A program made the position numbers and the translations under genes. 64,000 nucleotides of DNA from contig JAGSHB010000010.1 in assembly GCA_023954815.1 (NCBI GenBank), positions 1-64,000 of the forward strand, written 5' to 3'. Origin of the DNA: Myxococcales bacterium (GTDB lineage Bacteria; Myxococcota_A; UBA9042). The notes under the pieces are model-generated. The model was not told where the DNA came from. It ran no database searches and saw only the letters and a list, made by a program, of their open reading frames with translations. Of this stretch, positions 1 to 64,000 are shown in pieces. Within the stretch, counting starts at the first letter, position 1, and every line of letters starts with the position of its first letter.

Positions 1-44
1 CAGCCCTGAGCGAACCCAAACCGGCCGCGCAGGTAGCTGAGTAG

Positions 45-1586
45 GGCAGCCTCGAGATCGGCGACAAGAAGGTCTGGAAGCTGCCGCCGCGGTTCCTCGT
101 ACAGTCGCCTCCGAGCCGCATCGTCGCCGCGCCGCAGCACGTGCTGGTGGACAATGCGCGTGTGCTCGAACAGAAGCTTGAGGACTTCAAAATCAAGGGT
201 GAAGTGACCGATATTCGGCCCGGTCCGGTGGTCACGACCTACGAGTACAAGCCAGCTCCCGGTATGAAAATTAGCCGGATTGTCGGCCTCAAAGACGATC
301 TCACAATGAGCTTGTCCGCGCTGCGGGTGCGTGTTGTGGCCCCCATCCCCGGCCGTGATGTGGTCGGCATCGAGGTGCCGAATAAGCAGCGTCAGTTCGT
401 CTATTTTCGCGAAGTGCTCGACTCGGAAGTGTTCAACGAGAAAAAGAGCAATCTGACGCTGATCTTGGGCAAAGACATCGAAGGCCAGCCGGTGGTCACC
501 GATCTAGCCAAGGCGCCGCACATGCTGGTGGCCGGCGCGACGGGTACCGGTAAGTCGGTCGGCATCAACAGCTTCATCTGCTCGATGCTGTACAAGGCCT
601 CACCTGAAGATCTGAAGTTCATCATGGTCGACCCCAAGGTGCTCGAATTGTGCATCTACGAGGGCATTCCTCACCTGCTGCTGCCGCCGATTGACGAGCC
701 CCACAAGGCTGAGTTGGCGCTCAAGTGGGCGGTGCGGGAGATGGAGCGTCGGTATCGGGTGCTGGCTGGTGCGAAGGTTCGTAACATCGCTGGCTACCGA
801 GCAAAACTCCCCGAACTGCGGGAAAATGCGCGTAAAAAGAAAGTGAAGGTTGTCGACGGCAAGAAGGTGCTGGTCGACGCCAACAGCCCGGGCGCGGAGA
901 TGCTCAATCCGCCGGCTGTTCCAGAAGAGATGCCCTACATCGTAGTGGTGATCGATGAGTTCGCCGATCTGATCATGGCCAGTGGCAAGGAAGTCGAGCG
1001 GGCTGTAGCTCGTTTGGCGCAAAAAGCCCGTGCTTGCGGCATCCACGTCATCCTGGCGACGCAACGGCCGTCGACTGACGTCCTGACCGGCATGATCAAA
1101 GCGAACTTCCCCACACGCCTCAGCTTCCAGGTGGCCTCGTCCATCGATTCGAAGGTGGTGCTCAATGCGGTGGGCGCAGAGAGCCTGTTGGGGATGGGCG
1201 ATCTGTTGTACGTACCGCCCGGTACCAGTCATCTCAAGCGCTGCCACGGAACCTGGATTACGGACGATGAGGTCGCCGCCATCGCGGATCATTGGAAGGA
1301 GCAGGGCTCGCCCAACTACGATCTGTCGATCCTCGAAGATCCGGATGTCGAAAAGCCGACGATCGAAAAAGACGTGAAACTCGACACGCTGTTTGAAGAC
1401 GCCGTACAGGTGGCCATCGAAGCGCAGCAAGCGTCCGTCAGCTTCCTGCAGCGTCGCCTCGGCATCGGCTATGGTCGCGCCGCGCGAATCATCGACCACA
1501 TGGAAGCCAAGGGCATCGTGGGGCCGCAACGTGGCCCGAATAAACCGCGCGAGATCTTGATGACCGGCGGCGAAGCTGGGGTCTAG
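45..1586 (+). CDS. ftsK: DNA translocase FtsK/SpoIIIE, motor + gamma domains (N-terminus absent or interrupted; ORF track starts at GTG 141)
   Basis: Walker A GATGTGKS, FtsK signature region (VDPKVLELCIYEGIPHLLLP), C-terminal gamma winged-helix (SVSFLQRRLGIGYGRAARIIDHME). Reading frame is open back to an in-frame TAG at 42-44. Confidence 0.93.
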   Translation, partial: GSLEIGDKKVWKLPPRFLVQSPPSRIVAAPQHVLVDNARVLEQKLEDFKIKGEVTDIRPGPVVTTYEYKPAPGMKISRIVGLKDDLTMSLSALRVRVVAPIPGRDVVGIEVPNKQRQFVYFREVLDSEVFNEKKSNLTLILGKDIEGQPVVTDLAKAPHMLVAGATGTGKSVGINSFICSMLYKASPEDLKFIMVDPKVLELCIYEGIPHLLLPPIDEPHKAELALKWAVREMERRYRVLAGAKVRNIAGYRAKLPELRENARKKKVKVVDGKKVLVDANSPGAEMLNPPAVPEEMPYIVVVIDEFADLIMASGKEVERAVARLAQKARACGIHVILATQRPSTDVLTGMIKANFPTRLSFQVASSIDSKVVLNAVGAESLLGMGDLLYVPPGTSHLKRCHGTWITDDEVAAIADHWKEQGSPNYDLSILEDPDVEKPTIEKDVKLDTLFEDAVQVAIEAQQASVSFLQRRLGIGYGRAARIIDHMEAKGIVGPQRGPNKPREILMTGGEAGV

Positions 1587-1778
1587 CAGTACGCGTGTCA
1601 CCGGCACACGCTGCGGGCCGAAATCGATTGTTTGGGCCCCCTGCACGCAACCAGTACAGGTATTTCAGGGGCGAATAGGCCCCGATCCACCACCCCGCGC
1701 TGCGACCAGCACTTGCTGTCACAAGGGGTTGTCAGTCATGATCAGTGGCGCTCGCACCCGGTGCAGCAGGAGGTTGCC

Positions 1779-2633
1779 ATGCCCGGCCCACAGCCCGCCA
1801 TGCTCAAGAATCTGGTGAAGATCGCTTTCAAGGCACATGCCATCGTGCTGCCGACGAAATGGAAACAGCCCGTGGGTAACCCCGAGGGCCGGCAGTACAT
1901 TGACGCGTTCAAACTCACCGAGCTCGTGCGCCCATTTTCTGCATCCAAGCTGTTTCTGCCAGCGACCCCCAACAAGTATCACGTGGACACCCAGAAGAAG
2001 CTGCACAAGCAATTCGACAAGTACATCGACGGCATCTGCGACGCGATCTGCGGTGCGTGGGACAAGTGGCGCCTCCAAGCGAAGTTCAGCAACTTGATCA
2101 TCAATGGCCCTGTCGCAGTTGGCTCTCCCGGGTGCCTCAAGGGGCCAAAGCTCAAGAGCCTGATCATGATGCAGGCACCAAAGAGCTCGCCCGCCGAGAA
2201 GAAGTACAGCGATTCTGTCGCCAAGCACCTCAGCAAGGCGTGGGGGGATTGGCAGGGCAAGGTGATGGTGCCCGGTCTGCCCTGGTACCCCGCATTTACA
2301 GCGTTTCCGCTCGCCATGGCGCCGCCGATGCCGAACATTCCCATGCCGCTCATTGTCTGCCCGTCAGCGATGGCGGCCGAAATGTTGGTGCCGTCGAAGC
2401 TGAAGGACGGGATGGTCAAAGCCCACAACGACAAGAAGGCGCTGCACCACAAGGAATTGTTTGACAGCATCGGCAAGGGCGTCTCCGTCGTCTTTCTGAT
2501 TTGGCTGGTCTCGCAGCAGATCATGAATGTGCTGGGTAAGGGGCCCGTGCCCACGTATGCGCCCCCCTACGTTCCCGTCGGACCGGTGGTCGGTGGCCAG
2601 AACATCGCAGTTCCGGGTCATTTGAGCGCGTAG
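1779..2633 (+). CDS. Hypothetical protein with one probable TM segment and Pro/Gly-rich C-terminus
   Basis: ATG 1779 preceded by AGGAGG; 284-aa ORF (start moved downstream from 1632). Hydrophobic VSVVFLIWLVSQQIM near C-term; ends PVGPVVGGQNIAVPGHLSA. No family recognised. Confidence 0.75.
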   Translation: MPGPQPAMLKNLVKIAFKAHAIVLPTKWKQPVGNPEGRQYIDAFKLTELVRPFSASKLFLPATPNKYHVDTQKKLHKQFDKYIDGICDAICGAWDKWRLQAKFSNLIINGPVAVGSPGCLKGPKLKSLIMMQAPKSSPAEKKYSDSVAKHLSKAWGDWQGKVMVPGLPWYPAFTAFPLAMAPPMPNIPMPLIVCPSAMAAEMLVPSKLKDGMVKAHNDKKALHHKELFDSIGKGVSVVFLIWLVSQQIMNVLGKGPVPTYAPPYVPVGPVVGGQNIAVPGHLSA

Positions 2634-2812
2634 ACGACCGGCAGGCATCTCCGGCGCGATCGTGGTGCGCCTCCCCAACTTCTTTATCGAACTTGTTGCG
2701 ATGTGGTCGCCGCTGACGTGGCTCGCTGTGATGTTCGCAGGACACTGAATCTGCTACATAGGGCTCGCGCGAGCGCGTCAATGCGATGTGCGTGAGATGT
2801 CGGAGGTTGGCG

Positions 2813-3976
2813 ATGGGCAAAGTTGAACTGTTCGCAGCGATGGTTGTGCTGCCAATGCTAGCGATGGGCTGTGGCGGCGACGATCCCAAGCCCAGTCCAG
2901 TAACGAGCCTGTGCACCGGTACCGAACAAAAATGTGACGGCAACGCCCTGCTGACATGCGCCGACGAAGGCAAAGCCTGGACGGTCGGCTGGTGTGGCGA
3001 GAGCAAGACGTGCACGTCATCGGCCGGCAACCCCGGATGCGCGGGTGTCAAATGCGAACGCGCGAGCCGTAGCTGCAGCGGCCAGAAAGTAGTGCAGTGC
3101 CCGGACGATGGACTCGAGGAAGCAGCGCCCGTTGAGACGTGCACTTCGAAACAGCACTGCATGGCCGGCCAGTGCGTCACAACCGCCTGCACGGCCGGAA
3201 CCAAACTTTGTGGTTGGAAGACCGTACTCAGCTGCGATGGTGGGTCCTGGAACAGCGTCAAATGCAAGTCGTCTGAGCGCTGCGACCCCGAAACGACGGC
3301 CTGCGTGGCCCGGACCTGCAAGCCGACCGAAGCTCAATGTGCCGGTGAAAAGACCCGCGCAGTCTGCAACAACGATGGCTCGGCCTGGGTAGAGACCGCA
3401 TGCAAAGCAGCACACGTCTGCACCGATGGCGTTTGCCACCCCAAGCTCGCGGGTGCCAAGACGCCAGTCGACGGCGGCACCATCACGGACGCCTCAGGAG
3501 CGAGCGACGCTGGATTCATCGATGCGGGAAAGAAGGACATTCAGCTTGAGGCTTTCGACAAGCTCACCGTCACCCGTAGCGATACGCCGACGCCGGGCCC
3601 CAACGCGACCGTGATCGATTTCGAGTTCGTCGCGGCGGGCTTTTCCAGCGTCACCAAGATGGTGCAGATCACCGGCGACAAAGGACTGAACAAGCTGGAA
3701 ATACAGATTGCACCGACCGAAGAGTTCACCACGGGAAGCTTCACCGCGCTGGAGGCCCAGGCTGAAGACAGCGCTATTTTGATGAACGACGGCGGCAACG
3801 ACCAAGACAAGGTGCAGTGGCAGTTCCAAGCTGTCGACTACACGTTGCAACTCACCGCGTTTGATGACGTCGGCGGGCGCATCAAGGGTTCATTTTCGGC
3901 CAAGATGGGAGATGCCCTGAACAAGGGTAAATTCATCTACTTGCAAGGCACTTTTGATATCAAGCGCACCAACTGA
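2813..3976 (+). CDS. Cys-rich putative lipoprotein
   Basis: Signal peptide with lipobox LAMGC (MGKVELFAAMVVLPMLAMGCGGDD); repeated Cys motifs (C..GKAWTVGWCGESKTC...) in the N-terminal half. Confidence 0.8.
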   Translation: MGKVELFAAMVVLPMLAMGCGGDDPKPSPVTSLCTGTEQKCDGNALLTCADEGKAWTVGWCGESKTCTSSAGNPGCAGVKCERASRSCSGQKVVQCPDDGLEEAAPVETCTSKQHCMAGQCVTTACTAGTKLCGWKTVLSCDGGSWNSVKCKSSERCDPETTACVARTCKPTEAQCAGEKTRAVCNNDGSAWVETACKAAHVCTDGVCHPKLAGAKTPVDGGTITDASGASDAGFIDAGKKDIQLEAFDKLTVTRSDTPTPGPNATVIDFEFVAAGFSSVTKMVQITGDKGLNKLEIQIAPTEEFTTGSFTALEAQAEDSAILMNDGGNDQDKVQWQFQAVDYTLQLTAFDDVGGRIKGSFSAKMGDALNKGKFIYLQGTFDIKRTN

Positions 3977-3982
3977 GTCACC

Positions 3983-5485
3983 GTGACGACCAATCTCTAC
4001 ATCCATCGCAATCAGCTGGAAACCCGCGTCGCGCTTCAACGCGACGGTCGCTTGACCGACCTTGAGGTGGAGCATACCGGCGGGCGCAGTCTCTCCGGGA
4101 ACATCTATCGCGGACGGGTCAAGCGCATCGAACGCAACATGAACGCGGCCTTCGTCGACCTCGGCCTCGAGCGGATGGGGCTGTTGCATGCGGCGGACGT
4201 GTGGACGGCAGGCTTGCTGCCGCCGCGAGCTGCCGGGGCTGCGGGCGATGTGGAAGGTGCGCCACGGGGCAGGCCCAAGACCAAGCCGATCGGCCGTCTG
4301 CTCGAAACTGGTCAAGAGATCATGGTCCAAGTCACGCGTGAGCCGGCGGCGCGGAAGGGCCCGCGAGTGACCATGTTCGTGAGCCTTCCGGGTCGCAATG
4401 TCGTGCTGCTGCCGCAAGAACCACATGTCGGTGTCTCGCGCATGATCGACGACCCTGCCGAGCGACAGCGGCTATTTGAGTTGGTTCATCGCTTGCTTCC
4501 GACCCATGCTGGCGCGATTGTACGGACGGTCGGAGAAGGGTCGACAGAAGCCGAAATTGGCAATGATATCGCTTTTCTTCGTGCCCAATGGCAGGATATC
4601 ATCGAGCGCTATGCCCACGCGAGCGCGCCGAGCTTCCTCCATGTCGACCTCGACCTGACGTTGCGCGCACTCCGTGACCTGGTGGATCCAGAGATGGAGA
4701 TGGTTTGGATCGATGACGATGCCGACCGCGAGCGCGTGGAGACGTTCTTGACGCGCTTTCACCCGGAGGCCAGACCTCAAGTTCGTTTGCACGATGGGCC
4801 ACAGCCCCTGTTTCAGGCCTTTGGGTTGGACGGCGCTGTTCGGGCCGCCCTCACGCCGACCGTTGCCCTACCAGGTGGCGGCGACATCGTGATTGAACGC
4901 ACCGAGGCGATGACGGTCATCGATGTCAATTCGGGTAGCCGCGAGGAGGGCGATACGCTCGCTGGTGCCCAGCTGCGACTGAACCTCTTCGCCGCGAGAG
5001 AAATCGCCGCCCAACTTCGGCTGCGCAATATTGGTGGCCTCGTGGCCATCGACTTCGTGAAGATGCGGCGCCCGGAAGACCGCCGCATGTTGGAGGCCGT
5101 CCTAGAAGCCGAGCTTGGCGTCGATCAGGCCAGGGTTCGCATCACGCGGATGAACCAACTTGGCATCATCATGCTCACACGAAAGCGGGTACGACAGAGT
5201 ATCTATGCTCGGCTCTCGGAGCCCTGCGCAATATGCGATGGTCGCGGATATGTGAGGTCCGCCAGCGACTTGGCCGTGGAGGCCCTTGAGCGTCTCCGCC
5301 AAGCCCTCGGCAGCAAGACGAAAGGGACCTACCACTTGCGTGCGCCCGCGCGCGCCTGCGCCATCTTGCAGGGTCAGCTAGCTGGCGTTCTCCGCGACAT
5401 GAGCAGCCAGGCCGGCGTCCACGTGACGATAGAGTCAGATCCACGCCCAGACGCTGATATCGGCGTGAAGGTGTCGGCAAATTAG
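3983..5485 (+). CDS. rng: Ribonuclease E/G family
   Basis: N-term NIYRGRVKRIERNMNAAFVDLGLERMGLLHA (S1-like), DVNSGS, GGLVAIDFVKM, CAICDGRG zinc-link motif; GTG start. Confidence 0.93.
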   Translation: MTTNLYIHRNQLETRVALQRDGRLTDLEVEHTGGRSLSGNIYRGRVKRIERNMNAAFVDLGLERMGLLHAADVWTAGLLPPRAAGAAGDVEGAPRGRPKTKPIGRLLETGQEIMVQVTREPAARKGPRVTMFVSLPGRNVVLLPQEPHVGVSRMIDDPAERQRLFELVHRLLPTHAGAIVRTVGEGSTEAEIGNDIAFLRAQWQDIIERYAHASAPSFLHVDLDLTLRALRDLVDPEMEMVWIDDDADRERVETFLTRFHPEARPQVRLHDGPQPLFQAFGLDGAVRAALTPTVALPGGGDIVIERTEAMTVIDVNSGSREEGDTLAGAQLRLNLFAAREIAAQLRLRNIGGLVAIDFVKMRRPEDRRMLEAVLEAELGVDQARVRITRMNQLGIIMLTRKRVRQSIYARLSEPCAICDGRGYVRSASDLAVEALERLRQALGSKTKGTYHLRAPARACAILQGQLAGVLRDMSSQAGVHVTIESDPRPDADIGVKVSAN

Positions 5486-5577
5486 GCCGATTTCTGGAAT
5501 TTGGCTGCAAATTTTATAGCGGTGACCCACACAGCCGCCTCGCATGCCCAGGTGCCGATGGGTACCCCTCGATTGCG

Positions 5578-6504
5578 CTAGGTGAGTGCACACCGAACGA
5601 GTCCGCCACCAGGAAAAGCGGTCCACGCGGCAGCTTCGAACCCAGCGCGTTGTGCGGCGGCGACCAATGACTCTCCGTCGGCCGCAAGACAACAAGCAGA
5701 CTGCATCACACCGGCTTGCGGAAGCCAGGACTGGCCAGGCCCCAACGCCACCTCGGCGCGCAACTCCGCGGCCCTTTCGGCCATGCGCAAGGCAAAATTA
5801 GCCGAAGCAGCCGGATCGATTCGACTCAGCACGCCAAGGGCGGTCCGTAGCAGCGATGCAGGAAGGAAAGACGGGCCTGCCAAACTCTGAAGCCCATCGA
5901 TGTGCGCCGCGTCCCCGACAAGCGCAACCAAGACGGGAGCCGACGGTGCGAGCGGATCACGCAGCGCGATCAACGCCAAATCAGCCGGTTGGGCGCGTTC
6001 TGCGGGCGCCCCATATAGGCTGGCGGCCAGCGTGGCATCCCAAATGCACGGCTCACTGTTAGCGGCTGGCCAGGAGCGGGCATCCATCGCGCCGGTCGGT
6101 GCAGGTGCGCCCAATATTGCGAAACGTCCCCGCGTTGAGGCCGTCACCACGCTCGGGTCGAGCGCGCCCGAATTGAGGCGTCCCATGTCGATGTAGCTGG
6201 CACCAGTCGCCAAAATGGCCGCTGGCCAAGCCATCGATCCTGGGCGCGCTAGCCGCACACGATCACTCGGGATCAGTGCCCCGTGAGCCGCGAGGGACAG
6301 CGCCTGTGAGGCATGGGCACACGGAAGGATGGAGCGCGCACTGACGCCGACCAAGGTCGCCCAACGCTCCCGTACGCGCACGGAGAGTAATCCGTGCACC
6401 GACGCCGAGGCACTGATCGGGCCGTCAGTTCGCTGCAATTGCAGCAAGTGACGTCGCTGAGGCCGCCGCTCCAAGTCTAGCCAGGGGCTATTGTTCATCA
6501 TCAT
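5578..6504 (-). CDS. Hypothetical protein
   Basis: 308-aa ORF whose ATG overlaps the stop of the upstream gene (ATGA), consistent with an operon with pdxA. Confidence 0.65.
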   Translation of the reverse strand: MMMNNSPWLDLERRPQRRHLLQLQRTDGPISASASVHGLLSVRVRERWATLVGVSARSILPCAHASQALSLAAHGALIPSDRVRLARPGSMAWPAAILATGASYIDMGRLNSGALDPSVVTASTRGRFAILGAPAPTGAMDARSWPAANSEPCIWDATLAASLYGAPAERAQPADLALIALRDPLAPSAPVLVALVGDAAHIDGLQSLAGPSFLPASLLRTALGVLSRIDPAASANFALRMAERAAELRAEVALGPGQSWLPQAGVMQSACCLAADGESLVAAAQRAGFEAAAWTAFPGGGLVRCALT

Positions 6505-7763
6505 TTCGCCTCAGGCTGAACTCCGCGAGGAAGGCGGCCAAGTTGCCTCGGCGGCAGGCCAGGCTGCAGGTCCACTTGGTGTCCGCGCATCACCCGCTGC
6601 GGCAACCCACCCATGGCACCCGTATGACGGCTAGGTCTCCCCATGGTCGGGGCGACGGGTGCAGCTATGACAGGAGGCGCAGGCGGATCCACATCCCCTG
6701 CCGCTCCACCGTGCACCAAATCCACAAGTTGCCAGCCCTTGATTCGCGCCCGTGGGTGACGGCAATCAGACTGGCTGCAAGGCGCGATGAGTGCGTCGAT
6801 GGCTTGGATCAGCGTCCCCACCCGAAGCTCACCGTCGACGGCGACGACTGCCACCGGCGGAGGGCGAGGTAATCCAGCGAGTTTGGCGGCCCAAGCGCTA
6901 ACGTGAGTCCAATCATCCACAGCGACCGCTCTGCGCAGATAGCCACCACCCTTGCGATGGACCACGACCGTGACTGTTTGGGGAGCAAGTTCCAAAGTCA
7001 GACCCTGTGCATCACTGGGCGGCTGTTCGCCTTCGCCGTGCCCTCTGGCCAGCTTTGGATCGTGCGGCGCATCGTTGGGCCAGACCGCGACTACCCCCTT
7101 GGCCCCGCGAGCTCCCAGCACTGGGAACGCGCCAATCGTCCGAGCTGTGGCCATGATCTGGCGCAGGGTGGTCAGGCTGATATCCCGATCGGCGAGCACC
7201 AATACCTCTTTGCCAGCCAAGCGCCGCATCGCCTTGGCGAGAGCTGGAACCAAACGAGGCCCCTCCGCTGTGGCCGCCCCCAGCGCTTTGGGCATCACGC
7301 GGACCCGCTCGCCCGAACGGCGTTTCGCTCCGCACGCAGCTGTGCCCAGGCGACATTCCATAGCCAAGAGCCGTCGCTGGTAGAGCCATAGCCCCGAACG
7401 GCCCACGCGCAGGGTCGCCGTCGCCTTATCTCCCCTGCGAAGCGCAACAAGCCGCCGACTGGGTGACTGGCTGCGGCCCAAGACAATCCCTTCGCGCCCA
7501 AGTCGTTGCTGAAGGCGCGACTGGCCTGACTTCTCTGCGGTCGAAGGTGGCGCGACGGTTGGTGCCGTCTCGCTGGGCGGTGCGACCACTGGGGCGGCGA
7601 CCGGCACCGCTACCGACTCGGATGCGACCGTGCTCGGTCGATCAGCGGTCGATTGTGCAGGAGGCTGTCTGCGCGCCTTGCTGCAAGACGCGGTCAGCCA
7701 CGCCGCGGTTACCAGCGCCGTGGTCATTGACGCGACAAACATCGGGCTCAACCGGCGACTCAT
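6501..7763 (-). CDS. Putative lipoprotein with possible ExbD/TolR-like region
   Basis: Start at ATG 7763 (overlaps pdxA stop); signal peptide/lipobox (ALVTAAWLTASCSKA); KEVLVLADRDISLTTLRQIMATARTIG resembles ExbD-type periplasmic repeats (inference). Confidence 0.7.
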   Translation of the reverse strand: MSRRLSPMFVASMTTALVTAAWLTASCSKARRQPPAQSTADRPSTVASESVAVPVAAPVVAPPSETAPTVAPPSTAEKSGQSRLQQRLGREGIVLGRSQSPSRRLVALRRGDKATATLRVGRSGLWLYQRRLLAMECRLGTAACGAKRRSGERVRVMPKALGAATAEGPRLVPALAKAMRRLAGKEVLVLADRDISLTTLRQIMATARTIGAFPVLGARGAKGVVAVWPNDAPHDPKLARGHGEGEQPPSDAQGLTLELAPQTVTVVVHRKGGGYLRRAVAVDDWTHVSAWAAKLAGLPRPPPVAVVAVDGELRVGTLIQAIDALIAPCSQSDCRHPRARIKGWQLVDLVHGGAAGDVDPPAPPVIAAPVAPTMGRPSRHTGAMGGLPQRVMRGHQVDLQPGLPPRQLGRLPRGVQPEAK

Positions 7764-8737
7764 GAGCGCCGCCGAGCGATCTGCGCCGCCAAAACCATGG
7801 CCGCTGTCGCACTCTGCGCGTCCGCGATGCCTCGACCTGCGATGTCCCAGGCGGTCCCGTGATCGGGAGACAGACGCGGCACCTGCAACCCACACGTTTG
7901 ATTCCACCCGTCGAAGAAGTGGACCGTCTTCAAGGGAGCCAGCGCCTGGTCGTGATACATGCAGATGATCAAGTCCCAACGACCCTGTAGTGCCTGAAAA
8001 AACAGCCCGTCAGCTGGCAATGGGCCATGAATATCGAGCCCTTCCTGCTCACGCAATCGACGCACGGCGGGAGCGATCAGCCGCTGTTCTTCATCTCCCA
8101 AACGGCCTGCCTCACCCGCGTGAGGATTCAATCCACACACCGCAACTTTGGGCGCTGCGATACCCAGCCAACCTTGTAGATCACCGACCGCGGCGATCGT
8201 AGTCGACACGATCGCGTCTGTTGTCAGCAATTCGGACACCCGCGATAGCGGTATGTGGGTGGTGACCGGTACGACGCGCAACTTTGGGCCAGCCAACATC
8301 ATCGCAAATCGGTCGGCCTGCAATCGCGCTGCGATGTACTCCGTCTGGCCGGGCGGCTGAGGGGTCAGTCCGTCGAAAATTCCCTTTGCGACGGGCCCGG
8401 TTACCATCGCGTGCAACTGTCCCTGCTCGGCTGCATCAACCATGGCCTCTAGTGCTAAGAACGCACAACGATTGGCATATTCGCTGGGAACCCCTGCGTG
8501 TAGCGCAGCCGTGGGACCCGGCACTGCAATGGCTCGAATATGCACTTGCGTAGCCCATCGGCCGCCGTGGGACTCCACCATCGGTTGGGGCAGGAATACC
8601 TCGACGCGAAGCGCGTCCCCCTCGGCAGCAACCACAGCTTCGACGGCCGCGCGCATCACCTCAGGCCCCACGCCTGTTGGGTCACCAAGCGTGATACCGA
8701 TGGTTGGCACGGCCAATATTGAACGATGAAGATTCAC
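7760..8737 (-). CDS. pdxA: 4-hydroxythreonine-4-phosphate dehydrogenase
   Basis: ITLGDPTGVGPEV, CGLNPHAGEAGRLGDEE, MYHDQALAPLK, STDHGTAWDIAG-type motif (SPDHGTAWDIAGRG). Likely GTG start at 8737. Confidence 0.95.
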   Translation of the reverse strand: MNLHRSILAVPTIGITLGDPTGVGPEVMRAAVEAVVAAEGDALRVEVFLPQPMVESHGGRWATQVHIRAIAVPGPTAALHAGVPSEYANRCAFLALEAMVDAAEQGQLHAMVTGPVAKGIFDGLTPQPPGQTEYIAARLQADRFAMMLAGPKLRVVPVTTHIPLSRVSELLTTDAIVSTTIAAVGDLQGWLGIAAPKVAVCGLNPHAGEAGRLGDEEQRLIAPAVRRLREQEGLDIHGPLPADGLFFQALQGRWDLIICMYHDQALAPLKTVHFFDGWNQTCGLQVPRLSPDHGTAWDIAGRGIADAQSATAAMVLAAQIARRRS

Positions 8738-8822
8738 AGCACCTCCGGCTTCCTTGCCCCTCGGGCGCGGGATGCTAGCATAGGCGCGCATCGCGGGCCG
8801 TCGCCTGTGGGGAGGAGTCGTC

Positions 8823-9023
8823 ATGGGTCAAGCATTGTGTCGCGTGTTGCGGTTTGCGCTGGTCATTGCACTTGCGTCTGCGTTCACCGGTTGCTTCCCT
8901 GGTCAGTTTCCAGCGCCAGAGACACAGCCGTTGCCCGCCCCCGACCCCCACGGCACCAAAGCTCGATCGCCGCACTCGTTCGGAGCCCCCACACCAGGTT
9001 GGCAGGACGCCAGTGCCGGATGA
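8823..9023 (+). CDS. Small putative lipoprotein (66 aa)
   Basis: MGQALCRVLRFALVIALASAFTGC lipobox; stop overlaps the start of the next ORF (ATGA at 9020-9023). Confidence 0.6.
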   Translation: MGQALCRVLRFALVIALASAFTGCFPGQFPAPETQPLPAPDPHGTKARSPHSFGAPTPGWQDASAG

Positions 9024-9736
9024 TTCGACTCGACGCAGATCACGGCGGACTCAGCCTGCTGCTGCCGCCGAAACTCGATGCGACGATCACCGAGCTCTGT
9101 AGGGCTGAAATCCACCACCTGGGTGACTGCCTGGCCTCGTGGGGACGATTCTCACACCCCGTACGTGTCGTCTCCGTCGCGACGATGGCACAACTGGCAC
9201 GCGAGGCTTCCGCGCCAGTCGACGGGCTCTTGTGCGCTGTGGCAGAACCGCGACAAGTCACACTGCTGCAACCGTCATCGTGGCTCACGGTGCCCGGACA
9301 GTTGACGCTCAGGACGACGTTGACCCACGAGCTAGCGCACAGTCTGCTCTTTCAAAGGTGTGCCCCTCAAAGACTCACCGCAATTGCAATTCCGACATGG
9401 TTTCGGGAGGGAATGGCTGTGCTAGTGAGTGAGGGTCGACCGACAGCGACGCAGCGAAGGCGGGTGGATGGGCGCCTGAGTTTTAGTGCACTCGCCAGCG
9501 CCGATGCGGTGCTCATCGGAGAGCAGGCCGCAAGCTGCTATGACATCGCGCACTTGTTGTTCTGCCGCTGGCACGATCAATACGGTGACCGAAAATTCAC
9601 CGCGCTCTGCCGCCAGATGCGACTGGGCAACGGATTTGACCGGGGGTTTGGCCAAGTGTGTGGCCTATCGATGGCGGACTGGCTCCAAACTACTATCGGA
9701 GATCTACGCTCAGAACTCACCGATGAATTGAGCTGA
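9020..9736 (+). CDS. Putative zinc metallopeptidase (peptidase MA-like gluzincin)
   Basis: HELAHSLLFQR zinc motif followed by WFREGMAVLVSE; ATG 9020 overlaps upstream stop. Confidence 0.75.
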   Translation: MIRLDADHGGLSLLLPPKLDATITELCRAEIHHLGDCLASWGRFSHPVRVVSVATMAQLAREASAPVDGLLCAVAEPRQVTLLQPSSWLTVPGQLTLRTTLTHELAHSLLFQRCAPQRLTAIAIPTWFREGMAVLVSEGRPTATQRRRVDGRLSFSALASADAVLIGEQAASCYDIAHLLFCRWHDQYGDRKFTALCRQMRLGNGFDRGFGQVCGLSMADWLQTTIGDLRSELTDELS

Positions 9737-9784
9737 CCGGCAGGCCTCCGAGGAGACCGCCCGACTCCGCAAGAGAGGTGCTGG

Positions 9785-10336
9785 CTAGGGTCCTTTGAGG
9801 ATCTCCGCTTCTTTTTCACCGGCTGCAGCGTCAACACGCTTAACTGCTGCATCAACCCCGTCCTGCACGTCCTTCTTGGCCCGGTGCAAGTCATCTTCGG
9901 ATAGATTCTCAATGGTATCGAGCAGGTCGATCGCATCGCGGCGGCCCGAGCGAATCGACATCTTTGCCTTTTCGGCCTCGGACTTTAGAATTTTCACCAT
10001 CTCGCGGCGGCGCTCACCGGTTAGTGCTGGAATCGGCACCAACACGACCTCGCCGCGGTTCGACGGCGTCAATCCCAGGTCGCTGATCATGATCGCCTTT
10101 TCGATGGCAGCGACCATCTTGCGATCCCAAGGCTTGACCTGGAGAAGGCGTGCATCGACGACCGTCACGTTGGCCGCCTGATTGAGCGGTGTGGCCGTCC
10201 CGTAGTAGTCGACCCGCACGCTGTCGAGCAACGTCGGAGAAGCGCGGCCGGTGCGCAGCTTGTTGGCCTCACGCCTAAATGCCTCGATGGCGTGGGCGTA
10301 GTGCTCTTCGGCGTCCTGCAAGATCTCGTCGATCAT
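9785..10336 (-). CDS. frr: Ribosome recycling factor
   Basis: EAFRREANKLRTGRASPTLLDSVRVDYYGTATPLNQAANVTV ... ALTGERRREMVK. Confidence 0.97.
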   Translation of the reverse strand: MIDEILQDAEEHYAHAIEAFRREANKLRTGRASPTLLDSVRVDYYGTATPLNQAANVTVVDARLLQVKPWDRKMVAAIEKAIMISDLGLTPSNRGEVVLVPIPALTGERRREMVKILKSEAEKAKMSIRSGRRDAIDLLDTIENLSEDDLHRAKKDVQDGVDAAVKRVDAAAGEKEAEILKGP

Positions 10337-10356
10337 CGGGTCCTCCTGACTCGGTC

Positions 10357-11094
10357 TCAGCTGTTTTCGCCGGATGGCTCTTTTAACGTAGTGACCAGTG
10401 TGCCGACGCGCTCACCGCCAGCAACGCGCTCGATATTGCCCTCGCTTCCGAGGTTGAACACGATGATGGGCAACTTCGTGTCCATGCACAAAGACAGCGC
10501 CGTCGCGTCCATCACCTTGAGTTGCCGACTGAGGGCCTCGAGGTGGGACAACTCTGGGATCAGGGTCGCGCTGGCGTCCTTGTTTGGATCGGATGTGTAG
10601 ACGCCGTCGACCTTCGTGGCCTTGAGGATGACATCGCAGTCCATCTCATTGGCCCGTAGCGCGGCGGCTGTGTCGGTGGTGAAGTACGGATTACCTGTAC
10701 CAGCGCCGAAGATGATCACGCGCCCCAGCTCCAGGTGGCGGACAGCACGGCGACGAATGTACGGCTCGGCGATCTGCCGCATGGTGATCGCGCTGATCAC
10801 CCGCGTTTCGACGTCGAGGTGCTCCAGCGCATCCTGAATCGCCAATGAATTCATGACGGTCGCGAGCATGCCCATGTAATCGGCACTGGCACGATCCATA
10901 CCGGCGGCCGCACCGGCCATACCGCGGAAGATGTTACCGCCGCCGATGACAATCGCCACCTCGACACCCATCTGTTGGACCGCTTTCACTTCGCGGGCGA
11001 TGCGCTCAAGCGTGGGTGGGTCAATGCCAAAGCCAGCGGTACCGGCCAGGGCTTCGCCACTGAGCTTGAGGAGAATGCGTCGATATGCCGGCAT
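10357..11094 (-). CDS. pyrH: Uridylate kinase
   Basis: [55 protein letters not shown]-type motif. Confidence 0.97.
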
Positions 11095-11373
11095 GGAGCC
11101 CCCGTGTTGCAAGCGGTCGGGGTTTATCAAGCGGAGGCAACCGATACAAGGGCTAGGAGCGCCCTCCAGCCCACACCGTGCAGCGAAATTGACATTGCCG
11201 CCCGTACACCCTGCTGGTTTTCTGTTCTATTCGGAGGCCATGAGCGCCCCCCAGCCCAGCAGTCTGCGCCCCAGGGAGTCCTTCTGCGACAAATCGACAA
11301 GATGCGCGGTCTGCTAGACCGAAGCCGTCGCAAGCCGAGAAGGTATGGGCGCGTCGAGATGGAGGGCGCCTCA

Positions 11374-11412
11374 AATACAAAGCGCCCCCGCCACACAAGG
11401 TGACGGGGGCGC
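11374..11412 (-). terminator. Rho-independent terminator of rpsB-tsf
   Basis: Perfect 9-bp stem GCGCCCCCG (11382-11390)/CGGGGGCGC (11404-11412), followed on the minus strand by TTTGTATTT, just downstream of tsf. Confidence 0.8.
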
Positions 11413-11435
11413 CTCGTTGCGATACGCGTGGCGGC

Positions 11436-12092
11436 CTAGTTGGCGGCCATGCGAGCGACCTCGTCGGCGAAGTCGTCGGCCTTCTTCTCGATGCCCTCGC
11501 CCAGCTCGAAGCGGACGAAGCGACGGATGACCAGCTTCTCGCCGATACGACCCGCGAGCTCCGTCAGCACGGTGCCGACTGGACGGCTCTTGTCGTCCTT
11601 GACGTAGGGCTGATCGACTAGGCAGTTGTCCGAGAACCAAGCCTTGAGCTTGCCCTCAGCGATACGCGGAACGAGGTGCTCCGGCTTGCCCATCTCACGA
11701 ACCTGCGCCTCAGCGATCTCACGCTGCTTCGCGACGACTTCCTCCGGAACCTCGTCCCGGTTGACGTACGTCGGGCTCATCGCCGCGATGTGCATGCACA
11801 GATCACGAACGAACTGACCGAAATCGGCGTTCTTCGCGACAAAGTCGGTCTCGCTGTTGACCTCACAGATGACGCCGGTGCGACCATCGTGGTGGACGTA
11901 GGCCTGAACCAGACCTTCAGCAGCGGTACGACCCGCCTTCTTCTCGACCTTGGCAGCGGTACGCTTCTGCAGCCACTCGGTGGCCTTCGCGATGTCACCA
12001 TCACACTCGACCAGGGCTTTCTTGCAGTCACCCATCGGGGAACCGGTGTTGCCGCGGAGCTCTTTGACTAGCAGGGCGGAAATCTTCGCCAT
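11436..12092 (-). CDS. tsf: Elongation factor Ts
   Basis: KISALLVKELRGNTGSPMGDCKKAL, GVICEVNSETDFVAKN. Confidence 0.97.
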   Translation of the reverse strand: MAKISALLVKELRGNTGSPMGDCKKALVECDGDIAKATEWLQKRTAAKVEKKAGRTAAEGLVQAYVHHDGRTGVICEVNSETDFVAKNADFGQFVRDLCMHIAAMSPTYVNRDEVPEEVVAKQREIAEAQVREMGKPEHLVPRIAEGKLKAWFSDNCLVDQPYVKDDKSRPVGTVLTELAGRIGEKLVIRRFVRFELGEGIEKKADDFADEVARMAAN

Positions 12093-12145
12093 GACTCTCT
12101 CCAATCACGGCCTCTCGCGGCCGTGAACTATGAATTGGTAACTTC

Positions 12146-13033
12146 TTATTCAGCAGCGGCGGCGGGAGCCTCAGCAGCCGGAGCAGCGGCCTCAGCAGCA
12201 GCTGGTGCGGCGGCCTCAGCAGCAGCAGGAGCCGCGGCCTCAGCAGCGGGAGCCTCCTCAGCGCGCTTGCGTGGCTTGCGCACAACCTCGACATTGGCGG
12301 TGTCAGCAGCAGCCGTCACACCGTCGAAATCCTGAGCGAAAGCGACCTTGCCTGCCTGAACACCGGCGAGACATGCATCAGCCATCGCCTGCACGAACAA
12401 ACGGATCGAACGCATCGCGTCGTCGTTGGCCGGGATGGGGTAATCCACCTCGTCCGGGTTGCCGTTGGTGTCGATCAGAGCGACGACCGGGATCTTGAGA
12501 CGACGAGCCTCAGCGATCGCGATGTGCTCCGAGTCGGGGTCAACCACGAAGATAGCGCCGGGCATCTTGGGCATGTTGCGGAGACCACCGAGGTTACGCA
12601 CGAGCTTGGCGTGCTTCTTGGTGATCGTAGCGACTTCCTTCTTGGGCAGACGCTCGGCCATGCCGGGAGCCAACTTGGCCTCGTAGTCGTTGAGCTTCTC
12701 GATCGAGGTCTTGACCGTCTTGAAGTTGGTCAGCGTGCCGCCGAGCCAACGGTAAGCGACGACGGGCATCTCGCAGCGCTCAGCCTCTTCACGAACGATG
12801 TCGCGTGCCTGACGCTTGGTCGCCACGAACAGAACCTGGTCCCCGCGGGCCGTGGTCCGCGAGATGAAGCTCTGCGCATCACGGAAGAGCTTGGCGGTCT
12901 TGCCGAGGTTGATGATGTGGATGCCGTTGCGGGCGCCGTAGATGAAGGGGCGCATCTTGGGGTTCCAGCGACGTGTCTGGTGACCGAAGTGAGCGCCGGC
13001 CTCGAGCATCTGGCGAACAGTAATCTTTTCCAT
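12146..13033 (-). CDS. rpsB: 30S ribosomal protein S2 with Ala/Glu/Pro-rich C-terminal extension
   Basis: MLEAGAHFGHQTRRWNPKMRPFIYGARNGIHIINL, FVVDPDSEHIAIAEARRLKIPVVALIDTN; tail EEAPAAEAAAPAAAEAAAPAAAEAAAPAAEAPAAAAE. Confidence 0.97.
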   Translation of the reverse strand: MEKITVRQMLEAGAHFGHQTRRWNPKMRPFIYGARNGIHIINLGKTAKLFRDAQSFISRTTARGDQVLFVATKRQARDIVREEAERCEMPVVAYRWLGGTLTNFKTVKTSIEKLNDYEAKLAPGMAERLPKKEVATITKKHAKLVRNLGGLRNMPKMPGAIFVVDPDSEHIAIAEARRLKIPVVALIDTNGNPDEVDYPIPANDDAMRSIRLFVQAMADACLAGVQAGKVAFAQDFDGVTAAADTANVEVVRKPRKRAEEAPAAEAAAPAAAEAAAPAAAEAAAPAAEAPAAAAE

Positions 13034-13315
13034 GGTGGTTCTCCGTTGAATCCTCCGCCCCCGATGCATCTCAGCGACTGGCCCACTTTGGGTCAGGCTG
13101 GGACACGGAGTTCTGAGTGAAGGCGGCTTTTCGGCCGTGAATCCTCACTCTTGGGGACGTGCGTATTCCCCAACGCGTCTAGTTACACGATGGGGGGGCG
13201 CGCGATCTAGCACAGTCTCCCCACAGGCACAAGGGATTGTTGATCAATCACCCCAAATGGGCGCCGTCCACGACCGCTGTTGCCATGGTGTCGCCGCACC
13301 GGAAGGCAAAGTAGG

Positions 13316-14077
13316 TCAGGGCGTCAGGGCAGCAAGCGCGTCGATGAGTTGGGCCCGTGACTGCAGCGGTTTCGGCAGCACATCCGCCATCAGCTCATCG
13401 ACTTGTTGTCGTAGGTGCTGCCCGACGGACCGGGAGAGGAAGCCGGTGCGCGCGGTGGCAGGGTCGTTGACCAGCTGCCTGACGAATGCGAGCGCCGCTT
13501 GTGTCACCATTGCAGTGTCTGAGGGGACACAAGCCGCGCAGCGCCAGCCCTCACTCGCAACGGACCAGTGGGCGCCTGCCGACAACGTTCCATCACAATG
13601 CGCGCAAGCATCGATATCCGGCAACGTGCCGATGGCATGAAGAAAGCCGAGGTCGATCGTCAGAGAGGCGAGACGAAATCGCGCTGGCGGCAGGTCATCA
13701 CACAGCGCCAAGACACGACAGGCCCACTGATGCAGGTGGGGGTCGGCGTGCTCAGGTTGAGACGCGACCAAGGCCAATTCGGCGATGGTAGAGGCGAGAC
13801 ACAGGCGCGCCCAGTCGATGTCGGCGGGAGCGAGGCTCTCGGTCCGCTCAAAGCCAGTCAAGTTCGGCATTTGCCCACGGCTCGAACCGAGCATCGCCCG
13901 CCCGCGAGCGAAGAGCTCCAGGCGCCCACCAAAGCGACGGGTACTCTTGCGTGCACTACGAGCGTACGCGTCCACACGACCACGCTCTGGATCGAGCAGG
14001 GTCACAACCAAGTCGGCCTCACGTGCCGGATGAAGTCTGAGGATGAGCGCGTCGGCTAACTCAGCGCTGGGTGCCAT
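13316..14077 (-). CDS. recO: DNA repair protein RecO
   Basis: ADALILRLHPAREADLVVTLLDPERGRVDAYARSARKSTRRFGGRLELF; CAHC...CAAC zinc motif. Confidence 0.92.
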   Translation of the reverse strand: MAPSAELADALILRLHPAREADLVVTLLDPERGRVDAYARSARKSTRRFGGRLELFARGRAMLGSSRGQMPNLTGFERTESLAPADIDWARLCLASTIAELALVASQPEHADPHLHQWACRVLALCDDLPPARFRLASLTIDLGFLHAIGTLPDIDACAHCDGTLSAGAHWSVASEGWRCAACVPSDTAMVTQAALAFVRQLVNDPATARTGFLSRSVGQHLRQQVDELMADVLPKPLQSRAQLIDALAALTP

Positions 14078-14654
14078 TGGGCCGCGTCGGAGCGACGAGC
14101 GGCAAGCGACCGCCGTTGGTAGCGGTAGCCGGCGTACCTGGCGCAGTCACTGCTGGGCGCCTCGCGACCTCTGGCCGCACCTTCTTGCCCTTGTTGACCG
14201 ACAGCATGAACACCACCAGCGTTGTAGCGGTGATGAACAGCAGCAAGATCTGAGCGGGCGAAAGCGTCCGCCCCTTGGGTGCCTGCACCTGGAAGTAGGT
14301 GTGCACCTCGTCGTGCTCCTCGGGCTCACCGGTCGTGACGAGGCGACTCACCGACGTCTGGCGATCGTAGGCCTCCAGGACAACGACGGGGTCGAACTCG
14401 AGGTAGCGGGCGTAGATCTTGAGGAAGCCACGGACGTAGAAATCCGAAGAGATGGACTCGTAATCGTCGGCCTCGAGCGCCTCAACGGCCTGACGAGACA
14501 GGCGGGTGTCGCGCAGGACGCTCTCCATGGACTCGCCCAACTGCTCCCGACGGGCACGCAAACGCTGGCCAACCGACTCCTGCGAGAGGTCCGAAGACCA
14601 CGCTGGGGCCGGCAATGAACCGAGCGACCGCATCTCCTCACCGGGGGTGTGCAC
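14061..14654 (-). CDS. RodZ-like helix-turn-helix membrane protein
   Basis: QRLRARREQLGESMESVLRDTRLSRQAVEALEADDYESISSDFYVRGFLKIYARYL (HTH_25-type) followed by a TM segment (LLLFITATTLVVFMLSV). Confidence 0.8.
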   Translation of the reverse strand: MHTPGEEMRSLGSLPAPAWSSDLSQESVGQRLRARREQLGESMESVLRDTRLSRQAVEALEADDYESISSDFYVRGFLKIYARYLEFDPVVVLEAYDRQTSVSRLVTTGEPEEHDEVHTYFQVQAPKGRTLSPAQILLLFITATTLVVFMLSVNKGKKVRPEVARRPAVTAPGTPATATNGGRLPLVAPTRPNGTQR

Positions 14655-14781
14655 GTTGCCTCCATGGACCTAGGTGTCCGTCCGGGTCATACAACCAGAA
14701 CGCCTGATACGCAAGTTTGTCGTCGATCTTGCGGGCCCTAGCGAACGGGTCACCGGACGCTATTTTCCTGTATTTTCTGGG

Positions 14782-16767
14782 CTAATCAAGGCGTCGCAGC
14801 CCATCGACGGGACTCCGCGTCGCCGCTCGCCTAGCGCTCACCCATGCAGCCCCAAATGACAGGGCTGTCGCGGCCCCGCCGGCCATCGCGAACGTGGTCG
14901 CTTCGATTTGGACTGGCAGCTCATCAATCAAATAGACATTGGGATCCAGTGGATAGCCGATTTTGGCGAGCGCAAGACAACACAGCCCGCCGAGTATCAG
15001 CCCGATGGCGGTGCCCAAGAGGCCGACTGCCAGCCCCTGCGTCAGAAAGACGGCGCCGACAGATCGCCCGGTCGCCCCCATGGCCCGCAAAATGGCGATG
15101 TCGCGTGCGCGCTCGTGGACGACAACGGCCTGTGTGCCGATCACATTGAGGGCGGCAACCAGGACAATAATGAATGGAAACAGGCTCATCGCGACCTTCT
15201 GCAGACGGGCCGCGTCGAAGATGTTGCGGTTCATCTCCTCCCAGTCGAGCACCCGGAACATGCTCTCCCCGCGGGTTTTGGATTGCCGCATGGCGCGTAC
15301 ACCCGAGATCCAGTTGTCGACTAGATCGACGGCGCCTCTGGGAGCGCGCACCTCAAGGCCGGGCACGATCTCGCCGCGCACCCGCGACAACTTTTTACGG
15401 GCCGCGGCCACGTCCTTCATGACGTCGGCCAGGGTGACAGGCTCCAACGCAGCTCGAATTTTTGGCAGAAACGCCTTGGCCAAGATCGGATCATCCAACC
15501 GAGCATCGACCCATCGCGCCACGTCGCCGCGACCCAAGAATCGCTGGGCGGCGCCAAAGTCGACCATGGCGAGGCGCTGGTCGTGGTCGTGAAACCCGGT
15601 CGACAAGATGGCGGTGACCCGAAAGCGGCCTGCGGTCCGGCTACCGCGACTCCCGTCAGCGTCGCGCATGGGAGACACCGCGCGAACCTCCTGGCCGACC
15701 GCTACAGACAAGCGCTTGGCCAGACCAGCTCCGAGAGCAATGGCAGGCAGCTTGCCTTCGAGGTTCTTCCAGGGCGAGGCGTCACCGGGCTGAAGCTGAT
15801 AGGTCTGTCCACCGGGAAAGACGACAGAAAGCGGTGACGCGCCAAGCTGAACCACAGAAATCGCAGCCACAGTCTGGGGTGCTGCGTTGTCCGGCGGCTT
15901 CACCTCAATCAGCTGGTCACCTTCCAAGATGGCGACGGTCGTCTTGCCGGTATGCAGGGCGACTGACGCCTCGTGCTTCCCTGAGCCACTGTGCCATTGC
16001 ACATCGTACTTGCCAGAGAGGGTTTCCCATGTCGTCAGGACGCGACAGGCATGACGCCCGATGCGGCGCACGACTTCTGTGCTTTCAGCCTGCAAGAGGT
16101 GGACCGCCCCCCGGTTGGCAGCGCCCGTTGCCGGACGACACCCGTCTGCATCGAAGATCACGAGGCCAGAGAGCCCCCGCTGGGGCGTCATCACTGAAAT
16201 AGGTCGAACACTCGCGGTGTCGGACGCCCCTGCGCCCGCGATCAGCACATGTCGCGCGCCCGCGGTCACGCCAGTGATCTTGAGTCGGGTGGGTCGGTCG
16301 TCGTTGAGCACGACCGTCGGCGACTCCCCGTGGGTATCGACACGCCCCGCCACCACCAACCCCTCAGGCAGCCCGCTCAGATTCGTCGCCGGCACCCCGC
16401 GAACGATCGCCCCCGCACGCCCATGGGTCGATGCGAGCATCATGTCGTCGTAAGTCGCCGGAGCCGCAGTGTGAACCTGATCAAGTGCCCCTAGGCGCTC
16501 CGTCACGTCACGCCAATCGTTCATATCGAGGCCGCGTCTCATGGCCACAACATGCGGATAAGTCGCTAGAATTCGCTCCTGAAAAGCCGTCTGAAAGCCC
16601 GTATTTACGGCCAAAACAACGATGAGCGCCGCGACACCGAGCGCGATGCCAGAAACACTCATGACACTGATGAGCGATAGCTGCGAGCTGCGTTTACTGC
16701 GGAGCAGACGTGCGGCCATGAGCAGCTCCCACGGCTTTCCGCGTCGCTCTTTTGCCGGACCGCTCAT
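14782..16767 (-). CDS. LolC/LolE-family lipoprotein-releasing ABC transporter permease with enlarged periplasmic domain
   Basis: MAARLLRSKRSSQLSLISVMSVSGIALGVAALIVVLAVNTGFQ and C-terminal FtsX-type segment (RDIAILRAMGATGRSVGAVFLTQGLAVGLLGTAIG). Confidence 0.88.
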   Translation of the reverse strand: MSGPAKERRGKPWELLMAARLLRSKRSSQLSLISVMSVSGIALGVAALIVVLAVNTGFQTAFQERILATYPHVVAMRRGLDMNDWRDVTERLGALDQVHTAAPATYDDMMLASTHGRAGAIVRGVPATNLSGLPEGLVVAGRVDTHGESPTVVLNDDRPTRLKITGVTAGARHVLIAGAGASDTASVRPISVMTPQRGLSGLVIFDADGCRPATGAANRGAVHLLQAESTEVVRRIGRHACRVLTTWETLSGKYDVQWHSGSGKHEASVALHTGKTTVAILEGDQLIEVKPPDNAAPQTVAAISVVQLGASPLSVVFPGGQTYQLQPGDASPWKNLEGKLPAIALGAGLAKRLSVAVGQEVRAVSPMRDADGSRGSRTAGRFRVTAILSTGFHDHDQRLAMVDFGAAQRFLGRGDVARWVDARLDDPILAKAFLPKIRAALEPVTLADVMKDVAAARKKLSRVRGEIVPGLEVRAPRGAVDLVDNWISGVRAMRQSKTRGESMFRVLDWEEMNRNIFDAARLQKVAMSLFPFIIVLVAALNVIGTQAVVVHERARDIAILRAMGATGRSVGAVFLTQGLAVGLLGTAIGLILGGLCCLALAKIGYPLDPNVYLIDELPVQIEATTFAMAGGAATALSFGAAWVSARRAATRSPVDGLRRLD

Positions 16768-16876
16768 GGGTTAACCTGCCCTTTTGATGAGATCATGACC
16801 TCGCCTTGAACGCGGGAACCTGACACCATCGACTTCCGCCCGCAACCACGAAGAGCCGCGCAGTCTCGGAGGGTCC

Positions 16877-18658
16877 ATGAGTTGTTTACCCGTATCCTTG
16901 TTCACCCATCCCCGCGCCGTCGGTGGTCGTCTCGCATGCCTAACCTTGGGCGTTTGCTTGCTGACAGCGTGCGGCAGCGACAGCAAGCCAGACGGCACGG
17001 CAACGGACACCAGCACCGCTCAGGACATTGGTCTTATCGAGGTGATCGGCGGTGATGTGGAGGGTACGCCAGATACCGGAACGGCAGATGCAGCGAGCGC
17101 CGTGGACACGTCTGGCCCCGATACAGCAACGGTCGAAGACACAAGCAGCGGCGAAGAAGACGCGGGTTGGTTCGGCGACCTCGGCTCGGGGCTGCCCTTT
17201 GACGTCAACAAGCCGGACATTCCTTATGAAGCGCTCACCGTCGTGAGCACGTCGCCGGCGACAGATGGCACCAGTCCAGACTTCAAGGCGCTGTTTACGG
17301 TGACGATGTCGAAGGACATCAACGAGCAGACGGTCGAAGATTATACAGTTATCGTCACCGGTACGGACGGATCGAAGATCTCGGGGCTCGTCACTTCTAA
17401 AGGCCCGGTGATCTCCTTTGTGGCCGATAGCGACCTGCCGCCCGCAACGCGCGTGATCATCAGCATTACCACGCTGGTGCAGGACGCCAAGGGGCAGACG
17501 CTCAAAGATGCCTATGACTTCCACGTCCACACACCAGGATATGCCAACACGGCGCCGTACGAGAAGCTGGCCCGCCGCTACGCACCTGATATTCGGCAGT
17601 CGATCAAGATCGGCAAGAGCGACCTGCTGCGCGGATTGGCCTACGACGGTGATTGGAAAGCAGCCAACAACGACGCCAACATCGGCACCGACCCGACCGC
17701 CGATGTCAGCTGGGCCGTGGCGGAGACCCAGAGTCACTTCTACATCCACTACGTCTACTACTGGCCGACCCGCGCCAAGACCAAAACCCAGCAGGGGTAC
17801 ACCAACGACACCGCCGGGGCGACGGTCATCGTGCGGCGGTACCCGTCAGAGCAGCCCATTGCACTGGAGACTTGGTTCAAGAACAGCAGCGACGAGCGCA
17901 AGTGGCTCTGGGTGACCAGCGACAGCGAGTTGCTGCCAAAGGGTAAGAAGCCTAGTGCGGTAAACATCCGCGGGGTGTTGCCTCTGGACACGCTGTTTCC
18001 CAAGGCAGACGACGGCTTCGGTTGCGCAGGCATCAAGGGGTGCACGGCGCGGCGCTTCCCGGCCTTCCTCACCGGCGATACGCACCAGAGCTGCCTGTGG
18101 CCGGATGTGGGCGACAAGACGCCGTCGATCTGCGCCACAGACGCCTATTCGAAGACGCAGATGAACTTGATTCGCTACATGCCAGCGGAAAAGCCCACCG
18201 TAGCCAAGCCCGCCGGCGCCAAACCAGGCACGAAACTCCCGACGTTCCTCTACGCGCTGACGCCTCTATTCGACACGTGGTTTCCGAGGCGCGCTTCGAC
18301 GGACTTGTTCGTTAAACCGCTGTCGTTTTCCTACAAAGCGCCGGCAGGGCGGCCTATCGGTCCCAAGCTCTCCATGGGCAGCAAATTTCTGGGCGGTGGC
18401 TCGGATTTCGGTCGACCACCATGGGCTTTTCGCTGGAAACCAGCCAACAACAGCAACTACTACGACTTGCCTAGAGGCACGGTGTTCTTCGACCCAGCCT
18501 TTGCCCTATGGAGCCGCATTGGTGGCAAAACGTCAGGGCTCGCTGCATACGACGCCAAGACAAAGAAAGGCGTCAGCTTGGCCTACTGTTTCGCGCCGTT
18601 CCTATTTATCGATCAGCGCGACATCGCCGCCTGCAAAGACAGCCTAAAAACGCCATAG
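16877..18658 (+). CDS. Putative lipoprotein with Ig-like (SbsA/Big_5-type) domain and uncharacterised C-terminal domain
   Basis: Lipobox LTACGSDS; Asp/Thr/Ala linker; VVSTSPATDGTSPDFKALFTVTMSKDINEQTV...PATRVIISI pattern. Confidence 0.75.
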   Translation: MSCLPVSLFTHPRAVGGRLACLTLGVCLLTACGSDSKPDGTATDTSTAQDIGLIEVIGGDVEGTPDTGTADAASAVDTSGPDTATVEDTSSGEEDAGWFGDLGSGLPFDVNKPDIPYEALTVVSTSPATDGTSPDFKALFTVTMSKDINEQTVEDYTVIVTGTDGSKISGLVTSKGPVISFVADSDLPPATRVIISITTLVQDAKGQTLKDAYDFHVHTPGYANTAPYEKLARRYAPDIRQSIKIGKSDLLRGLAYDGDWKAANNDANIGTDPTADVSWAVAETQSHFYIHYVYYWPTRAKTKTQQGYTNDTAGATVIVRRYPSEQPIALETWFKNSSDERKWLWVTSDSELLPKGKKPSAVNIRGVLPLDTLFPKADDGFGCAGIKGCTARRFPAFLTGDTHQSCLWPDVGDKTPSICATDAYSKTQMNLIRYMPAEKPTVAKPAGAKPGTKLPTFLYALTPLFDTWFPRRASTDLFVKPLSFSYKAPAGRPIGPKLSMGSKFLGGGSDFGRPPWAFRWKPANNSNYYDLPRGTVFFDPAFALWSRIGGKTSGLAAYDAKTKKGVSLAYCFAPFLFIDQRDIAACKDSLKTP

Positions 18659-18810
18659 ACCGACAGCGCTCCCCCGCTATGTGACAACTCTGACGCAATG
18701 CGTCACGAATTGCCGTCGGGTCGTTGACACGGCCGCGCTGGCGCATAACGTGCCCAGCAACCGGGCACCTACGCCCGACACACGCCGATCCTGAGCGTTG
18801 AGGAGTCGTC

Positions 18811-19764
18811 ATGTCTCGTATTCTCATCTCCGACAAACTCGCACCAGAGTGCCGCGCTGTATTCGACAAGGCGGGCTTCGACGTGACGGTCAAAACCGGC
18901 ATGAATCCCAAAGAGTTGGCCAAAGAGATCGGTTCCTACGACGGACTGGTTGTGCGTTCTGCTTCAAAGGCGCGCGGCGACGCATTCTGGACAGCTGCAC
19001 AGAAGCTGAAAGTCGTGGGCCGCGCTGGCACTGGGGTCGACAACATCGATCTCGCGGCGGCAACCGACAACGGCACATGGGTGATGAACACCCCCGGCGG
19101 CAACAACGTCAGCGCCGCAGAGCACGCGATCTCACTGATGTTGTCGCTCGCCCGCCACGTACCGCAGGCCAGCGCGGAGGTCACAGGTGGGGGCTGGGGC
19201 AAGTCCAAGTACAAGGGTGTTGAGGTCACCGATAAGACGCTGGCCGTCATTGGTCTGGGCGCCATCGGACGCATTGTGGCGGATAGAGGGTTGGGCTTGC
19301 GGATGAATGTGGTCGCGTTTGACCCCTTCGTCAGCCAAGCAGACGCACCAGCGGGTGTGACGATCGGCGAATTGAAGGATGTCCTGGCCCAGGCCGACTT
19401 TGTGTCGCTGCACGTGCCGCTCAATGCTCATACGACCGGGCTGATCGACGCGGAGAAGCTTGGTTGGATGAAGGCTGGCGCACGCCTGATTCACGCGGCT
19501 CGCGGCGGCATCGTCGTCGAAAAAGATCTGCTAGGCGCCCTGCAGTCGGGCCACCTCGCCGGCGCTGCGCTGGATGTCTTTGAAGTGGAGCCGAGCTCCG
19601 CTGACAACCCGCTCTTTGCGTTAACCAACGTCATCGCCACGCCGCACCTGGGCGCGAGCACACACGAAGCGCAGGTTCGCGTGGCTGTCATGGTCGCCAA
19701 CCAGATCGTGGCCCTGCTGCGCGACGGCGAGATCATCCACAACGTCAATCAGCTGCCCAGCTGA
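18811..19764 (+). CDS. serA: D-3-phosphoglycerate dehydrogenase (short form, no ACT domain)
   Basis: VVGRAGTGVDNIDLAAATDNGTWVMNTPGGN, LAVIGLGAIGRIVADRG, HVPLNAHTTGLI, ATPHLGASTHEAQ. Confidence 0.93.
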   Translation: MSRILISDKLAPECRAVFDKAGFDVTVKTGMNPKELAKEIGSYDGLVVRSASKARGDAFWTAAQKLKVVGRAGTGVDNIDLAAATDNGTWVMNTPGGNNVSAAEHAISLMLSLARHVPQASAEVTGGGWGKSKYKGVEVTDKTLAVIGLGAIGRIVADRGLGLRMNVVAFDPFVSQADAPAGVTIGELKDVLAQADFVSLHVPLNAHTTGLIDAEKLGWMKAGARLIHAARGGIVVEKDLLGALQSGHLAGAALDVFEVEPSSADNPLFALTNVIATPHLGASTHEAQVRVAVMVANQIVALLRDGEIIHNVNQLPS

Positions 19765-19858
19765 GTAGGCGGGTCGCTGCCCCTGAGGGTGGGTGATCAC
19801 CAGAAGCAAGCTGGGTCGACGTGACCGTCACGCATGGATGCCCAAGATGTCGGGCGCT

Positions 19859-19917
19859 AGCAGACTGCGCTCTTTCTCGTTTTTTCGGAGCAGGACTCCC
19901 ATGAAGCGCAGTCTGCT
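19859..19917. repeat. Perfect 12-bp inverted repeat AGCAGACTGCGC ... GCGCAGTCTGCT
   Basis: Arms at 19859-19870 and 19906-19917, 35-nt spacer containing TTTCTCGTTTTTT. Confidence 0.9.
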
Positions 19918-20132
19918 GGGATGGGGAAGTCGCGGCGTGCCGCGACTGGGGGCGCTCGTAGCCCCCCAATTATGAAGAAAACTAGCTGCGTCCTGCGACA
20001 GTCATTTTAATTACGCCGCACGCTGCTGGGATGGGGAAGTCGCGGCGTGCCGCGACTGGGGGCGCTCGTAGCCCCCCAATTATGAAGAAAACTAGCTGCG
20101 TGCTGCGACAGTAATTTTAATTACGCCGCACG
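19913..20132. repeat. Two tandem copies of a 110-bp hairpin-rich unit
   Basis: Unit 1 19913-20022 and unit 2 20023-20132; only two differences seen (tcctgcg/tgctgcg, gtcatttt/gtaatttt). Each unit has AGTCGCGGC-GT-GCCGCGACT and GGGGGC...GCCCCC. Confidence 0.95.
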
Positions 20133-20149
20133 CTGCTAGACTGCGCACC

Positions 20150-22561
20150 ATGGCAAAATCCGGACTTTCAGGCCTACCCCCGAGACGCCCCGTTGAAACG
20201 GCGTTGACCTATCTACCCGGCGTCAGTCGCGCGCGGGCCAAGGCCTTGCTCGATCGTGCCCGCATCGATCCGGATACCCGTACCGACGATCTGAGCGAGC
20301 TGCAGATCGATCTACTTCGCCGCCTGATGCGCGGCTCAGAAGACGATCCCGATCCAACGGACGACAGCGCCGGTGAGGTCTCTCAGCCCTGGCTACATGG
20401 CGCCGCCGTTCAATTTGCCCCCTATCTCGATCGGGTCCGCGCGATGGTGCAGCGCTACCTCGTGGTTCTGCGGCCGTGGGATCGATCATCGGAAGATCCA
20501 ACCCGCAATCCCCTGCCAGCCGGAACAATGCAGACCCTGGATTCAACCTGCCTGCGTTGTCTGCGTGGTGAGGCCCTGGATCCGGAGCGTGTGGCGTACG
20601 TGGGTCGGCTCGAGCGCCGACTCAGCAAGACCTACGACGAGCTCGATCCCCAGTCGGATGCGTCCCGACGTTTCGAAGAGTTGCGGGCTGTATTTGGCCT
20701 CAGTGACCTGGAATGCGATCTGCTCTGGCTGCTGTTGGCTGCGGAGTTGGTCCCGGAGTTTCTCTGGCTGTACAGGGCCCTGTGGCGCGATACCAGCCGG
20801 ATGATGTGGAGCGAGGACTTTCTGTGTCACTCCGTCGATCCCTTTGCCACCCGTGGTGGTGAGTTGCTCAACGCCCTGGACGCCACCGCAACGCTGCAGC
20901 GCTATGGCCTCATCCGCACCGCCAATGACGACGTCAACGCGGCGAGACGCTACCGGGCGATGCCCTTTGTCTCTGGCTTCTTGCTGGGCCGCGCCGTTGG
21001 CCTCGATGACCTGCCCGGCGCGCTTTGGCACGAGGTCCCACTCACCGCTGATGGCGACGAGATTCGAACCGCACCGGTCAGCGGCGAACTCCGCAAGGCC
21101 CTCCAGCGGGGGTTTCGTGGCCGTCGCCGCTTTGTAGTCGAGGGTCCTGCCCGCAATGGCTCCCTGCGAGTGGCGAGGGAGAGTCTTCATTTATTTGGCG
21201 AGAGTTTGCTGGAAGTCCGTCTCGGCGAGCTTCTCAAAGGCGGCGTCGCCCGACTTGGGCACGTGCTGGGGCGGGCGAGGCTTGCGCGGGCGGGCGTGTT
21301 TTTCACCGAAGCCGAAGCTATGGACGAAGGTGATCACGGCGCCGAACAGTTGGCGTCTCTCGTTCGTATCCTGCGCGGCGAGACGACGACGATGTTCTTT
21401 CACAGTCGCGGCGGCTCGATGACCGACAGCGTGCGGATGACGCCGCGGCTGCATTTGGCGCTGCTCAGAGAGTTGGGTTGTCTGGAGCTGCCCACCGCTA
21501 TCCCGTCCATCGGCGAGCGGATTACCCTGTGGAATGAACGGCTCGACAACCTCATGGCGGACGATGAGCGCGAGCTGGCGGTGACCAGCGTCAGCGTGTT
21601 CAAATTCGGTGTGGATGAGATCGATCTCGCCGTGAACCTAGCTGCCGCAAAGGCGAGGCAGCGCGGCGCTAAAAAGGCGCAAGTATCAGTCAGCGACGTG
21701 GAAAAGAGCTGTCGGCAGGTCGCTGCGTCGAGGCTCGCCGGACTGGCGACGCGCATCAACGTACGCGGCACCTGGGAGACGACGGTCTTGCCCGAAGACA
21801 CGGAGCAAGTACTGCGTGAGATGGTGTCTTTCGGCACGTTCGCCGGCACCGTTTTGGACGATCAGGGGTACGGCCGCACCATGGGCTACGGCCGCGCGCT
21901 GACCGCGATGTTCTCCGGTCCGTCGGGTACGGGTAAGACGCTCTGTGCTGGGCTGGTGGCGCGCGATCTGGGCCTGGAGCTGTTCCGGGTCGATCTCGCT
22001 AGCGTCGTCAGCAAGTACATCGGAGAGACAGAAGAGCGTTTGTCGACGCTGTTTGATGCCGCACAGGACGCCGGCATCGCACTGCTTTTTGACGAGGCTG
22101 ACTCGCTCTTTTCAAAACGCACGGACGTGTCGAGCTCTGTCGATCGCTACGCCAACCTTGAGGTCAACTACCTCCTGCAGCGTCTGGAAAATTACGACGG
22201 CGTCATCATCTTGACGACCAACTTTCCGGACTCCATCGACACCGCCTTTCTCCGTCGCATTCGCTTCAAGTCGACGTTCCCGGCCCCCGAAGCGGACGAG
22301 CGTGAACGGTTGTGGCGGGTGATGATTCCGAAGAGTGCGCCGCAACAAGCCGAGCTCAAGATTCGATTCCTGGCCGAAGACTACGAACTCACAGGCGGCC
22401 AGATCCAAAACGCGGTGCTTCGTGCTGCGGTTTGGGCCGCACGGGACAGCACCCCGCTGAACTACGAGCTGCTCGAGCAATCCGCCGAGCGCGAATACAA
22501 AGAGATGGGCCGCGTGGTGCGCGAATATGCGGACGACGAACCAGAAGGAGTGGTGGCATGA
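20150..22561 (+). CDS. AAA+ ATPase resembling contractile-injection-system (Afp15/Pvc15-type) ATPases
   Basis: Walker A FSGPSGTGKT, Walker B ALLFDEADSLFSKR, SRH TTNFPDSIDTAFLRRI; N-terminal VFGLSDLECDLLWLLLAAELVPEFLWLYRALW pattern; unusual extreme N-terminus LPGVSRARAKALLDRARI. Confidence 0.88.
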   Translation: MAKSGLSGLPPRRPVETALTYLPGVSRARAKALLDRARIDPDTRTDDLSELQIDLLRRLMRGSEDDPDPTDDSAGEVSQPWLHGAAVQFAPYLDRVRAMVQRYLVVLRPWDRSSEDPTRNPLPAGTMQTLDSTCLRCLRGEALDPERVAYVGRLERRLSKTYDELDPQSDASRRFEELRAVFGLSDLECDLLWLLLAAELVPEFLWLYRALWRDTSRMMWSEDFLCHSVDPFATRGGELLNALDATATLQRYGLIRTANDDVNAARRYRAMPFVSGFLLGRAVGLDDLPGALWHEVPLTADGDEIRTAPVSGELRKALQRGFRGRRRFVVEGPARNGSLRVARESLHLFGESLLEVRLGELLKGGVARLGHVLGRARLARAGVFFTEAEAMDEGDHGAEQLASLVRILRGETTTMFFHSRGGSMTDSVRMTPRLHLALLRELGCLELPTAIPSIGERITLWNERLDNLMADDERELAVTSVSVFKFGVDEIDLAVNLAAAKARQRGAKKAQVSVSDVEKSCRQVAASRLAGLATRINVRGTWETTVLPEDTEQVLREMVSFGTFAGTVLDDQGYGRTMGYGRALTAMFSGPSGTGKTLCAGLVARDLGLELFRVDLASVVSKYIGETEERLSTLFDAAQDAGIALLFDEADSLFSKRTDVSSSVDRYANLEVNYLLQRLENYDGVIILTTNFPDSIDTAFLRRIRFKSTFPAPEADERERLWRVMIPKSAPQQAELKIRFLAEDYELTGGQIQNAVLRAAVWAARDSTPLNYELLEQSAEREYKEMGRVVREYADDEPEGVVA

Positions 22562-22833
22562 GCGAACTGAACAAAGAGACCTTCGTCGCGATCGTGGAAG
22601 CGATCGTGGCCGGGTTCGAAGATCCCGCTTTCCAGGCGCAATTTGCCGCAGCCAAGGCCGCTGGGGACATGGGGCAGCTCGTGGCCCTACCGACGGGCGT
22701 GCAAACAGCCGCCTTTACCGCGAACGGACTCGACGCGGCGACTGGTGCCGCTGCGTTCAAGGCGGCTGGGCGACAGTTTGCCGCAGATCCCGCCGTCGGC
22801 GCCCTGCTGGTCCGTATGAAGGCTGCACTGTAG
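22558..22833 (+). CDS. 91-aa hypothetical protein coupled to the AAA+ ATPase
   Basis: ATG overlaps ATPase stop (ATGA 22558-22561); MSELNKETFVAIVEAIVAGFEDPAFQAQFAAAKAAGDMGQLVALP. Confidence 0.75.
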   Translation: MSELNKETFVAIVEAIVAGFEDPAFQAQFAAAKAAGDMGQLVALPTGVQTAAFTANGLDAATGAAAFKAAGRQFAADPAVGALLVRMKAAL

Positions 22834-23095
22834 CGGAGTGCCTGGGATCGTGATGAGACCGGCGCTCACGTGTCAGGCCGACCGTAGCAACGCGATTGCG
22901 GGGATTTTCTGGCGTGTTGTGTGGGCGCGGTATCATGGCGCACCCGCAGCGACGAACCATCGCTGCGGTAAGTAGGATTGTACCCATGATTTGACCCGTA
23001 ACTAACTGTCTATTTTTCTGATGAAAAACAACTGGCGTTGCGAACTAGACGCCGTGCGTTGACGCCAACTCCCCCCCTCTCTAGGCTCAATTTGG

Positions 23096-24319
23096 ATGAA
23101 CGCCCCGCTGCACCACGCCCGCCAAGTCCCCATGCCCACCTCGTCGATGTCCGGCGTTGCCGTTCTGTGTGCGCTCTGCATGGCGGTCAGCACGCTGGTG
23201 GCCTGCGGCGGCGCGCCCCAGCGCAAGGTCTCGTTTGCCCAGCCAAAGGCAGAGCCCGGCCACAAACGGCTGGCCCGTGCATTGCGCCTCGCGGCAAAGG
23301 GGCGCGTACAAGCCCGCGCCGGCCTGGACGGTCAAGCGTCGGAGTCCCTGCGGTTGTCCTACAAGATCGAACCCCAACTCGCGGTGCTCACGGCCCATGC
23401 TCAGGCGGCCGAGCGCGCGCACTATTTTGGTCAAGCCCACGCCGCCTGGCGCGAGATGCTCAACCACCGGCTCGACGAGTCAGCCCGCAAGAACGCCATC
23501 GCCGAAGCGGAGCGTCTCGCCCCCCTGGTCCCATCCGATCACGTAGCGGTGCTGGTGACGGTCTCGCCGCCGCATGCCCACGTCAACCTGAGCCACCGGG
23601 GCAAACGCCGCGTCGTGATGAGTGACGGTGTGGTCTGGCTGCAGGCGGGAAGTTGGCAGGCATCGACAGTTGCCAACGGTTACAAGAGCGAGCTGCGCGC
23701 ATTCCAGATCCGTCGTCGCGGCTCGCAGTCAGTGGCCTTTGTGCTGGAGCGCGGTCGTGACGCACCGAAGATCGCGGGTAGCGGCGCCAATGCGAGACGG
23801 CAGCCAGACGCTCGTAAAACCCCGGCAAAACCAAGGGTTGATCCGGACAGTCCCAAAGAAACAGCCAAGGCAACAGAGCCCGATCCTCCTGAAGATCCGG
23901 AGCCCGCGGATCCCGACCCAGCCAAGACGGAAGCGCCAGTGACCAAAGCCCCGGTGGTCGCAAAGCGTGGTCGCCAAGGCAGCTCGCTACACAAGTGGGG
24001 CTCGATCGCCACGGCTTCGTTGGGCGTGGTCGCGATCGGGGTGGGTGGCTACTTCGGATTCAACGCGATGCAAAATGCCGACGTCGCCAACGGCCTGTCG
24101 AAGACACGGTCCGACTACAAGACACAGCTCGACTTCTACAGCGCGCAAGCAAAAGACGGCGCCCAAATGGCCAATACACTGTTCATCGCTGGCGGAGCCC
24201 TAGCGGCGGCTGGCACGGTGTGGTGGTTCCTGGCGCCGAAGCAGCCGACTTCAAGCGCGCTTTTGCCCAAAACGATGAGCCTCCAGGGCCGCGGCCTCGC
24301 CCTGCTCTGGACGTTCTAA
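23096..24319 (+). CDS. Putative lipoprotein with PEGA-like region and C-terminal TM segments
   Basis: Lipobox STLVACG; AVLVTVSPPHAHVNLSHRGKRRVVMSDGVVWLQAGSWQASTVANGY resembles PEGA; Lys/Pro/Ala/Glu linker then hydrophobic segments. Confidence 0.75.
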   Translation: MNAPLHHARQVPMPTSSMSGVAVLCALCMAVSTLVACGGAPQRKVSFAQPKAEPGHKRLARALRLAAKGRVQARAGLDGQASESLRLSYKIEPQLAVLTAHAQAAERAHYFGQAHAAWREMLNHRLDESARKNAIAEAERLAPLVPSDHVAVLVTVSPPHAHVNLSHRGKRRVVMSDGVVWLQAGSWQASTVANGYKSELRAFQIRRRGSQSVAFVLERGRDAPKIAGSGANARRQPDARKTPAKPRVDPDSPKETAKATEPDPPEDPEPADPDPAKTEAPVTKAPVVAKRGRQGSSLHKWGSIATASLGVVAIGVGGYFGFNAMQNADVANGLSKTRSDYKTQLDFYSAQAKDGAQMANTLFIAGGALAAAGTVWWFLAPKQPTSSALLPKTMSLQGRGLALLWTF

Positions 24320-24346
24320 TCCGCTCACCCGCTCGTTGGGGATACC

Positions 24347-27300
24347 ATGCAACTGCCTAGGATTTCACTGGTCGCGGCGGCTGTCGCCCTTATCACCTCC
24401 GGCTGCTTCGTCCAGATCGAGGACAAGAGTCAGACAGGGACCGACCCGTGCACACCCAACCCCTGCCAAAAAGAGGGCGTATGCGCTGAGTGGACGGGCA
24501 CCTGCTCTGTCACCGATGGCGCGGCCGTGTGCTCAGCCTGGAAGACGACGGGTGATGGAGCCGGCGATGCGCCGGCAGCCTACGAGGCCGAAGAGACCCT
24601 GTGCGATGGCTTGGACAACGACTGCGACGGCCTGACCGACGAGTCTCCCAAGGCCGACTTGGCCAAAGCGTGCCCGACCGAAGGCGCGTGCAAAGGCCAA
24701 CAGGCGACCGCAGTTTGTGCGGGCGGCGCATGGCAGTGCTCGTTCGTAGCAACCCCAGCTTGGGAAGTGACGGAGACCCTCTGTGACGGTATCGACAACG
24801 ACTGTGACGGCGAGACCGACGAAGGCGCCGTGCCCACGCTCAAGACCTGCAAACGCGCTGGCGTGTGCAGCGGACTAGCCGCCCCCACCTGTGCGGAAGG
24901 CAAATGGGACTGCCACTACGACGACGCGACTGACTATGAGGCAACCGAGCAATCCTGCGACGGCAAAGACAACGACTGCAATGGCAAAGTCGACACAGAT
25001 CTAAGTGTTGCCGCGCTACCTGGCGGCGCCAAATGCAAGGACCTGGGTGTATGCGCCGACGGCGTCTCCATCGTGTGCAAGGGCGGCGTGGCTGTCTGTG
25101 ACTATGCGGCGGTGAGTGACTGGGAGGCGGTCGAGACAACCTGTGACAGCAAGGACAACGATTGTGACGGCACCCAGGACAACATCCAGGGCAGCAAACT
25201 CGCGCTGAAGAACTCAGACACTGGCGATTGCAACAAGACCGGCGTGTGCAAGGCATCGGCGAACGTGTCGCGCACCTGTGCGGGCGGGAAGTGGGCTTGC
25301 GACTATGGTGCGGTGCCCTATTACGAGGCCAAAGAGAGCCTGTGCGACGGACGAGACAACGACTGCGACGGCAAGGCGGACAACAACCTGCCTGAACCAG
25401 CGACCTCGCCCTGCGGCAGCGCGGGTGTGTGTGGAGAAGGAAAGTCCGTGTGCTCGGGCGGCCTCTGGACGTGTGACTGGGCGGCCCTGGGCAAGAAGGG
25501 CTACGAAGCGTTCGAGCAGGTCTGCGACGGAAAGGACAATGACTGCGACGGCAAGACTGACGAAACCCTGTCGGCGGCTAGCAATGGCTGCAAGACCCAG
25601 GGCGTGTGCGCCCATGGCTCAGAAGTCGGCTGCAAGGCCGGAAAAGCAGTCTGCGACTACGGCTTCGTGCTCGCGTTCGAGGCCACTGAGACCTCCTGCG
25701 ACGGCAAGGACAACGACTGCGACGGTCAGACCGACGAGGCTGAGAGCCTCGATGTCAGCCAGAGTGGCTGCGCCGTCGGTGTGTGCAAAGGCAGCGCCAA
25801 GGCCACCTGTGGTAACGGCAAGTGGCAGTGTAGTTTCAAGGATGTGAAGGGCTATGAGAGCTCGGAGCTATCGTGCGACGGCAAGGATAACGACTGCGAC
25901 GGCAAGACCGACGAGGGTCTGACCGACGTGACCGCCGCCAAATGCAAGACACTCGGCGTCTGCAAAGGCGCAGCAGCGGCCCTGTGTACAGGCGGCAAAT
26001 ACGCGTGCACCTACACCGCCAACGACTACCAGTCGACGGAGTCTCTGTGCGATGGCAAGGACAACGACTGCGACGGTCAGACCGACACAGGGCTTTGCTC
26101 CGCGGGGAACGCGTGCACAGCCAACACGCAATGCAAGACGGGCGGCTGCACCAAAGTGTTGGGCGGGACTGGCAGCGTCTGCACCGACAAAGCCAACCAG
26201 TGCGCTCAGCGCGGCAGTGACGGCAAAGTCAGCTACGTGGACAATGGCACCGTCTCTTGCGCCGATGCGAGCTCAACTCAAACCTGTACAAGCGGCGCCT
26301 TTGCTTCGCCCAAAGCTTGCCCGAAATCGTCGCCTGCATGCGTGAGCGGTGTGTGCCAGCTGTGCGTACCCAACGAAAAGCGCTGCGACGCGAGCAAGCC
26401 GGGGGACGTGGTCAAGTGCAGCGCCGACGGCAAGTCTCAGACCAAGCTGACTACCTGCCAGACAGGCAAGTGCGCCGGTGCTGGGGTGTGCGTGGTCAAG
26501 ACGACCATCACTGCGAATAAGGCGACGGTGTCGGGCAGCCAGCCAGCAGTGGCCGCGATCGACGGTGGCGGTTTTGTCGTGGTGTGGGTGGATGCCCAGC
26601 CGCTGAGCAATGTCATCGTCGGGCGCATGTACAAGGCCGATGGCAGCCCTGTTGGCGCGCAGTTCGATATCAGCGACAAGAAAAAGCCCACCGACTCCCT
26701 GCCATCGGTCGCGGCACTCGGCAAAGGCTTCGCCGCGGTCTGGACGTCTGGCGACAAGGGCAGCGATGTGATCCTGCGCAAATTTGATGCGGCCGGAAAG
26801 GCGATCGGGGGAGAGGAGGCCCTGGCCACAACCACGACCGGTGTTCAGCGCCACCCGACCATCACCGCATTTGGCGGCGGCGTGGTCGCGGCTTGGACGT
26901 CCGAATCGGTCGATGCGAAGGGATCTGGCGTGGTGCTGCAGCGCTACGACGCGACAGGCGAGAAGCTCGGCAAAGAGACCCTGGTCAATGCCAAGTCGAC
27001 CGCACAACCCGAATCGGAAGCCGCTGACGAGAGCGGCCCGTCGTTGGCAGCCCTCGGCAATGGCGAACTCGTCGTCTCCTGGGTCCGCGTGGCCAACGGC
27101 ATCGGCGCGGTCTGGGCCAGGCGTTTCAGCAGCAAGGGCTTGGTCGCCGGCGCGCCGTCCGCCATCAGCAGCGCCAACGTCAACATCAACCAGGCCCGTA
27201 TCGCCTTTGGCAGCAACGGCATCGGTCACGGCGTCTGGCGGCAACTCAATGGCTCGGATGGCTGGGACGTCATGCACGTACGGATTAGCGCTGACCTCAA

Positions 27301-27616
27301 GCCCGTGGGTACCGCCACGATCATCCACAAGACGGTGACCGATGAACAGAGCCTGCCGAGCGTGTCCGTCGCCACAGACGGTCGATTGACGGCTGTATGG
27401 CAGTCCTACAGCAAGGCTGACGGGTACGACCTGCGTGTGCGGGACCAACTCGCTAGCGGCGCGTGGGCCAGTGCGGACACGCTGCTGATTTCTCCAGCCA
27501 AGGGGGAGCAGGATCAAGGCACCGTGCTCGCCTTCGCTGACGGCCGCACCCTCTTCGCCTGGCGTGCCCGGACCAGTGACATCGCGAAGGGCCTTATCCA
27601 GTTGGTGTTCCGATGA
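24347..27616 (+). CDS. MopE-type repeat lipoprotein (nine CDGxDNDCDG repeats) with C-terminal beta-propeller-like repeats
   Basis: Signal LVAAAVALITSGC; nine motifs such as LCDGLDNDCDGLTDE, SCDGKDNDCDGKTDEG; C-terminal repeats (GFVVVWVD..., GFAAVWTSG..., GVVAAWTSES...). Confidence 0.88.
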   Translation: MQLPRISLVAAAVALITSGCFVQIEDKSQTGTDPCTPNPCQKEGVCAEWTGTCSVTDGAAVCSAWKTTGDGAGDAPAAYEAEETLCDGLDNDCDGLTDESPKADLAKACPTEGACKGQQATAVCAGGAWQCSFVATPAWEVTETLCDGIDNDCDGETDEGAVPTLKTCKRAGVCSGLAAPTCAEGKWDCHYDDATDYEATEQSCDGKDNDCNGKVDTDLSVAALPGGAKCKDLGVCADGVSIVCKGGVAVCDYAAVSDWEAVETTCDSKDNDCDGTQDNIQGSKLALKNSDTGDCNKTGVCKASANVSRTCAGGKWACDYGAVPYYEAKESLCDGRDNDCDGKADNNLPEPATSPCGSAGVCGEGKSVCSGGLWTCDWAALGKKGYEAFEQVCDGKDNDCDGKTDETLSAASNGCKTQGVCAHGSEVGCKAGKAVCDYGFVLAFEATETSCDGKDNDCDGQTDEAESLDVSQSGCAVGVCKGSAKATCGNGKWQCSFKDVKGYESSELSCDGKDNDCDGKTDEGLTDVTAAKCKTLGVCKGAAAALCTGGKYACTYTANDYQSTESLCDGKDNDCDGQTDTGLCSAGNACTANTQCKTGGCTKVLGGTGSVCTDKANQCAQRGSDGKVSYVDNGTVSCADASSTQTCTSGAFASPKACPKSSPACVSGVCQLCVPNEKRCDASKPGDVVKCSADGKSQTKLTTCQTGKCAGAGVCVVKTTITANKATVSGSQPAVAAIDGGGFVVVWVDAQPLSNVIVGRMYKADGSPVGAQFDISDKKKPTDSLPSVAALGKGFAAVWTSGDKGSDVILRKFDAAGKAIGGEEALATTTTGVQRHPTITAFGGGVVAAWTSESVDAKGSGVVLQRYDATGEKLGKETLVNAKSTAQPESEAADESGPSLAALGNGELVVSWVRVANGIGAVWARRFSSKGLVAGAPSAISSANVNINQARIAFGSNGIGHGVWRQLNGSDGWDVMHVRISADLKPVGTATIIHKTVTDEQSLPSVSVATDGRLTAVWQSYSKADGYDLRVRDQLASGAWASADTLLISPAKGEQDQGTVLAFADGRTLFAWRARTSDIAKGLIQLVFR

Positions 27617-29094
27617 GCTTTGTTCCCGGTCCTGCTGAGCGCGTTCCTGAGCCACGGCCCGAGGTCGATTACAGCAAGGTGCGCAGCGTCCATCTTATGG
27701 GGATCGGCGGGTCGGCCATGGGCAACTTCGCCGGCATGCTGCAGTCCCGTGGGCTGGAGGTACGCGGCTCCGACGCCGGGATCTTCGATCCGATGCGCGG
27801 CAATTTGGAACGCTGGAAGATCCCCTTCCAAGAGGGCTACAAGGCTGAAAATCTGGGCTGGAATCCAGATCTGGTCGTCGTCGGCAATGTAATTCGGCGG
27901 GACAATCCAGAAGCCACGGCGATGCGCGCCCAGAATCTGGCCTACACCTCGTTTCCTGAGGCGCTGGGTGAGTGGCTGCTGCGCGATCGCACGCCGGTGG
28001 TTGTCACCGGTACGCACGGTAAGACCACGACGACGTCGTTGCTAGCGTGGCTGCTGGAGGCCACCGGCCGGTCCCCTGGGCTGCTGGTCGGCGGTGTGCC
28101 CACAAATCTCGGCCGCTCGTTTCAAATCGGCTCAGGCGACACGTTCGTTATCGAGGGCGACGAGTACGACACCGCTTATTACGACAAGCGACCCAAGTTC
28201 GTTCACTACCGGCCGCACCACACCATCCTGACCTCGGTGGAGTTCGATCACGCCGACATCTACCCCGATTTCGCCGCTGTGAGCCGCGCATTCCGATTGC
28301 TTGCCTCGCTGGTCGACCCAAATGGGCAGCTGTGCGCCTGGGGTGGGGACCCGCGGGTGACCGATGTGCTCGATGCGTGCCGCGCCAGGGTCCTGCGTTA
28401 TGGCCTGAGCGATGATCCCGGTGAGCTGGACGCCATCGCCACCCTATCGGAGCTCGGGCCGACGGGCGCGCACTTCGATCTCCATGTGCACGGTACCCAC
28501 GTCGGCAAGTTCGTCTCGCCCATGGCCGGGCGCCACAATGTACGCAACGCCACTGCGGCTTTGTTGACGGTCCTAGACCTCGGTGTGCCGGTTGCGGAAG
28601 CTGCCGAGGCCCTGAGCCAGTTCAAGGGAATCAAGAAACGGCAGGAGGTTCGCGGGGTTGTTAACGACATCACCGTGATCGACGACTACGCCCATCATCC
28701 GACCGCCGTCGAAGAGACGATCGCCGCGATCCGGGCCGCCTATCCGGGGCAAAAGCTCTGGGCGCTGTTCGAAGCCGAGTCCAATACCAGCCGCCGTCAG
28801 ATCTTCGAGCAACGCTATCCGCCCGCTTTTGCGCAGGCGGACGAGGTGGTGTTTTGCAGCCCGCTGCGTAAAGAAGGCGACAAGCTTCGGGAAGACCAGC
28901 TGCTGGACGTAGGCGCAATGGTTCGGGTGATCGCCGATGGCGGTACGCCTGCGCACTACCTGCCAGACGTGGCTGACATCGTCGATCTGGTGGCCACTGA
29001 GGCCAAGCCAGGCGACGTGATTTTGGCCATGAGCGGGCGCAATTTCCGCGGACTGCACGCCGATCTGCTCGCGCGCCTCGCCGCCGATCAGTAA
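27613..29094 (+). CDS. mpl: UDP-N-acetylmuramate:L-alanyl-gamma-D-glutamyl-meso-diaminopimelate ligase
   Basis: VHLMGIGGSAMGNFAGMLQSRGLEVRGSDAGIFDPM; VVTGTHGKTTTTSLLAWLLE; FVIEGDEYDTAYYDKRPKFVHY. Start overlaps upstream stop. Confidence 0.93.
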   Translation: MSFVPGPAERVPEPRPEVDYSKVRSVHLMGIGGSAMGNFAGMLQSRGLEVRGSDAGIFDPMRGNLERWKIPFQEGYKAENLGWNPDLVVVGNVIRRDNPEATAMRAQNLAYTSFPEALGEWLLRDRTPVVVTGTHGKTTTTSLLAWLLEATGRSPGLLVGGVPTNLGRSFQIGSGDTFVIEGDEYDTAYYDKRPKFVHYRPHHTILTSVEFDHADIYPDFAAVSRAFRLLASLVDPNGQLCAWGGDPRVTDVLDACRARVLRYGLSDDPGELDAIATLSELGPTGAHFDLHVHGTHVGKFVSPMAGRHNVRNATAALLTVLDLGVPVAEAAEALSQFKGIKKRQEVRGVVNDITVIDDYAHHPTAVEETIAAIRAAYPGQKLWALFEAESNTSRRQIFEQRYPPAFAQADEVVFCSPLRKEGDKLREDQLLDVGAMVRVIADGGTPAHYLPDVADIVDLVATEAKPGDVILAMSGRNFRGLHADLLARLAADQ

Positions 29095-29264
29095 TCCAGC
29101 GATCTAGCAAAAGAATCGTTGACATTTGACGTGCATCACCCGCACGATGGCGCGCCTTTTGAAGAGAAGGCACGTGCTGACGCTCCCACTATTGCACACA
29201 AGGCAGGGGCGTTTGGACCAATAAATCACCTTTGCGCCTAGTGAGCACCCCAGGAAAATACCTT

Positions 29265-30968
29265 ATGGAAATGACTCAGATGCCGGCCGACGAGGCCGAG
29301 TTCGAAGCCCTCTTTGCCGAATGGGAAAAAGGCCAGCAAGTTGACGAAGGCACGATCGTAGAGGGCACCGTCCTCACCATCGGCAAGGACTTCGTCATCA
29401 TCGACATCGGATACAAGTCGGAAGGTCAGATTGCGACCGCCGAGTTCACCGAGCATGACGGCACGATCAACATCGTCCCCGGCGAACTGGTTGAGGTCTA
29501 CGTCGAGCGTCGTGAGAACGACATCGGCTTGGTCGAGCTCTCCAAGGAAAAAGCCGATCGCCTCAAGATTTGGGACGAGATCGCCGAAGCCTGCGAGAAC
29601 GAAGAGCTGGTCGAGGGTGTCATCACCGGTCGCGTCAAAGGCGGCCTCACGGTGGACATCGGCGTCAAAGCCTTCTTGCCCGGCAGCCAGGTCGACTTGC
29701 GCCCCGTGCGCAACCTCGAGAAGTACATCGGCCAGCGTTTCCACTTCAAGGTCATCAAGTTCAACAAGCGCCGTGGCAACATCGTGCTCAGCCGCCGTGC
29801 CCTGCTCGAGAAGCAGCGTGAGGCCCTCAAGGCTCAGACGCTCGCCAAGTTGCAGGAAGGCATGCTCATCGACGGCGTGGTCAAGAACATCACCGATTAC
29901 GGTGCGTTCATCGACCTCGGCGGCATCGACGGCCTGCTCCACATCACGGATATGAGTTGGGCGCGGATCAACCACCCGAGCGAGATGTTCGAGGTTGGCC
30001 AGTCGCTGCGCGTCAAAGTCCTCAAGTACGACGCAGAGCGTGAGCGCGTCAGCTTGGGCCTCAAGCAGAACACGGACGATCCGTGGTTGAGCGTCGATTC
30101 GCGCTACGCCGTTGGTCAGACCGTGGGCGGCAAGGTTGTGAGCCTGGCTGACTACGGTGCGTTCATCGAGCTCGAAGAGGGCGTCGAGGGTCTGGTGCAC
30201 ATCTCCGAGATGAGCTGGACCAAGCGCGTCAAGCATCCGTCCAAGCTGCTGAGCATCGGTGACGAAGTGTCGGCCGTGGTCCTCGAGATCGACAGCCGCT
30301 CTAAGCGCATCAGCCTCGGCATGAAGCAGACTGAGCAGAATCCGTGGGACGTGCTCGCGCAGACCTACCCTCCCGGAACCAAGGTCTCGGGCGTGGTCCG
30401 CAACATCACCAACTTCGGCATCTTCATCGGCATCGATGAGGGCATCGACGGCCTGTGCCACGTGACTGACCTCAGCTGGTCGCACGGCACGGACAACCCC
30501 GCCGACGCCTACAAGAAGGGTGACGAGGTCGAGGCTGTCGTTCTGAGCATCGATCCTGAGAAAGAGCGTTTCTCGCTCGGCATCAAGCAGCTCGCCGGTG
30601 ACCCGTGGATGAACATCCACAGCAAGTACCCGCGCGGCTCGATCCAGAAGGGTAAAGTCACGAAGTTGCTCGACTTTGGCGGCATCATTGAGCTCGACGA
30701 GTTCATCGAAGGCTTCCTGCACATCTCCGAGATCGCCGAGGAGAAGGTCGAGAACATTCACAGCGCGCTGACCGAGGGTCAAGAGGTGAACGTCAAGATC
30801 ATCTCGATCATCCCCGAGGAGCGTAAGCTCGGTCTGTCCATCAAGCGTGTCGATCACGACGATGGCGACTACTCCTACGACAACCAGGCTCCGGAGTCGG
30901 CAACGACTTTGGGTGAGCTGATTCGGGCCAAGCTCGACGTCAGCAACTTGCCGAACGTCGAAGGCTAG
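29265..30968 (+). CDS. rpsA: 30S ribosomal protein S1
   Basis: Repeated S1 domains (GVVKNITDYGAFIDLGGIDGLLHITDMSWARI..., GKVVSLADYGAFIELEEGVEGLVHISEMSW...). Confidence 0.95.
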   Translation: MEMTQMPADEAEFEALFAEWEKGQQVDEGTIVEGTVLTIGKDFVIIDIGYKSEGQIATAEFTEHDGTINIVPGELVEVYVERRENDIGLVELSKEKADRLKIWDEIAEACENEELVEGVITGRVKGGLTVDIGVKAFLPGSQVDLRPVRNLEKYIGQRFHFKVIKFNKRRGNIVLSRRALLEKQREALKAQTLAKLQEGMLIDGVVKNITDYGAFIDLGGIDGLLHITDMSWARINHPSEMFEVGQSLRVKVLKYDAERERVSLGLKQNTDDPWLSVDSRYAVGQTVGGKVVSLADYGAFIELEEGVEGLVHISEMSWTKRVKHPSKLLSIGDEVSAVVLEIDSRSKRISLGMKQTEQNPWDVLAQTYPPGTKVSGVVRNITNFGIFIGIDEGIDGLCHVTDLSWSHGTDNPADAYKKGDEVEAVVLSIDPEKERFSLGIKQLAGDPWMNIHSKYPRGSIQKGKVTKLLDFGGIIELDEFIEGFLHISEIAEEKVENIHSALTEGQEVNVKIISIIPEERKLGLSIKRVDHDDGDYSYDNQAPESATTLGELIRAKLDVSNLPNVEG

Positions 30969-30994
30969 TCTGTCTAGTATCTAGGTAGCGAAGA

Positions 30995-31036
30995 CGCCCC
31001 GCACCGATCGCATCGGTGCGGGGCGTTTTTCGTTTT
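30995..31036 (+). terminator. Rho-independent terminator of rpsA
   Basis: 14-bp stem CGCCCCGCACCGAT-cgc-ATCGGTGCGGGGCG followed by TTTTTCGTTTTT. Confidence 0.95.
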
Positions 31037-31231
31037 TGCAGAGAGCAATCTTCCGACCATTCAGCAGGTCGCAATCGAACAAATGCCCGTGGCGGGGCGA
31101 TGACAAGCCGGTCCCCACTACACTGCCTGCTCGGCTAAGAAACCGCCCTGGCGGCCTCCCAGTGCCCAATGCGGGCATTTTGGAGTCAAAAACACGGGCA
31201 AATTCGGCTCCGGGCGCTCCCGAACGCCGAT

Positions 31232-31978
31232 CTACGGATGACCGTCATCGAGCCACGACAAGCAGCATGGATAGCGGAAAGCATTGGCACACCGGCCGAG
31301 TGACGCGGGTCGTGAGGCGCCTGAGACCTCGTTGTGGCTGCGTAGCGCCGCGTTCCAGTCGCCGTCGCGGGCGCGGGACCAGATCGCGGGTGCTGATGGC
31401 GTGACGGCCGCTGGCACATCAACAGCATCGAGGGCAGTACCCAAGACACCGCGTACCTCGACGCGTCCGCCCTTGTCCGTCAATCGTAGGGTTCGGTCCA
31501 AGCGCACCGCGACGGCGCCAGCGGGCAACGCTAGCGGTCCAGCTGTGTCTGTTGCGAGAACCGCTGCCGTCCGCGGCGGGATACATGGGCTGCTGGCGAT
31601 GCCACCTCGGCGCTCACCGTTCCACCAAAGGCTGGCGCCACCGAGATGGACCGGCACGTCCGCTCGAGACACCAACTCCACCATCTCATCCTTTCCATTG
31701 CTGGCACCGTCGCCGTTGTGATCCAGGCCCCCCGGCCGTTGCACAACCTCATTGATGACCAGCTCTCCGGTGGCCGCAGCCCGGCAAGGCATGATGCCAG
31801 CGGCGTCGCTACTGCCTGCCCCGTCGGATGGCGCGGCGATATCTTCACCGCTGACTGCATGCTGCCCTGCTGGCCAAGTCGGCTGACATGCCGTGCACTG
31901 AGCTAGGAGCCCCCCAATCAGGGCTGTGGTTTGAATGAGGTGGCGCATCACCGCGCCCCTTGGATTGACTGTCTTCAT
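31232..31978 (-). CDS. Putative lipoprotein with lamin-tail-domain-like region
   Basis: Signal/lipobox near LLAQCTAC; ELVINEVVQRPGGLDHNGDGASNGKDEMVELVSRADVPVHLGGASLWW matches the LTD pattern. Confidence 0.7.
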   Translation of the reverse strand: MKTVNPRGAVMRHLIQTTALIGGLLAQCTACQPTWPAGQHAVSGEDIAAPSDGAGSSDAAGIMPCRAAATGELVINEVVQRPGGLDHNGDGASNGKDEMVELVSRADVPVHLGGASLWWNGERRGGIASSPCIPPRTAAVLATDTAGPLALPAGAVAVRLDRTLRLTDKGGRVEVRGVLGTALDAVDVPAAVTPSAPAIWSRARDGDWNAALRSHNEVSGASRPASLGRCANAFRYPCCLSWLDDGHP

Positions 31979-32142
31979 CGATACCTCCTGGGCAACACGC
32001 CCAAGAAGTACGTCGCTACAGCGCGACAAAATCGTCGGTTCGGACTGTCAGAAAGTTCGAATTCAACACCAAAAACAGCCGCGCCGACCCTAGAAAAGGG
32101 CCGGCGCGGCAGCGTGATTGCAGTCGGAACTACTTGAGTTGC

Positions 32143-33969
32143 CTACTTTGTTTTGGGTGCGGCCTTCGGTGCTGCGGGTGCCTTCTTGGCGCCAGCGCCG
32201 CCCTTTTCCGCGTTGATCGCGGCGGCAGCCTTTTCCAAGCGGCTCATCATGTGGTTGAGCAGGATGTCGAACTCCCAGTCCCAGGTGGTGTTGTTCGGCT
32301 TCTGCACCTCGCGCTGCTGCGTCGCGTAGATGAGCTTCATGTGCTCAACCGAGGCGGCACGCATCTTCAAGCCAACGAAGATGACCTGGCGAAGCGTGGT
32401 GTCCGCAGGGGACGACTTCTCGAAAGCTGCGAGCAAGGGCTTGATCACGTCGGCGCCCTTGGCCGCCAAGTGAACCAGACCGATCGCGGCCTTTTCCTTC
32501 TGGATGTTGTCGCCGGTCTTCAGGAAGCCAGCGTAGCAGCCACCCAATGCGCCGAGCTTGGTCTTCGCGTCGGGCGCTGCGTCCCATGCGACCTTGCACT
32601 GCTCGACAACCTTCACGCGGCCAGCGATCGTCGGATCTTTGATGGCGCGCTGCGTACCCTCGTTCGTGTCTGCGACGATGACCTTCTGCCACTCGTCCCA
32701 GTTTGCAGGCTCGAGTGCGTACGACATCGGCGTGATGAAGTCGCCCCGCTCCTGCGGTTTGATCGCGTTGTAGGCCTTGACCATCTCGGCCCAGGAATTA
32801 CTCGCGCCGGAGATCGATAGTCCCAAGAAGGGCATGGTGCGCTGCTCAACCGTGCCGCCCTGCGTCGAAGCGAGAGTTCCGATCTGCGCGGCGACGGGCT
32901 GCAGCCCCTCACCCATGGAAGCCAATGCCCACATCGACAACTGTAGACGACTGATGATGTAGCCGCTCCACGGCTGACCACGCTTGATCGTGTCCCAGAT
33001 CTTGGGCTTGCCCTCGTCGGAGGCGTCGATGACTTTCGCGGCGCGCGACACGATCGACGCGGCGGTGCGGCGGTCATGCAAATCGCCGAGCAGCTGCGCG
33101 AGCTTCGGGCCTTCCTGCCATTCCCACCAGAACAGGCCCTTTGCCTTGGCCCACTTGGCGAACTTTTCGTCCTGCTTGGTGAAGATGCCCATCAGGCGAC
33201 CGGCGACCTTGGTCGGATCGATCACAGCCAGCGCGAGGCGGGCCTGGCCATAAGCCTCAGCGCGGGCAGCGTCGTGGATGAAGACACCGTGGAGGTAGAC
33301 CTCAAACGCCTTGTCGCTGTTGATCCGCAGCTTGGTCAGGTACTTCAGCGCCTGAATGTTGACCGCGATGCTCTGCGTGGCCGGATCGGCGTCGGCGAGC
33401 TCCAAGAACAAGTCGACGTACGCCTTCTTGTCCTTCTCGTCGGGGATGGATAGCCACAGGGCCTGCAACAGGTTGCCCTTGGCCTCGCCGTCTTTCACGC
33501 GGCGGACCACGGCGGCGAGCGCCTTGACGACGTCTTTCTCGGGCGCCCACTCCTTCTTGCCACGCTCGTACGCGTCGCGGCGCCACGCGCTGATGATGTT
33601 GGCGACGGTCGGCGCGCTGTCGAGATGGCCGAGGGCCTTCACGAACAGGGTCTGCACCCGCTTTTGCAGCTTGGGACTAGCCTGCCCAACGCTGCCGAGC
33701 GCTTCGACCAGCGGCACGCGGTACTTGGCCTGCTTATCGATGATCTTAGCGAAACGCTCGAACACCTTGTCATTGTCGCACTTGAGCTGATCTTTCGACG
33801 ACAAGGCGCGGATCTCTTTGATCGAACTCATGCGTTCGGCGGGATCTTCGCTCTTGTCGAGAACGAGGCTGTAGTAGCGGCAGGATTTCTCACCGCGCTG
33901 GCACCCCGAGAGGAGTGCGGCGGCGGCCAGGGCGAACACAAGAGCGCGCACGAGGCGACGACGAGTCAT
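32143..33969 (-). CDS. Large putative lipoprotein with HEAT-like repeats
   Basis: MTRRRLVRALVFALAAAALLSGC lipobox; helical repeat-like sequence; A/K/P-rich C-terminus (GAKKAPAAPKAAPKTK). Confidence 0.75.
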   Translation of the reverse strand: MTRRRLVRALVFALAAAALLSGCQRGEKSCRYYSLVLDKSEDPAERMSSIKEIRALSSKDQLKCDNDKVFERFAKIIDKQAKYRVPLVEALGSVGQASPKLQKRVQTLFVKALGHLDSAPTVANIISAWRRDAYERGKKEWAPEKDVVKALAAVVRRVKDGEAKGNLLQALWLSIPDEKDKKAYVDLFLELADADPATQSIAVNIQALKYLTKLRINSDKAFEVYLHGVFIHDAARAEAYGQARLALAVIDPTKVAGRLMGIFTKQDEKFAKWAKAKGLFWWEWQEGPKLAQLLGDLHDRRTAASIVSRAAKVIDASDEGKPKIWDTIKRGQPWSGYIISRLQLSMWALASMGEGLQPVAAQIGTLASTQGGTVEQRTMPFLGLSISGASNSWAEMVKAYNAIKPQERGDFITPMSYALEPANWDEWQKVIVADTNEGTQRAIKDPTIAGRVKVVEQCKVAWDAAPDAKTKLGALGGCYAGFLKTGDNIQKEKAAIGLVHLAAKGADVIKPLLAAFEKSSPADTTLRQVIFVGLKMRAASVEHMKLIYATQQREVQKPNNTTWDWEFDILLNHMMSRLEKAAAAINAEKGGAGAKKAPAAPKAAPKTK

Positions 33970-34185
33970 GGGCTGGATCCCCTTAGTCTGGGTGGAGAGG
34001 GCGCTGAGGGCGCTTCTCTCGCTCGTGGAGGGCGGCGACGGCATCGCGGCAGCAAGAAACTGGGTGCCGTGGCAAAGACGGACCGGGCGCAGTATGGGCT
34101 GAGACATTTTGACCGTCAACGGGACCGGGCAACAATACGCGCCAGAGGTTTGACAGGAGCCCAACAGGCGGCTTGACTGAAAGGG

Positions 34186-34719
34186 ATGCAGGCTGAGCAG
34201 CACCACTTTGGATCGCCGTCTTGTCGGCCGAAAGTTTCACGCTTTCGGCGCGGCTTTTTCGGCTTTGTGTTGACGTTTACGAGCCTGGCGACCGGTTTGG
34301 TGCTCGCTGGCGATCGCCCGAGCCCGACGATCTCGGCGGCCGAACGCGCCATCACGCTGTTCGCCAAGCCTGTTTCGTCGCGGCTCGTTGTTCGCGCGGA
34401 CAGCAACGATCTGGACGTGTGGTTGATCTCAAATGTGGCATTTGCCAAGAGCGGTGAGCGACTCAGCGCGGCGGCGGCGGCGCGACTGGCATTGCCCGGC
34501 GGCTTTGCGGTGCAGCGCGCGACGTGGCTGGAGCCGGATGGCACGTGGTGGGTCGATGTCATGGGGCAAGGCAAGAAGCTCCGCGTGCTCGCGAAGCGCC
34601 ACGGCAAGGGCACGCTCTTTGTCTTGAGAGGGCTTGGTCACTCGTCGGATGCCCAGCCTTGGGCCCCGCCCTACCGCCCGTTGCCGCTCAACCTGCCACA
34701 CGGCCCGCTTCGGCCCTGA
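34186..34719 (+). CDS. Hypothetical secreted protein
   Basis: Hydrophobic N-terminal segment (GFFGFVLTFTSLATGLVLA); 177-aa ORF divergent from the upstream gene. Confidence 0.55.
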   Translation: MQAEQHHFGSPSCRPKVSRFRRGFFGFVLTFTSLATGLVLAGDRPSPTISAAERAITLFAKPVSSRLVVRADSNDLDVWLISNVAFAKSGERLSAAAAARLALPGGFAVQRATWLEPDGTWWVDVMGQGKKLRVLAKRHGKGTLFVLRGLGHSSDAQPWAPPYRPLPLNLPHGPLRP

Positions 34720-34745
34720 TCGGACTCACCTCACCATCCGCCTGA

Positions 34746-34771
34746 GCGCCATAGGAGCGTGCCTATGGCGC
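34746..34771. terminator. Hairpin between convergent genes, possible bidirectional terminator
   Basis: Perfect 10-bp stem GCGCCATAGG/CCTATGGCGC, 6-nt loop; overlaps the minus-strand stop codon; no strong U-tract. Confidence 0.45.
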
Positions 34772-37700
34772 GCAAGTTCGCGGCCAGAGCAGCAGGTCGG
34801 GTGCGGGTAACCCGTTGGTGTCCGGCCCCGTTGCGACGATGGCCCCCGTGGACGTCCACACAGATGTGACGGGAGCCCGCCAGAGGGGAGGCTGCAGTTT
34901 GACCGGTGTGATCGCCGGCTTGCTTCCCGTGGTGAACGACACCATCCCCGGCTGGGTCCCAGAATCTGTTGGTACGATGGCCACCAATGGGTCGTTGACG
35001 TTGAGATCACCCAATACGACGGTCGCGCCGCTGGCAGCACCCACATCACTGACGAGCTTGGTCCAGGCGCCCTTTCCTGGCTTGGCTCCCAACGGATACG
35101 CCCACGCGATCAAACCTGACGTCGCGGCGAGATGAACCAGCCGATCACCTTTCGCGTCCCACATCAACGTCGCGCCATCGACGGCAGTGGGACCGCCGCC
35201 CGTACCATCCCATAGCTCGGTCGTAGCCAATGTGGCGCCGTCGACGCGCCATAGCTTCGCAGCGCCTCCGGCGGCCGGTAGACCGAGCACCCAGGAGATC
35301 TGCTGCCCATTTTCTTCGCCGCTCTGAAGCAATGCGCCCGATTTTACGGGAGGCAGCTGGGCGGCCACGCTTGTCTTCACGCTGGTCCATGTGCCCTTGA
35401 GGAGATGCAGTCGCTCGGCGCCAGGCGCAGGCATCATCGGGCCGCTGAGCGCCACGGCGGTTGGCGCGGCAGGCAAACTCGTCACGCCGCCCCAGATGAC
35501 GACCTCGTCCTTGCTCACCGGGATGACCTGGGGCTTCGCACGGGCAGCCACAGATGCATCGCTCGGCAATGACAACCGCACCCACCCGCCCGAACCCCGA
35601 CGCCAAGCGGGCTGAGAAGGTGACGTCGCCAGGGCGTGGCCCACGGTGAGCCCGCCAACACGGAGCAATCCAGCAGGAGTATTGATGTAGCGGGCCCCCA
35701 CAGCCGGTGGTGGTCCAGCGTTAAGGACCGTCCATTTCCCCTTCACGACCGCCCAGACATCATCGCTGGCCGCAGTCGCACCAACGCCCCACGCGATGAT
35801 CGGCGAGCTACCGACCCGAGCGACATAGCCATCGTGGATCTTGGGCGTGACATCGATGGCGGGTACGGACCAGCTACCCTGAAGCACGTCGAAACGACGA
35901 ATGCCGACGTAGCCGCCCGGCGTGCCGCTCGCAGCTGTCGACGCCCCATGAATCCAGATTTGGTTCGGTGCGGGATCACAGATCAATGCGCCCGCGAGCA
36001 GGGCGGCCCAACCGATCGGTGCCGGAGGAGCGGGGCGCTTGGCCCAAATCTTACCGCCGGCCGACAAGTGCCACAATGAACCAGCGACGGACTTGGGATT
36101 GGCGACCTCGGGAGAGCCATCGAGGCCGTACAGCCAGATGCCGCCAGCCTTGTCCTGACACGTCGACTGAACATAGGTAACGGCTGGGGGCAATGGGGGC
36201 CCCTGCGTCCACTTGCCTGTGCTCGCATCGTAGGCGCGCACCCCAGACTTCGCCTCGCCAAGACCCTCCCGTATGTGGAGCAGTGTCCCTGCGACTCGAT
36301 AGGCCGCGCTCATTGGCCACAGGGGCTGCGGACCCGTCTTCAAAGCGGAAACAGCGCCGGTCGCCGCATCGATCTGCAGCGATGGTGCCGCCGCCCCCGT
36401 AGCGTCAACGCCGCCCATGAGCCACCATCGTGGGACCGACCCAACGCCACTCCAGCCGGCTGGCACGTATGTGAGCGCGCCGCCGATGCGCGCGATGCCC
36501 GTCGACCGCGCGAGCAGACGCCAAGATTGGGTCGCTGGGGTCAAACACCACATTTCACTCGGCGTTCCCAGACTGGTAGACGTGACCTTGGTGGCACGAC
36601 CGCCCGCCACGCAGAACTGGCTCTCCGAACTACCGGTGGCGGCTGTGTTCGGATGGCGCGGGGACGGGGCGCCACCGGCCAACGGCACGGCTGCCTGTGA
36701 CCACGTGTGAGGTAAGCCCTCGTCGGTAAGCCCGTCACAATCGTTGTCTTTGCCATCGCATGTGGTCTCGTCCGGTCCCTGATAACCGACGACTGCATCG
36801 AATGTGCACGACCAGCTGCCGGACACGCACGCGGGTGTCCCGGAGGCGCCAATGCAGAGCCCCTTGGCCACGCATGCAGGCCCGGCGCTCGTCGGCACGC
36901 TGTTGTCGGTCACACCATCACAGTTGTCATCGAGACCATTGCAGGTCTCGGGCTGCGCCTGCGACTTACTGCCGTCGCCGTTGGTGGAGCACGTCACTTG
37001 ACCGCTCGCAGCGCATTGGACGACCCCCTTGCCACAGATCCCGAGCCCTTCACACGGTTGACCGAGCGTCTTGCCCTGCCACACGAAACCCTCGTCTGTC
37101 AGGCCGTCACAGTCGTCGTCTGCTCCATCGCAGGTCTCGACAGTCGTGGTCGCGCCTGGCGCGTCCGGCAAGGTCGAACACGTAGCCTTGCCGCTGTCGC
37201 CACACACCACCGTGCCTTTGCCGCACGCGCCAGTGCCGTCGCACGGTTGACCCAATGCCGCACCGAGCCAGGCGAAGCCTTCATCAGTCTTGCCGTCACA
37301 GTTGTCGTCGATTTGATTGCAGGTCTCTGGCTGGGCCTTGGATCCAGTCCCCTCGGGGTTGCTTGAGCAGACCGCTTGACCCTTGGTACTGCACACCACG
37401 GTTCCGGCGCCGCACGCCCCCCGACCCATGCACGCACCGCCAACCGGCGCCCCATCCAAAGCGATGTTCTCGTCCGTCTTGCCGTCGCAGTCATCATCCA
37501 AACCGTTGCATTGCTCGGCACTCGGCTCGGCATCCGGAGCCCCCGGATCTGTAGAGCACAAGGGCACCCCGTCATCGCCGCAGACGACTTTTCCGACCCC
37601 ACACTCGCCGGTCCCGAGACAAGGCACGCCGACCGGCGCGTCGCCCAGCGCAAAGCCCTCATCCGTCTCGCCGTCGCAATCATCATCGGCGCCATTGCAC

Positions 37701-38422
37701 TGCTCGACGCTCGCTTCCGCCGACTTGCCGCCCGGATTTGTCGAACAAGTGGCGCGACCGAGGCGACACTGCACCACGCCCGTTCCGCAAGCGCCGACGC
37801 CGACGCAACCCTGCCCGACGGCGATGCCTTGGTAGCTGTGCCCCTCGTCGATGGCGCCATCACAGTCATTGTCGACGCCGTCGCACGCCTCAACGGCCGA
37901 CCAACCGGGTACGTTTGTGTAGACGCAGGTCAAGATGCCGGTACCGATCTGACATGCAGCGTTGATGTGCGAGGCCTGGCCCTTGCAGACGCCGTCACTC
38001 CGGCACGCATCCTTGGCCAAACGGGCCGGATCTGTGTTGGGCGCCATGTCGTCTGCGTCGATTTCGTCGGGCAGACAATCCAAATCCGCGTCGCGAAGCT
38101 GCGACTCAATGGCGTCAGGTTTTCCGTCACCATCACCGTCGAGTGGCGCGCTTGGGTCCGCGCCGACCTCAACGCCATCGGCTTTGCCGTCGTCGTCGGT
38201 GTCGTCCGACGTTGGATGCGTGCCGATGCGATGCTCGTCAGCATTCGTGAGGCCATCGTTGTCGTCGTCCGCCTCAGGCGCGAGACAGCGATTGGCATAG
38301 CAAAGTTGCGAGTTGCACTGAACCGAGGCCGTACAGGTGGCGCCGTCAGGCTCAGCAGCGCACCCACATAGCAAGAGGCAGACAAACAGTCGGATGATGT
38401 AGCTACGAATCCGCGACGCCAT
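34763..38422 (-). CDS. Very large lipoprotein: calcium-type (TSP3-like) repeats + seven MopE-type repeats + Kelch-like propeller
   Basis: Lipobox LLLCGCAAEP; DDDNDGLTNADEHRIGTHPTSDDTDDDGKADGVEV; CNGADDDCDGETDEG repeats; Kelch-like GGVDATGAAAPSLQIDAATGAVSAL. Confidence 0.85.
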   Translation of the reverse strand: MASRIRSYIIRLFVCLLLCGCAAEPDGATCTASVQCNSQLCYANRCLAPEADDDNDGLTNADEHRIGTHPTSDDTDDDGKADGVEVGADPSAPLDGDGDGKPDAIESQLRDADLDCLPDEIDADDMAPNTDPARLAKDACRSDGVCKGQASHINAACQIGTGILTCVYTNVPGWSAVEACDGVDNDCDGAIDEGHSYQGIAVGQGCVGVGACGTGVVQCRLGRATCSTNPGGKSAEASVEQCNGADDDCDGETDEGFALGDAPVGVPCLGTGECGVGKVVCGDDGVPLCSTDPGAPDAEPSAEQCNGLDDDCDGKTDENIALDGAPVGGACMGRGACGAGTVVCSTKGQAVCSSNPEGTGSKAQPETCNQIDDNCDGKTDEGFAWLGAALGQPCDGTGACGKGTVVCGDSGKATCSTLPDAPGATTTVETCDGADDDCDGLTDEGFVWQGKTLGQPCEGLGICGKGVVQCAASGQVTCSTNGDGSKSQAQPETCNGLDDNCDGVTDNSVPTSAGPACVAKGLCIGASGTPACVSGSWSCTFDAVVGYQGPDETTCDGKDNDCDGLTDEGLPHTWSQAAVPLAGGAPSPRHPNTAATGSSESQFCVAGGRATKVTSTSLGTPSEMWCLTPATQSWRLLARSTGIARIGGALTYVPAGWSGVGSVPRWWLMGGVDATGAAAPSLQIDAATGAVSALKTGPQPLWPMSAAYRVAGTLLHIREGLGEAKSGVRAYDASTGKWTQGPPLPPAVTYVQSTCQDKAGGIWLYGLDGSPEVANPKSVAGSLWHLSAGGKIWAKRPAPPAPIGWAALLAGALICDPAPNQIWIHGASTAASGTPGGYVGIRRFDVLQGSWSVPAIDVTPKIHDGYVARVGSSPIIAWGVGATAASDDVWAVVKGKWTVLNAGPPPAVGARYINTPAGLLRVGGLTVGHALATSPSQPAWRRGSGGWVRLSLPSDASVAARAKPQVIPVSKDEVVIWGGVTSLPAAPTAVALSGPMMPAPGAERLHLLKGTWTSVKTSVAAQLPPVKSGALLQSGEENGQQISWVLGLPAAGGAAKLWRVDGATLATTELWDGTGGGPTAVDGATLMWDAKGDRLVHLAATSGLIAWAYPLGAKPGKGAWTKLVSDVGAASGATVVLGDLNVNDPLVAIVPTDSGTQPGMVSFTTGSKPAITPVKLQPPLWRAPVTSVWTSTGAIVATGPDTNGLPAPDLLLWPRTCAP

Positions 38423-38522
38423 CTGTGCGCTCCGGCCCCGGCGCACCCGGGTGCCAAGTCAGCCTAGCCGTGCCGTCGGACAGCGGCAAGCGGCCGTCAA
38501 CAGCGGCGGTCAACAGCGGCGG

Positions 38523-39236
38523 TCACTGACGACGACGCAGAAAAAACGTGAGCGCCAAAAAGCCAACGACCCCAGCGAGGAGGCCGAGGGTATCCGCATC
38601 CATGGTGGTTTCGTCAGACAGCCCTGGGATGTCCGGTGGTGGCGGGGGATGCGTCGGTTGGGCGGGAGGGCCGCGCAGAACCGTGCGCGTACTTGGCGAT
38701 CTTAGCCAGTGTTGCCGAGTGTCCCCACGAACGGGATCTCTCACAGTCAGACGAACAGGTGATTTGACCATGGGATCAAAGAGTTCGTAGACGAGGGTCA
38801 TCCCGCCGATCGGATGAGGCCACTCGCAATCCAACACCCATCGGACGAACGCTGACTGGTTCGCATCCGCGAGGTGGACACGGGCACCGGTGACGCGGCC
38901 GGACCTGCCCAAGTCGTCGACGACGTAGACTCGTGCGCGCAACATCGCGGTCATCGCCCGATCGCTCGCCGCTAGCTCGTTTGCCGCAAAAATCCCATCG
39001 TTGTCGGCATCTGCACCAGGAAATGACGCAACGGGCACAGTCGCGACGAGCAATACACCCGAGGCGCGCAGCTGCGCGTGCATCCGGGCACGTGGACTAT
39101 CGGCGAGCCCGTCCGAGGCAGAAAGAACCAGCAGTACCGCAAGCGACAGCCTCGCAAAGCTTCGTAGCCGCGCGCCCGGGCAACCGAGCGGCCTTCGCGT
39201 GCGCATCTGGACGAAGATGGAGGATCCCGGCACCAC
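38523..39236 (-). CDS. Secreted protein with EF-hand-like loop and C-terminal TM/RRR anchor
   Basis: N-term signal (SLAVLLVLSASDGLA); DADNDGIFAANEL; Pro-rich linker; C-terminal LGLLAGVVGFLALTFFLRRRQ. Confidence 0.65.
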   Translation of the reverse strand: MVPGSSIFVQMRTRRPLGCPGARLRSFARLSLAVLLVLSASDGLADSPRARMHAQLRASGVLLVATVPVASFPGADADNDGIFAANELAASDRAMTAMLRARVYVVDDLGRSGRVTGARVHLADANQSAFVRWVLDCEWPHPIGGMTLVYELFDPMVKSPVRLTVRDPVRGDTRQHWLRSPSTRTVLRGPPAQPTHPPPPPDIPGLSDETTMDADTLGLLAGVVGFLALTFFLRRRQ

Positions 39237-39244
39237 AATGAACC

Positions 39245-40777
39245 CTAGGCTGGCATGGCGAGCGCTTCGACGATGTCACTAGCGATGCTACCTCGCGGAC
39301 CGCGTTGGTCACGGACGGCGGAACCAGCCTTGCTGTGCAAGATAACGCCAGCACATGCGGCCTTGTAGGGCGCCACGCCCTGCGCTGCCACCGCTGCGAT
39401 GACCCCGGTCAACACATCACCACTACCAGCAACTGCCAAGGCCGCGTTGGGTGCGTTGCGGATCGCATAGCGACCGTCTGGTGCCACCACCAGCGTGCGC
39501 GCTCCCTTGAGAACCACGACCGCGGCATACTTCTCAGCCGCTTTTCGGGCCGCACCGAGGCGATCGGCCTGCACCTGCGCGACTTCTAGATCTACGAGGC
39601 GGGCCATCTCGCCGGGGTGTGGCGTGAGCACCAGGCGCCCCTTGGCACTGTTGGCGAGTTCGGGCTTGCGCGCCAGGGCTCGCAACGCGTCAGCGTCCAT
39701 GATCACCGTGCCGGTCGCTTGGCCCACCACCCGGGCGACCAAATCGAGATCAGCAGCGTTGGTACCCAGCCCTGGACCGATCGCCACCGCGCTCTTGTCC
39801 GCCACGAGCTTCGCCACACGAGCCGCCTCTGCGGCGCCGCCACGTACCGCCTCGACCATGATGTCTGGCAGCAACCCCTCGATACGAGCGCGAATCTCGC
39901 CGGATGTGGCCAGGGTCAACAAGCCAGCCCCGGCGCGCAGTCCGGCTTTGGCCGTCAACAGGGCCGCGCCGCCCTTACCTGCTGAGCCAGCCACTACCAG
40001 TAGATGGCCGAAGCTGCCCTTGTATCCAGACTCGTCTGGCGCTGGCAGCAGGATGTCGAGATCAGCATCTTCAAGCGTGCGCACGGGCGGTTTGGTCTGC
40101 GCTACCCAGCTGGGGGGCACGCCGATGTCGACCACCGCCAACTCGCGCCAATGTCCGGGTCCATCGGTGAGGAAGAGGCCCGTTTTCGCAGCGACCATGC
40201 ACACCACGAGATCGGCCTTCACGACCGCGCCTAGCGACCGACCATTGCCGGCGTGTAGACCACTCGGGATATCCACCGACACGACCGTGCCTTCATGACG
40301 ACCATCGAGCTGCTGAATCCAGGTCAATGCAGGTTCCCGCAGCGGCTTCGTCGCGCCCACGCCGATCAGCGCGTCGACGATCACCACCGATCGCAACAAG
40401 GAGCGGTGAAGGGCTTTCAGTTCTCCGCCCTTGGGCGCCTCATTGCTCCAGCGGGGTTTCGCACCACACGCGAGCAGCGCGCCGTAGTGCAGCTGAGCGG
40501 CCTCACTGAGCTTGTCGGGATCGCCGACGCCATAGGTGTGAACACGGAAGCCCTGTTGCAGGAGCTGCCTGGCGATCACAAAACCATCACCGCCGTTGTT
40601 GCCGTTGCCGCAGATGACCGTGGCTAGCCGCCCCTTCCCGTCGCTGCCGATGCGCTCACACGCGGCGCGAACGACCCCGCGCCCCGCGGTTTCCATCAAC
40701 ACAGCCGCCGGCAACCCCAACTTCTTGATGGTTCGGCGATCCAGTTCCTGCACCTGCTCCGGCGTCACCAGTCTCAT
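39245..40777 (-). CDS. nnr: Bifunctional NAD(P)H-hydrate epimerase / ADP-dependent dehydratase (YjeF)
   Basis: N-domain [18 protein letters not shown]-domain [53 protein letters not shown]. Confidence 0.95.
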
Positions 40778-41505
40778 GCTTGACCCTCCACCATGGCCGC
40801 AATCATCTCAGCCACGGCGCGCTCAAAGCCCACAAATACGGCCTGACAGACGATACTGTGGCCAATATTGAGCTCTTCCACGTGGGGCAGCGCCGCGATC
40901 TCGTGGACGTTGCGGTAATCGATGCCATGACCAGCAGCGACGACGAGCCCCAACTCGTGCCCGGCGATGGCGGCCAAACGCAGACGCTCAAGTTCCGCCG
41001 CCCGAATCGCAGGGGTGGGGCCGTCGCAGTAGTCACCCGTGTGCAATTCGATGATGGTCGCGCCAGCTAGCTGACTCGCGGCCACTTGATCGATGGCCGG
41101 ATCGATAAACAGACTGACAGCGATCCCCGCATCCTTGAGCCGCGTGGTGGCATCGCGCACCCGATCCATCTGGCCGAGCACGTCTAGACCGCCCTCGGTG
41201 GTACGTTCCTCGCGCTTTTCGGGCACCAACGTCACCGTATCGGGCTTGTACTTCAGGGCCAGCCCCACCATCTCTTCGGTCACCGCCATCTCAAGATTAA
41301 GCGGCACCTGCACGGTCTCCCGCATCACCCGCAGATCGCGATCGACGATGTGGCGACGGTCCTCGCGCAGGTGGATGGTGATCTGGTCAGCGCCGGCTTG
41401 CTCAGCGATCGCCGCGGCATAGACCGGATCGGGATAGCGCGTGCCGCGTTGTTGCCGCAGCGTGGCGACGTGATCGACGTTGACTCCAAGACGGAGAGCT
41501 ACCAT
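40774..41505 (-). CDS. pdxJ: Pyridoxine 5'-phosphate synthase
   Basis: [67 protein letters not shown]. Confidence 0.97.
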
Positions 41506-41538
41506 GACGACTCCAGGTTCAATGGGGCTTGCAGCGCG

Positions 41539-42906
41539 CTAGGCACCGATTGCAGAGACCACCGCATCGGCGATCTGTTGCGCATGATGCTCCACAGCGA
41601 CCGGATCGGCCCCCTCAACCATCACGCGGCACTTCTTTTCGGTGCCCGAGTAGCGCAAGAGCACGCGGCCCGTCCCTTCCAGCGAGGTGTTGGCTTCTGC
41701 GACCACTTTCTGCACGTCACTCAGCGTATCCAGCGGCGGCTTGGCGGTGACGGGCACATTGATCAGACGCTGCGGCGCCGGCTGCATCACCCGAGCCAAC
41801 TCACTGAGGGGCCGCTGATCGCGCTGCATGTAGGCCAGCACCCGCAACGCTGCCAGGGTGCCATCGCCGGTGGTGCCATGATCGAGGAACACCACGTGGC
41901 CGCTCTGCTCACCGCCGAGGTTGTAGCCACCGTTGCGCATGGCCGCGACGACGTGTCTGTCGCCGACATCGGTACGGACCAGGTCGATACCTTGCTTGCG
42001 CATGGCCATCTCGAGGCCGTAGTTGCTCATAACCGTGACGACGAGCTTGTTATGCGCCAAACGTCCGTCTTTCTTCATCCGAGCGGCGCAGAGCGCCAAG
42101 ATCTGGTCACCATCGACCTGCTGCCCCACCTCGTCCACCAAGATGAGCCGGTCCGCATCGCCGTCGAGGGCAATGCCAAGGTCGCAGTTATTTTCCAACA
42201 CCATCGCAGCGAGCTTGCGTGGGTAGAGCGCACCGCAGCCGTCATTGATGTTGGTGCCATTGGGAGCCACACCGCGGGTGATCACCTCTGCGCCCAACTC
42301 TTCGAGCACCGTCGGAGCGATTTTGTAGGCCGCGCCATGGGCACAATCGATGGCGATCTTGACGCCATCCAAGCTCAGGTCGTTGGGAAACGTGGTCTTG
42401 AGGTAGGTGACATAGCGGCCACGTGCGTCGTCGATGCGATAGGCGCGACCGATATCTGAGCCCGTCTTCACCGAGGCGGCAATGGCAGCGTCGTTTTCGA
42501 TAAACTGCTCGATTTGCAGCTCGACCTCGTCGGGCAGCTTGAACCCGTCCGGGCCGAAGAGCTTGATGCCGTTGTCCTGAAATGGGTTGTGGCTCGCGGA
42601 GATCACCACCCCCACATCCGCGCGCATGCTCTCTGTCAGAAAGGCGATACCAGGCGTCGGCAGGGGGCCGAGTACATACGGCTCGGCGCCCACAGAGCAG
42701 GCACCAGCCACCAGCGCCATCTCAAAAAGGTAGCCGCTCCGCCGCGTATCTTTGCCGATGAGCACCCGCAGCCGTTCGTGGCGCGTCGCGAAAATGCTGC
42801 CGACCGCCCGGCCGACCTGCACCGCAGTCTCCACCGTCATGACGCCCGCATTGGCCTCGCCGCGGATACCATCCGTACCGAAATACCGACGCTGATTGCG
42901 TGTCAT
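41539..42906 (-). CDS. glmM: Phosphoglucosamine mutase
   Basis: RRYFGTDGIRGEAN; VVISASHNPFQDNGIKLFGPDGFKL; ALDGDADR; GGEQSGHVV; RYSGTEKKCRVMVEG. Confidence 0.97.
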   Translation of the reverse strand: MTRNQRRYFGTDGIRGEANAGVMTVETAVQVGRAVGSIFATRHERLRVLIGKDTRRSGYLFEMALVAGACSVGAEPYVLGPLPTPGIAFLTESMRADVGVVISASHNPFQDNGIKLFGPDGFKLPDEVELQIEQFIENDAAIAASVKTGSDIGRAYRIDDARGRYVTYLKTTFPNDLSLDGVKIAIDCAHGAAYKIAPTVLEELGAEVITRGVAPNGTNINDGCGALYPRKLAAMVLENNCDLGIALDGDADRLILVDEVGQQVDGDQILALCAARMKKDGRLAHNKLVVTVMSNYGLEMAMRKQGIDLVRTDVGDRHVVAAMRNGGYNLGGEQSGHVVFLDHGTTGDGTLAALRVLAYMQRDQRPLSELARVMQPAPQRLINVPVTAKPPLDTLSDVQKVVAEANTSLEGTGRVLLRYSGTEKKCRVMVEGADPVAVEHHAQQIADAVVSAIGA

Positions 42907-42939
42907 CCTCTCTCCCTGGCCCGCTTGGGCATTCGATTG

Positions 42940-44304
42940 CTAGCTGCCGCGCACCACGCGCAAACGGGTCGGCCGACGCGGCATCTCGCGCCGGTCGTGG
43001 ACCCGTTGCTCCAAGACATCGATGATCGCATCGGCGTCGTAGTTGGCTTGGCGGATGAGCTCTGTGTTGCGGCGCAGACGGGTCAGGTTGGTGCTGATGC
43101 CGTAGCGCGCCAAGATGCGTGTGAACTGTTCGTGATGGCGCTCAATCGCCTCTTTCACGCTGGAAAACCCGTGCTCCGCCGCCTCAGCCCGTCGCCAAAA
43201 TGCGAGCGGGTTCAGGTTGAAGAACGTCACGTCGGTCTCGCTGGGCTCGATCAAGATGACGTCGCCTTGAAAGCTCTGATCGAGACGCAGCTTCTCGATC
43301 CCAAGCATCAGGCGCGTATGCAGCAGCGTGCGAAAGGCCTGATTGATGACGGTGAGAATGCCCATGTCGCTCATCGAACGCTGCCCATTGAGCAGCTGGT
43401 CGGCGTGGTAATTCACAAAAGGGCGGAAGGGGTTGTAGGCGATAATGAGCTGAGCGCCCGATTTTACGGCCTGAGAGATGTTGGCCGTCTTGCGCACACC
43501 GGCGTCGATGTAGTCGTGACCATTGAGGCGAGCGGGGCGGAAAAAGCCCGGAATCGCTGAGCTCGCCTGCACCGCTTCGCTGATGGTGACCGAACAATCC
43601 TCGTCATGACCGAAGACCACCGCTTGGGCGGTGTTGAGGTTGGTGGCGCCGATGTAGAGATCTTTGTCGCGCTCGACCTTGAGCAGCCGGAAGTGGTTGG
43701 CCATGCCGTTGCGCTCGAAATTCTCACGGATAAAGCGCTCGATGCCCTTGTTGTCGAACAGCCCGCTAGGCAGGTAGCTCAGCCCTCGCTGGAGACGACT
43801 GTGGCGGCCGAAAGCCTGGACCATGGGGAGCACGAGCTGCTCAGCGTTGGGAACCGACGGCTCCTCCAAAAACCTACGCGCGAGGTTGATCATGCGAGAG
43901 CGATCGGAGGTCATCAGCCCGGCGATGGTCATCGATACGGCGGGCACCAAGCCGATGGCGTCACGGCTGAAGGCGACCGGCTTACCAATGAACTCTCGCC
44001 AGTTCGGCAGATAGAAATGCGTGGGCGTGAACTGACTGATGCGCCGGGAGCGACCTTCAATGGAGCGCAGGAGCTCTTCAGGCTGAACACCGACCGCGAG
44101 GGGCGCGGCGAGAAAGGCGCCGGCGCTAATGCCCACGTAGGTATCGAAATCGCAGACCGAGCGATCGTCTAGGAAGGCGTTGAGGGCGATGAGCCCACCG
44201 ATCTTGAAAGCGCCACCGGAGATGGCACCGCCGGCGAGCACCAGTGCGGTCTTGGCGTGTGTACGGCGACGATCGCCGCCTTTTTCCACGAAGGTGATGC
44301 CCAT
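42940..44304 (-). CDS. Patatin-like phospholipase
   Basis: ALVLAGGAISGGAFKIGGLIAL; GxSxG motif (YVGISAGAFLAA); YIDAGVRKTANIS catalytic DAG-type motif. Confidence 0.85.
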   Translation of the reverse strand: MGITFVEKGGDRRRTHAKTALVLAGGAISGGAFKIGGLIALNAFLDDRSVCDFDTYVGISAGAFLAAPLAVGVQPEELLRSIEGRSRRISQFTPTHFYLPNWREFIGKPVAFSRDAIGLVPAVSMTIAGLMTSDRSRMINLARRFLEEPSVPNAEQLVLPMVQAFGRHSRLQRGLSYLPSGLFDNKGIERFIRENFERNGMANHFRLLKVERDKDLYIGATNLNTAQAVVFGHDEDCSVTISEAVQASSAIPGFFRPARLNGHDYIDAGVRKTANISQAVKSGAQLIIAYNPFRPFVNYHADQLLNGQRSMSDMGILTVINQAFRTLLHTRLMLGIEKLRLDQSFQGDVILIEPSETDVTFFNLNPLAFWRRAEAAEHGFSSVKEAIERHHEQFTRILARYGISTNLTRLRRNTELIRQANYDADAIIDVLEQRVHDRREMPRRPTRLRVVRGS

Positions 44305-44419
44305 GAAACCTCTGCTCGTGCTCAGGGATTGGGGTCGCCCGACAAGGGGTCGGATCGGACAGAGTGTGTCGCAGGACACGTTCGCTGTCCATGAACGGAG
44401 GGGCGGAGGGGCGGTGCGC

Positions 44420-45535
44420 TTACAAGTCCTGTCCGGCTGCGGCAGCCGCAGCGACCAAACGCGCGCCGAGCCGGGAAAAACCAGAGGTCGATGCCACGGC
44501 GGCGGCAGGCGAAATCCATCGCTCGGCGACGTACCCCAGGGGTGCGAGGGGTGGTGCGGCATTGTCGGAGCGGACGAGGACAGGCGTGACCTCGTAGCGG
44601 CGGTGGGTCAACACGTGGACAATGGTAGGCAGGACCTCGTGCTCGCCCCCAAGGTCGAACGTGGCCTGCAGCACCGACGCGCTATCTGGCCCTTCCACGC
44701 CGGGCGGCTCCCACAACCCCGCCCAGCGGCCCTTGGCAGCACGCTGGCCACACCAGAGCTTTCCGTCGTCGCGCATCAGCAGCAAATAGGCTGCAATCAC
44801 GGGCTTTGGCGGCTTCTTCGGCTTGCGAACTGGCAATTGGTCGGCGATGCCGGCGGCGTGAGCGGCGCACCATTCAGCGACGGGGCACGAGGAGCAAGCC
44901 GGTTTTTTGGGGGTGCACACCAAGGCGCCCAACTCCATGAGGGCTTGATTCCAGGCGCCGGGCGCCGACCTTGCGGGGGGCGTCTCCATCAACTCTTGAG
45001 CCAGCGACCACAACGCCTTCTTCCCTGCAGTAGAAGTCGCTGGCAGCCGCGACGCCGTCCAGCGGGACAAAACGCGACCCACGTTGCCGTCGACCAACGG
45101 CTCGGGCTGACCGAAGGCGATGGAACGCACAGCCCCCAGGGTGTAGGGACCAACGCCCGGTAGGGCACCGAGCGCGGCTCTGTCACGCGGCAAGGCGCCG
45201 TTGTGGTCCGCAGCGATGATCCGTGCCGCCTTGTGCAGATTGCGCGCGCGGTTGTAGTAGCCCAGCCCCGTCCAAGCAGCTAGCACCTCGTCGGTGGAGG
45301 CCGCGGCGAGAGCGGTCGGCGTCGGCCAGTTGCTCATCCAGCGAGCGAAGTAAGGTTTGACGGTATCGACCCGGGTCTGCTGGAGCATCAACTCAGAGAC
45401 CAAGACCGCGTAGGGATCTGGCTGCGCGCTGCGCCAGGGCAAGTCTCGCTGCCAGGCCGCGAACCAATCCAGGAGCGCTTGCGCCCGCGCTGGTGGAGGC
45501 GGCGTGGGTGGAGGTGAGTCGCGCGGCGCGGTCAT
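44420..45535 (-). CDS. mutY: A/G-specific adenine glycosylase
   Basis: DLPWRSAQPDPYAVLVSELMLQQTRVDTVKPYFARWM; LPGVGPYTLGAVRSIAF; C-x6-C-x2-C-x5-C FeS loop (CTPKKPACSSCPVAEWC). Confidence 0.95.
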   Translation of the reverse strand: MTAPRDSPPPTPPPPARAQALLDWFAAWQRDLPWRSAQPDPYAVLVSELMLQQTRVDTVKPYFARWMSNWPTPTALAAASTDEVLAAWTGLGYYNRARNLHKAARIIAADHNGALPRDRAALGALPGVGPYTLGAVRSIAFGQPEPLVDGNVGRVLSRWTASRLPATSTAGKKALWSLAQELMETPPARSAPGAWNQALMELGALVCTPKKPACSSCPVAEWCAAHAAGIADQLPVRKPKKPPKPVIAAYLLLMRDDGKLWCGQRAAKGRWAGLWEPPGVEGPDSASVLQATFDLGGEHEVLPTIVHVLTHRRYEVTPVLVRSDNAAPPLAPLGYVAERWISPAAAVASTSGFSRLGARLVAAAAAAGQDL

Positions 45536-46545
45536 GGCGCGTTGGTCTCGGTCGCTGTGGACGGCATGAACTCGGGGCCAGCGGCTTTGCCGACGACCCT
45601 GGCATCGACGCAGAGTTGCCGCCACGTGGGGTCGGCGGCGGCGAATTCGAGGGCGACCGACTTTTCCTGATCATCTGGACCCAGCGGCACACGCCACCGA
45701 TGCCAGCGAAAATCACCCCGCGCAATCAGTTGTGTGTGGACAATCTTGCCGCCGACGCGCACGGAAAAGCGCACATCGCTGCCCTCATCGTACCGAACGG
45801 CCCACAACTGATTGCCGACCCGGCCGACGATCGCATCGCCGCCGGGCACAATTGGCCAACGCAGCCTGAGGGTGGCGCCTGCGGGGTGAGGCTGCACAAA
45901 GAGACAGCGACGCCGTGTATTGCCGACCTCGTGCATGGCTGCGCTGATGCTCGTCCACCAGTCGCCCTTGCACTTCTGACTGTCACCCACATGCCGGCAG
46001 CGCTCTTGCACCCCTGGTTTTGGGCCGATTCGCCGCACATCGGCTTTGCCAAGCTGCGCCTGGAAGTCAAAACGTGTCGCCGACGGTGCCAGAGCAAAGA
46101 GCAGCAGGCGCATCCCCCCGCCGAGCTGCTCGGCGCGCAGTTGACGGCCGACATGGGTCAAATCCGCGTGATGGTTGTGGGTCGTCAGCACCCAAAGACG
46201 TGCAAATCCATCAGCATCCCATGGGTCGATGGGATCGCCAGGCATCCAAGCCCGCACGAAGTCCAAGTCGCGCTTTTTCCACAACGCCTCGAAACGCCAA
46301 CGCTGCGCGGCAGTCCATGACGGCAAAAATGCGATGGCATCGTCCTTGCGGAGCTCTGCATCCACGATGGCGACAGCAGCTTCGAGGTGAGCTGTCTGGG
46401 GTGACGCTGCGCCGCGCTGATACCGCTGGACGACAAACCACAACGCCGACGCAACAACACAGCCCAACAGGAGCCAGGCACCAAGACGTGCCAGCCACGT
46501 GGGGCGGGCTGAAGCGGAGGATGGCGGTGGGGGGCTGGTCTGCAC
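45532..46545 (-). CDS. Membrane-anchored hypothetical protein
   Basis: Probable GTG start 46545; single TM WLARLGAWLLLGCVVASALWFVV; 4-bp overlap with mutY start. Confidence 0.65.
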   Translation of the reverse strand: MQTSPPPPSSASARPTWLARLGAWLLLGCVVASALWFVVQRYQRGAASPQTAHLEAAVAIVDAELRKDDAIAFLPSWTAAQRWRFEALWKKRDLDFVRAWMPGDPIDPWDADGFARLWVLTTHNHHADLTHVGRQLRAEQLGGGMRLLLFALAPSATRFDFQAQLGKADVRRIGPKPGVQERCRHVGDSQKCKGDWWTSISAAMHEVGNTRRRCLFVQPHPAGATLRLRWPIVPGGDAIVGRVGNQLWAVRYDEGSDVRFSVRVGGKIVHTQLIARGDFRWHRWRVPLGPDDQEKSVALEFAAADPTWRQLCVDARVVGKAAGPEFMPSTATETNAP

Positions 46546-46580
46546 TTGATCTCCGTGAGACGACGAGCGATGGGGAACAA

Positions 46581-47849
46581 TCAGTTCAGCGTGTGGCGAA
46601 AGCTCAGGGCAAATTGGATGATGTCGCCTGATATTTCGACAAATTCGATGGGATCGGACGGGTCGGATTTGACGACCCGTCGCCGCAGAAGGTGCGACCA
46701 AGCCAGACCAATGTCCACCTCCAACGTCGGTAGCGCTCGCCACGACAGGCCACCGCCAACCTCTATCGCATGGGAGTCGAGCCACGACGCCGCGCCTGAT
46801 GCTTGGGGCAAGGGCGTGGGACGAAATCCGATGGCGCCGCGAATGGCGACGCTGCGTGACGCCTGCCACTGAAGTCCGCCGTGGCCATTGAACGTATCCA
46901 CCGCACCGATGGGGGGGGGCGACGCTGCGGCGCTGAGCCACGAAACGGAATCCTGGCCGCTCACCGTTACCCGGGGAGATAGCGGTTGGAGCTCCGACCA
47001 GCGCTCGAATCTGACGGCTCCGACCAAGACCAGCGAGGGGCCTAACTCCAGCGCGCCGGCCAGCGTGAACGTCTCGGGTGACAAGAGGCCGGCGCCGGAG
47101 ACCACCAAATCGACCGGCCCCAACTCTTTCACATCAAGCCGCAGCGGCACGGCGTAGGTGACCGCGTAGGCGTCGCGCCACCGCAAAGAGAGTCGAAAGC
47201 CGTGCCCAGGCGACAGGGTCGCGGCGAGCGTCGGCACCACCCGACTGCGCAGATGCACATCGAGTTCTTGGTGGGAGTAGGCCCCCTCGGCCAGCGAGAG
47301 GCCAAACGAAGCGCGTGCATCCAGGTCCGCGGCGACATGAGCGGTCGCGCCAATTGAGAGCCAGCGTGTGACCCGAAAGCCGAAGGAGCCGGCGATGGCG
47401 AGCCGTTCACCGAGACCCTGCCACAGCGGCAACTGCGGGCTGCGATGCTCATAGGACAGCAGCCGTGACGGCCCACCCAAGGGGAGATGAACGAGGACGC
47501 CGACGGCAAGTCTCCGGGTCAGCGGTACAGCGAGGGATGCGGTTCCCAGAGACAGCGAAGATGGCGCTCTCGTCGGCCACTTGTCCGCGCCACCGCCGCG
47601 CGAGACGGTCACCGCATACTGTCGGCGCAGCCCCGCGATCAGCGCCTCGGGATGCCGAAGATCGGCCAACTGCGCTGGGTTGTCGTAGACCGCGGCGGCG
47701 CCCCTTGAGACCGCCGCGCCGCCGCCGAGCAAACCCACCGCCCGGCCGCCTGTGCCTAGCCGTTCGAGGGTCGAGCCAAATGCGGCGCTCGTGCACGCGA
47801 GCCATCCGAGGCATAGCAGACAACTGACCCGTCTGAATCGGCCGGACAC
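46581..47849 (-). CDS. FadL/OmpP1-like outer-membrane protein
   Basis: Signal peptide; GTGGRAVGLLGGGAAVSRGAAAVYDNPAQLADL N-terminal pattern; repeated beta-strand sequence and C-terminal IIQFALSFRHTLN. Confidence 0.8.
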   Translation of the reverse strand: MSGRFRRVSCLLCLGWLACTSAAFGSTLERLGTGGRAVGLLGGGAAVSRGAAAVYDNPAQLADLRHPEALIAGLRRQYAVTVSRGGGADKWPTRAPSSLSLGTASLAVPLTRRLAVGVLVHLPLGGPSRLLSYEHRSPQLPLWQGLGERLAIAGSFGFRVTRWLSIGATAHVAADLDARASFGLSLAEGAYSHQELDVHLRSRVVPTLAATLSPGHGFRLSLRWRDAYAVTYAVPLRLDVKELGPVDLVVSGAGLLSPETFTLAGALELGPSLVLVGAVRFERWSELQPLSPRVTVSGQDSVSWLSAAASPPPIGAVDTFNGHGGLQWQASRSVAIRGAIGFRPTPLPQASGAASWLDSHAIEVGGGLSWRALPTLEVDIGLAWSHLLRRRVVKSDPSDPIEFVEISGDIIQFALSFRHTLN

Positions 47850-47850
47850 G

Positions 47851-48777
47851 CTAGCTCGCGCGCCGGACGAGCAGGGGCGGGTCTTTCAGGCCGCGCGTCG
47901 CAACGTCGCTAATGGTTCCGAAACGATGGGCTGCAAAGAGGCTGTCGAGCTTGTCGATGACCGTATTGAGCCCCACGTAATATTTGAAGCGGCGACGGAG
48001 GGGCAGGTCCATTCGCGGCTGCGCTGGATCGACTTCACGTGGGTGCACGTAGGTCACCACGGGTCGTTCGGCGTGCTCGGCCTGGGCCATCAACCCCAGC
48101 AGCGCGGCCTTGGGCAGAAGGCGCAGGTAGCCGCCGCCTGCCCACGGCAATGACACCTTCGGTAGACGAAGCGGCACGACCGGCGCCTCCAAAATACGGC
48201 GACCATCGGGCAGCACGATATCGAATGGCCGCAGCCGGTCGAGCGGAAACCCACCGTGGGCACGCGCCGACAGGAACAGCGATGAGTCCAGGGTGATGCC
48301 ATGATCCGCTAGCACATCAAACGCCCACGCTTGGTCGGGACCGATGGAGAAGCCAGGGGCGCGAAAACACCGAATTTCCGAGCCAGAAGCTGCCCGAAGC
48401 GCCTTGAGCGATCGCTCCAAATCTCGGGCAAAATCGGCCGGCTTTGCTGCGCTCACCAATCCATGCAGGTGGCTGTGGGAACCAATCTCATGACCCCGGC
48501 GGGCGATTTCTCGCACCAGATCGGGGTGATGCTCAGCGACCCAGCCCAAGATGAAGAACGTGCCGGTGTGGTGATGCTTGTCGAGCAGGTCAAGCAACAC
48601 TGTGGTGCTGCGCTCGACCCGTGACTCCATCTTCTTCCAGGCAGCCGGATCGGGCGCCTCGTCGCACTCGAGGATATGGAACCAATCTTCGACATCGACC
48701 GAGAACGCGTGGGTCATACCAGACGGCCGCGAGGCGGTGGACGAAGTGGCGGGCGCTGAAGATTGGGTGTCGGCCAT
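47851..48777 (-). CDS. Polysaccharide deacetylase (XrtA-associated / DUF3473 type)
   Basis: MTHAFSVDVEDWFHILEC; THTGTFFILGWVAEHHPDLVREIARRGHEIGSHSHLH; CFRAPGFSIG; VTYVHPREVDPAQPR. Confidence 0.88.
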   Translation of the reverse strand: MADTQSSAPATSSTASRPSGMTHAFSVDVEDWFHILECDEAPDPAAWKKMESRVERSTTVLLDLLDKHHHTGTFFILGWVAEHHPDLVREIARRGHEIGSHSHLHGLVSAAKPADFARDLERSLKALRAASGSEIRCFRAPGFSIGPDQAWAFDVLADHGITLDSSLFLSARAHGGFPLDRLRPFDIVLPDGRRILEAPVVPLRLPKVSLPWAGGGYLRLLPKAALLGLMAQAEHAERPVVTYVHPREVDPAQPRMDLPLRRRFKYYVGLNTVIDKLDSLFAAHRFGTISDVATRGLKDPPLLVRRAS

Positions 48778-48835
48778 GGTGCTAGTGTCTTCACCTGAGG
48801 CGTCAGGCGCAAGGTGTGGCGGTAGGTCAGCCGCG

Positions 48836-50143
48836 CTACTCGCCGTCGTCGCGTACGTCTGACCACTGCACGCGCATGGTCTCCTTCATCTGCTTCGTAC
48901 CGCGAACGGGCAGCCGCAGCTCCACGACGAGACCGCCGCCGTCACGGGGGTGCGCCAGGACGTCGCCGCCGTGGGCCTTCAAGATGTTTCGCGTCAGGTA
49001 CATGCCAAGACCGGTACCGCCAGTCGCTGAACTACGAGAGCGGTCACCGCGGAAAAAGGGCTCAAAGACGCGGGCGCACTGCTCATCTGTCAGGCCGGGG
49101 CCGCGGTCCATGACTGCAATGAGCACGCCCGAATCAACCAACTGGGACTCCAGGCGGAGAGAGGGCTGCCATTCATCGGCTGGTGATGGGCCGCCAGCAC
49201 TGTCCTTTCCGTCGCTCGTATCCTCAGCGATGTCGGATTCGGCGGCGGTCGACTCATCCTTCGACGCAGCTGTCGACGGCTCAGCTAGCTCGGCAGCGTT
49301 CGGCACGGCAGCGTTCGGCACGGCAGCGTTCGGCTCAAACGAGCCCACATAGGCCGCCTCCGCTCCTGGCGCAGCAGCGTGTCGGATCGCGTTTTCAATC
49401 AACGTCGACAGCACCCGATCGAGCGCATTTTCATCACCAAAAACCTCTGCTTCCGGCGCTTGAAGGCTGGTGCTCACCCTCCACCCGAGCTGCTCCAAGC
49501 GCAGACGGTCTCGGTCGAGCACCCGCTTTATCAGGGAGTCGAGCATCAACGGCTTTCGGGTCAGAACCACACGATCCCGCGTCACTCGCTGGGCCTCGAT
49601 CAGGCGCGAGATATGCCGCTCCAATAGCGCTACCTCCTCGCGAATCCCGGTCGTTAGCTCGTGATCGTCTTCCCCTTCGAGCTCCATCTCGATCAGCTCA
49701 ACGGCAACCAAAATACGGGCCAGCGGCGACCGCAGCTCGTGGCTGACACCGCTCAAGAGCTCCCGCTGGGCCGTCATCAAACGGGCGACGCGGCCACGCA
49801 TGGTGTTCAGCGATGCGCCCAACGCACCTAGGTCATCAGCCCCCTCGGGCACTTCGACAGACAGATCGCCGCCACCCAACTCATGGGCCGCGTCACGAAT
49901 CAGCGTGAGTCGTTCATGGAGACGTTGCCGGGCCAGGGTCACCAGCACGTAGTAGCCCACCACAGAAGCAGCGGCGAGCATCATCAGCCCGACGATCAAG
50001 ACGTTGTAGCCCTGGAGCCCCCCACCGACCCGAACCACGAGGGCACCCGCAGCGCCGGCAGCACTCAGGCCGAGCACACTGATCGACAGCGCGAGCAGGT
50101 CGAAATGCGCCATCAAGCGCGCGAGCCGGCTCTCGGGATTCAC
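48836..50143 (-). CDS. Sensor histidine kinase with HAMP domain
   Basis: HAMP region; H-box LLSGVSHELRSPLARI; N-box LSTLIENAIRH; G-box DRGPGLTDEQCARVFEPFFRGD, GTGLGMYLTRNI. Confidence 0.93.
   Translation of the reverse strand: MNPESRLARLMAHFDLLALSISVLGLSAAGAAGALVVRVGGGLQGYNVLIVGLMMLAAASVVGYYVLVTLARQRLHERLTLIRDAAHELGGGDLSVEVPEGADDLGALGASLNTMRGRVARLMTAQRELLSGVSHELRSPLARILVAVELIEMELEGEDDHELTTGIREEVALLERHISRLIEAQRVTRDRVVLTRKPLMLDSLIKRVLDRDRLRLEQLGWRVSTSLQAPEAEVFGDENALDRVLSTLIENAIRHAAAPGAEAAYVGSFEPNAAVPNAAVPNAAELAEPSTAASKDESTAAESDIAEDTSDGKDSAGGPSPADEWQPSLRLESQLVDSGVLIAVMDRGPGLTDEQCARVFEPFFRGDRSRSSATGGTGLGMYLTRNILKAHGGDVLAHPRDGGGLVVELRLPVRGTKQMKETMRVQWSDVRDDGE
49291..49335. repeat. Three tandem 15-bp repeats (cggcagcgttcggca) inside the kinase gene
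   Basis: cggcagcgttcggca / cggcagcgttcggca / cggcagcgttcggct, encoding (N-A-A-V-P)-type peptide repeats. Confidence 0.9.
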
Positions 50144-50146
50144 CGG

Positions 50147-50842
50147 CTACTCGTCTCGGTCTGCGGCGAGCATGTAGCCGGTGCCCCAGACGGTTTTGAT
50201 GCGCTGGGGATTGCGCGGGTCAGCTTCGATCTTGGCGCGCAGGTTCTTGACGTGCACATCGATGGACCGGTCGTAGGCGGCGTATCCAACACCGCGCAGC
50301 ATGTCCATGAGCGCGTCACGAGACAGCACCTTGCCGGGATGCTTCATAAAACAGCGCAGCAGGTCGAACTCGGTCGTCGTCAGGTGTACCGGCTCGCCGT
50401 CGACCGTGATCTCGCGCTTGCCCGGATCCATCGCTAGACCAGCCGCGCTCATGACCTGCGCGCGCTTGGCACCCGCTCCACCGTCAGTGCGGCGCAGCAC
50501 GGCCTTTACGCGCGCGAGCAGCTCCCTCGGGTTGAAGGGCTTCGGCAGGTAGTCGTCGGCGCCAAGATCAAGGCCCACGATACGGTCATTGTCCGTACCT
50601 TTGGCCGTCAGCATGATGATCGGCACCTCACTGGAGGAGCGCACGCGCCGCAGCACCTCGAATCCATCGATGCCGGGCAGCATGACGTCCAAGATGATGA
50701 GATCGAAGACCTCGGCCGTCGCCCGACGAACCCCCTGCAACCCGTCGGTGACGAGCTCCACGTGGAGACCCTCGGGTTTCAGCAGACGTTCAAGGAGTTG
50801 TCCGAGTCGAACATCATCGTCCACTAGAAGTACACGCGCCAT
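50147..50842 (-). CDS. OmpR-family response regulator
   Basis: MARVLLVDDDVRLGQLLERLL; LIILDVMLPGIDGFEVL; C-terminal winged helix LTTTEFDLLRCFMKHPGKVLSRDALMD. Confidence 0.95.
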   Translation of the reverse strand: MARVLLVDDDVRLGQLLERLLKPEGLHVELVTDGLQGVRRATAEVFDLIILDVMLPGIDGFEVLRRVRSSSEVPIIMLTAKGTDNDRIVGLDLGADDYLPKPFNPRELLARVKAVLRRTDGGAGAKRAQVMSAAGLAMDPGKREITVDGEPVHLTTTEFDLLRCFMKHPGKVLSRDALMDMLRGVGYAAYDRSIDVHVKNLRAKIEADPRNPQRIKTVWGTGYMLAADRDE

Positions 50843-50944
50843 GGGACCCTCTCTGACTGTAAAAATCCCCTGCGATGAGGGGCGAGTATCAGAGCGCGTC
50901 AGACCTGTTCGATGCAAGACCGCCGCTCACGCCCACACCGATCT

Positions 50945-51883
50945 TCATAACTTGGTGGGCTTGTCCTTGGAGACTGGCCGGTTGTTCAGCTTGAGTCCAA
51001 TCATCGCAGGCTTGGCAGGCTTGGGTGGCTTCGGTCGCTCGATTCGGGCGAGACCGCGCACCGCCAATGGGCCAGCAACCATGATGGTCTGGTAGCTGAT
51101 TTGGTGGTTGAGATTCCACGTACCAAAATTCACGGTGACCAATTCGGCGAGGCGCAAGGCGGTCTCACGGGAGACATCTGTCGTCTTGAAAGTTGCCCGA
51201 AGCTCGTTGACCTCGGTCTGTACCCGGCGCTCGTGGGCGGCATCTTCAAACTTGATCGGCCGAACCCTGTCTGAGCTCGGATCGACCAGCTTGGCACGAC
51301 GCTGGGCATACCCGGCGGCCCACGCGAGCAGCAGACGATCGAGCCCCTTGGTCTCGTTGGCGGCCTTGAGCAACTTGTCTACATCGCCGACATCACTGAT
51401 GAGTCCGAGGACAACAATCGCCCGATGCCGAAAGAACGCCTCGCCCTTGGCTGTGAGCGGCCAGACGTGTTTGGTCAGGTCATCGCCCTTGACCCGAGCG
51501 AGACCAGCCAGGGCCGCGAGACGAATCCCAAGGTCATCATCACTCATGGCATCGAGCAAGGCCGGCACCACCCGCGGATCGTCGATCGCGCTGAGAATCT
51601 CGATGCTCTTGGCGCGCTTTTGGGCCGGCTGGCCGGGCTTCAAGTCCAACATCAGCGTGTCGACAGCCTTGCCGCCAAGACTGGCTATCTGCGTCGTCGC
51701 CCGACCGGGATGCCCCAATGGGTCGGTGTGACGCTGGGAGAGCAAATGTGGCACTTCGACCAGCCGCGTGTGCACGCCGACCGAGATGTAGATAACGACG
51801 CCTACCCCTGCCAGCCCAAGGGCGACGAGGGCGAGCCGGATCCAGGCTTCCTTGTTAAACGTACGATCACGAAGCGCAGGCAT
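50945..51883 (-). CDS. Membrane-anchored HEAT-repeat-like protein
   Basis: ATG 51883 with an upstream AGGAGG-type SD; TM LALVALGLAGVGVVIYISV; repeats IDDPRVVPALLDAMSDDDLGIRLAALAGLARV. Confidence 0.78.
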   Translation of the reverse strand: MPALRDRTFNKEAWIRLALVALGLAGVGVVIYISVGVHTRLVEVPHLLSQRHTDPLGHPGRATTQIASLGGKAVDTLMLDLKPGQPAQKRAKSIEILSAIDDPRVVPALLDAMSDDDLGIRLAALAGLARVKGDDLTKHVWPLTAKGEAFFRHRAIVVLGLISDVGDVDKLLKAANETKGLDRLLLAWAAGYAQRRAKLVDPSSDRVRPIKFEDAAHERRVQTEVNELRATFKTTDVSRETALRLAELVTVNFGTWNLNHQISYQTIMVAGPLAVRGLARIERPKPPKPAKPAMIGLKLNNRPVSKDKPTKL

Positions 51884-52103
51884 GCCCGCCTCCTGGAAGG
51901 AAGTGACAACAGCCAAGCTTCCATGCAGTTGAAGTTCGCGCATCGCAGCTCGGACTACTTTGCGCGTGTCCCTTGTGACTTGTCGGTTGCCGGAACGCAA
52001 GGCGTCAGCGCCACCCACACACCTATCGGCCTGCGTAGTGCTTGGACCGGCCGCCACTCACTGAAAACCAGTAGCCTTCGATTTTGTTCCGCTGGCCGGC
52101 TGA

Positions 52104-55100
52104 CTATTTGCAAGTCTCTTTGACGACCAACTGGTCGAGGAAAATACCCTCGTACTTGTCGTTGCCGTTGGCGTCACCAGAGTCGAACACCAGCTTGATG
52201 CGGACGTTCTTTTTGGCCTTGTATTTGGCGAGATCGAGGGACTTGTCGATGACCTTCTTAAAGTCCGTCAGGGCCATGTCCTTCACGATGGACTTGTCCC
52301 AGATCTTCTCTTGCTTCGGTACGGGCTGGCCACCCACCTGATCGAGGTAGCTCACCCAAATCTCAAGCGTCTCCCACTTTGTCTCGACGTCGATGTAGGC
52401 CTTGAAGTCAAAGGTCGGCAGCTTGTTGATGTCAGCTGACAGATCGAAGGGATCACTGATGAGCTCGCTGGTGACCGGCTTGTAGCACTTCTTCTTGCCG
52501 GGGGCGCCAGTGCACTGCTCGCCGCTGTTCGTTGGGCAGTCCTTCGCGGCCGTGCACACCTTGGCGCTACCGGCGGCGTAGTTCCAAGCGGTCGAGTTGC
52601 CGTAGTAGAGCTCCTTCTTGCCCTCGAGGTACTTGTGGCTGACGACCTGCCACTTCACCTGACCCGTTGAAGGCTTTCCGACCCATTTGGCGAGCGATCC
52701 ACCCTCACTGGACTCCAAGGCGAGCGCAATACTCGATTGGCAGCAGCCCTGTCCGGCCTTGAACTCAGACTGGCAGGCGTAGACACCCTTGTTGTCGGTA
52801 CCGCACCAGAACTTCTTGCAAGTATCCGGCACTTTGGGAGCGCAGTCGGCATCGGCGATACAGGCCGGCTTGGTGCACAAGGTCTCGACCTTCAGGTTGT
52901 CGATGAACGCGCCCTCACCCTTGTTATTGGCGTTGGTTCCGCAATCAAAGACGAACTGCAGACGCACCTTCTTGCCCGCCAAATTCGCTGGAATGGCCAT
53001 CACCGTCGACACCCACTTGCCCTTCGTCGAACCTTCGATCGCGAAGCTGTCCCAGACCTTAATCACCGCTTTCTTCGGGTCTTTCTCCGCCACATCGATG
53101 ACGTTGACGAAGAGCTGATCGATGGCGATCGGCGGCTTCTTGAACGCGAAGTCATCCCATTCTGTGTTGAGGAACAGGTCGAAGTTGATAAGCGTGGTGC
53201 CGTTTTTGGGAACGCTGAACTCCGGTCCGGTCACCGTGCCCGCTGGCACGTCGGTACCCGCATTGAGCGTCCCGTCCTTGCCTCCGAAATACAGCGAGTA
53301 GTTACCAGTACTTGGCTTGCTCTTGATCGAAATGCGCCAAGCCTTGTCCTTCGCGTAGGTCATGCCCAAGGCGTTCTTGCCGGTCGGCACCTGGACCTTC
53401 CAATCACCGGGCATCAGCGGACTCGCCTCCCAGTCCTGTTTGAAGTTGGATTTGTCGCCGGTCTTATCGGTGCAGCAGGTGGGTGAAGTCAGCGCGTACT
53501 TGCACTGCCCCTTTTCACAGACATCCGTGGTGCAAGCATCCCCATCGGCGCAGTCCGCGCTCTTGGCACAGCAACCGGCGATGGGCGTGCACAGGCACTG
53601 CCCGTCGGTGCTGCAGCTCTTCGTGGAGCAAGCCCCGCACTTTTCCTCGCACTGCTTCTGCGACTGGGTATCGCTCGTGCACTCGATGTCCTTGCACTTC
53701 ACTGCGAGCTTGACGTTGTCGATCCAGACGCCACCGGTCTTGTTGGCGCCGCCATCACCGGCGTCAAAGCCGAAGCAGAACTTGACCGTCTTGCCTTGGT
53801 ACTTGTCGAGGTTGACGAACGCTGGCAGCCACTTGCCTTCGGTTGTTCCTTTGACCGAGTCGCTGGACCACACCTCGAAGTATTGGCCAGCGGTGTAGAT
53901 CTCCACAGCCAAGTGGTCGATCTTGTTGGGCTGACAAGTTCCCTGTGGGCAGGGCGGGTTCTTGTAGTTGGCTGCTGGTTTGCCCGACCACTCGGTCTGC
54001 ATCTTCACATCAAATGTGAGCAGATCGTACAGCGTGCCCTGCTCAATCAAGGTATTCGGCGAACACAAGCGCCCTTTGGGTCCCTTGCTGCTGCCGAGAC
54101 TCGGATCGTCGTAGCCGTCCAAGGTTGCCTGGCCGAAGAACAGGCTCTTCTTGCCACCCGAGCCGGCGCTGTCCTTGTCACTGATCTGCCATTTGACGCT
54201 CTTGCTGTTGGAGTCGACGTGGTTCCAAGCCGCCGTCGATCCGGACTCAAAGTTGTCTCCGAACAACTCCTTGGGCTGGCAGCACTGCGGATTCTTGTCG
54301 TCCGGCGCATTGGTGCAGGTGCCCTCGCTGGCGTCCTTCGGGACGGTGCACTGATCGACCGTGCAGTCGTTCAAGTCGTTGCAATCCGCAGCATTGATGC
54401 AGCACCCGGCCGTCTTGTCCGCGAAGCAAAGTCCCTGGGAGTCATCGTTGGCGAAAAACGTGCAGCTATCGGTGGTGCAGCCGTTCTTGTCATCCGCGCA
54501 CGGAGTCTTCTTGCTGCACTGACCGCCAGCGGACACGCACAAGGTTTCGATGACCACATCGTCGATGTAGGCGCCTTCGTGGTCATTGTTGGCGTTGTTG
54601 GCCTTGAAGTTCCAGCGCAGTTTCAACGCCGTGTCCTTGTCCTTTTTCTGGTAGGGCGCGAGGTTGATGGCGACGTGGAGCCAGCCTTGGGTGGACTTGT
54701 TGATGGTGGTGCTGATCCACACGGGATCGGGCGAGGGTGCGCCGGTCTCCACGAAGACTCGGAGCACGTCCTGCTCGGGCGCGCACACCGATGTACCACC
54801 GTCGATTTTCACGCAGGTGGTGCCCTCCGGGCAGGGGTTCGCACAGGTCGTTGCCGCCTTGAACTTCGGCTGAGCGTCGAGCCACAGCCAGAAGTGAGCG
54901 ATGGCTGGCTTGTTCTTGGGAAGCACGACCTCTTGAGATGTCAGGTTGGCTTCAAATGCCAGGGCCGACGCCCCAGCCTTGCAGCCGCTGGCCGCAGACT
55001 TTGACGTGTTGTAGCTGTTGCACTCATTGCCGAGGTAGAGGCTGTTCTTGCTCGCGTGACCGCGGTTGCTGCTCAACTGCCAGGCGACGTTGTTATTCGC

Positions 55101-55646
55101 CTTGGGGCTGGCGCTACCGACGAATCCTTCGAGGGTCTTCTGTTCAAAGCGAGCGTTGAGTAGCGAGACTTTGCCGGCGCAGCAGTTCGGCTTCGGGCTG
55201 GATACGCACTTGTTGGTGGTCAGGTCGCAGGAATCATCGGTGCACTCGGAACCGTCGTCACAATCACCGCTGTTGGCGCAGAATCCGGCCTTCGTCACCT
55301 TCTTGCAGACGCCATCCACCCCGCAGACAGCGATTTGATGTGCGGCGATGTTGCCCTTGTAGAAGCTCTCACAGTAGGTGTCGCTCGTGCAGATGGTGGT
55401 GGAAGTGGCATCAGGAACGTCCGACTTAGCTGCATCCGCAGTGGACGTGTCCTCGGCTGCGTTGGTATCCGCCGAGGCAGCGTCTTCCTTGTTCTCCACA
55501 TCGGTCTCGCCCGCATCACCCGGACCAGCATCGTCCACGCCAGTATCTTCGACGGTGGATGATGTGTCCTTGGGCGGGTCGTCAGATCCACATGCACTCA
55601 GACCGAGCACGGCAGCAAGGGAAAGACAAATAGCGATGCGCTTCAT
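52104..55646 (-). CDS. Giant modular Cys-rich / jelly-roll lipoprotein (1180 aa)
   Basis: Lipobox LGLSACGSDD; four CC...C-delimited beta modules ending in patterns such as GAYIDDVVIETLC, GAFIDNLKVETLC, GIFLDQLVVKETC; interspersed CC..DCDDG..CT.D.C repeats. Confidence 0.85.
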   Translation of the reverse strand: MKRIAICLSLAAVLGLSACGSDDPPKDTSSTVEDTGVDDAGPGDAGETDVENKEDAASADTNAAEDTSTADAAKSDVPDATSTTICTSDTYCESFYKGNIAAHQIAVCGVDGVCKKVTKAGFCANSGDCDDGSECTDDSCDLTTNKCVSSPKPNCCAGKVSLLNARFEQKTLEGFVGSASPKANNNVAWQLSSNRGHASKNSLYLGNECNSYNTSKSAASGCKAGASALAFEANLTSQEVVLPKNKPAIAHFWLWLDAQPKFKAATTCANPCPEGTTCVKIDGGTSVCAPEQDVLRVFVETGAPSPDPVWISTTINKSTQGWLHVAINLAPYQKKDKDTALKLRWNFKANNANNDHEGAYIDDVVIETLCVSAGGQCSKKTPCADDKNGCTTDSCTFFANDDSQGLCFADKTAGCCINAADCNDLNDCTVDQCTVPKDASEGTCTNAPDDKNPQCCQPKELFGDNFESGSTAAWNHVDSNSKSVKWQISDKDSAGSGGKKSLFFGQATLDGYDDPSLGSSKGPKGRLCSPNTLIEQGTLYDLLTFDVKMQTEWSGKPAANYKNPPCPQGTCQPNKIDHLAVEIYTAGQYFEVWSSDSVKGTTEGKWLPAFVNLDKYQGKTVKFCFGFDAGDGGANKTGGVWIDNVKLAVKCKDIECTSDTQSQKQCEEKCGACSTKSCSTDGQCLCTPIAGCCAKSADCADGDACTTDVCEKGQCKYALTSPTCCTDKTGDKSNFKQDWEASPLMPGDWKVQVPTGKNALGMTYAKDKAWRISIKSKPSTGNYSLYFGGKDGTLNAGTDVPAGTVTGPEFSVPKNGTTLINFDLFLNTEWDDFAFKKPPIAIDQLFVNVIDVAEKDPKKAVIKVWDSFAIEGSTKGKWVSTVMAIPANLAGKKVRLQFVFDCGTNANNKGEGAFIDNLKVETLCTKPACIADADCAPKVPDTCKKFWCGTDNKGVYACQSEFKAGQGCCQSSIALALESSEGGSLAKWVGKPSTGQVKWQVVSHKYLEGKKELYYGNSTAWNYAAGSAKVCTAAKDCPTNSGEQCTGAPGKKKCYKPVTSELISDPFDLSADINKLPTFDFKAYIDVETKWETLEIWVSYLDQVGGQPVPKQEKIWDKSIVKDMALTDFKKVIDKSLDLAKYKAKKNVRIKLVFDSGDANGNDKYEGIFLDQLVVKETCK

Positions 55647-55817
55647 GAGGAGATCCTGAGGGGGATGGCGGTGGCATCCAGCACGCTGCTCGGCCGAACA
55701 GTCGCGACGAAGACATGTAGATGCAGTCTACCGGCGCACACGGAGGCACGCAAACTCATTGGGTCTCGTACGTTGTGATTGCGGAGGTCCCACAAACTTG
55801 GGCGCCTCACCGGCTGT

Positions 55818-58220
55818 CTAGCTACAACCCGACTGACCAGACGGTTGATAGGTGCACTTGCCGTCGATGCACAGGTCCTTCGTGCAGGCATCCTTGTCGT
55901 CGCAGCTGCTGTCTTGGACACAGCAACCGGCGATAGGCTTATCGACACACTGGTTCTTCCCCTGATCGCAGCTCGTCGTCACGCAGGCCAGCTGTGTCGT
56001 GCAGTCCTGGTCCGTCTTGCAGCAACCCGCGATTGCATCGACTGCGCAGCTGTGCGTGCTCTTGTTGCACGTCGCCTTGGCGCACACATCCTTTGACGAG
56101 CATTGGCTGTCGCTCGTGCAGCACTCCTTTTGGGGCGTATGCTTGCACTGCGACTGCACGCAACTGTCCAGCGTGCACGGTTGGCCGTCATCACAATCGG
56201 TCGTCTTGGTGCAGCAACCCGGCAGCGGCACACATCCACAGGTCCCGTCTGCGCAACCAGGTGCCTGGCAGGTCGGGCACGAGCCCGCGCATTCGGCGTC
56301 GTAGTAGCAGGCGCTCTTTGAGCAAGCGACCCGGACAGATAGGTCGTCGACCACAATTCCGGCTTTGTCATTGACCTGATCATCGCCCGCGTCGAAGGCG
56401 ATACAGACCTGAATCTCCTGGCCCTGCCATGGGTCCAGGTCGACGACGATTTCGCGCCAGATGCCGTTGGTCGTGCCATAGATCAGGTTGCTCGACCACG
56501 CCTCAGTCGTCTTTGCCGCGGTACGTACCTCGATGGCCAAGTGATCGTACTTGGGTTGGCCAGCCAGCGGCGGATTCTTGTAGATCGCCTTCGGCAGGTA
56601 GCTCCATTCCGTCTCCATCTGAAGCTGAAAAACGGCGCGATTGTAGAGCGTCCCCACCTTGAGCTTCACGGGTTTGCTGCAGGCGATGCCCTTGGGCCCC
56701 TCACCCTTCGCCAACGAGGCGTCGGCGTAGGAGCTAAACGTCGAATCGCCAAAATAGAGGGCCTGCGAGCCCTTGGTGCCGCCCTTGGGATTGATGCGCC
56801 AGTGCACGTTCTTCGAGTTGCCCTCCAGCAGCTTCCATTCAGTCAAGACACCGGAGTTGAAATCCTCCACCAACGAGATGGACGGCTTGCAGCAGGAAGG
56901 ATTGCTCGCGTCGGGTTTGGAGGCACAGACCCCGCTATTGCACGTGTCGATCGTGCAGGCCGAACCGTCATCGCATTCGTTCGACAGCGTGCAGCAACCC
57001 ACGGCCTTGTCGTGAAAACAGAAGCCCTTCACCTGATTGTTGCTGTAGTAGGTGCAAGTATCGCTCGTGCACACGCTGCTATCATCGAGGCACGGCGCGT
57101 CTTTGGCGCATAAGGTTCCCTTGACCGGGCAGACCGTTTCCATGGCGATGTGGTCGAGCCAGACACCCTCAAAGTCGTTCTTGATGCCGGTGGCCGTCTC
57201 AAATCGCCACTGCACGTTGACGGTCATGCCGGCGAGCGTGCTCAGGTCGATAGCCACGTGGCGCCATTTACCGCCAGTGGATTTACCGATGGTCGTTGAA
57301 TCGAACACCTTGCTCGCGCCCTTGTCGCTGATCACGGTGACGGTGAGTACGTCTTTTTCGGGGATGCATTGCGAGGCGCCGTTGACGCTCACGCAGCTCG
57401 CGCCGGCGGGACACGGCGTCTTGCAGGAGCCAGCAGGCAGCGTGTCGGCATACATCGGCTCGGCTCCCAGCCAGAGCCAAAAGTGCAGCATGGTCGCTTT
57501 GTCTTTGGGCAGGGAAATCCCCTTCGTGGCCAATGTTGCGCTCACGGGGGTAGCGCCTTTTCCCGTTGTGCATCCCGCGGCTGGGTCAGCGGACGTGTCG
57601 TAGTTGCCGCATGCGTTGGTGAGATGCAGCGCCTTACTCCCGACCCTGGCCCGCTTATCACTCACCGTCCATGCGACGGCGCCTGGCCCGGAGCCCCCCT
57701 TCGCGACGGTACCCGTCAAGTCACCGATGGTGCCCTGTTCGAACCCCAACTTCATGACGGAGACCTTTCCGCTGCAACAGTTGACTACCGGGGTATGCTG
57801 GCAAGCGTTCTTGGCGCTATCACACTGATCCAGCGTGCATTCGGCGCCATCGTTGCAATGTTTGTCCTCGCAACAGGTGTCCGGCTTGAGTTGCAAGCCG
57901 CACACACCGGCCTGACAGACCGCCTGCTCGCACTTCTTGGCTGAAACTTTGCCATCGCAGTCGCTCGCAGCGCTGCATTCCGGGCCGGCATCTACTGCCG
58001 CTCCATCACCTGCGAGGGCATCGGTCCCCGTTGTCACTGTGTCGACAGCAACATCCTGAGTTGAACCGTCACCGACGATACCCGAGTCTGATCCAACGTC
58101 GGACACGTCGCCATTGGCAACATCCTTCGCGGCTGGTTTCGACGGTTTGCCGTCGCCGCTACTACATGCCGAAGAGCTCATAGAGATGAGTGCGATCATC
58201 AAAGCGCATGTGGCGCGCAT
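55818..58220 (-). CDS. Giant modular Cys-rich / jelly-roll lipoprotein, paralog of 52104-55646
   Basis: Start MRATCALMIALISMSSSACSSGDG; two jelly-roll-like modules (GVWLDHIAMETVC; GIVVDDLSVRVAC) and Cys-rich C-terminal repeats (CCTKTTDCDDGQPCTLDSC...). Confidence 0.85.
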   Translation of the reverse strand: MRATCALMIALISMSSSACSSGDGKPSKPAAKDVANGDVSDVGSDSGIVGDGSTQDVAVDTVTTGTDALAGDGAAVDAGPECSAASDCDGKVSAKKCEQAVCQAGVCGLQLKPDTCCEDKHCNDGAECTLDQCDSAKNACQHTPVVNCCSGKVSVMKLGFEQGTIGDLTGTVAKGGSGPGAVAWTVSDKRARVGSKALHLTNACGNYDTSADPAAGCTTGKGATPVSATLATKGISLPKDKATMLHFWLWLGAEPMYADTLPAGSCKTPCPAGASCVSVNGASQCIPEKDVLTVTVISDKGASKVFDSTTIGKSTGGKWRHVAIDLSTLAGMTVNVQWRFETATGIKNDFEGVWLDHIAMETVCPVKGTLCAKDAPCLDDSSVCTSDTCTYYSNNQVKGFCFHDKAVGCCTLSNECDDGSACTIDTCNSGVCASKPDASNPSCCKPSISLVEDFNSGVLTEWKLLEGNSKNVHWRINPKGGTKGSQALYFGDSTFSSYADASLAKGEGPKGIACSKPVKLKVGTLYNRAVFQLQMETEWSYLPKAIYKNPPLAGQPKYDHLAIEVRTAAKTTEAWSSNLIYGTTNGIWREIVVDLDPWQGQEIQVCIAFDAGDDQVNDKAGIVVDDLSVRVACSKSACYYDAECAGSCPTCQAPGCADGTCGCVPLPGCCTKTTDCDDGQPCTLDSCVQSQCKHTPQKECCTSDSQCSSKDVCAKATCNKSTHSCAVDAIAGCCKTDQDCTTQLACVTTSCDQGKNQCVDKPIAGCCVQDSSCDDKDACTKDLCIDGKCTYQPSGQSGCS

Positions 58221-58342
58221 CGGGCCTCCCCCAACCGCACAATCTGGCGGTGGTGGCGTCATCGTAGCAGTCGGGGAGACGGCATGCGACCCACCGAGTG
58301 GCACACAATCATCGGACACAACAATCGAATACGGACGCTCGA

Positions 58343-61300
58343 CTACGGGCACTTCTGGGTGAACTTCAAATCGTCGATCAGGACGCCCAACGTGCTGTTG
58401 GAGACCGAGTCTTTGGTGTCGAACAGAAATTGAATCTTCACTTTCTGGCCGGCCCACGCCTTCAGGTCGAAGCTCAATTCATTCCACTTGTTGGTGCTGA
58501 AGCCCTTGCTGCCCTTATACCAGAGTTGGATCTTCTTGCCGCTGCTCGTGATGAGGTAGATGTAGGACTTGTCGTAGCTCGTACCCGACTCCGTCGCCTG
58601 ATACAGCCACAGACTCAGTTTGGTCGGATTGCCCGCCGGTAGCGTGATCTCCGGTGTCGTCGCGGTGCCGCTGCTCGCGCCAAAATTGTAGTTTTTCGAC
58701 GCGATATTACCGTAATACAAGACGCCCTTGGCGCTCTTGTACTTAGTCGCGTTGGTCCACAGCTGCCAACCTTTGTCCTTTCCGTCGGTGTTGGCGAGCG
58801 TCATGCTCTTGAGGCTTGAGCTGAAGTCATTGCTCCAGAGGTTGGGCTCACAGCAACCTACGACACCAGTCGGTGTGAAATTACAGAAGCCGTTCGACCC
58901 GCACTTATCGACTGTGCATTTGCTGTCCTTGTCGTCGCACTCGCTATCAGACTTGCAGCAGACGTCGGTGTGCTTGCACTTGTTGGCCACACACACATCC
59001 TGCGTGCACGCCTTCTTGTCATCGCACTCGCCGCTACCGAGGCAGCATCCCGGAATCGGGGTGTGAGTGCAGTCCTTGCCTGCGCCCGGGCACGCATCAA
59101 CCGTACAGGCATTGCCGTCATCGCAATCGCCCGCGCCCATGCAGCAGTTCTTCTTTTCCGTAAAACTGCACTTGCCGTATTTGCACGACCCAATACTGCA
59201 GAGCGTCGGGCTCTTGCAGTCAGCTGATGTCTTGCAGCAACCGGTACCAAATGCGCAGGCACCTTCATTGCAGACGCCGACGCCGCCCTGGCACGACGTA
59301 GATGCGGGGACGCACGCTGCGTTGCCGGAGCACTTTTTCGCGTTGCAGCTGGTCTTGATCTTCACATAGTCAATCAAGGTACCCTGCCCCGATTGCGGCT
59401 TGCTGGAGTAGCCGTAGATGCGCCCGCGCAGCTTGACTTGGAACTTCTTGCCGGCAAACGCGCTCACATCCTTCTGCCAAATCACCCACCCATCCGTCTT
59501 GTGGTTGATGTAGTAGTACTCCTTCTGCGAGTAGTTGCTGTAGCTCGTGATTTGCTTGCCGTCGACCAAGTAGTACAGGTACAGATAGTTCGATGTGGTC
59601 TTGTAATTCAGAGCAAACTTCGCTTTGATTTCAAGCGTGTACTGCTGGCCGGCCGGCAACTCAATGACCGGGCTGGTCACGTAGAGGTAGTTCGAGCCGG
59701 TCAGCTTGTCGAAGGTCTTCTGCCCCTTGATGCCGTATCTTAGAACCCCGGCGCCGTTCTCTGGCTCAGTCTTGCCACCTGCGTAGGTGCTCTGATGCCA
59801 CTCCAAGCCCTTGCTGAGCTTCGGGTCCGACTTCCAGCCGTCCATGTCGGAATCAAACTCGAAGACCACGGGCTCTACTGAGCAGCAACCAGGCGCCTTG
59901 CTGGGGCTGTGGATGCACTTGCCCTGGTCGCAGGCGTCGATGGTGCACGGGTTGAAGTCGTCGCATTCCGCATCTTGTGAGCAGCACTTGCTCGTGAACG
60001 CGCAATCGCCGCCAGCGCACTTGCCAACCAAGCAGGGGTCGGCGCTGACGCATTCATTGTCGGCCTTGCAGCACGTATTGGTGTGCTGGCACGTCGCGCC
60101 GGCCTTGGGGCAGTGGTCGATGGTGCAGCTATCTTTGTCATCACAATCGTCGGCCTTCATGCAGCACTCAGGCTTGGGGTTGTGCGAGCAGGTCCCACCA
60201 GGACCGCTGCACAAATCGAGCGTGCAGGGTTTGCCGTCGCTGCAGTCCGCGCTGCTGCTGCAGCACTGTTTCTTCACCGTGTGACCGCAAACCGGCAAAC
60301 CCTTGCTGTCTTTCGACGCAGCACAGACGTCGGTCGAGCAGGCGTTGCCGTCATTGCAGTCGCTGAGTCCGCCACAGCAGCCGGTCCGAATGGACAAATC
60401 GTCGATGTAGGCGCCTTCGAAGGCGTTGACGTAGCCATCTAGCGTGTCGAAGGTGAAGATAAGCTTCACTTTCTTGCCAGCCCACTTGCTGATGTCCAGC
60501 GTCTGCATCTGCCAGACGTTGTGGGTTGAGCCGCCAATCGTGTCGCTGTGGAAGATCTTCTCGGCCTTGGCATCTTTCTTATCCTCGATCAGGTCGACCT
60601 GTAGGTAGTCGTACCCCTTCGTCTCTTCGGTATCGAGGTAGAGCCAAAAGTGCAGCGCTGCCTTCACGCCGTCGTTGCTTGGTACGGTCATGACCGGAGA
60701 GGTGGCAGTCGACTTCACGTGTTTGTCGTTCGCGTAGACCTTCGACTTGGGATCGCCGATGTACATGCTCATCTTGCCGCCGGCTTTCCGCGTGTCGCTG
60801 AGGTTCCACTTCATGCCGTTGCCGCTGACGTCAGAGATGAGCCAACCCTCGTTTGCGGACTCGAAGGGCACGAGATCGGTGATCGACGTCAGTGCGGTGT
60901 TGGATATCGACGGCTTGCAGCTCAGGCAGGCAGCCGCCTTGCTCGCCGCACCTGCTGGGTAGCACGCGACTTTGTCTCCACCTAAATCAACAGCGCAACC
61001 GCCGCCAACATTGTACGCGCATTTGCCCTCAGAGCAGGAGCCCGTCGCGCAGGGGATGGTGCAATCACTGTCGGTCTTGCAGGTGCTCGCGTGCTCGGTG
61101 ATCTTATCGAGCGGCCCGGCGTCGATGGAGATGTCGGGCTGGGCGGTGTCCGGCGCGTTGGTGTCCGGTTGGGCGGTGTCCGGCGCGTTGGTGTCGGCCA
61201 CGGCGCTGTCGGCCACGGCGCTGTCGGCCACGGCGGCGTCTGCCGTATCTTCAGCGCCAGCGTCGACGGCGACATCTTCCGGTCCTGCGTCGGCTGGACC

Positions 61301-61483
61301 TGAATCTTCGCTCGCCACGTCCCCCGTCACACCACCGGAATCGGCCTCACCGGCACCCGTGTCCCCGCTCGTGTCACTGCTGTTTGCCGCGGTATCGGGA
61401 CCGTCGGAGTTCGTTTGTTCCGTGCCACAGCCGAAGCTCAGCGCGAGCACAACGCAGCCAATAAGGATTGAGCGGGTCTTCAT
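58343..61483 (-). CDS. Giant modular Cys-rich / jelly-roll lipoprotein, third paralog (1046 aa)
   Basis: MKTRSILIGCVVLALSFGCGTEQ; modules ending GAYIDDLSIRTGC, TLIDYVKIKTSC, GVLIDDLKFTQKC; many CC..DCDDGNACTVDAC repeats. Confidence 0.85.
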   Translation of the reverse strand: MKTRSILIGCVVLALSFGCGTEQTNSDGPDTAANSSDTSGDTGAGEADSGGVTGDVASEDSGPADAGPEDVAVDAGAEDTADAAVADSAVADSAVADTNAPDTAQPDTNAPDTAQPDISIDAGPLDKITEHASTCKTDSDCTIPCATGSCSEGKCAYNVGGGCAVDLGGDKVACYPAGAASKAAACLSCKPSISNTALTSITDLVPFESANEGWLISDVSGNGMKWNLSDTRKAGGKMSMYIGDPKSKVYANDKHVKSTATSPVMTVPSNDGVKAALHFWLYLDTEETKGYDYLQVDLIEDKKDAKAEKIFHSDTIGGSTHNVWQMQTLDISKWAGKKVKLIFTFDTLDGYVNAFEGAYIDDLSIRTGCCGGLSDCNDGNACSTDVCAASKDSKGLPVCGHTVKKQCCSSSADCSDGKPCTLDLCSGPGGTCSHNPKPECCMKADDCDDKDSCTIDHCPKAGATCQHTNTCCKADNECVSADPCLVGKCAGGDCAFTSKCCSQDAECDDFNPCTIDACDQGKCIHSPSKAPGCCSVEPVVFEFDSDMDGWKSDPKLSKGLEWHQSTYAGGKTEPENGAGVLRYGIKGQKTFDKLTGSNYLYVTSPVIELPAGQQYTLEIKAKFALNYKTTSNYLYLYYLVDGKQITSYSNYSQKEYYYINHKTDGWVIWQKDVSAFAGKKFQVKLRGRIYGYSSKPQSGQGTLIDYVKIKTSCNAKKCSGNAACVPASTSCQGGVGVCNEGACAFGTGCCKTSADCKSPTLCSIGSCKYGKCSFTEKKNCCMGAGDCDDGNACTVDACPGAGKDCTHTPIPGCCLGSGECDDKKACTQDVCVANKCKHTDVCCKSDSECDDKDSKCTVDKCGSNGFCNFTPTGVVGCCEPNLWSNDFSSSLKSMTLANTDGKDKGWQLWTNATKYKSAKGVLYYGNIASKNYNFGASSGTATTPEITLPAGNPTKLSLWLYQATESGTSYDKSYIYLITSSGKKIQLWYKGSKGFSTNKWNELSFDLKAWAGQKVKIQFLFDTKDSVSNSTLGVLIDDLKFTQKCP
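61141..61240. repeat. Nested tandem repeats (2 x 30 bp then about 3 x 15 bp) in the lipoprotein linker
   Basis: gggcggtgtccggcgcgttggtgtcSggtt/c... repeated, then ggccacggcgctgtc repeats; encodes (A)VADSAVADSAVADTNAPDTAQPDTNAPDTAQPD. Confidence 0.85.
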
Positions 61484-61775
61484 AATAGCTCCGGGAGGAC
61501 GTCAGCGGGGAGCCGGCGTCAGACAGCGGCGGAATGTACCACTTTCGCGGTGAGGCTATCAAATTGAAACCGCCGATCTCGCCGGGTTCTCAACCCGTGT
61601 TCCTGGAGGATCCAAAGGGATTCAACGCCATGGTAGATTTGGTGGTCGTAGCGAAATACTGTTGTGACGCTGCAATGGGTCCAAGGGTGGCACCACCGAT
61701 CAAGCCCTCGGCGATATGTGGCGGCGCGGAATGAAGCCAATCGCGGGCGGGGCAGCGAAGAACTGCGCGCGACGG

Positions 61776-63446
61776 CTAGAACTCCACAATCCACGCCGCG
61801 CTCAGGCGCCAAGCCGCCGTGGCGCTGGCCCCGTCTCTTCCGGCGTCAAATGCTGGCCCTGGGGCAAAGTAGCTGAACTGCAGGACACCACGCCCGGCGG
61901 TGCCGAAGCCCCAATCTACCCGACCTGCGGGCTCGATGCCGAGGAAGGAAGCCTTGCCCGGGGTCGCGCCAGACTGTGATGCGCCTGCGATGAGGCAACC
62001 GATCTCAAGTGCGCGGCCTAAGGATGTGCTCCCGAGCGATAGCCGCCACGAAGGGCGTGCGTACCAAGCATTCGCCACGGCGCCGATGACCTCACGAAAC
62101 AACAGGCCATCGACAAGCATACCGCGATGGGCGGCTACGCCCGTGACGAAAGAGCGATGAACGAGTTCTTTCGAGTTGGGGTCAAGAACCGTCAGGTTGG
62201 CCTGATCGAGCACACCGAACCCACCCGCGTCGTCGCCGCTTGCCCAGCCGGCCCGAAGTCCGAAGCGATGAGTGCCGGTCGTCAAACTGAGGCGCGTGGC
62301 GATCGCCCCGCCGACAAACGTGGTGCTGGTATCCGTGCTGGGCAAGGCGTCGGTATTGTCGACGGTGGCGACCCGCAAAAGGGCCTCTCCCTCAGCGTGA
62401 AAGACGCCGGCTTTCGTGGTTGTACGCCAGGAAACAGTCCCCTGTGGCACGATCAACAGCGCGTCCCGTGGGACCAACTGGCTGCAGTTGCCCGTCGACA
62501 GGCAGGCTGCATCGAGATCTGGGTTGTCTTCGTGCTCCATGCGCAGTGCCACGGACTGATCTTGATAGGAGACTGCGACCCCCCACCGCAGGCCATCGGA
62601 TGTTGGCGACGGAGCGCCGCCCTCCACCTGGGCGAGGTAGCGGATGACGTCTGCTGAGTCTTGCAGCCCGTAGCGTAAAGCGCTGTCCTCCGGGCCCTTG
62701 CTGGTGATGGGCAACGTGCCCATTGTGTCGCGTGAAAGCCCGAATTTCAGCCCGAATAGCTTGGCCGTGAGCCCAACCCGATCGACGTCAGACTGAAAAT
62801 CCGATAAGCGATCGCGGCCGTCGTTGCGCCACAGACCGAGACCGAAATGGTCACCGACGCGCCCAATCGTGAGTTTCGCCAGACCAAAGAGATCGAATGT
62901 ACCCCAGGCCCGCCGAACCAAGACCAAATCGGACCACGCTGAGCCTCCCATCAGGCCCACCAGCGGACCTGAGCCCACTGCGGGAGTGGCGCCGCTCAAC
63001 AGTCCGCCAGACACGTCGATCTGGGCATGGATCTCAGCGAGCGCGCCAATAAACAAGGTTGGATTAAGCCGAAGACGGGCGTCGGCCAAGCCCACGTCGC
63101 CGCCGGGAGCGCTGCCAGCGATACGACTGACCGAGCCTGGCATGCCGCCCTGCCCCAGCCCTGGGTTGGAGAGCCACTGCCCGCGCAGGCGGCTCCAGCC
63201 AGCCAACTGCAAGTGGACAAACGGAGCGCTTGCTGCCGGTGAGGCCGGGGCGATGGCGTCGACGGATGGCCCGGCCTCGGCGCTCTTGGTGGGCGTAATC
63301 TTGCCCGCCACGCCCGATCCGCTGGCGGCAGTCGCCTGATTCGGCGCGATGCACAGCAGGAGGAGGCCGACAGTCCATGCAGCGACTCGCCGCGATGATG
63401 GCGGGGAGAGGAGGGCTGCAGTTGCGCGTTTTCGCGGGGACATCAA
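61776..63446 (-). CDS. Putative outer-membrane beta-barrel protein
   Basis: Signal peptide (VGLLLLCIAPNQATAAS); barrel-like alternating sequence; LTIGRVGDHFGLGLWRNDGRDRLSDFQSDVDRVGLTAKLFGLKFG; terminates AAWRLSAAWIVEF. Confidence 0.7.
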   Translation of the reverse strand: MMSPRKRATAALLSPPSSRRVAAWTVGLLLLCIAPNQATAASGSGVAGKITPTKSAEAGPSVDAIAPASPAASAPFVHLQLAGWSRLRGQWLSNPGLGQGGMPGSVSRIAGSAPGGDVGLADARLRLNPTLFIGALAEIHAQIDVSGGLLSGATPAVGSGPLVGLMGGSAWSDLVLVRRAWGTFDLFGLAKLTIGRVGDHFGLGLWRNDGRDRLSDFQSDVDRVGLTAKLFGLKFGLSRDTMGTLPITSKGPEDSALRYGLQDSADVIRYLAQVEGGAPSPTSDGLRWGVAVSYQDQSVALRMEHEDNPDLDAACLSTGNCSQLVPRDALLIVPQGTVSWRTTTKAGVFHAEGEALLRVATVDNTDALPSTDTSTTFVGGAIATRLSLTTGTHRFGLRAGWASGDDAGGFGVLDQANLTVLDPNSKELVHRSFVTGVAAHRGMLVDGLLFREVIGAVANAWYARPSWRLSLGSTSLGRALEIGCLIAGASQSGATPGKASFLGIEPAGRVDWGFGTAGRGVLQFSYFAPGPAFDAGRDGASATAAWRLSAAWIVEF

Positions 63447-63561
63447 GAAAGCTCCAGGAGCGGTGGGGCGCGGAGTGTAGAGAAGCGGCGAGCGAAGCGG
63501 AAGGGGGGCAATCAGAACAGTCGGGCGAGTGTGGAACGACTGTTGCTGGCGGGATCAACCG

Positions 63562-64000
63562 TCAAGGTTGATCGAGCCCTGGACGCTGATAGATCGACAG
63601 AATTGGAACGCCCTCCGAGTGCACCTGGGCGATGGGTGCAACCGTACCAAAGGCCTGCTGGCATTCGAGTTCGTAGTCGTCGTGAGCACGCTGATGATGG
63701 AAGAAACCGAGCTTCGCTTCGGCTGGCTTGTTGGCGTAGCTGAGGTCCCTGCGAAACCATCCCTCGCGCTGATACATGCGAAACGCGCCCCACGCGCTGT
63801 TGTGGAACCAAATCCGAGCGTTCTTTGGCGCCCGGCGGTTGACCTCAGCGAGGCCGTCGCGGGTCGCGCCGCCCCAGAATTGGCGCTGCATTCCGGCCAA
63901 GGCTGCCCCGGGCAGGCCGCCGATGAGCTCGTTGTGATAGAGCGAGCCGTGTGGATGTACGTCGCGCGTTGCCTGAGCCGCTGGTAGAGCAACCAGCGCC
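63562..64000 (-). CDS. C-terminal part of a predicted membrane glycosyltransferase-like protein (runs off window)
   Basis: Frame is open to the window edge (LVALPAAQATRDVHPHGSLYHNELIGGLPGAALAGMQRQFWGGATRDGL...APIAQVHSEGVPILSIYQRPG). Family call is inference. Confidence 0.6.
   Translation of the reverse strand, partial: ALVALPAAQATRDVHPHGSLYHNELIGGLPGAALAGMQRQFWGGATRDGLAEVNRRAPKNARIWFHNSAWGAFRMYQREGWFRRDLSYANKPAEAKLGFFHHQRAHDDYELECQQAFGTVAPIAQVHSEGVPILSIYQRPGLDQP

Follow-up and report, generated by a model that had tools for sequence, protein, structure and literature searches.

What is the hairpin-rich tandem duplication that abuts the start codon of an AAA ATPase gene in a 64,000-nucleotide stretch of a Myxococcales genome (hereafter the window), and does it belong to anything larger than this one locus? 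A first inspection of the letters alone, the sequence-only reading, had offered a non-autonomous mobile element, a structured RNA or leader, or a recombination site. We favour the first, and put at roughly 0.7 the probability that the block represents a new, modular, non-autonomous family of MITE/BOX-like type, which targets CTAG, often lands on stop codons, has a terminator-like end (D) and is moved in trans.

A dispersed family in two genomes

The window lies on contig C145 of a 6.44 Mb genome in 314 contigs (G000). Searching this genome with the block gave at least 40 further places at 83–91% identity, and a core pattern allowing up to 3 mismatches gave at least 65 matches compared to none for the reversed pattern, so the block is not a chance pattern; the copy counts, here and for the related genome G002, come from searches with scoring caps and are lower bounds. 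The usual G000 copy is a single unit of about 173 bp. G002 (JAUIAC01, ‘bacterium isolate 5_bin.26’), from the same genus, carries its own family of about 160 bp, with about 75% identity to that of G000 and the same architecture. In a DNA search of 53 genomes the family was found beyond G000 only in G002, a pattern scan of GTDB matched G002 only, and a covariance model run over 52 genomes of the class gave only weak matches elsewhere in the bacterial family. Family copies are absent from the sister genome G003, though it has Y1 genes. The element was unmatched in plasmid, phage and IMG/VR searches, and Rfam searches with the window, the element region and a long variant returned no family at gathering score, the best sub-threshold match having 22 bits. 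Short, non-coding and dispersed in many copies (about 173 bp, at least 65 cores), the element has these properties in common with MITEs.

An assembly artefact, or a plain local tandem duplication of no wider meaning, would be a simpler account, and it is true that the genome is a draft whose contigs break at such arrays: at least 10 copies are no more than about 85 bp away from the end of a contig, which makes array sizes at other loci uncertain. However, the copies differ from one another, and more than 60 single copies are dispersed among unique flanks in two independent genomes. As a whole this highly improbable account is refuted, though the copy number at the window locus could be off. 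That the second window copy is an artefact, a doubt already raised by the sequence-only reading, has little likelihood, given the differences between the two copies and the occurrence of similar tandem arrays, with 110–114-bp spacing, at other loci.

Structure of the element

The window copy consists of one full unit followed by one tandem B-C-D unit (Table 1), and the covariance model matches it at 19857–20029 with 184 bits and again at 20023–20139.

Table 1. Coordinates of the window copy, its modules and flank, and of a second copy in the window.
Feature	Position	Strand	Basis
Whole element, CTAG to CTAG, modules A-B-C-D-B-C-D	19857..20139	+	Family alignment; ends set by 86 copies and empty site
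Hairpin A, left terminal, CTAGCAGACTGCGC ... GCGCAGTCTGCTGG	19857..19919	+	Fold −31.8 kcal/mol
Hairpin B, first copy, GGGGAAG ahead of stem	19928..19947	+	Alignment, covariation
Hairpin C, first copy, GGGGGCGCTCGTAGCCCCCC	19948..19967	+	Alignment, covariation
A-rich tract; read on the minus strand, T-run (TTTTCTTC) after hairpin D	19968..19981	-	At least 5 T of 8 in 79/86 copies
Hairpin D, first (internal) copy	19982..20029	+	9/16 pairs changed on both sides
Second (tandem) B-C unit: B 20038–20057, C 20058–20077, A-rich tract to 20091	20030..20091	+	Tandem-repeat comparison
Hairpin D, second (terminal) copy, CTAG at end	20092..20139	+	Alignment, covariance model match
TAGACT, likely −10 hexamer of ATPase promoter, regenerated at junction	20137..20142	+	Three-way comparison; promoter role putative
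Host flank ACTGCGCACC	20140..20149	+	Empty site in G003
Second, decayed element copy	11170..11317	-	R1 match, 80.4 bits, E 3e-25

The features described at first sight are present: AGCAGACTGCGC at 19859 with its reverse complement at 19906–19917 (the perfect inverted pair, 19859–19871/19905–19917, has 13 nt), two 110-bp copies at 19913–20132 with two differences, at 19992 and 20003, where about two had been given, and GCTAGACTGCGC at 20135–20146 ahead of the ATG at 20150. In the register used here the tandem pair is 19907–20016/20017–20126, again 110 bp, with 4 mismatches, the two additional ones lying at the edge. What did not stand is the claim that the 9-mer AGACTGCGC occurs three times and flanks the duplicated block. 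The first two are the arms of hairpin A, and the third is the terminal CTAG joined to host ACTGCGC, as follows from the empty site in G003, which reads CTAGACTTCGC..ATG; since this third 9-mer is mostly host flank, the picture of a block framed by one repeat in three copies does not hold.

Both families share the module order A-B-C-D. Hairpin A is CTAGCAGACTGCGC..GCGCNGTCTGCTGGG in both species, hairpin B follows GGGGAAG and is AGTCGCGGC/CCGCGACT in G000 and AGCCACGGC/CCGTGGCT in G002, and hairpins C and D are GGGGGCGCTCGTAGCCCCC and CTAGCAGCGTGC..GCACGCTGCTAG. The termini are near-identical (CTAGCAGACTGCG...CTGCTAG), with inverted repeats of CTAGCAGACTGCG at both ends that are 94% identical in G002 and 75% in G000. 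For this four-helix structure across 70 copies, 91.7% of the cells are paired, and 136 cells have changed on both sides compared to 44±9 in shuffles, a control that ignores relatedness among copies, and 12–19 for slid structures, which correct for it. Hairpin B is 97.9% paired, with 2 of 8 pairs changed on both sides. Covariation of the four stems thus supports the word “structured” in the early suggestion, and the outcome that the sequence-only reading had named as refuting it, a block absent elsewhere and devoid of covariation, did not occur: there are at least 65 cores in G000, a family in G002 and covarying stems. Palindrome correction at the DNA level could be another source of paired stem changes; the strand signal from wobble columns, G-T versus A-C, is weak (21:20 and 12:5).

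The modules occur as A-core-D, as A-(core-D)2 (the window copy), as D-core-D and in truncated copies, and in G002 there are also D hairpins of 43 bp that stand alone and a long form, 242 bp in length, with added sequence in hairpin C. Tandem spacing differs by locus (110, 111, 112 or 114 bp), and the joins fall at CTGCTRG, a sequence that hairpins A and D share in their right arms; recombination at this short homology would shuffle and amplify the modules. The long form is seen at L197, L206 and L195 of G002, with about 82 added bases inside hairpin C, and is possibly ancestral.

Insertion at CTAG

G003 keeps the neighbouring genes with an empty site that reads ..GGAACG CTAG ACTTCGCGGC ATG, compared to ..GGGCG CTAG (element) CTAG ACTGCGCACC ATG at the filled window site. 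The element therefore entered a pre-existing CTAG, and a CTAG now stands on both sides. G002 is also without the element here, reading ..CGACGTAGACTCCGGCC ATG with TAGACT kept, as it is in G003, and we found further loci where sister genomes lack it. For the window copy, one CTAG in the empty and two in the filled site fit a duplication of TA or of CTAG; asymmetric insertion 3′ of CTAG may also account for the two-CTAG junction. Across 86 copies the flanks show neither a conserved base beside CTAG nor a direct repeat that extends past it (2.73 observed versus 2.70 in shuffled pairings). For a copy on contig C65 the sister homologues have TGA and not TAG at the codon in question, so that a pre-existing CTAG is unproven there. 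Dispersed copies, precise CTAG termini and sister-genome empty sites strongly support the proposal of a non-autonomous mobile element, while that of a recombination site found no support. Such a small element would insert at an existing CTAG, leaving one on each side, with its mobility supplied by a transposase acting in trans. Readings as attC, CRISPR or retron were rejected, as no feature beyond the hairpins supports them.

Directly before the ATPase ATG is a conserved TGGAC(C)..17..TAGACT, which from its sequence looks like the promoter of a leaderless ATPase mRNA. The window insertion would split this likely promoter at its −10 box. The ATPase itself (window 20150–22561, plus strand) has a winged-helix stretch, and its residues 9–62 form a ribosomal S13-like N-terminal segment at sub-threshold level.

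Stop codons and a terminator-like end

A terminal CTAG contains a gene's TAG stop in 26/47 copies in G000 and 21/36 in G002, compared to a background of 38/149 CTAGs, on either strand, in 126 kb (Fisher p about 3e-4 in each genome). As the TAG is the gene's own stop in about half of the copies, insertion there leaves the protein intact. In G000 the stop lies at the D-end CTAG in 23 of the 47 copies and at the A end in 3 (p 9e-5), and the D-end TAG belongs to the gene running into the element; this bias is absent from G002, where the 36 copies give 12 and 9. The landing is exact at several genes, among them one that we take to be moaA from its C-terminal GG-stop, where the same stop is occupied in both genomes, by a lone D hairpin in the case of G002. 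At another gene end the G000 and G002 copies point in opposite directions and are separated by a few bases, both with a CTAG stop. Each species has copies of its own family at the same gene ends in L038/L070, L143/L079 and L039/L218.

Read from the D end, the stop codon is followed by hairpin D (about −27 kcal/mol) and then by TTTTCTT, a T-run found in nearly all copies (Table 1) and also after the unrelated outer hairpins of variants L285 and L276. A GC-rich hairpin followed by a T-run in the direction of the ending gene resembles the layout of an intrinsic terminator. A generic terminator scan of the element region reported none under a loop rule of 3–8 nt, which leaves out D. Judged by this layout, the element is probably a portable intrinsic terminator from its D end, a role in which insertion at gene ends would be harmless or useful.

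These observations might also be read as a functional gene-end module, a terminator or structured 3′ UTR RNA which selection and gene conversion, and not the activity of a mobile parasite, would preserve and multiply. Stop-codon placement with the T-run, the same run after unrelated D-type hairpins (L285, L276), compensatory changes in the stems and the presence of copies in both species at several orthologous gene ends all agree with such a module. However, nearly half of the copies lie away from stop codons, the window copy sits in a likely promoter, the exact CTAG ends and empty sites point to insertion, and the strand-specific wobble signal is weak. We consider a gene-end module of this kind decidedly unlikely.

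Candidate transposases

If the element is mobile and non-autonomous, which protein would move it? No autonomous copy between the terminal inverted repeats was found in the G000 and G002 drafts, and among the Y1_Tnp and DDE_3/IS630 genes of these draft genomes no transposase has matching ends. Y1_Tnp genes are multiple in G000, G002 and G003, and one could suppose a REPIN/BIME-like system in which a Y1 (HUH) transposase, acting in trans, moves palindromic hairpins with CTAG as conserved foot in the form of single-stranded DNA. With REP/BIME/REPIN sequences and their RAYT (Y1) partners the element shares paired palindromic hairpins around a linker, solo hairpins (in G002) and intergenic position, and such movement needs no target duplication past one CTAG. 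However, the hairpin foot of REP/BIME/REPIN is GTAG/GGAG and here it is CTAG; the element and its termini occur at 0/24 Y1 loci, so that Y1_Tnp/RAYT was rejected as partner; the G000 Y1 genes examined are flanked by a different repeat (GTGCCAGGCGTTTCGCGAAA type); and G003 has Y1 genes with no copy of the family. A system of this kind seems to us unlikely. The G000 Y1 loci, L146–L169, have ORFs of 325–408 aa and their own conserved end repeat, GTGCCAGGCGTTTCGCGAAA / TTTCGTGAAACGCCTGGC, and are likely a RAYT-REP system separate from the element.

IS630/DDE_3 was likewise rejected as partner, being absent from G000 and represented in G002 by a lone copy with different ends. This copy, L314 on contig C835, is an IS630-family element that has a CTAG site on either side and CTAGTA..AAGTGTCTCCCTGGTT as its ends. 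By analogy, for our preferred reading of a trans-moved family a DDE transposase would most likely be the actor, because CTAG targeting is known for IS630 and for the IS5-like MITEPsy1.

Relation to known elements

Closest in kind are BOX elements and CTAG-targeting MITEs. The BOX elements of Streptococcus pneumoniae have the form boxA-(boxB)n-boxC, with terminal inverted repeats and strong predicted folding (PMC3049150). Like them, as far as their description goes, the element is a small modular interspersed repeat with a variable tandem internal module, having modular ends in A-core-D, A-(core-D)2 and D-core-D; unlike them, it targets CTAG, often as a stop codon, it carries a terminal hairpin within its tandem unit, and it resides in an unrelated, GC-rich host. 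In Pseudomonas syringae, MITEPsy1 is an IS5-like MITE of about 100 nt that inserts at CTAG (or YTAA) with duplication of the tetranucleotide (PMC3189936). It is thus similar in being non-autonomous and inserting at CTAG, but the terminal repeats are different (GGAAGGTCTGAAAAAGCC), and a four-hairpin core and modular arrays are unreported for MITEPsy1. For IS630 / Tc1-mariner the target is the TA in CTAG, with TA duplication, in the work of Tenzen and Ohtsubo (1991) as it is cited in PMC2170065; a MITE of that type would match our junctions exactly, yet G000 has no DDE_3 gene, and the sole IS630-type copy in G002, though between CTAG sites, has other termini.

The element studied here is unusual in how often it lands precisely on a stop codon while carrying an end that resembles a terminator. 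The repeat is uncatalogued and apparently lineage-restricted, and combines covarying structure, defined ends and empty sites with a stop-codon preference that spares the protein. It makes testable the idea of a mobile element that spreads by supplying the ends of genes with a ready transcription terminator, and CTAG, the terminal inverted repeat and GGGGAAG-stem-CTGGGG together provide a genomic signature for tracing the transposase.

Variant units

The motif GGGGAAGYC-stem-GRCTGGGG occurs with other stems in another genus (g7; G009, 6 copies), once in G003, and in G000 among the variant copies. A motif search of 379 genomes of the phylum was convincing only within this bacterial family; isolated matches outside it had no convincing palindrome and were taken as chance. 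At L285 1–420 (G000 contig C13) variant units (GGCCCGTACGC..AAGCCTGAC..GTCAG..CTGG) form a tandem array; the copy that closes it has another outer hairpin (ATAAGACAAATGC), and the TAA of this hairpin serves the adjacent gene as its stop codon.

There is some room, if little, for a family-specific class of structured mobile sequence, having as its heart GGGGAAG-hairpin-CTGGGG-hairpin-CCCC with a T-run, and replaceable outer hairpins that bring the stop (TAG, or TAA in L285). It would spread by targeting gene ends as a portable terminator, and the intermediate, possibly RNA or a single strand, would be recognised by a protein.

The decayed copy in the window (Table 1) has a C-like fragment just outside it, at about 11150–11169. 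At this locus the BLAST blocks of G003 leave 66 bp compared to 207 bp in G000, and the spacers are shorter in G001, G002 and G003.
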